From a virus, in the IMG/VR virus record IMGVR_UViG_3300025818_000178, positions 1 through 24,436 of that record: a DNA stretch of 24,436 bases; one strand, given 5' to 3'. The position numbers were made by a program, and so were the translations under genes. The notes below the pieces were generated by a model. It saw only the letters and a program-made list of their open reading frames with translations. It was not told the DNA's origin and did not search any database. Each line of letters opens with the position of its first letter. Position 1 is the stretch's first letter. This document shows positions 1-24,436 of this stretch, piece by piece.

Positions 1-3000
1 CGGCTGCATACAGCTTGGGGGCACGAGCCTTCAGGTCCGCTTGGTTCCTGAACACACCCACCTTGGGCTTGATCGCCAGCTTGGACATGAACGTCTTGGC
101 GATCATCTTGGCCTTGCCCAGATTTACCGGGGACTCCACCTTGTCGAGACCTGCCAGCTTGGTGCGGCCAGTGCCGTCCTTGGGCGAGTCCTTGCGGGCA
201 ATGACGCGCTTGCCCTTCACTACCTTCGTGTTGAAGAAAGCAGCGTCGGTGACAGGAGCTAGGTACTCGCTGTAGTGCACATCACCTATGTACTGCGACC
301 GCAGTATCTCCTCTGCTTCGGCTTTGTCTTTAGCTTTGGCCACCCGGGCCTTCATGGCCTTGTCAGCGTCGAGCAGCTTGTTGCGCTCGCGGGTAGTCAG
401 CGTGGGGTCACCCTTCTCTACCGCTGTCTTTATGACAGTGAGGCCCTTTACCTCAGCAAAGTACACGTTCGCAGCCTGTTTCGCGGAGAGTCCTACCCTC
501 TCCTCAGACGCCTTCGTGCTTTCGTACATGATGCGCGCTGTTGCCAGCGTTTCTTCCGCGTCCGCGTCCCGATTCTTGTGGGTAGCATATTCGTGCAGGA
601 ACGCCTCGGCCCGGCCCTCAGCATCCTTGGCTGCTTTGGACTTACTGGTCCACGCGTCCCCCTCGACAACGGCTATCAACTCTGCCAGCTGCTCTATACG
701 CTCATCGTACGATACCGGGTTCTGCACCGCCTCTATCGAGGCAAGGACAGATTCTACGTAGCCATCAATGTCGGTGTCATCGACAGCGTCGGGGTCTGGC
801 GCATCTTCTATCGTCGCGCGGCGTCCGGGGCCGGCCCTGACAATTACCGGCGCAGCGTCCGCACCTGAACCCGTGGGCTCCAGCTTGTATTCACCATTAC
901 CCTCGACCACGGTGTAGTTCCCGGTGGCGCTGCTATCCACGGCCTTGGCCGCGTGGTTCATGGCCTGCTGTATCTTGGCTTCGGTTTTGGCGATGAGGTC
1001 AGTGGCCTGCTGGGCGAGCCTTACCAGCCCGGGGATTTTATCGGTGCCCTTAAACTCCGCTTCCGCAATATCCAGTTTCGTCTGCGATGCGATGTCTTTA
1101 GCCAGCGTCTCTATATCGTGCACCTTGCTCGCGGCATCCGATAGTGCGGCTTCCGCCTCTGTCACGGCCTTGCTTGCCTCGTTTTTGTGCCGACCAGAGC
1201 GCTTCCTGTCACTGGGGTCGTCCAGCTCAACAGACGTTTCGGCCAGAGCCTCAGCTCTGGTAGCCAGTTCGTACGCTTCCTCGGTCTGGTTGATACGCTC
1301 TTTCAGCTCCGCCGCTTCGGTGCGGGCCCGCTTTACCATATCGTCCATAAGCACCTTGGCCGCCGCTGCTGCAGAAGCCTTGAGGTTATCCGCTGCTGTT
1401 ATAGCGGACGCCTTGCGGCGGTTGCCCAAATTGGTCAGGTCAGCCGTACCCTTGGCCTCGGTACGCTGCAAAGCCGCGTCTGCCTTGTCCGAGTTCCGGT
1501 CTTGCCCGTCACGAACCTTCTTGGCCGTGGCGTTCAGCGTTTTGTTGACGAGTTTGTTATCCCCCTTGGTGAAACCACCCGTCGGGCGGTCGTCGCCCGC
1601 ATCGGCACGGCTCTTAACCGTATTCGCGTTTACGCTAGTGTCTTCATCCGGGGCGGATTCCCGGGTTTCGACTACATCTACCTCTGAAGTCGCATCCACG
1701 TCGCTATCAAACGCTTCTTCCACCGCACGCGCAAAAGCCGCCACCAAGTCCATGCCTTCGGGTGTGGTCCCCCCCGCTTCCACGTAGGCTTTCTGTGCTT
1801 CCTCTAGGTTGTTCTGAGCACGCTCGTGCGTAGACTCCAGTTTCTTGAGCTTGTCCGGGTTTAGCCCCGTCGCATCATCGAGAGCCTTCTTGGCTGCCCT
1901 CTCCTCCTTGGTGGCCTCGTCCAGTTTCTCTTTGGCGTTTTTGAGCGCCTTCTGTTTATTGCTAGTGACGACCTTGTTGTCTTTGTCCGCCACAATCTTC
2001 CTGATCTCGGCGGTCTGTTTGGCGCCCTTGGCCGCCTTGTCGGGCTCCTCCTTCAGCGTATACTTGGTCACCAGAGGGGCGGCAGCGGGCTTCTCAGCAG
2101 GTTCTGCCTCGGACTCCGGTGTGGGCTTCTCAGCGGTCTTCTCAGCAGGTTCTGCCTCGGACTCCGGTGTGGGCTTCTCAGCGGTCTTCTCAGCGGACTT
2201 CTTCTTCTTCTGCTGGGCTCTCAGCTTGTTAGTAGCGGTCTTCTTGGCCTTCTTGGCCTTCTCAGCAGCAGCCTTATCAGCAGCAGCCTTATCAGCAGCA
2301 GCCTTATCAGCAGCAGCCTTGGCCTCCCTGCGCAGATTAGCCGCTTGCACACTTACCCTTGTGCGTAGCTTCTTGTACAGCTCCGCATTCGCAGTCCCTT
2401 TCTGCACCGCTTCCTGCCACTGGGCCTTTGCTGGTGCAGTCAGGTCTTCAAACGGCCTAAGGTCGGTGCCCTGTAGTTTAGAGGGGTCCTTCCCGTCGAT
2501 CACTTCCTGCCGTATATCTTCCCACACATCCGGGGCATTGGCCTCCGCTGAGCGCCTCTTTATCTCGTCTCCAACCTTGGACTTTCTGACCCTTCCGCGC
2601 ATGGTTTCGTACATATTGCCCAACACCGTAGGCGATTCATTCGCGGCTACAGCGGCGTTCCACTCCATCTGGGCATTCTTGTTGAGGTCGCCATATTCGC
2701 GTACAACCCTGCCCTTCAGCAGGTCCTTTTGGGTATCGTCCCATGCAGCTTTGCCATCAAACGCACTACCTGCTTGTTTAGCACGCTGCTTCTCAGCTGC
2801 GTCAACCTCTGTCTGCCGCTGTGCCGATGCCGCAGCCTCTGCTTGCTGAGCCTGCCTAGCAGCCTCCGCTGCCTGCTCAGCCGCTGCTTGCTGAGCCTGA
2901 CTAGCACGCATAGCCTCTGAGAACGCACTGCCCATGGTCGTAGGGGTGTCGAAGTCGAACGCCTGCTGTCCGAGAGCCTCAGCCTCGGCACGGCTAAGCT

Positions 3001-4687
3001 CCTCCGGCTGGGGGGCCACAGGGCGTTCCAGCAGCGGGAGACGTTCTCCGGTGATGCGGGCGCGAGTGGCCACATCCTGCCCGACCTCGGACGGTGTGAA
3101 CGGCAGCTCACCCTGACCGGGGAACAAGTCAGCCTGACGCTGCTGCGGGGTGGTATCCGGGGGGATGACCGGCGGGATCGGGCCAGCAGGCCGCACACCA
3201 AGCTGCTGTGTCGTGGGGAACATCTCCGCCTGCGGAGCTTCTTCGGTGAACCCCGGTGTCGTCGGGCGTGGCGGAGTCGGGATGTTCGTTGACGGAGGCG
3301 CACCATTGGGAGTGCCCAGCAAGTTGACCGGCTCGCCCGGGTCCATGGCTGCCTGTTCGTCGCGCGGCTTGATGGTGATGCCGCCTTCGAGCCCGTTTGC
3401 TTCCTTGTTGTCCCTGCGGATTTCCGCCAGCTTGCCAATGCCGCTGGCAGGGCCAGCCATACCAGCGCCAGCCAAGAAGCTGATGGCTACTTCTTCGCCA
3501 TACTTGGCCATTACCAGTGGTGCGAGGATAGCCAGTTCGTAGTCGTTGAGCTGCTTGCGCAGCTCAGGGTCAAACACGACCTTGTCGGCAACCAGTGCCA
3601 GTGCTTCGGCGGTGCCTTCCGCCGTCGCACCGCCAGCGGTCGCCAGTCCGACTTTCTTGAGCCGCTTAGCCCCTGTCACCTTCTTCGCGGTCGACTTGGC
3701 GATGGCAGAGGTCAGACCTTTGCTAGCGGTCTGCCGGGTGGCGTCCGTGACCAGCCGCTTGAACATGGGGCTTACGGCCTTGACCACCACACCAGCGCCG
3801 ACCGACTGTACAGCAGTCTTGAACACAGACGTGTTGATGATGTCTGCCTGAACGTCGGGGTTATCCGTGTCCAGACCTCTGGTCTTGGCCTCCTCGAACG
3901 AAGAGTTGTACTCACTCGGGAAGATGGACAGCGCCAGACCAATAGCGCCACCGGCTACAGTGCCTATGGCCGTACCAACCGGCCCAGCGATAGTGCCGAT
4001 GGCACCGCCCAGCTTGGCGAATGCCAGCGATGAGCCCACGGCGGTTACAAGTGACGGTGCGCTACCCTCGATGGCGTCTTGCACCTTGCCGCTGAACGAC
4101 CTGTTGGCGTCGATGGCTGCAGAGCGCGCCTGCTCGTCTTCGGACAGGCCGATACTCTGTCCTGCTTCGATCAGGTCAGCGCCGGTCTCGGGAGCACCTT
4201 GGCTGTCGAGAAACTGCCCCGCACCTGTTACATAGCTGGACGCCAAATCCTGCGCGCCGGTAGCAATCTGATCCAGTGTTCCGCGCGGCTCTGCAATACT
4301 GCGGAGGTAATTGCTGTAGTCGGTCAGCGGCACCGGCATCCAGTCGGCGGCTGGCGTCTTGGGGGCATTGGGCTTGTTGATGAGCGCCTGACTGTCGAGC
4401 GCTGCCTTGTACTCATCGCGCCCGAACTCCACGCCCCCCACGGAGAACTTGCCGAGGCTACGGCTGTAGAGCACTCCGCCGACGTTCTTTGCCGGCGTCT
4501 TCAGCCCTGCACCCCTGATCTGGTTGAGCGCGCGCTCTCCGATGAGGGCGGCGTCCGCAGTGTTAGGCGCTACGCCAGTGGCCCCCAGTGACGGGAGGTT
4601 GCTGCGCAGGCCCGGGCGGCCAGTGTACAGGTCGTTGTCCATGGCGTTCCTCAGCGTTGTGCCGCTCTGGAGGGTGCGATCTACCAT
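1..4687 (-). CDS. Giant internal virion / polyvalent-like protein (3' end outside window)
   Basis: The reading frame is open from an ATG at 4687 to the left edge, giving at least 1562 residues and no stop. The start directly follows the stop of the 611-residue gene upstream; a second in-frame ATG lies 15 codons later. About residues 221-256 form a Gly/Ala-rich hydrophobic stretch that could enter a membrane, followed by a Pro-rich linker (about 450-560) and a long Ala/Glu/Lys/Gln coil with tandem repeats (about 600-920 and beyond). The last visible part returns to a more globular composition (VFRNQADLKARAPKLYAA). Size, composition and position after other ejection-protein candidates fit the role of T7 gp16, a large protein ejected with DNA. 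The N-terminal glycine-rich region and late globular part also recall phage polyvalent proteins, some of which carry a metallopeptidase-like domain next. That domain is not visible here, so the enzymatic role is only an inference. Confidence 0.85.
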   Translation of the reverse strand, partial: MVDRTLQSGTTLRNAMDNDLYTGRPGLRSNLPSLGATGVAPNTADAALIGERALNQIRGAGLKTPAKNVGGVLYSRSLGKFSVGGVEFGRDEYKAALDSQALINKPNAPKTPAADWMPVPLTDYSNYLRSIAEPRGTLDQIATGAQDLASSYVTGAGQFLDSQGAPETGADLIEAGQSIGLSEDEQARSAAIDANRSFSGKVQDAIEGSAPSLVTAVGSSLAFAKLGGAIGTIAGPVGTAIGTVAGGAIGLALSIFPSEYNSSFEEAKTRGLDTDNPDVQADIINTSVFKTAVQSVGAGVVVKAVSPMFKRLVTDATRQTASKGLTSAIAKSTAKKVTGAKRLKKVGLATAGGATAEGTAEALALVADKVVFDPELRKQLNDYELAILAPLVMAKYGEEVAISFLAGAGMAGPASGIGKLAEIRRDNKEANGLEGGITIKPRDEQAAMDPGEPVNLLGTPNGAPPSTNIPTPPRPTTPGFTEEAPQAEMFPTTQQLGVRPAGPIPPVIPPDTTPQQRQADLFPGQGELPFTPSEVGQDVATRARITGERLPLLERPVAPQPEELSRAEAEALGQQAFDFDTPTTMGSAFSEAMRASQAQQAAAEQAAEAARQAQQAEAAASAQRQTEVDAAEKQRAKQAGSAFDGKAAWDDTQKDLLKGRVVREYGDLNKNAQMEWNAAVAANESPTVLGNMYETMRGRVRKSKVGDEIKRRSAEANAPDVWEDIRQEVIDGKDPSKLQGTDLRPFEDLTAPAKAQWQEAVQKGTANAELYKKLRTRVSVQAANLRREAKAAADKAAADKAAADKAAAEKAKKAKKTATNKLRAQQKKKKSAEKTAEKPTPESEAEPAEKTAEKPTPESEAEPAEKPAAAPLVTKYTLKEEPDKAAKGAKQTAEIRKIVADKDNKVVTSNKQKALKNAKEKLDEATKEERAAKKALDDATGLNPDKLKKLESTHERAQNNLEEAQKAYVEAGGTTPEGMDLVAAFARAVEEAFDSDVDATSEVDVVETRESAPDEDTSVNANTVKSRADAGDDRPTGGFTKGDNKLVNKTLNATAKKVRDGQDRNSDKADAALQRTEAKGTADLTNLGNRRKASAITAADNLKASAAAAAKVLMDDMVKRARTEAAELKERINQTEEAYELATRAEALAETSVELDDPSDRKRSGRHKNEASKAVTEAEAALSDAASKVHDIETLAKDIASQTKLDIAEAEFKGTDKIPGLVRLAQQATDLIAKTEAKIQQAMNHAAKAVDSSATGNYTVVEGNGEYKLEPTGSGADAAPVIVRAGPGRRATIEDAPDPDAVDDTDIDGYVESVLASIEAVQNPVSYDERIEQLAELIAVVEGDAWTSKSKAAKDAEGRAEAFLHEYATHKNRDADAEETLATARIMYESTKASEERVGLSAKQAANVYFAEVKGLTVIKTAVEKGDPTLTTRERNKLLDADKAMKARVAKAKDKAEAEEILRSQYIGDVHYSEYLAPVTDAAFFNTKVVKGKRVIARKDSPKDGTGRTKLAGLDKVESPVNLGKAKMIAKTFMSKLAIKPKVGVFRNQADLKARAPKLYAA
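2091..2196 (-). repeat. 48-bp tandem repeat inside the giant gene
   Basis: Two perfect 48-bp copies start at 2091 and 2139, followed by the first bases of a third copy. The length is a multiple of three, so the repeat adds 16-residue Glu/Pro/Ala/Lys units (reading like EPAEKTAEKPTPESEA) without breaking the frame. It is probably a flexible or extended spacer between coiled segments. Perfect identity at DNA level suggests recent expansion. Confidence 0.9.
2262..2320 (-). repeat. 15-bp tandem repeat inside the giant gene
   Basis: Four consecutive 15-bp units start at 2262, 2277, 2292 and 2307. They encode repeated KAAAD/E pentapeptides. The unit keeps the frame and extends the Ala/Lys-rich helical stretch just upstream (in protein order) of the 48-bp repeat. 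Slippage on such a repeat would change protein length in steps of five residues. Confidence 0.88.
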
Positions 4688-6523
4688 CTACTCGTCGTCC
4701 GCCTCTTCGTCAGGGAACGGGGTGTATCCCGCAGCGCTTCCGTCGAACGGGCGGAGCACCGCCTGTAGACTATCGTCGTCGCCCTCTTGCACGTCGGCCA
4801 CGAACAACCTGCCCCCCACACGGACCACCAGCTCGCCGTTTGGTGCGGTGCCCATGGGCTTGTGCCCCTGCTCGACCAGCGCTGCCCTGACCTCCGCCAG
4901 CCGCTCGGCTGCCGCTGCCTTGAGCGTGGCTTCTAGGGACACGATCTGCACCTCCCGAGCGTGTTCGGCGTTTTTCGCTACGATCTGCGCTTGCATCTGT
5001 GCGTAGGCCGTGTCGTAGGCAAGCCGCATCCGGGTGACCGCCTGCTCCATGGGGATGGCTTCTTCCGTGAGTACGCCGTCGCGGTACACGTCGATCGTGC
5101 CGTCGGAATATGGCTTCACCTCGACCACCGCGTCCGGATCATTCTCCTGCAGGAACTGCTGGTACGGCCCGAAGTTCTGGTTGCTGTGCATCTCCGAAAT
5201 CATGACCATGCCCTCTGCGAACATGAGGTCCGCGTCTATCCCACTCAGCACGTTGTAGGCTTTCATGGCCGAGCTCACGTCACCCACCGCCGCGTAGTAC
5301 TCCGCCGCCGCCCGCGTTGCCCGGCGGGAAGCGATGGTCTTGTCGAGCACCGACTGCGCCAGACGTGGCTCGCCAACAAACGCCGCACTCAGGTCGCCCG
5401 GCTGCAAGCCAGTCTTCTTGGCAGTCTCAGCTACCTCTGTCTTCGAGTCCACGACTTCGAGGTCCCCACCGAGCACCGTGGTTGCCGAGGTAATCTCGGA
5501 CTCAGCCGAGGCCAAGGTGGCTGCGGTCGACACCCCCGACTTGGAGGTCTTGACCGGCTCAGGGCCACCAGCGGGCTTCGGCCAATCCTTGGGCGGTACA
5601 CCTTCTGCCTTCATGGCACCGTAGAAATTCTTGTACCCACCGTAGGCAGCCACGATCTCGTCGAGCTTGTCGTCGTACGCCTTGGAGGCAGCCGAGCCGG
5701 TGCCCTTTGCCTCTGCTGCAGACTTGAGCGAGCGCAGGGTCTTCAGGTCCTGCTGCGGACCCAGAGTCACCGGAGGCACAGCCGCCGACTGCGGCATGGC
5801 CTGCAGATCAGAGGGCGTAAGAGCGTATGGATTAGCTGCGGCGGGCGCACCGACCTGTGTAGCTGCGGCGGGCGCACCGACCTGTGTAGCTGGCGCAGGC
5901 AAGTTGTCGTAGAAACCGCCCACGGCAGTAGTCAAAGGCGACCCCGCCCGCAGCGAGGGGGCAACCTGCACCCCGGGGGCATACATACCCGGAGTACCCG
6001 GGCCAGAAGCCGTCGGCGTATTGTGCATGAGTGCTTCGCGCATGGTCACGGTGGAAGTCATACCGTCCACGCCCGGGCTACGCCCGACCGGGCGAGCCTC
6101 CGCAGCAGCCGCCGGAGAGGTAACCCCTACTTTGCCCGCACCGGGAGCGCCGCCGGGAGCTGCCGTGCCGCCTTTTGTCGATGGGGCGGTCACAGACGCG
6201 ATCGGCCCGCCACCCTCCACAGTAAACTTGATGTTCGGGTACTTACCAGACACGGGTTTACTAGGGTCGAGCGGCTGGTACGCCGCCTTGCCCTCAGCAG
6301 CATACTTTGCCGCCGCAGCCTTCTTCTCCGCTGCATCCCGCATGGCCTGCTCACCAATCTTGACCCTCAGTTTGGTGGCGTCCGTAGCCGCTTTCTGGGC
6401 CTTGCGATTGCCTTCCCGCGTCGTGGCGTCGATCAGGGCTCCGCCCACGCCCACGCCTGCACGGCGTCCCGGTCCGCCCAGAACCCGCGATCCACGGCCC
6501 ATGTTAGTGACAGTGACAGCCAT
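4688..6523 (-). CDS. Putative internal virion (ejection) protein, 611 residues
   Basis: The gene begins at ATG 6523 after an AAAGGA ribosome site and ends at TAG 4690-4688, immediately next to the start of the giant gene. The N-terminal third is basic and rich in Ala and Lys, followed by a Pro/Gly/Ala-rich linker containing a 9-residue duplication (ATQVGAPAA). The C-terminal half looks helical and globular, with an acidic tail (EEADDE). I do not recognise a catalytic motif. Length, low-complexity linker and its place between a hydrophobic Gly/Ala protein and a giant protein suggest a counterpart of T7 gp15, part of the channel through which DNA leaves the capsid. That role is inferred from synteny, not from visible homology. 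Confidence 0.85.
   Translation of the reverse strand: MAVTVTNMGRGSRVLGGPGRRAGVGVGGALIDATTREGNRKAQKAATDATKLRVKIGEQAMRDAAEKKAAAAKYAAEGKAAYQPLDPSKPVSGKYPNIKFTVEGGGPIASVTAPSTKGGTAAPGGAPGAGKVGVTSPAAAAEARPVGRSPGVDGMTSTVTMREALMHNTPTASGPGTPGMYAPGVQVAPSLRAGSPLTTAVGGFYDNLPAPATQVGAPAAATQVGAPAAANPYALTPSDLQAMPQSAAVPPVTLGPQQDLKTLRSLKSAAEAKGTGSAASKAYDDKLDEIVAAYGGYKNFYGAMKAEGVPPKDWPKPAGGPEPVKTSKSGVSTAATLASAESEITSATTVLGGDLEVVDSKTEVAETAKKTGLQPGDLSAAFVGEPRLAQSVLDKTIASRRATRAAAEYYAAVGDVSSAMKAYNVLSGIDADLMFAEGMVMISEMHSNQNFGPYQQFLQENDPDAVVEVKPYSDGTIDVYRDGVLTEEAIPMEQAVTRMRLAYDTAYAQMQAQIVAKNAEHAREVQIVSLEATLKAAAAERLAEVRAALVEQGHKPMGTAPNGELVVRVGGRLFVADVQEGDDDSLQAVLRPFDGSAAGYTPFPDEEADDE
5834..5892 (-). repeat. 27-bp direct repeat in the 611-residue gene
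   Basis: A perfect 27-bp unit occurs at 5834-5860 and again at 5861-5887, with the first five bases of a third copy. It encodes two copies of a 9-residue Ala/Pro/Gly/Gln/Val/Thr unit in the linker, leaving the frame intact. It is a recent in-frame duplication and probably only changes linker length. Confidence 0.9.
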
Positions 6524-6534
6524 TGCAGTATCCT

Positions 6535-7581
6535 TTACGCGACCGACCCAAAGAGCTTGGGCGCTACACCAGCAGCGATGTTGACCAGATCTTCCCGCGT
6601 CTGCCGTTTGCGCTCCGCCAGCTGTTCTGACAGGGCGAGCTGCAGCCCGCCCGCCTTATCGGGAGCTGCCTTTGGCAGAGCGTTCAAGCCAGCCGCCTGA
6701 AGGTTGAGCTGCGTAGCCCTGCCGCGCCGCTCTTCGGCTGCCGCTGCGGTAGCCCCTGCCTGAGCACTGCCGATACCGGCACGTCTGCGGGCCGCACGAG
6801 CTTCGTCGTCTGTGACGCCACGAGTGTTATCCGCCAGCTGCCGCTCCGCTGCGATCTTGGTTTCGGCAAACGCCTGCTGTGGGTTGGGGGCCTGCTGCTT
6901 GGCTTGCTGCAGGAAGTCTCTCGCGCCCTGAAGCTGCTCTTCGAACAGAGCCTGATCTGTCGCCGCCAGCTGGTTCAGCTCTTGGCGGCGTTGCGCCACC
7001 AGTGACCGCTCTTGAGATGTCAGGCCGTCGTCCTGACCAGATGCCGCCAGCAACGTGATGCGCGCCAGCGTGCTGGGGTCGGTCAACGCGTTGATACCTG
7101 ATTGTAGAATGCCGTCGGCACCCTGCTGCAGAGCAGAGCCCAGCCCAGCGCCAGCGCCTGCACCGACCGCTGCGCCGTTAGCCGCCACGGCGGCTGCACT
7201 GGGAGCCGCTACACTAGCGGATACCGGGGGCAGCCCTCCCGCGACTGCGGTGCCGCCTCCACCTGCTGCGCCTCCTGTTGACCCGGCAACGCTAGCAGGA
7301 GAACCGAACCCGGCGGCCCCAGCTCCAACTGCGCCGAACAGGGCACCTCTGCCCACGTTCCCGCCAGTCAGGGCAGCGTTGGCTGCGCCGAGTCCAGCTC
7401 CCACGAGCCCCGCGCCGACCACGCCTCCTACGGTTGCAGCAGTGGCGGCACTCAGGCCGGCCGATGCTGCAACACCGGCAACAGCGCTGCTGAGCCCTAT
7501 AGAGGCCGCGATAGCGGGCGCTGCAAATGGGATGGCTACAGAAGCGGCCACGCCCACGACAGTCAGTAGACCTTTGCTCAT
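6535..7581 (-). CDS. Gly/Ala-rich membrane-active internal virion protein, 348 residues
   Basis: ATG at 7581 is preceded by a strong AGGAGG site six bases upstream. Residues 3-29 form a hydrophobic segment and residues about 35-150 are an almost pure Gly/Ala/Val/Ser region with further possible membrane-inserting stretches. The rest (about 165-348) is a Gln/Ala/Arg-rich helical domain. This combination is common in phage DNA-ejection proteins that insert in the host envelope, such as T7 gp14 or P22 gp7/gp20. It lies directly before the 611-residue and giant proteins, 11 bases from the former, which supports one ejection complex. Assignment rests on composition and order; no conserved motif is diagnostic. 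Confidence 0.87.
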   Translation of the reverse strand: MSKGLLTVVGVAASVAIPFAAPAIAASIGLSSAVAGVAASAGLSAATAATVGGVVGAGLVGAGLGAANAALTGGNVGRGALFGAVGAGAAGFGSPASVAGSTGGAAGGGGTAVAGGLPPVSASVAAPSAAAVAANGAAVGAGAGAGLGSALQQGADGILQSGINALTDPSTLARITLLAASGQDDGLTSQERSLVAQRRQELNQLAATDQALFEEQLQGARDFLQQAKQQAPNPQQAFAETKIAAERQLADNTRGVTDDEARAARRRAGIGSAQAGATAAAAEERRGRATQLNLQAAGLNALPKAAPDKAGGLQLALSEQLAERKRQTREDLVNIAAGVAPKLFGSVA

Positions 7582-7590
7582 ACGGACCTC

Positions 7591-8031
7591 CTAAAGAGCC
7601 ATTCTTACATATGAGCACGAGTTGGTGAAGCCGAATCTGCTCATGTAGATTTTCGCCAGTCGGTGCGGTGCATACGCACTGACGTGTGTGCACCCGTTGG
7701 CCTTCAACCAGTCTAGTACGAACTGCCAGTATGCAGCCTTGAACCGCATTAGGTGCTCACCAGCCATGGTTATGATTTCCGCACCTTTGTGCCCGTTGGC
7801 CTCGGTGAATTGCAGGGCTATTACGCACCCGGGTTCGTCGTCCACAGTCCCGACGAATATAGCACACATACCGGCCACGGCCAGCGCGTACACATCTCCG
7901 GGGCATATGTCGTTATAACCTAGATCATTGCCTTCGCAGGCTGATTGGACCATAGGCTCTAGCTTGGGCCACAGCTCCATAACCTGCTCGGGTTCGAGCA
8001 TATCAAGTCTTAGCGTTGCCACCTTTGCCAT
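7591..8031 (-). CDS. GNAT-like virion-associated protein, 146 residues
   Basis: The chosen ATG at 8031 has a GAGG site four bases upstream and overlaps the end of the preceding gene by 29 bases; a second ATG at 8001 would give a shorter form lacking the first beta strand. The sequence has the rhythm of a GNAT fold: a first strand and helix (residues 5-30), a central strand pair (about 57-73), and a late segment (HRLAKIYMSRFGF) typical of the final GNAT helix and strand. I do not see a convincing Q/RxxGxG/A acetyl-CoA loop, so catalytic activity is doubtful. T7 gp13, encoded just before gp14, also looks GNAT-like, and this gene has the same place just before the hydrophobic ejection protein. 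A structural or assembly role is therefore more likely than acetylation. Confidence 0.85.
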   Translation of the reverse strand: MAKVATLRLDMLEPEQVMELWPKLEPMVQSACEGNDLGYNDICPGDVYALAVAGMCAIFVGTVDDEPGCVIALQFTEANGHKGAEIITMAGEHLMRFKAAYWQFVLDWLKANGCTHVSAYAPHRLAKIYMSRFGFTNSCSYVRMAL

Positions 8032-8710
8032 CGCCCTCGTAGTTGGCCAACATCTTGTCGAAGAACTCGCGCCCCTTCATCTCCACCACGTGCTTGGGGA
8101 TGACGTACTCACCCTCGTGTGCAGTGATGGGCACCGGCGCATCTGACGCGCCGCGTACGGTCCCGCCGTCTTCCAACGACTGCTGGGGTTTCGCCCCCTG
8201 TTGCGCGGCACGGCCAGCGATGATGATGGCGATCATGAGCCCTTGGTCGTACTCCTGCGGGGCGTCCTGCTCGGCTACCACGCCCTGCGCAATGGCGAAC
8301 TGCCTGATCTGCGGGTAGGTGCCGGGGTTGCGCAGCACAGCCGTAGCAAGCTGTAGCAGCGTGTTGAGCTCCTGCATCGTAAGTTCGCCGGACGCCACAG
8401 CCTGATCCACAGCCATCTTGATCTGCTGGACCATCTGCGGGTTGTTGGCGATCATGTCTTGGATCTCGCGCTCCACGATCTCGGGAGACATGGGCTGCGG
8501 TGCCTGCCCCTGCTGGAGCCCGGGGCGCGCAGCGGGGTAGCCGCCGGGGCCTACCGCACCGCCAACCTCGTAGGAAGGGGGCCGCTGAGTGCCCACGGTT
8601 GCACCCATCGCCTGCCCCAGCCCAGACCCCGGAGCCTGTACGGGCGGAGTGGGGGTTGCCCCCGCTTCCTGCAGGGCGCGGAAGAACCCCTGTCGTACGT
8701 TATTCTGCAT
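8003..8710 (-). CDS. Putative tail/virion protein with C-terminal EGEYVIP motif, 235 residues
   Basis: ATG at 8710 follows an AAGGA site. The N-terminal third is Pro/Gly/Gln-rich and probably disordered, the middle (about 74-125) is helical, and the C-terminal part carries ITAHEGEYVIPKHVVEMKG followed by REFFDKML. This type of ending (GEY-VIP, then KG-FFDK) recurs in tail-associated proteins of many phages, where its function is not firmly known. The gene overlaps the GNAT-like gene by 29 bases and follows the 118-residue gene by 5 bases, so it belongs to the late virion operon. A structural role is inferred. I see no membrane segment or catalytic site. Confidence 0.87.
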   Translation of the reverse strand: MQNNVRQGFFRALQEAGATPTPPVQAPGSGLGQAMGATVGTQRPPSYEVGGAVGPGGYPAARPGLQQGQAPQPMSPEIVEREIQDMIANNPQMVQQIKMAVDQAVASGELTMQELNTLLQLATAVLRNPGTYPQIRQFAIAQGVVAEQDAPQEYDQGLMIAIIIAGRAAQQGAKPQQSLEDGGTVRGASDAPVPITAHEGEYVIPKHVVEMKGREFFDKMLANYEGDGKGGNAKT

Positions 8711-8715
8711 GTTCC

Positions 8716-9072
8716 TTATCCTCTCAACTGCACGATCAGGACTTCTAGGGTAGCGCGGATATTGGCCACGTCGTTGGCCAGTGATTGTATATCCTCAAGC
8801 GCTTTGACGTAGTCTTCCAGTACGGGAAGGTTCGTCCCGCTTATGGTGACACCCGAACCGCCGGCAGATAGACGAGTCATCCTCTGCGCTGGCGGGGTAG
8901 ATACCGTCAGGCTGGCCCGCGTCAGGGCCGCGCTGGCCAGATCGGATTCCCCACGCTGCGCGGTCAGTAGCTCGACATTCTGCTTGATCGCATCAAGCAT
9001 CTGCAGCTGCCACAGATCTACGCCCGTCTGCGGAGGCGTGGGGATAGCGGCATACTTTGTTGATAGAGCCAT
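8716..9072 (-). CDS. Small structural protein with coiled ends, 118 residues
   Basis: The start overlaps the stop of the 808-residue tail gene in a TGATG arrangement, so translation is probably coupled. The N-terminal 40 residues and C-terminal 35 residues (LPVLEDYVKALEDIQSLAND onward) have heptad-like hydrophobic spacing, while the middle is Ser/Thr/Gly-rich. A small oligomeric virion or tail protein is plausible. I do not recognise the family. The gene sits between the nozzle/hub candidate and the EGEYVIP protein, which suggests a tail role. Confidence 0.82.
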   Translation of the reverse strand: MALSTKYAAIPTPPQTGVDLWQLQMLDAIKQNVELLTAQRGESDLASAALTRASLTVSTPPAQRMTRLSAGGSGVTISGTNLPVLEDYVKALEDIQSLANDVANIRATLEVLIVQLRG

Positions 9073-11498
9073 CAGACGGTCCTGAGACTTGTTGGGGTTT
9101 CCGCGAACTTGGCGCTCTTGACGCGCACAGAAGCATACAACCCAAACTCGAAGGAGTCACTCTTGTAGCCGGTAGGTAGCCTGAACAGCGCACGGCTACT
9201 GAGCGCCTGCTCGAACACAAGAGTGCCGTCGACCCACAGTTTAAGAGTCACACCGCCATCGGCATCCCACAGTGTGGCAGCGGTCTCCCACGTATCGGTG
9301 TAGCCCTCCCATACGGGAGAAGTAGCGGCGTAGTCCGCATCTACACGGCCCGCCCCGATATTAAGGGGGTTCTCCGTTTCAACAATCTTGGATACCCAGC
9401 TATACTGCTGATTAGGTTGTCCTAGCTGATCCCACTCATACACGTCTCCAGCGATGCCGGACGCGAAGAACAGCCCGTCGCTGCGATAATCGTACCACAT
9501 GGCCGTTGGCAAGTCGTCCGTGGTCAGATCGACCAGTACGCCGCCCGTCTGCAGTCGCTCGAACGTGAAGCCCGCCGTGCTGTGCCAAGCGAGGTATTCG
9601 TCCCTGTAGGCCGCAGCGAATATGGTCGATGGGTCCAGCAACGTGTTCCATGTGTCCGTGTCGTGCAGCGCATCAGTGATTAGCTGGGGTCCAGCCACCG
9701 TGGAGTACGCAGCGAGCCCACCATGCGTGGAGTACACCACGCCGTAACCCATGTTGGTGATGCTACGCTTGCTGATGCAGGGGAACCGGGCATCTACGCG
9801 TATGACACTGAGCACAGCCGGGTCCGTGCCAGCCACGATGTACGGGTAGCTCTCCGTCATCACCAGCAGCTGCCCGGAGAACACGGCCAACCCCACTATG
9901 TCGTAGGGTATGGTTTGGACGTAGGACCTAGGCCACGCATGGTACTCCCGGGGCTCCGAGAAGAACAGCTGGTTGCCTACAAACCCTACCAAGGTGTCGT
10001 TGTTATACGTCACCAGTCCGGACAGCGTTGGCGGGGGGGCCTCGAACTCGTCTGTGTCCAGTATATTGAGGAGGCTGGTGACTGCGAAGTCGTCCGTGAA
10101 ATCGAACGACGATTCACCCCAGTACCTAGCTGTGGTCGTACCCGGGTTTTCCGACACGTCCTGAAACAGGCTACCAGTAACTGTAGCGACAGCGGAGTCC
10201 GCGTCCGTCTGAGCGTATGTGAACGTGTAATCGTCCACGATGGACGCGGGGGTAGCGTCAGCAATGTCGAACGACGCATCCGAGCAACCACCGATCTTGA
10301 ACACGCTGGTCAAAGACAGGTTGTGTGGCTCCGTCGTAGTCATGGTCACAACGTTGCTGGCTCGTGCGGCCGTGGCCAACGCCACGGGGAACCACAGTGT
10401 AGCCAAACGGAGGAAAGCCGTATCCGAGGTAGTCGACAACGTCCGGTACAGCCGGATGCCCCGCACGAAATTCTTGCCCGTAGGCCCAGTAGTAGGCAGG
10501 TTGGATACGGTCACCACCTGCCCCTCGCGGATGAACAGGGGCTCAGAGGGCTCAGAGCCAATAGATTCTTCGTTCCACGGGGTGAACCATGTGTACAGGT
10601 ACGTTCTGGCTTGCGTCTCCCCCGACAGGTCAACGCGCCCGTCGGAGCTGGTCGTAGTGGATGCCTGAAACCCCGGACTGAAGTACGAGAACGACGTATC
10701 CGACAAGGACGTGATCTCGATCGACGTAGCGTTGAGGTTGGTTATATCCCACTCGACGTTGCCGCTCGTCGTCGCGGACGTGCTCGACTCCACCTCGAAG
10801 TTGTTGGCATCGACTACGGTCGTGACCGTGAACAGTGTGCTAACGCTGGACCCGCTGGTGAACCGCAGGAACACCTGAGAAGACGTTGACAGGCCGTGAG
10901 CTGTTATGGTCACGGTTATCGTGGTGCCCGACTGGCTGTAGGTGCCAGCCACGTTGGTGAACCCGCTCACGTTGACGAACGCCCCGTTCTTCAGCCCGTG
11001 GTCCGTCGATGTGACGATGGTGACCACGCCTGACGAGTCTCTGGCATAGGAGCTGGTGGTCTTGGTCGTGAACGCCGCCGCCGACGTAGTAGGGATCGTA
11101 TCTGGCAGGGGCAGCCCCAACGTGAAATAATCGACGGGGAACGGCTGCGATCCGGTCGTGGCAAGGGTGTAGTTGGACACCCGGGGCTCGCCGTCACCCG
11201 TATAATAGAACCGCTGTTCATCGGAGTCGTCTTCGCCGGCAGGCGTGGCTACGTCCACGTCGGTGTCCCACGCGAGAAACACTCTGGCGTCTGTGTCGGG
11301 GTCGTACAGGCCGTACAGGGTCTTAACCTCCGAGCCGGTTAGCCCGTGGTTATCCACCACAACGGGAGCCGGATATGGGATAAGGTCCCCGGAGAACAGC
11401 TTGACGTTTGTTGCCGTCTGCGCGTTCATGGACGGCAATTGCTCGGGTGCCACCCTTGGTGCGATACCTTGGAATTTTTCCAGTTTGAGTCCGGGCAC
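9072..11498 (-). CDS. Tail nozzle / hub-like beta-rich protein, 808 residues
   Basis: The start is a GTG at 11498 with GGAG upstream at a good distance; the site overlaps the stop of the preceding gene. The N-terminus (LKLEKFQGIAPRVAPEQLP) is typical of podoviral tail hub or nozzle proteins, which bind the tail tube via their first residues. The body is rich in beta strand, with blade-like repeats (for example GLVTYNNDTLVGFVGNQLFF and later SDGLFFASGIAGDVYEWD) consistent with a beta-propeller. Two HGL motifs (residues 167-169 and 201-203) and a related PHNL (391-394) mark inserted small beta modules. Its size and place before the ejection proteins fit the role of T7 gp12 or P22 gp10. This is inference from composition and order, without database support. 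Confidence 0.88.
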   Translation of the reverse strand: MPGLKLEKFQGIAPRVAPEQLPSMNAQTATNVKLFSGDLIPYPAPVVVDNHGLTGSEVKTLYGLYDPDTDARVFLAWDTDVDVATPAGEDDSDEQRFYYTGDGEPRVSNYTLATTGSQPFPVDYFTLGLPLPDTIPTTSAAAFTTKTTSSYARDSSGVVTIVTSTDHGLKNGAFVNVSGFTNVAGTYSQSGTTITVTITAHGLSTSSQVFLRFTSGSSVSTLFTVTTVVDANNFEVESSTSATTSGNVEWDITNLNATSIEITSLSDTSFSYFSPGFQASTTTSSDGRVDLSGETQARTYLYTWFTPWNEESIGSEPSEPLFIREGQVVTVSNLPTTGPTGKNFVRGIRLYRTLSTTSDTAFLRLATLWFPVALATAARASNVVTMTTTEPHNLSLTSVFKIGGCSDASFDIADATPASIVDDYTFTYAQTDADSAVATVTGSLFQDVSENPGTTTARYWGESSFDFTDDFAVTSLLNILDTDEFEAPPPTLSGLVTYNNDTLVGFVGNQLFFSEPREYHAWPRSYVQTIPYDIVGLAVFSGQLLVMTESYPYIVAGTDPAVLSVIRVDARFPCISKRSITNMGYGVVYSTHGGLAAYSTVAGPQLITDALHDTDTWNTLLDPSTIFAAAYRDEYLAWHSTAGFTFERLQTGGVLVDLTTDDLPTAMWYDYRSDGLFFASGIAGDVYEWDQLGQPNQQYSWVSKIVETENPLNIGAGRVDADYAATSPVWEGYTDTWETAATLWDADGGVTLKLWVDGTLVFEQALSSRALFRLPTGYKSDSFEFGLYASVRVKSAKFAETPTSLRTV

Positions 11499-11501
11499 GA
11501 T

Positions 11502-11861
11502 TTACTCTCCGGTCAGCCTAGCAGGGCGGTCATCGTTCAGTGACCCTGCGGCTTGCGCGTCAAGGATTATGGCCATGCACGCCATGACGTGCGCTTGGTG
11601 CGGCTCACCACTCTCGGGGTCGCTGTCTTCCCCCTCCCACATAGCCATCAAATGCCGCATGGCAGCATCGTAGTAGACGGACATCGTGACCCGGTCGTCG
11701 CGCCAGTTATACGGGCCGTACTTGTCCGCACCACCACGCATCACCCGGCCCAGAGGTCTCAGAGCAGTCGTGGGCACCAGATGCATCGGGTCCTTCCTGA
11801 CACCGAAAGCAGTCTTGGGGTTCCCATCGGGCAGCCGCCCACCGTGCCCTACCTGCTCCAT
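11502..11861 (-). CDS. dATP/dGTP diphosphohydrolase-like protein (DUF5664 type), 119 residues
   Basis: ATG at 11861 follows GGAGG by six bases and the gene ends just before the 808-residue tail gene. The sequence carries the hallmarks of the family known as DUF5664 or dATP/dGTP diphosphohydrolase N-terminal: GADKYGPYNWR (residues 44-54), an AAMRHL helix (66-71), EGEDSDPESGEPH (76-88) and a second His at 91 followed by a helix. These acidic and His residues would bind metal and nucleotide. Enzymes of this family remove pyrophosphate from dATP or dGTP; MazZ of 2-aminoadenine phages is related. It has no visible link to tail assembly and may alter the dNTP pool of the infected cell. The family call is strong; the exact substrate is unknown. 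Confidence 0.9.
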   Translation of the reverse strand: MEQVGHGGRLPDGNPKTAFGVRKDPMHLVPTTALRPLGRVMRGGADKYGPYNWRDDRVTMSVYYDAAMRHLMAMWEGEDSDPESGEPHQAHVMACMAIILDAQAAGSLNDDRPARLTGE

Positions 11862-11864
11862 GTG

Positions 11865-12299
11865 TTACCTCCGCATTATCTTGTCGCGCATCCCCTGCAT
11901 GGTCCGCTTGTCCATGGTGCGCGCCACACCATACCCTAGATAACCAGCGCCGAACAGGGCCCAAAGCGCATCGGGTATAGCCATGAGCATGGACTGGATG
12001 CCGATCGCCGCCGACTGTACGTGGTCGGGCCACCAGACGCTCAGGATGCCGCCGACGAAGCACAGGATGATGACGGCATACATCACATACAGGAAGGTCG
12101 GGCGGGCACGGCTGGTCCACGGGTCGCTGCTCTGGGCTTCTGCCATGATAGCGCCCATGGAGATCTTGGCCTCTTCCAGTCGCCCGGTCTGCTCCGCCTG
12201 CATGATCTTGACGCGGGCAGCAGCCTTTTCCTCATCGGTCTCGAAGAGGTTGTCGATGACCGTGTCAGCCAGTTTGGCCAAAGGGGACAGGAAGTCCAT
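11865..12299 (-). CDS. 3-TM-type holin, 144 residues
   Basis: I chose ATG 12299, two bases past the stop of the peptidase gene; a longer in-frame extension to 12452 runs inside the peptidase gene and reads as a shadow. Residues 1-55 form a charged amphipathic region. SDPWTSRARP (58-67) is the hallmark before the membrane region of the Holin_3TMs family, followed by hydrophobic segments at about 68-90 and 94-126 (the latter may hold two passes). The C-terminus is basic (KRTMQGMRDKIMRR). Holins of this type open the inner membrane so that a signal-less endolysin can reach peptidoglycan. The adjacent M15 peptidase is the obvious partner. Confidence 0.92.
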   Translation of the reverse strand: MDFLSPLAKLADTVIDNLFETDEEKAAARVKIMQAEQTGRLEEAKISMGAIMAEAQSSDPWTSRARPTFLYVMYAVIILCFVGGILSVWWPDHVQSAAIGIQSMLMAIPDALWALFGAGYLGYGVARTMDKRTMQGMRDKIMRR

Positions 12300-12300
12300 G

Positions 12301-12675
12301 TCAGTAATCCCAGATTGTGGGGCGGGGTATCCCGCTGCCGAACAACGTGTCCAGATGGATGAACCGCTTGCTGCCCTTCTGGTTGATACCGATTCCGGTG
12401 AACTTGCCATCCAGTGCGTTGAGCAGGGCCCACGCCTTTTCGCCCTGTACACCTATGTCAGCCGCCTTGCCAGAAGCGTGCGTCTGGGTAAACCCCCGGG
12501 CGGTGTTGTACTCTTCGCAGCGATAGCCGCTCGTGATCGGGAAGGGGAAGTCGAGATTTGTGCGCAGGTGCTGGAGCCTGAACATGAAATGGTCGTCCAT
12601 GTCGGCCCGGCCACATCCGCATCTGCACTCGAACTCGGCGCGGGAGAAATTGGGGTAGGCAGCCCAGTCGGTCAT
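12301..12675 (-). CDS. Endolysin: M15-family D,D-carboxy/endopeptidase-like, 124 residues
   Basis: The start ATG 12675 overlaps the stop of the 4-TM gene (ATGA). Longer upstream in-frame readings lie inside that gene and are not credible. Key motifs match the M15A/VanY-like fold: SGYRCEEYN (49-57), HASGKAAD with zinc ligands His66 and Asp73, and FIHLD with His107. An N-terminal cysteine-rich segment (CRCGCG, 17-22) is common in this phage subgroup. The enzyme would cut peptide bonds in peptidoglycan stems. There is no signal peptide, so export depends on the holin encoded next. Confidence in function is high. Confidence 0.94.
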   Translation of the reverse strand: MTDWAAYPNFSRAEFECRCGCGRADMDDHFMFRLQHLRTNLDFPFPITSGYRCEEYNTARGFTQTHASGKAADIGVQGEKAWALLNALDGKFTGIGINQKGSKRFIHLDTLFGSGIPRPTIWDY

Positions 12676-13121
12676 AGCGTCAGCCCCGCCAGTGCGCCGA
12701 GCACATACAGGGCGACAACCGTCCCGATCATTATCGGCCAGTAAAAGGTTGGCTCCAGCGTGCCGATCACCCGGCGCGTCATCAGCCTCGCATACGGCTC
12801 GATGTGGATCATGTAGCCCGCGACAATTCCGGCAACCGCGAAGATCAGCCAGTCGGCCCAGCTCACGAAACGTTCCGCGATACCCGGCTCGTCGATGGAC
12901 AGGAACAGCCGCCATAGAAACCAGAAGCCCCTATGAATGGCGAGGGAACCCGACACCAGCATGATGCCGAAAGCCATGCGCCCTGCCCGGTCGCCCGGTG
13001 GCGCGTTCAGCCAGAACCGGCCATAGATAACGCAGACCAGCAAGCCGCCGATCAGGGTGACGAAGTTCTGCCCCATGACGGCCGCGTGACCAGTGAAAAG
13101 GTGTGCTAGTAAATCAATCAT
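12672..13121 (-). CDS. Four-TM membrane protein, possible holin or accessory lysis protein, 149 residues
   Basis: I prefer ATG 13121, which overlaps the preceding stop by eight bases as ATGATTGA; an upstream ATG at 13145 would add eight polar residues. Hydrophobic segments occur at about 18-37, 48-70, 88-108 and 127-147, separated by short charged loops. It lies directly before the endolysin and one gene before the 3-TM holin. Two membrane proteins flanking an endolysin suggests a holin plus antiholin or pinholin arrangement, but I do not recognise the family. The call as a membrane protein is firm; the lysis role is contextual. Confidence 0.85.
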   Translation of the reverse strand: MIDLLAHLFTGHAAVMGQNFVTLIGGLLVCVIYGRFWLNAPPGDRAGRMAFGIMLVSGSLAIHRGFWFLWRLFLSIDEPGIAERFVSWADWLIFAVAGIVAGYMIHIEPYARLMTRRVIGTLEPTFYWPIMIGTVVALYVLGALAGLTL

Positions 13122-13299
13122 CTCTGCGCCGCCCCAGTTTTCCAAGTGTCTTGCGGATTTCCTCGTCGGCCTTCGTGAACCGCTCCAGTTCCTTCCGCAT
13201 GGCCCGGCTTTCCTCGGCGCTTTCCTCGGTATGACCCACGCACTCGTCCAGCAGGCTCAGAGTCCGCTTGTATTTCCGATTGCCGCCAAGCCAGTTCAT
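13114..13299 (-). CDS. Small charged coiled-coil protein, 61 residues
   Basis: ATG at 13299 overlaps the previous stop (ATGA) and the gene ends eight bases into the 4-TM gene. The sequence is highly charged with heptad-like spacing (ERFTKADEEIRKTLGKLGRR), a single Cys, and no membrane segment. It is probably a short helical cytoplasmic protein. Its tight overlap on both sides with membrane-protein genes suggests it works with them, perhaps as a regulator of holin timing. I do not recognise the family. Confidence 0.75.
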   Translation of the reverse strand: MNWLGGNRKYKRTLSLLDECVGHTEESAEESRAMRKELERFTKADEEIRKTLGKLGRRRDD

Positions 13300-13541
13300 G
13301 CCCCCTGCCCCCGCGCGACTTGCTGCAGCATCAGGTCCGTCCGTTCTTTGAAGGTTTCCCGCATCGCGCGGAGGGTCGCCGTGTTCTCCGAAGTCGTCTG
13401 GGTCTGGGCCAGTGCCATTTCATAGAGCCGGTCTGTCAGCTTCTCGACGCGGCGGTTGCGGTCCCATGCGAAGGCCAGCGCTGCCGCCGTCACCAGCCCC
13501 GGCAGACCGTACTCGGCCAAGAACGGAATCAGTTCAATCAT
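13296..13541 (-). CDS. Single-TM plus coiled-coil protein in the lysis cassette, 81 residues
   Basis: ATG at 13541 overlaps the BTLCP stop by eight bases (ATGATTGA); an upstream in-frame ATG at 13646 would place 35 implausible residues within that gene. Residues about 6-26 (PFLAEYGLPGLVTAAALAFAW) are one membrane span, followed by DRNRR and a helical coil rich in Glu, Gln and Thr. The positive charges after the span favour a cytoplasmic C-terminus. This is unlike an i-spanin, whose coil must be periplasmic. A small holin or holin accessory is possible. The family is not recognised. Confidence 0.82.
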   Translation of the reverse strand: MIELIPFLAEYGLPGLVTAAALAFAWDRNRRVEKLTDRLYEMALAQTQTTSENTATLRAMRETFKERTDLMLQQVARGQGA

Positions 13542-13929
13542 TCCAGAGCCTCCAGACGCCCGGCTGATCCAGCCGCATGAAGCGGTCGAAGCGGTATCCG
13601 GTGTTATTGATTTGGCGCGGGCCATCCTCTTGGTAGGCGTCACCACAGGTCATCAGGCCCAGCTCATCGACCATCACCAGACAGACAGCGTGGTCGTAGC
13701 CGTCCGAGCCCTGCGTGTGGCAGAGCACGAAGCCAATATCCTCCCGGTCGACCCCGGCGCTCAAAAGCCCGTCCATGGCCCTGTCGGCCCACTCCTCACA
13801 GTCACCGACCGCCTTGCCGTCCTGCCACGTCACAGCGCCCCACACGTCCCGCCCGTCAGGGTCCGGAGCGTAGATCGCACCGTCCCATACCGAACGATGG
13901 ACACGCTGGACGATGGCCACGTCAGTCAT
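13534..13929 (-). CDS. Bacterial transglutaminase-like cysteine protease (BTLCP / LapG-like), 131 residues
   Basis: ATG 13929 overlaps the end of a tiny lipoprotein gene. The protein has GDCEEWADRAMDGLL with Cys44 at the start of the catalytic helix, YDHAVCLVMV with His80, and CGDAY with Asp97. This Cys-His-Asp order and spacing (36 and 17 residues) is what I expect for the transglutaminase-like BTLCP family that includes LapG, the periplasmic protease that releases LapA-type biofilm adhesins. Unlike cellular LapG, no signal peptide is seen and the N-terminal part is short. Encoded inside a lysis cassette, it could cut an envelope or adhesin target after holin opening, or process a phage protein. 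Family call is strong; substrate is unknown. Confidence 0.9.
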   Translation of the reverse strand: MTDVAIVQRVHRSVWDGAIYAPDPDGRDVWGAVTWQDGKAVGDCEEWADRAMDGLLSAGVDREDIGFVLCHTQGSDGYDHAVCLVMVDELGLMTCGDAYQEDGPRQINNTGYRFDRFMRLDQPGVWRLWND

Positions 13930-14087
13930 CCCGGCCTCGGGTTGCTGCAGTGGTCAGGGTGCCAGCGAGCCGGGTCAGCGCAGCGCGCCAGCGCCGCAGC
14001 AGGCGGCACGATGACCGGGCCTGATGGCCATTCCGTAACCGGGCCATGACACGCCGCCAAGACCAGCAGGAGCGGAAGCAGGCGCAT
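13926..14087 (-). CDS. Tiny lipoprotein with lipobox, 53 residues (o-spanin-like candidate)
   Basis: This gene is short and easy to miss. ATG 14087 overlaps the stop of the 67-residue gene (TGATG) and its own TGA overlaps the ATG of the protease gene (ATGA), which argues for real coupled translation. The first residues MRLLPLLLVLAAC are a lipoprotein signal with a lipobox (VLAAC) and a lipidated Cys13. The mature part is about 40 residues, rich in Pro, Ala and Trp with two further Cys. Small Pro-rich outer-membrane lipoproteins in phage lysis cassettes are often o-spanins (Rz1). No matching periplasmic i-spanin is obvious, so that function is a proposal. Confidence 0.83.
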   Translation of the reverse strand: MRLLPLLLVLAACHGPVTEWPSGPVIVPPAAALARCADPARWHPDHCSNPRPG

Positions 14088-14290
14088 CACGTGCCGTGGC
14101 GGGATGCGTAGCTTTCGGCGGCGCGCGACATCACAAACTGCACGTATGCCGCGTCGGTCGCCTGATAGTCCGCGTGGTCTTCAACGCTCTGCCCTGCGGA
14201 CAGGACCAGTGACGCGTTATGCGCCGTGCGGTCGGCGGTGATTCCCGCGAGTGCGGATGCGTCGGTGATGGTGACGGTGAACTGTGTCAT
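14087..14290 (-). CDS. Small conserved-type phage protein, 67 residues
   Basis: ATG 14290 has CAGGAG nine bases upstream, and the stop overlaps the lipoprotein start. The sequence starts MTQFTVTITDASALAGI, a strand-then-turn pattern, then contains ADYQATDAAYVQFVMSRAAESYA, a helix. This resembles short phage proteins often found between fibre and lysis genes, whose function is unknown to me. No membrane segment or catalytic residues are visible. Confidence 0.75.
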   Translation of the reverse strand: MTQFTVTITDASALAGITADRTAHNASLVLSAGQSVEDHADYQATDAAYVQFVMSRAAESYASRHGT

Positions 14291-14295
14291 GGGTG

Positions 14296-14478
14296 TTACT
14301 CCTGTTCCTGCGCCGCAACCAGCGCGTCGGTGATTTCCTTGACGGACTGGAGACGGCGGACCGCCTCCGCAATGTCCTCGACGGGGGTCTGGGACTGCGC
14401 CAGCGCGTTGCCATAGGCCCGCGTGGCGATTTCCAGATGGGACGCGAGCGCGCCCTGCTGTTCTTCGGTTAGGTCCAT
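14296..14478 (-). CDS. Small helical protein, 60 residues
   Basis: I chose ATG 14478, which overlaps the stop of the 226-residue gene (TGATG); a GTG one codon earlier is an alternative. Almost the whole sequence is helical (for example EDIAEAVRRLQSVKEITDAL), with Ala, Gln and Glu dominating. It may be a fibre-attached chaperone or small virion protein. It is part of the same polycistronic unit and lies five bases from the 67-residue gene. The family is not recognised. Confidence 0.75.
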   Translation of the reverse strand: MDLTEEQQGALASHLEIATRAYGNALAQSQTPVEDIAEAVRRLQSVKEITDALVAAQEQE

Positions 14479-15158
14479 CACGACACCACCGCGATCTTGC
14501 GGCTGGTCCCGCCTGCGTCCTTGATGGTGATGTATCCGGTGACAGACTCCCCTCCGAGCGTAGTGTGTGCGCCGAACTTGACGACGCCGGTCCCGGCTGG
14601 TGTCAAGGCGAGGTCGATATTGGCCGCCCCCGTTCCCGCGCTCTCCACCGTGATGGCGTCACGGGTGATGGCAAGACGCTCGTAGTTGCTGGAATTCGTG
14701 TAGGTGCCGTAGACGCGATACGTCTGTGCCGTGGTCGAGTTGCGCAGGGCAAGGGTGGCCGCAGCATCCCGATACAAGAACACATCCCCGCCCCCGTTGA
14801 CGTTCGCATTGCCCCACTGAAGCGGGAGCGTACTTTTCAGCATCATGCCTTGATTAAACTTGAATGATGCGACTCCGGTGCCGTTGGACACCATCGAGAC
14901 AAGCGTATTGTTCACCAAGGACATGCCGGTTTCAAAACCCGCAGCCTTGAATGAAGGGGCCGAGAACGAGGCGGACTGAGGAACCTCCACGTCACCGCGC
15001 TTGTTGACGTTGAACATGGAAGAACCGCCGACCTGAAGGTCAAGCAGGAGTGATGCCGCGTTGGACGCCGTGTCCGTCACGTCGAGGCCGATGGCGGTGA
15101 ACGTGGTTCCTGCGTCGTTCCACGTCTTGGCCATGGCCGAGATATTGACTGTTGCCAT
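14478..15158 (-). CDS. Fibre-like structural protein, 226 residues
   Basis: ATG at 15158 is preceded by AAGGGG overlapping the previous stop. The protein is Ser/Thr/Gly/Ala/Asn-rich with many short predicted strands and no membrane segment. It contains LALTPAGTGVVKFGAHTTL near the C-terminus, a pattern typical of phage tail fibre or head-fibre shafts (repeated T-P-x-G-T-G-V-V units). The final TSRKIAVVS ending is also common in such proteins. A receptor-binding or fibre shaft role is likely. It lies with other fibre modules upstream of the lysis cassette. Confidence 0.85.
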   Translation of the reverse strand: MATVNISAMAKTWNDAGTTFTAIGLDVTDTASNAASLLLDLQVGGSSMFNVNKRGDVEVPQSASFSAPSFKAAGFETGMSLVNNTLVSMVSNGTGVASFKFNQGMMLKSTLPLQWGNANVNGGGDVFLYRDAAATLALRNSTTAQTYRVYGTYTNSSNYERLAITRDAITVESAGTGAANIDLALTPAGTGVVKFGAHTTLGGESVTGYITIKDAGGTSRKIAVVS

Positions 15159-15170
15159 TTGTCTGGCCCC

Positions 15171-15371
15171 TTATGTTGCGTCGTCGATGATGATGAACGC
15201 GCCCTCGTCAGCGGTCGCGTTGTCCAGTACGATGGCCTCGCCATCCACTGCTGGAGAGGTCGCGTTGTCGATGACGATGGCGTTGTCGGGGATGGAGGCT
15301 GCGCCCCCCAACGCACCAAAGGGCGACTTAAACCCGAACGGCGACCTCGTCTCGAAGGGGTGCCGCCGCAT
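15171..15371 (-). CDS. Small protein with repeated AIVIDNAT-like strands, 66 residues
   Basis: ATG 15371 overlaps the stop of the 103-residue gene (TGATG). The first 25 residues are rich in Phe, Pro and Arg with two SPFG motifs. The rest holds three related units, AIVIDNAT, AIVLDNAT and FIIIDDAT, spaced about 14 residues apart, as expected for stacked beta strands. It could form a short beta-sheet repeat on a fibre or baseplate. No family is recognised, and there is no signal peptide or membrane segment. Confidence 0.8.
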   Translation of the reverse strand: MRRHPFETRSPFGFKSPFGALGGAASIPDNAIVIDNATSPAVDGEAIVLDNATADEGAFIIIDDAT

Positions 15372-15682
15372 CAGGCATGGTCCACGTACACTGTAGCGCC
15401 TGAGCCGCCGTCCCGGCGGTCCAGAGCCCGGGCCCAGAGCCGCACAACGCTGGACAGGTGGACGATGGCGGACAGCTCCACGTTGCGCTCACCGTACCCG
15501 TTCTCGTAGATGATGCCCTTCTCGGACCCCGACGGCTCGGTGGTGTTGATAGTGGCGTGGACCTCCACAGACCCGCTCCGTACTTGGAACGTGATGGTGC
15601 TGCCCGCGCCAACGTCTCCGTTGGTAAGCTGCGTCCAGCCAGTCCCGGTAGCGACTTCCACGAGTGCCTGATCTCTTGCCAT
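15371..15682 (-). CDS. Small beta-rich structural protein, 103 residues
   Basis: ATG 15682 follows AGGAGG by six bases, one of the strongest ribosome sites in this window. The sequence has alternating hydrophobic strands (STITFQVRSGSVEVHATI) and a C-terminal VRLWARALDRRDGGSGATVY. This looks like a compact beta-sandwich virion protein. Placement between a fibre protein and the AIVIDNAT protein suggests a fibre or tail accessory role. I do not recognise the family. Confidence 0.83.
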   Translation of the reverse strand: MARDQALVEVATGTGWTQLTNGDVGAGSTITFQVRSGSVEVHATINTTEPSGSEKGIIYENGYGERNVELSAIVHLSSVVRLWARALDRRDGGSGATVYVDHA

Positions 15683-15704
15683 GTTGGCCTCCTATATACC
15701 CGTG

Positions 15705-16493
15705 TCAGACGGTGCCGACTACGAGGAACGCAAAATCCATATCCGTGGGGCTACCGCTGGAGTTGTTGGTGGTGATCGTGAAGGTGGTCGTAGTCTTGGA
15801 GCTAACCTGAGCGAACGCGTCAACAGCAAAGCCGCTGACAAACACACTGTAATTGGCAGAGCTCATGGTGACGTTGAGCGTTACGTCGGCTACGCCCACA
15901 CCCGTACGCACAACGTCGGACAAGTTGTTGAAGTCGGGCACCGTCAAAGTGCCGTTGTTGGCCACTGTCCCTCTGGCCACCGGGATGTAGCCCGTTGACT
16001 GTAGTGCAGTAACCACCTGCGTGGTCGTCAGATCCTCAACATCCCCAGACCCTGCGGTGACGCGCCCACGTATGCGGTTAGTGGCTATGTCAGCCAGTTT
16101 TGCGTTGGTGACGCTGCCGTTGGCCAGTTTTGCCGTGGTCACATTGGCGTCGAGTATTTTCGCTGTAGTGACGCTGTCATCCAGCAGCACCGCATCAGAC
16201 ACGGCGTCCTGCACAGAGGCGGCGTTCACCCGCAGGCTAACGGCGGTCCCGGCCGCAAAGCCGGAAGCCGAGGTCCCGTCCTGAGCACGCGTCACTGTCA
16301 GAGCGTTGCCTGAACGGGCAGTGACCTTAACGATCTCCGTGGTGCCGGCGGTCGTATAGAGCGTAGCGTAGAAATACTCGCCAGAGGTCAGAGTAGGGAA
16401 CTGGCTGCCGTCGACCACGGTCAAGCCAACATCAGACGCTGTGGCGGCTGTGGCCAGCGTGCTGTCGGCGTTATTGCTTAGCTTGACACCCAT
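15705..16493 (-). CDS. Modular tail fibre protein, 262 residues
   Basis: I chose ATG 16493 with GAGG five bases upstream; an extension to 16520 runs into the preceding gene. Residues 1-105 are closely related, by eye, to the complete 108-residue protein encoded just before it (shared NNA, EIV, VTAR, TRAQ). Residues about 105-130 contain repeated TAKL/NAKL units, a trimeric fibre motif. The last 130 residues (from LADIATN) match the C-terminus of the 389-residue fibre, sharing AGSGDVEDLT-type and TDMDF segments. The protein is thus an N-terminal attachment module plus a linker plus a shared C-terminal module. A receptor-binding or fibre role is likely. Confidence 0.9.
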   Translation of the reverse strand: MGVKLSNNADSTLATAATASDVGLTVVDGSQFPTLTSGEYFYATLYTTAGTTEIVKVTARSGNALTVTRAQDGTSASGFAAGTAVSLRVNAASVQDAVSDAVLLDDSVTTAKILDANVTTAKLANGSVTNAKLADIATNRIRGRVTAGSGDVEDLTTTQVVTALQSTGYIPVARGTVANNGTLTVPDFNNLSDVVRTGVGVADVTLNVTMSSANYSVFVSGFAVDAFAQVSSKTTTTFTITTNNSSGSPTDMDFAFLVVGTV

Positions 16494-16500
16494 GTCGGCC

Positions 16501-16827
16501 TCACAGAAGCAGGAAATCAAGACCGTCGATGTGGTCCTGAAGGTTGGCTGCGGTGACGCGGATTTCGAACCTGCTGTTCACAGGAAACGCTATGGCCAAT
16601 GTGCCTGCCTGAGCCCGCGTGATAGTCATAGCATCATCGGTGCGTGCAGTCACGCTAACAATCTCATAGTTGTTGTTGGTGTCCTGCAACGTAGCTTGGA
16701 AGGAGTCACCAACGCCCAACGATGGGAACAGTGCCCCCGTACCCGAAGCGACCGTCACAGCCGTATCCGTACTGGAAATCGCCGCAGCTAAGGTAGTCGT
16801 AGCATTGTTGGTTATCTTGAGTGCCAT
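16501..16827 (-). CDS. Single-module fibre-base protein, 108 residues
   Basis: ATG 16827 has GAGGA overlapping the stop of the preceding gene and four bases before the start. The alternative ATG 16872 would overlap the upstream gene by 38 bases and reads unlike the related copy, so it was rejected. The sequence (MALKITNNATTTLAAAISS then EIVSVTARTDDAMTITRAQ) matches the first module of the 262-residue fibre. It therefore looks like a stand-alone copy of a fibre-attachment domain, perhaps the adaptor to which fibres bind. Function is inferred from that similarity. Confidence 0.88.
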   Translation of the reverse strand: MALKITNNATTTLAAAISSTDTAVTVASGTGALFPSLGVGDSFQATLQDTNNNYEIVSVTARTDDAMTITRAQAGTLAIAFPVNSRFEIRVTAANLQDHIDGLDFLLL

Positions 16828-16834
16828 GCCATCC

Positions 16835-17605
16835 TCACGCGAATTTGGGCCCTGAGGCCACCATGACGCCACGCCCGGCGTTCAGATTGGCCTGAGCGCG
16901 GCGCATACCGACCTCACGCACAAGCTGCTTGGAGTGGTACGCGGCCAGCTCCCTATCCGCCCACTGCACGTTCGGGATAACCAGCAAGTGCTGCAGCGCC
17001 CCGTGGATGATGGTGTCCTCCAGATCGTCCAGCACGTCTTGGTCCATGCCAGTTGCCGTGCGGGTTGGTTTTACGGCGTATATCATGCGCATAGTGTAGG
17101 TGCGCTCGTTGTCCGGCATAGGCAACACAACGTATTTGTCTGGAGTGAGCTGAGTGATTGCTCTGGGCGTGGATGCGTCGGCCACGACTGCGTCGGGCAG
17201 CACGAACGTCGGGTTCTCGTTGAACACCGCTTCGTTGTAGCTATCGGTGTTGTACGCACCATCGGGCGTGGAAGACCACAAGGTGGAGGCCGCCTGTCCG
17301 CTGTACAGGTCCGCCCACTCGGGGAACCGGTATAGGGCGTCTTCCAGTGGCAGCCGGTCCAGTGGGTAGTCGTTGACGAAGGCGGCAAACAAGATGTGCA
17401 CATCCGTGTCGGCAGGCTTCTCGAATGCGTATTCGGGTACCCCGGGCAACAGTGCAAATGTGGGCTGGGCCACGCGCCACAGCAACGTGCGCTCACACGC
17501 CCGACGGGCCGCATCTGCTAGATACTGCAGCATCATCTTGTTGGGGCAGCCGGGTACACTGGGGGCCAGACGCGGCAGCAGGTCACTGAACAGGCGAGTG
17601 GGCAT
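16835..17605 (-). CDS. Tail-tube / connector-like protein, 256 residues
   Basis: ATG 17605 overlaps the stop of the 214-residue gene (TGATG). The sequence starts with a helical region containing MMLQYLADAARRACERT, then LPGVPEYAFEKP, then a C-terminal helix pair (LEDTIIHGALQHLLVIPNVQ and REVGMRRAQANLN). This layout, a helical bundle with a beta insert, is typical of phage gatekeeper or tail-tube proteins of the T7 gp11 or adaptor kind. It follows another adaptor-like gene, as in short-tailed phages. I am fairly sure it is a connector-complex protein; which ring it forms is uncertain. Confidence 0.87.
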   Translation of the reverse strand: MPTRLFSDLLPRLAPSVPGCPNKMMLQYLADAARRACERTLLWRVAQPTFALLPGVPEYAFEKPADTDVHILFAAFVNDYPLDRLPLEDALYRFPEWADLYSGQAASTLWSSTPDGAYNTDSYNEAVFNENPTFVLPDAVVADASTPRAITQLTPDKYVVLPMPDNERTYTMRMIYAVKPTRTATGMDQDVLDDLEDTIIHGALQHLLVIPNVQWADRELAAYHSKQLVREVGMRRAQANLNAGRGVMVASGPKFA

Positions 17606-18249
17606 CAGCTAACCTTCTCCTTGTCCAGCCCGGCGTATTCGTCGTCGGTCGTTTCTCTGGACCCAGCGGACAGGGCAAGGCCCTGCGTAAACGAGTCGAG
17701 GAACAGTTTGGCCCTGTTTGAGTTGACGTGTTCGTCGTCGATCGACGCAGCCAAGAACGTAGTCCCGTCTACCACGACGGAGAAGTAGGCGTCGGAGGGG
17801 GCCGTTATGGTGTCGTTCAGGCCATATTCTGTTGGTATCTGTGCGTACTCCGCCAGCACGGTCGTACCAGACGTAGGCGGGGGGTACAGGAAATACGTGT
17901 TCGGAGACCGGGGGTGCCGCATGAAGTTGACCGGGGTGCCCGATGCCTCGGCACGCCACCCGGGCAACACCTTGTCAAGCGTTTCGCGGCTGACCTCCGT
18001 GATGGCGTCCCCGCCCGTGACGCTGAAGATCTCAACCAAGCGGACCGAGTCGGACGGCATGGTCTGGACGGTCGTGTCAGCGGTAGTGGCTATATCCCCG
18101 ATGGTGGAGAACAGATCCGGACGCAAGTTCGCCACCCGCTTCAGCGTCTGATTCACAAACCCCAGAAGCAGTGTGTCCGACATACGAACAGGGACAGACG
18201 AGTCACTGACCAGCCGTCGAACCTCGGTTATGACCTGCGTCGGTGTCAT
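17605..18249 (-). CDS. Head-tail adaptor-like protein, 214 residues
   Basis: ATG 18249 overlaps the previous stop by one base. The N-terminus (TPTQVITEVRRLVSDSS, then LLGFVNQTLKRVANLRPDLF) forms the paired helices typical of phage adaptor proteins sometimes labelled DUF6682. A beta-rich middle follows (with MRHPRSPNTYFLYPPP), and the C-terminal helical part ends with SRETTDDEYAGL. Such proteins make the ring below the portal. The gene lies next to the 256-residue tail-tube-like protein, forming a connector pair. The family call is from memory. Confidence 0.87.
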   Translation of the reverse strand: MTPTQVITEVRRLVSDSSVPVRMSDTLLLGFVNQTLKRVANLRPDLFSTIGDIATTADTTVQTMPSDSVRLVEIFSVTGGDAITEVSRETLDKVLPGWRAEASGTPVNFMRHPRSPNTYFLYPPPTSGTTVLAEYAQIPTEYGLNDTITAPSDAYFSVVVDGTTFLAASIDDEHVNSNRAKLFLDSFTQGLALSAGSRETTDDEYAGLDKEKVS

Positions 18250-18530
18250 CAGTCAGTCGCCAGTCCTTGCGAAGCATCGGCCGAGATCTCTGGGGCCACG
18301 TGGGTAGTATCGGGCTCTTTGGTCTCCAGAGCAAGCCCAGTACTCTTACGCCGAGCCCTAGACCTCTTTGCCTTGGTGACCTGCTTCTTGTTGACGAACT
18401 GCTCCGGGAATGCCTGTAGCCCGGTAACCTCTTCGCACATAGGGTTTGCCGCCTGATAGCGGTTCCACCTGTAGATGGTACCATCCCTCTTGTTGCGAAG
18501 GAACAACTCGTCTTCTGCAATGGTTCCCAT
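18249..18530 (-). CDS. Small basic-patch protein, 93 residues
   Basis: ATG 18530 follows AGGAGAGG. The N-terminal 50 residues hold DGTIYRWNRYQAANPMCEEV, suggesting a small folded unit, followed by a strongly basic run (KKQVTKAKRSRARRKS) and an acidic, disordered tail. It ends in a 1-base overlap with the adaptor gene. A virion protein that contacts DNA, or a small adaptor partner, is possible. The family is not recognised. Confidence 0.78.
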   Translation of the reverse strand: MGTIAEDELFLRNKRDGTIYRWNRYQAANPMCEEVTGLQAFPEQFVNKKQVTKAKRSRARRKSTGLALETKEPDTTHVAPEISADASQGLATD

Positions 18531-18541
18531 GCGTCCTCTCC

Positions 18542-19372
18542 TTAGCTTGATGCGCCCTTGATGATGACGAAGCTCAGCACAGGGGCGTCAGTGCCTGTTG
18601 TTGGCAAGGTACCACCGCCCAGATTGTCCACGGATATGTCGGCCCGGCCGGTCTGTATGTCTACGACCTGCACGGCGTACTGCTCCGGGTTGGCCGCCGT
18701 GGTAGTGCGAATATTGACGATAAGAACGTCGTCCGCACCGATATAGCTGTTGGTCAACGTGAAGATGTCTGCCCCACTACCCGATATGGTGCCGTCGAAC
18801 AACGTAATAGCCCCCGAAGGAGCATCCAGTGTGACCCCTGTTGTGCGGCTCGTGGCCTGCACGACAGTCCCGCCGTTGCCAGTGGTTACACCGATCGAGC
18901 CATTGGCGAGAATATTGGTCCCCGTTACTGCCGCCGGAGTGCTACCGCCGATGACAATGTCATTGATCGTGCCGCCAGTGAGCGCCACCGCATCGGACGC
19001 CTGCGTGGCAATAGTGCCGAGGCCCAGATTCGTGCGGGCACCAGAAGCCGTGGATGCCCCGGTCCCTCCGTCTGCGATGGCAATGTCAGTGATGCCCGTA
19101 ATGACGCCGCCTGTGAAGGCCACGTTAGCACTTGCCAGTGCCCCAGTGCCATTAGGCGTTACAGTCACATTGCCGTTAGTGTCGATTGACGAAATGACGT
19201 TGCCGTCGATGCGGATATTGTCAACGCTAGCAGAACCAGTCCCCACCTTGAGCGCCGTAGCGGTACCCACGGCGCTGAGCACGGACTTCTCCGTAGCCTC
19301 TGGGCCACCATCTACATGCAGCAGCTGGTCGAAGGTGTCTTTGATCTCTGTGGCTGACAGGTTCGTAGGCAT
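18542..19372 (-). CDS. Tail-fibre-like protein with GGTGA-type repeats, 276 residues
   Basis: ATG 19372 has AGGA upstream. The body contains IADGGTGASTASGARTNLGL, a known fibre repeat in many phages, plus Thr/Ala/Gly-rich strands such as GNVTVTPNGTGALASANVAF. The C-terminus is a compact beta domain ending FVIIKGASS. No membrane segment or enzymatic motif is seen. It probably forms an elongated trimeric fibre with a globular tip. It lies next to the 389-residue fibre, 16 bases downstream. Confidence 0.88.
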   Translation of the reverse strand: MPTNLSATEIKDTFDQLLHVDGGPEATEKSVLSAVGTATALKVGTGSASVDNIRIDGNVISSIDTNGNVTVTPNGTGALASANVAFTGGVITGITDIAIADGGTGASTASGARTNLGLGTIATQASDAVALTGGTINDIVIGGSTPAAVTGTNILANGSIGVTTGNGGTVVQATSRTTGVTLDAPSGAITLFDGTISGSGADIFTLTNSYIGADDVLIVNIRTTTAANPEQYAVQVVDIQTGRADISVDNLGGGTLPTTGTDAPVLSFVIIKGASS

Positions 19373-19388
19373 GGATCAGTCCTAATGG

Positions 19389-20558
19389 TTATGCTGGCGT
19401 GCCGTGGACCACGAAGAAGAAGTCCATATCCGTAGCCGCCCCGCCGGAGTTGTCCGTACGTATAGTGAAGCCGGTAGTGGACTGCGCCGTGATGTTGACG
19501 AAGGCGTCGAAGTTCACTGCCATGGCATGGATTGTGTAATCAGACGAGCTCAGCGTAGTGTCCAGAGTCACCGCTATGATGCCTGTTCCCGTCCTGTTGA
19601 TGGATGTGACACCCACGCTCTCGGTTATGGACGCGCTTCCGTTGTTGGCGATCTTGGCCCTAGCCGTAGCCATGAGCCCCGACGACTGCAGGATAGTGAT
19701 GACCTGTGCTGCCGTCAGGTCTTCCACGTCGCCTGTACCGGCGGTGGTGCGTCCCTTGATGGTGTTAGTGGCCATGTGGGCCAGCTTGGCGTTGGTAACA
19801 GCCTCGTCCGCCAAGCCCGTGCTGGTGAGTTCCTCGTAGGCCGGATCCGCGCCCGCACCGTTCGTGACCAGTGGGAGGCCGTCTGTGCCGGCAGCCAGCT
19901 CGGTAGGTGTGCCGGTAGAGGCATAGTAGGGTATCCCACCTTGAGTGCCGTGAGACCACTTGGCAAGCGTGACGCTGTTGTCCGCCACAAACGTAGTGGC
20001 TGACTGCCACGCCGCTCCGTCCCACACCTTCAGGACCCCAGCGGTCGTGTCGAAGAATAAAGCTCCTGTGGCCAGCGCATCCCCATCGTTGTCGACGGAC
20101 GGCTCACTGGACTTGGCTCCGAGGTAGGCATCGTCGAAGCTATCGTAGGAAGCGGCAGCAGCTGCGGCCGAAGCGGCTGCGTTGGTCTCCGCTGTCTCTG
20201 CGTTGGTCTCCGCTGTCTCTGCCGCTGCTTGGGCGGCCACAGCCGCATCACGCGCAGAGATAACGTTGTCGATATTCACCCAAGCCGCGCCGTCGTACAC
20301 CCCGTATTTATCAGACACGGTGTTGTAGTAAGCGTCCCCCTCTTGCAGGGAAGAGCCATCCAGACGTTGCGTCGGGTCGGAGGTCAGTGTTCCCACGAAA
20401 TACTGCACGGCCAGATCGCCCTGCAGGCCAGCAGCCAGCTGCGAACGGGAGATACGCTTCGTGGTATTAGCGTCGGTATCGAAGATAAGGATGTCGTCGT
20501 CGTTGGCACTGTTGGCCCCGGACAACGCCGTCAAACTAGAGATTCTCGTTCCGGGCAT
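19389..20558 (-). CDS. Large tail-fibre-like protein with coiled-coil and shared C-terminal module, 389 residues
   Basis: ATG 20558 is preceded by GGAGGG. The N-terminal part (MPGTRISSLTALSGANSAND and DDDILIFDTDANTTKRISRS) looks like a fibre-attachment domain common in marine podophages. Residues about 105-145 are an Ala/Glu/Asn-rich coil with a repeated AETAETN unit. Two DGAAW motifs (about residues 89-93 and 179-183) mark repeated shaft elements. The C-terminal 130 residues match those of the 262-residue protein. It is probably a fibre or spike for host recognition. The shared C-terminal module suggests both attach to or fold with the same partner. Confidence 0.9.
   Translation of the reverse strand: MPGTRISSLTALSGANSANDDDILIFDTDANTTKRISRSQLAAGLQGDLAVQYFVGTLTSDPTQRLDGSSLQEGDAYYNTVSDKYGVYDGAAWVNIDNVISARDAAVAAQAAAETAETNAETAETNAAASAAAAAASYDSFDDAYLGAKSSEPSVDNDGDALATGALFFDTTAGVLKVWDGAAWQSATTFVADNSVTLAKWSHGTQGGIPYYASTGTPTELAAGTDGLPLVTNGAGADPAYEELTSTGLADEAVTNAKLAHMATNTIKGRTTAGTGDVEDLTAAQVITILQSSGLMATARAKIANNGSASITESVGVTSINRTGTGIIAVTLDTTLSSSDYTIHAMAVNFDAFVNITAQSTTGFTIRTDNSGGAATDMDFFFVVHGTPA
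20181..20222 (-). repeat. 21-bp direct repeat in the 389-residue fibre gene
   Basis: Two perfect 21-bp copies at 20181-20201 and 20202-20222 encode a duplicated AETAETN-like heptapeptide. A unit of seven residues fits one coiled-coil heptad, so the duplication lengthens the fibre coil by one turn pair without a frame change. Confidence 0.88.
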
Positions 20559-20579
20559 ACAGCAACCCTCCAGATAGCG

Positions 20580-20601
20580 GTGAGGCCCCGAAGGGCCTCA
20601 C
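20580..20601 (-). terminator. C(UUCG)G stem-loop after the 140-residue gene
   Basis: On the minus strand a perfect 9-bp GC-rich stem closes a UUCG loop, beginning five bases after the TAA stop at 20607. No U-run follows, and the ribosome site of the 389-residue gene lies about 10 bases downstream. It could be a weak intrinsic terminator, a pause site or an mRNA 3'-end protector. Confidence 0.7.
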
Positions 20602-20606
20602 ACACC

Positions 20607-21029
20607 TTACGACGGCAGCAGCGGGATGGTGAACCAGTTCGTGGCGTCGATGGCCACAAACACGGCGCTGGTCTTGGCCGCCATGCTGATCGCACCAGTG
20701 GTAGCTGTACCACTGTTGATGGAGTCACTGGCACCCGGATAGACCTTCAGGATGGCGTTGGCGGCGTCAGCGTTCTTGAGAAAGATGACGCTTCCAGCCA
20801 CGGCGGTCGGGAGCTTGACGCCCTTGGTGCCGTCAGCACCAGTGGCATGGACAATGCCGTAGTCCGTGATCGCTGTCGCGTCACTGTTGGAGCTGCCGGC
20901 AGATGCAACAGCCGCCACCGGCATGGTGATGTTGCCAGTGACATCGCCGGTGACAGCACCGGCAACAGTATCGGCTTCGACGGCGATCGCCTTCAGCCGA
21001 GAGTAGGTAACCCCGGGATTAACAGCCAC
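20607..21029 (-). CDS. Putative head-decoration protein, 140 residues
   Basis: The start is GTG 21029 with AAGGAG six bases upstream; no better ATG is present. The protein is small, Ala/Val/Ser/Thr-rich and beta-like (for example GSVIFLKNADAANAILKVYP), with no Cys and no membrane span. The C-terminal SAVFVAIDATNWFTIPLLPS resembles the end of phage surface or decoration proteins. It is encoded right after another similar-sized beta protein and the major capsid gene, and both are followed by UUCG hairpins, which suggests high expression. The decoration role is inferred. Confidence 0.84.
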   Translation of the reverse strand: MAVNPGVTYSRLKAIAVEADTVAGAVTGDVTGNITMPVAAVASAGSSNSDATAITDYGIVHATGADGTKGVKLPTAVAGSVIFLKNADAANAILKVYPGASDSINSGTATTGAISMAAKTSAVFVAIDATNWFTIPLLPS

Positions 21030-21057
21030 GATGGTCTCCTTTCCTTTGAGGTAGGTA

Positions 21058-21077
21058 TAGGGGGCCGAAGCCCCCTA
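21058..21077 (-). terminator. C(UUCG)G stem-loop after the 148-residue gene
   Basis: An 8-bp stem with a GC-rich hexamer next to the loop closes a UUCG tetraloop on the minus strand, beginning three bases after the TAA stop at 21081. It lacks a U-tract and is followed by the AAGGAG site of the 140-residue gene. It has the same form as the hairpin at 20580-20601. Confidence 0.7.
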
Positions 21078-21080
21078 CCC

Positions 21081-21527
21081 TTATTCGCCCACGTCGGCCA
21101 TGACCACCCAAGCGCGGATGACTGCATCGGTCGGCATCGCCGTAGCGAACGACAGATCCAGCGTATCAGCAGAGCTGTACAGCGTCGGGTTGGCCAGATT
21201 GGAAGCCGAGAACGCCAGAGCGTTATTGGCTACACCAGTGGCGTAGGTGACGGAACCGTCGGTGAGCCCGAAGGTGCCGGTCGTATTGGTCGACTCCACG
21301 GTGGTGACCTCGAGGCCGGCAGTCAGCACGACAGAGCCCGCCGGGATGCGAAGCACCTGCAGCGTGTCCGAAGTGGTGAGCGCCGAGACTCCGGCGGTGG
21401 CACGATCAGCGATGATGGTAGCGAAGTTCAACTCCACATCCAGCTTGGTGACCGACCACGTACCGCTCTCGGGGAACGCGTCGGCGTTCCCCTTGTTGAA
21501 GCCGTGGGTATCAGTATATGCAACCAT
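21081..21527 (-). CDS. Putative head-decoration or minor capsid protein, 148 residues
   Basis: ATG 21527 has AAAGGAG eight bases upstream. The N-terminus is polar (YTDTHGFNKGNADAFPESG), followed by a beta-rich body with TLQVLRIPAGSVVLTAGLEV and TGTFGLTDGSVTYATGV, and ends with AVIRAWVVMADVGE. This profile is common for small proteins encoded next to podoviral capsid genes. No known catalytic or binding motif is seen. It lies between the capsid gene and the 140-residue protein, so it may coat or stabilise the head. Confidence 0.86.
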   Translation of the reverse strand: MVAYTDTHGFNKGNADAFPESGTWSVTKLDVELNFATIIADRATAGVSALTTSDTLQVLRIPAGSVVLTAGLEVTTVESTNTTGTFGLTDGSVTYATGVANNALAFSASNLANPTLYSSADTLDLSFATAMPTDAVIRAWVVMADVGE

Positions 21528-21546
21528 AGTCGTAACTCCTTTCTGC

Positions 21547-21572
21547 GTTCAGAGGACGCTTATCCTCAGAAC
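21547..21572 (-). other. Imperfect stem-loop overlapping the capsid stop codon
   Basis: On the minus strand, 10-base arms with a single T-T mismatch flank a 6-base loop. The upstream arm contains the TGA stop of the capsid gene (21568-21566), and the downstream arm ends just before the AAAGGAG site of the next gene. It could slow transcription, protect the capsid message or modulate translation of the next gene. No U-run is present. Confidence 0.55.
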
Positions 21573-22489
21573 GAGATGACGGCCTGAGCGATGGCTTCCG
21601 GCTTCACAACCTTGTAGCCGTACACCTGCAGCCCACGGATGATGTTCCCGAAGGTATTCTGCGAACGCAGAGTCTCCATCTCCGTCATCTGGGATGCGAA
21701 GGTGAAGCCCATCTTGTGGCCGGCGATGATGTTGTACTCGCCACCAGACACAGACAGGTTGTGGGACACATAGACCATGAAGCGGTCGATCATGCCGAGG
21801 CGGCCGTTGCGGAGCACCGACACGCCGTCACCGGACAGCGAGGCATCCTTCAGCTCGGACTTCTTGATGAGCCCCGCCATCTTCGCCGGAATGACGAGGT
21901 AGCGATCCGACTCCGGAGCGTTGGCCTCATCCAGCACGGTGCCCATGTCGACGATCAGGTCGGTCACGGCGGTCGTGCTGCTTGCACCGTCGTTGGTGAC
22001 CGTCAGCGGCGAACCCGTCACACCCAGATTGAACGACGAGGTCTGCGCACCAGCGGTGGTTCCCTTGTTGCTCGAGCTGATGTCGGTCAGCATGTCGGTC
22101 AGGACACGAGAGTCGATGGCGATCTTCATACGCTCGGAAGCGTCCTTGGACCACATATCCATCAGCTTGATGTCCGACTGGACCTTGTCCACGTCGTCTT
22201 CGATGCAGGCGAAGTATTCGCCCTTGTCGATGAGGAGCTGCAGCTTCGGCTTGTCGGGGTTCTCGACGGTGAGCGCCTGACCCTTGACGTAATCACGGAT
22301 CGTGATCTCCGGCGTGGTGCGGATATTCACGGTATCACCGTGGGCCTTGATCTCGCCCTCGTAGTCCGTGTTGGAAATCCAGCTCAGGACAGTCGCATCG
22401 TAGAAATTCTCGATGAGCTTGCCCGACCAGATCTCGGGGATGAAGTTGCCGCTATAGTTCGGGCGACCTCCAGCAGTGGGAAAAGACAT
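21566..22489 (-). CDS. Major capsid protein, 307 residues
   Basis: ATG 22489 has GGAG seven bases upstream. The N-terminus (NFIPEIWSGKLIENFYDATV) and the following EIKAHGDTVNIRTTPEITIR match the pattern of HK97-fold coat proteins of podoviruses and related phages, where a long N-arm is followed by the E-loop and spine helix region. IEDDVDKVQSDIKLMDMWSK forms the spine-helix candidate, and residues about 190-220 contain a conserved-looking LVIPAKMAGLIKKSEL. It follows the scaffold-like gene, as expected. Size is normal for the type. The capsid call is strong; subfamily is not assigned. Confidence 0.94.
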   Translation of the reverse strand: MSFPTAGGRPNYSGNFIPEIWSGKLIENFYDATVLSWISNTDYEGEIKAHGDTVNIRTTPEITIRDYVKGQALTVENPDKPKLQLLIDKGEYFACIEDDVDKVQSDIKLMDMWSKDASERMKIAIDSRVLTDMLTDISSSNKGTTAGAQTSSFNLGVTGSPLTVTNDGASSTTAVTDLIVDMGTVLDEANAPESDRYLVIPAKMAGLIKKSELKDASLSGDGVSVLRNGRLGMIDRFMVYVSHNLSVSGGEYNIIAGHKMGFTFASQMTEMETLRSQNTFGNIIRGLQVYGYKVVKPEAIAQAVISF

Positions 22490-22509
22490 GGGATTACTCC
22501 GGTTTCACG

Positions 22510-23523
22510 TCATCCATTGACAATGCGACCATCCTGCTGTGCAGCGAAGATGTCGCGCTCAACAGCAGCGCGTTCGTCATTCCGCCCAGCATACTTCCCA
22601 GAGCTGACATCCCGGTAGAACGCGGCAATGTCTTGTGGTGTGTATGTCTTGGGCTCGCTGGTTTGGCTGCCACTGCCCGAGCGACCCCGCCCGGGAGAGA
22701 CCTGCTTTTCCAGCTCGGAACTGGTACGCGCTGCCCGATTTTCACGAGCAGCCGGCACCGAGTTACCCTTCCACGCTGTGAAGAACGCAGCAACACGCTT
22801 GGCATCGAGATTCTGCTGGGCAGCCTCCAGATGAGTCTGGCGTGCGATCCCCGTCAGGGGGTCTGTGTCGAGCAACCACGACTGAAAGTCGGGGTCATCG
22901 TTCGTCGTCTGCCAATCGGGTACATACTGCTGTAGGTCATCCCAGAACTTCTGACCGCTGTTGACGGTGTTCTGCTGAGACAGCTGGTTGACAGTTGGCA
23001 CGACCGTAGTCTGCATCTGCCGCACCAAGTTGGTAAGCTCGTCAATGGTCTTCTGCTGCTGCCTCGCCTCTTCCTTGTAGACCCGCCGCATGACATCAAT
23101 CGAGTCACCGTAGTCTTCAATGTCCTCCTCTGTGAGGAGGGGCTTGGCATCATCTTCCTGACCACCCGTCTGTGTCGAGCTGCTGTTTATGGTCTGCAGC
23201 AACTCTTCCATCTGGGTAACGCGCTTGTCCAACTCCTGTTTCTCAGCACGAAGCCGGGGAACCTCAGCGTTGTACATGCCCTGAAGGGTACGATAACGCT
23301 GCTCGAAGCTGTTGTCTCCACCACCGTCCGACTGCCTATGCTCTTCGGCAGCAGGTTTGGATGCAGATTCCTTTGGTGTAGCAGTGATCGTCGGTCCGGC
23401 ATCCGCAGGCGCAGCCGAGGTATCCTTGTCGGCAGTGTCACCACCGCCTTCCTCGCCATTCTGGCCTTCGAACATCTTGTCGACCGCTTCTTTCTGCTTC
23501 TGGATCTGCGCGGGTAGTGCCAT
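22510..23523 (-). CDS. Scaffolding-like protein, 337 residues
   Basis: ATG 23523 has AGGAG nine bases upstream. Residues about 20-75 are acidic and low-complexity (Glu, Gly, Asp, Ala, Pro), followed by a coil (about 75-120, with MYNAEVPRLRAEKQELDKRV) and another helix-rich zone with a DVMRRVYKEEARQQQKTIDE segment. The C-terminal 100 residues are basic and helical (including REVSS-like and ERAAVERDIFAAQQDGRIV). High helix content, acidic start, basic end and position just before the capsid gene are the usual marks of a phage scaffold that leaves the head after assembly. No protease motif is seen. It could also be a minor head protein. Confidence 0.88.
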   Translation of the reverse strand: MALPAQIQKQKEAVDKMFEGQNGEEGGGDTADKDTSAAPADAGPTITATPKESASKPAAEEHRQSDGGGDNSFEQRYRTLQGMYNAEVPRLRAEKQELDKRVTQMEELLQTINSSSTQTGGQEDDAKPLLTEEDIEDYGDSIDVMRRVYKEEARQQQKTIDELTNLVRQMQTTVVPTVNQLSQQNTVNSGQKFWDDLQQYVPDWQTTNDDPDFQSWLLDTDPLTGIARQTHLEAAQQNLDAKRVAAFFTAWKGNSVPAARENRAARTSSELEKQVSPGRGRSGSGSQTSEPKTYTPQDIAAFYRDVSSGKYAGRNDERAAVERDIFAAQQDGRIVNG

Positions 23524-23567
23524 TTGTGTACGCTCCTATCGGTATGCGTGGTGTACCGGCTATCCTG

Positions 23568-23783
23568 TCAGGATTTTGCCGCTAGATCAGGGGCCTTGTG
23601 CAACAAGTTGCGGAGCTCTTTGAGTACTTGGCACCGCCCCTGCGCGTGTGCCACGTTCTGCCCAACATTGGGCAGTTGCTCCAATTCATGCATGTACCAC
23701 GAGTCTACCCACGTATACAAGTGTGGGAATTGCCTGACTACCGTGGCCATGGCCTTTACCGTGTCGGGGTCTGGCTGTTTCAT
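23568..23783 (-). CDS. Small protein overlapping the portal end, 71 residues
   Basis: ATG 23783 overlaps the portal stop as ATGA, so it is translationally coupled. The protein has one helical core with several His and Trp residues (FPHLYTWVDSWYMHELEQLP) and a C-terminal helix (QVLKELRNLLHKAPDLAA). No membrane segment or metal-site motif is obvious. It may be a head-assembly or connector accessory. The family is not recognised. Confidence 0.8.
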   Translation of the reverse strand: MKQPDPDTVKAMATVVRQFPHLYTWVDSWYMHELEQLPNVGQNVAHAQGRCQVLKELRNLLHKAPDLAAKS

Positions 23784-24436
23784 GCCATGCCCGCTGCCGT
23801 GTTGTTATCCTGCCCGCCCTTAGGGGTACCGTCAGGGTGCATGGGCGTAGCTGTCTGAGGCTGCTGGTTTCCCATAGCCTGCTGGGCCAGCTGCTTGGCC
23901 TGTTCGCGGCTCTGGCTGGACATGGCCTCCCTCGAAGGCACTACTTGGTCTACAGGCATCTGCAGACCCTTGGCGATCTCCCGAAGGATAGCCGCCCGGC
24001 CATCGGTGCCGATGATCTCTGCATCCAGCGGGTTGGCCGTAGCGTTGAGGAACTCGACCCGCCTGACGTTGACCGTCTCCTTGACGGCCAGATTGATCGC
24101 ACCACGCGGTATGATGTCCAGATCACCCTTGATGCTGGGATCCGGCAGGTAGCGCATGTTGTACACGAACTGCCTGTGCACCACCGGGAACGTGATGTCG
24201 TTGTCGATGTGCATGACGACCTGCCGAATGCCCTTGCCGGCAGACCCCATGAGCATGGACAGCCCTGAAGCCGTACGCCCGGCACCCTGCACGTCGAGGT
24301 CACCATAGACATACGCAGGGATGCCGCTGTGGTCATCCGCCAGTCGGGAGAACTTGTCGTAGACGCCCATCAACTCGTTGGCACGGGAGTCCGGCTGGTT
24401 GAACCGGACAGCGGGGGCCGAAGACCCCATGGGGTC
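23780..24436 (-). CDS. Portal protein, C-terminal part (5' end outside window)
   Basis: The frame is open at the right edge, so the start lies outside; 218 residues are visible. The segment contains VQGAGRTASGLSMLMGSAGK, a typical portal stretch near the tunnel region, then a helical wing section with MHIDNDITFPVVHRQFVYNM and an Ala/Gln-rich C-terminal tail with AMSSQSREQAKQLAQQAMG. This matches the large head-tail connector (portal) of short-tailed phages that lack a separate clip extension. The neighbouring small coupled gene, scaffold and capsid genes agree with the order portal, scaffold, capsid. Confidence is high, with the N-terminal half unseen. Confidence 0.9.
   Translation of the reverse strand, partial: DPMGSSAPAVRFNQPDSRANELMGVYDKFSRLADDHSGIPAYVYGDLDVQGAGRTASGLSMLMGSAGKGIRQVVMHIDNDITFPVVHRQFVYNMRYLPDPSIKGDLDIIPRGAINLAVKETVNVRRVEFLNATANPLDAEIIGTDGRAAILREIAKGLQMPVDQVVPSREAMSSQSREQAKQLAQQAMGNQQPQTATPMHPDGTPKGGQDNNTAAGMA

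Follow-up and report, generated by a model that had tools for sequence, protein, structure and literature searches.

Many signal-less viral BTLCPs adjoin tiny cysteine-pair lipoproteins: a candidate two-gene protease in a phage lysis cassette

Introduction

What does a LapG-like protease without a signal peptide do among the lysis genes of a phage? The question is raised by a 131-residue BTLCP (Peptidase_C93) encoded in the window, the whole 24,436-nucleotide stretch of IMG/VR virus record IMGVR_UViG_3300025818_000178 that was analysed here. In single-virus genomes from rivers, BTLCPs are reported to be the commonest AMG, with no mechanism given (PMC11283719). A viral LapG relative is thus not new by itself, because phage BTLCPs have already been reported as common. 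What is new is that many signal-less viral BTLCPs are paired with an adjoining tiny lipoprotein that carries a cysteine pair; no report of a split BTLCP with a lipoprotein partner was found in the open-licence papers searched.

Results

The BTLCP gene lies on the minus strand, which the original prediction left unstated, from an ATG at 13929 to a stop at 13534, and its translation reads MTDVAIVQRV...GDCEEWAD...YDHAVCL...CGDAYQ... Only 8 in-frame codons separate the ATG from the preceding stop, which excludes a signal peptide and bears out the original prediction on this point. Viral relatives share 64-82% identity with the window protein, one further contig is 100% identical, and D43-C44-E45, H80 and D97 are kept in every viral relative found. 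The dN/dS ratios from 21 pairwise comparisons (0.12-0.29) indicate a real gene under purifying selection. No match to the window protein was obtained in annotated phages by tblastn, or in a scan of genome contigs with query A2. A search of 385 alphaproteobacterial genomes gave one match, a cellular BTLCP, and identified no provirus or host.

Assignment to the LapG-like BTLCPs, as originally predicted, was examined by sequence and by structure. The Pfam model PF06035 scored the window protein at 23.4 bits (E 5.7e-5), short of its gathering cut-off of 27 bits, but the L007 ortholog passes this cut-off at 29.5 bits. Profile-profile comparison (hhalign) of the window family with cellular BTLCPs gave 98.1% probability (E 7.7e-14) over 122 columns. 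A profile of 30 alphaproteobacterial BTLCPs matched the window protein at 3.2e-12 (hmmsearch), most of the cellular PF06035 set having been collected by searching 58 alphaproteobacterial genomes. In alignments to cellular BTLCPs, C44, H80 and D97 fall on the catalytic triad in the family's context and spacing, just as had been proposed, with D97 opposite the Asp of the family's LDN motif in the profile-profile alignment. W30, D43, C44, E45, A48 and H80 are invariant in an alignment of 35 divergent BTLCPs.

When the 35-member profile was compared with PDB sequences, LapG was matched at 2.2e-25 and 3.7e-19; a narrow profile gave chance matches only. An AF2 model built from 8 close relatives was discarded (pLDDT 44), and the 35-member alignment yielded a model with pLDDT 92 and pTM 0.87. 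Foldseek ranked LapG first for this model (E 2.1e-3, probability 1.00), and VIA-align superposed it on LapG (4FGO) with Z 13.8 over 121 residues at 2.8 A, the next unrelated fold reaching Z 8.2. The papain-like fold that was looked for is therefore present and of the LapG type; because the alignment behind the model contained BTLCPs, the structural evidence depends in part on the sequence evidence. In DvhG and LapG, the D and E residues flanking the catalytic Cys are required for Ca-dependent activity (DvhG D316/E318; PMC13090378), and both acidic residues are present in the window protein (D43/E45). Taken together, the window protein is a BTLCP with the LapG fold and with the triad and the predicted calcium motif intact.

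The LapG proteins of P. fluorescens and L. pneumophila (PDB 4U65, 4FGO-4FGQ) share with the window protein a papain/transglutaminase-like fold, the C-H-D triad and the D-C-E calcium motif. In contrast to them, the window protein is encoded by a virus within a lysis cassette, lacks a signal peptide, N-terminal extension and LapD, and shows just 14-16% identity. Its profile-profile match is to the alphaproteobacterial BTLCPs, which include HvyA (PF06035 / MEROPS C93). Cellular alphaproteobacterial BTLCPs are exported, and many carry the segment PPxGxxxFCxxxPxxC in cis; this segment is absent from the window chain, which begins 43 residues before Cys44. The Cys-pair segment defines an alphaproteobacterial subtype rather than the family, because some cellular PF06035 members are without it.

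With LapG as the closest solved fold, and with triad and calcium motif retained, the protein could be a LapG timed to lysis: by cutting an adhesin of the LapA type it would let progeny and debris detach, and the neighbouring lipoprotein would be incidental. Phage BTLCPs have also been tied in print to surface structures and biofilm (PMC11283719). We consider this account unlikely: substrate and host adhesin are only putative, identity to LapG is low, and other BTLCPs have other targets, such as HvyA, which acts on capsulation (PMC4241560). Moreover, viral BTLCPs without a signal peptide are widespread, and the genes of many viral BTLCPs are not part of a lysis cassette, so that a lysis-specific LapA role does not generalise.

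The genomic setting of the gene is given by the following features of the window, listed from the holin to the head of the conserved block.

11865..12302, minus strand: GTA_holin_3TM holin (PF11351, 3.4e-20; phrog_3427 holin, 9.7e-29)
12301..12702, minus strand: M15 peptidase endolysin (PF08291, 8.6e-15; phrog_894 endolysin, 3.9e-26)
12672..13145, minus strand: 157-aa multi-TM membrane protein, possible holin (hydrophobic segments by sequence; no functional family)
13114..13299, minus strand: 61-aa coiled-coil protein
13296..13550, minus strand: 84-aa protein with one N-terminal TM segment and a coiled coil, holin- or spanin-like, overlapping the 3' end of the BTLCP gene (no significant family)
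13534..13929, minus strand: BTLCP catalytic chain, 131 aa (triad C44/H80/D97, Ca motif D43-C-E45, no signal peptide)
13926..14090, minus strand: lipo54, 54-aa Pro-rich lipoprotein with lipobox LAAC and the pattern PP-x6-C-x10-C, candidate partner or split N-terminal segment (or Rz1-like o-spanin)
14087..14290, minus strand: 67-aa conserved protein upstream of lipo54, with a 4-nt overlap, in the conserved block
14478..15158, minus strand: 226-aa tail-fibre-like protein (by sequence), head of the conserved block (synteny in L003, L005, L008, L009)

The M15 endolysin, the GTA_holin_3TM protein and the Rz1-like lipoprotein, whose gene ends with a 4-nt overlap into the start of the BTLCP gene, mark this region as a phage lysis cassette. 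The original prediction had seen it as such, and had correctly noted membrane proteins and a lipoprotein flanking the BTLCP. The block runs from the 226-aa tail-fibre-like protein through proteins of 61 and 67 aa, lipo54, the BTLCP and small membrane or coiled-coil proteins to the M15 endolysin and the holin. It is conserved in the four syntenic relatives named above and in parts in L007 and L010. The capsid of the window phage resembles those of HMO-2011-type and Rhizobium RHph_TM phages. Four contigs with the same backbone and tail genes (L044-L047) gave no BTLCP or lipo54 match.

The endolysin varies among the relatives, being M15 in L003, L005 and L007-L010 and an amidase in L004 (phrog_822, 4e-58) and L006. 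The BTLCP is kept despite this change, as is lipo54 wherever the upstream sequence was covered, and all 7 contigs with lipo54 also carry the BTLCP. Because the two genes are retained together across relatives with changing endolysins, the lipo54-BTLCP pair travels as a unit.

Two other window genes were noted. Directly after the holin, positions 11502-11861 (minus strand) encode a 119-aa dATP/dGTP diphosphohydrolase N-terminal domain (PF18909, 1.5e-29), which PHROGs names "endolysin; inhibits RNA polymerase", probably a mislabel. Among the virion genes, positions 7591-8031 (minus strand) encode a 146-aa acetyltransferase-like protein (GNAT-like by eye) that is conserved in L044-L047.

The position of the BTLCP gene between the Rz1-like lipoprotein gene and the endolysin and holin genes would also suit an auxiliary lysis enzyme, a transglutaminase-like hydrolase acting beside the endolysin on peptidoglycan-linked or envelope isopeptide or peptide bonds; lipo54 would then be a usual o-spanin of the Rz1-like kind. 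A related fold is found in the phage pseudomurein endoisopeptidase PeiW, but its Z of 7.4 falls among the values that common arrangements give. In a second marine lineage, unrelated to this one, a BTLCP without a signal peptide is placed next to Rz, Rz1 and a membrane protein with an EF hand, and the lipo54 family matches the PHROG "Rz-like spanin" (phrog_456 in 6 of 6 members, best 1.5e-5). Like Rz1-type o-spanins (phrog_456; PF23793 LysC), lipo54 is a tiny Pro-rich lipoprotein in a lysis cassette. Unlike them, it is not nested with an Rz gene: the genes that it overlaps encode the 67-aa protein and the BTLCP, and no Rz or i-spanin gene is interleaved with it. In L004, L006 and L009, it coexists with Rz and Rz1 as separate genes downstream of the lipo54-BTLCP pair (by PHROGs in L004, by sequence likeness in L006 and L009), and a lipo54 profile did not match the Rz1 proteins of its own relatives. 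The view that lipo54 is simply Rz1 is weakened by the separate Rz/Rz1 genes and the missing interleaved Rz, and, with an endolysin already encoded in the cassette, we judge it improbable that the BTLCP is such an auxiliary enzyme.

The alternative that we prefer is that the lipoprotein belongs to the protease. Lipo54 stands beside the BTLCP in every relative whose upstream DNA was covered, and no other ORF on the coding strand of the window scores positive for the lipoprotein and Cys-pair features described below. No match was found in NCBIfam for the BTLCP/lipo54 pair.

To place the pair in a wider context, IMG/VR was scanned with the patterns GDCE[DE]W, GDCEDY and GDCEDF; the counts that follow cover the matches listed. 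The first set contained at least 125 confirmed BTLCP loci, at least 87 of the listed proteins being signal-less by a crude hydropathy test; some viral BTLCPs are exported or have a lipobox. In one signal-less cluster, each BTLCP abuts a lipoprotein of 48-65 aa, most of which end in a sequence like GWxxYCxxxPxDxxC. A fixed test was therefore defined from length (38-95 aa), a lipobox and a Cys pair near the C terminus. In the first set, among the matches listed, 15 test-positive ORFs were adjacent to BTLCPs, versus 1 elsewhere in 1,067 kb. The test was repeated on new loci only, because seven of these 15 cases and the window family had been seen before it was written. Among the new loci listed, an adjacent lipoprotein was present at 21 of 86 signal-less BTLCPs and at 0 of 32 exported ones (Fisher p 8e-4), with 2 test-positive ORFs elsewhere in 1,046 kb; these locus counts are not fully independent, because only identical cores were deduplicated, and a Poisson value calculated for them is not to be read at face value. 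Signal-less viral BTLCPs are, as a class, strongly associated with tiny lipoproteins.

The class lipoproteins (43-65 aa) have a C-terminal Cys pair and directly abut signal-less BTLCPs. Their tails fall into two sub-types, PPxGWxxYCxxxPxDxxC and PPxGCxELRKxGGxC. The lipoprotein gene is upstream in 24 of 30 pairs, usually overlapping, and downstream in 6 (paired loci L111, L108, L154, L181, L140, L173, L121, L130, L147, L146, L191, L038, L355, L345, L338, L379, L226, L259, L267, L316, L233, L294, L239, L230, L229, L254, L315, L288, L394 and L396). Split forms also occur in the isolated phages LucasX and PhiXhv-12; this recurrence and the 6 inverted pairs speak against a frameshift artefact as the source of the split, and that explanation was rejected.

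An HMM built from the tails of the class lipoproteins was searched against 1,923 segments of cellular loci. Its best 7 matches among these segments were all in PF06035 loci, three of them below E 0.01, and where the distance could be computed, the match lay 54-57 aa before the catalytic GDC. Judged by this likeness, the lipoprotein tails look like the segment found in cis near the N terminus of full-length BTLCPs. Phages encode fused forms as well (L159, L125, L338C, CcrColossus and Bajun). In L338C, 'TTPPFGYTLFCAKYKTNC' is followed by the catalytic domain, and the L338C and CcrColossus proteins are both fused and exported. Annotated BTLCPs of phiCbK-type phages are single chains with an N-terminal hydrophobic or lipobox segment, unlike the window pair. 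Phages thus appear to encode a split BTLCP, the simplest reading being that a single protein came apart into a segment that is exported and a catalytic chain that stays in the cytoplasm.

Is lipo54 a member of this class? The class tail HMM gave no significant match to it. Profile comparison with the class lipoproteins aligned the two in register (P 0.0085, with a probability of only 4.7%), lipo54 'GPVIVPPAAALARCAD' standing against 'GPPVMPPLGWLAYCAA' of the class, and the split-class lipoproteins also match, weakly, the Rz-like spanin PHROGs that lipo54 matches. Lipo54 probably belongs to the split-BTLCP lipoprotein class, a homology that sequence comparison did not prove. It is probably the dedicated partner of the BTLCP, and it may supply the enzyme's missing N-terminal segment, a point absent from the original prediction.

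The surroundings of the pairs are varied. A PHROG scan of 86 neighbours found mixed functions and few endolysins, ruling out that all signal-less viral BTLCPs are lysis genes, and BTLCPs outside lysis cassettes include those of phiCbK-type phages and of a Vibrio phage that has N4-like RNA polymerase genes. Other pairs have tail, DGR or nucleotide-metabolism genes nearby. This diversity, the tail-fibre-like gene within the conserved block and the missing signal peptide would fit a cytoplasmic or virion role, in which the BTLCP would act during assembly, either by maturing or crosslinking a protein of the tail or virion or by modifying one of the host, lysis adjacency reflecting late expression only. 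We find such a role very unlikely, since some viral BTLCPs are exported or anchored as lipoproteins, the motif for Ca dependence fits a periplasmic site, and the partner lipoprotein is itself exported.

Other arrangements were seen in the same scans. In L107 (5252-5584, minus strand) and L176 (638-970, plus strand), a 110-aa holin-like protein with a canonical EF-hand loop (DTNGDGHVSAEE) and hydrophobic segments adjoins the BTLCP and is followed by a lipoprotein, Rz and Rz1. In L303, L268, L279, L246, L227, L298 and L368, the BTLCP domain lies deep within long ORFs, with the catalytic Cys at residue 154-838; most of these have an FCSRNPxHPxC-like segment in cis, and they are possibly large virion or tail proteins. 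The neighbours of split pairs include a DGR reverse transcriptase and Avd (PHROG matches), for example at L181:2314-3339.

Discussion

Our preferred reading, in which confidence and doubt are about balanced, is that the window gene encodes the catalytic chain of a two-gene phage BTLCP protease that is released by the holin, activated by calcium and docked on a lipoprotein. The lipoprotein would be exported by the Sec and Lol pathways and wait at the envelope, while the catalytic chain would build up in the cytoplasm, inactive without calcium and its partner. Once the holin opened the inner membrane, the chain would reach the periplasm together with the endolysin, bind calcium there and dock on the lipoprotein. 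The docked protease might then cleave an envelope or surface protein and so help outer-membrane disruption or progeny release, a LapA-type adhesin being one candidate substrate among several. The vasohibin-SVBP complex similarly joins a transglutaminase-like cysteine protease to a small partner (Z about 6.7), but it is eukaryotic and its partner is different, so that the likeness is an analogy only.

A broader proposal is that phages have repeatedly split a periplasmic BTLCP into a Cys-pair lipoprotein and a cytoplasmic chain, giving a lysis-gated enzyme that is switched on only when the holin opens. This is possible, though we lean against it. Two points weigh against our preferred reading: by the fixed test, 65 of the 86 signal-less BTLCPs at the new loci listed are without such a lipoprotein, and the genes around split pairs are varied and for the most part have no link to lysis.

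The river viral BTLCPs are phage-encoded like the window gene, and the BTLCP passages of that study describe neither placement in a lysis cassette nor a lipoprotein partner (PMC11283719). A dedicated lipoprotein partner would indicate the envelope as the site of action. The pairing offers a handle for finding such pairs in other phages and reduces the question to two small genes. If the proposal is true, a split protease gated by calcium and by lysis would add a new component to the lysis systems of phages.
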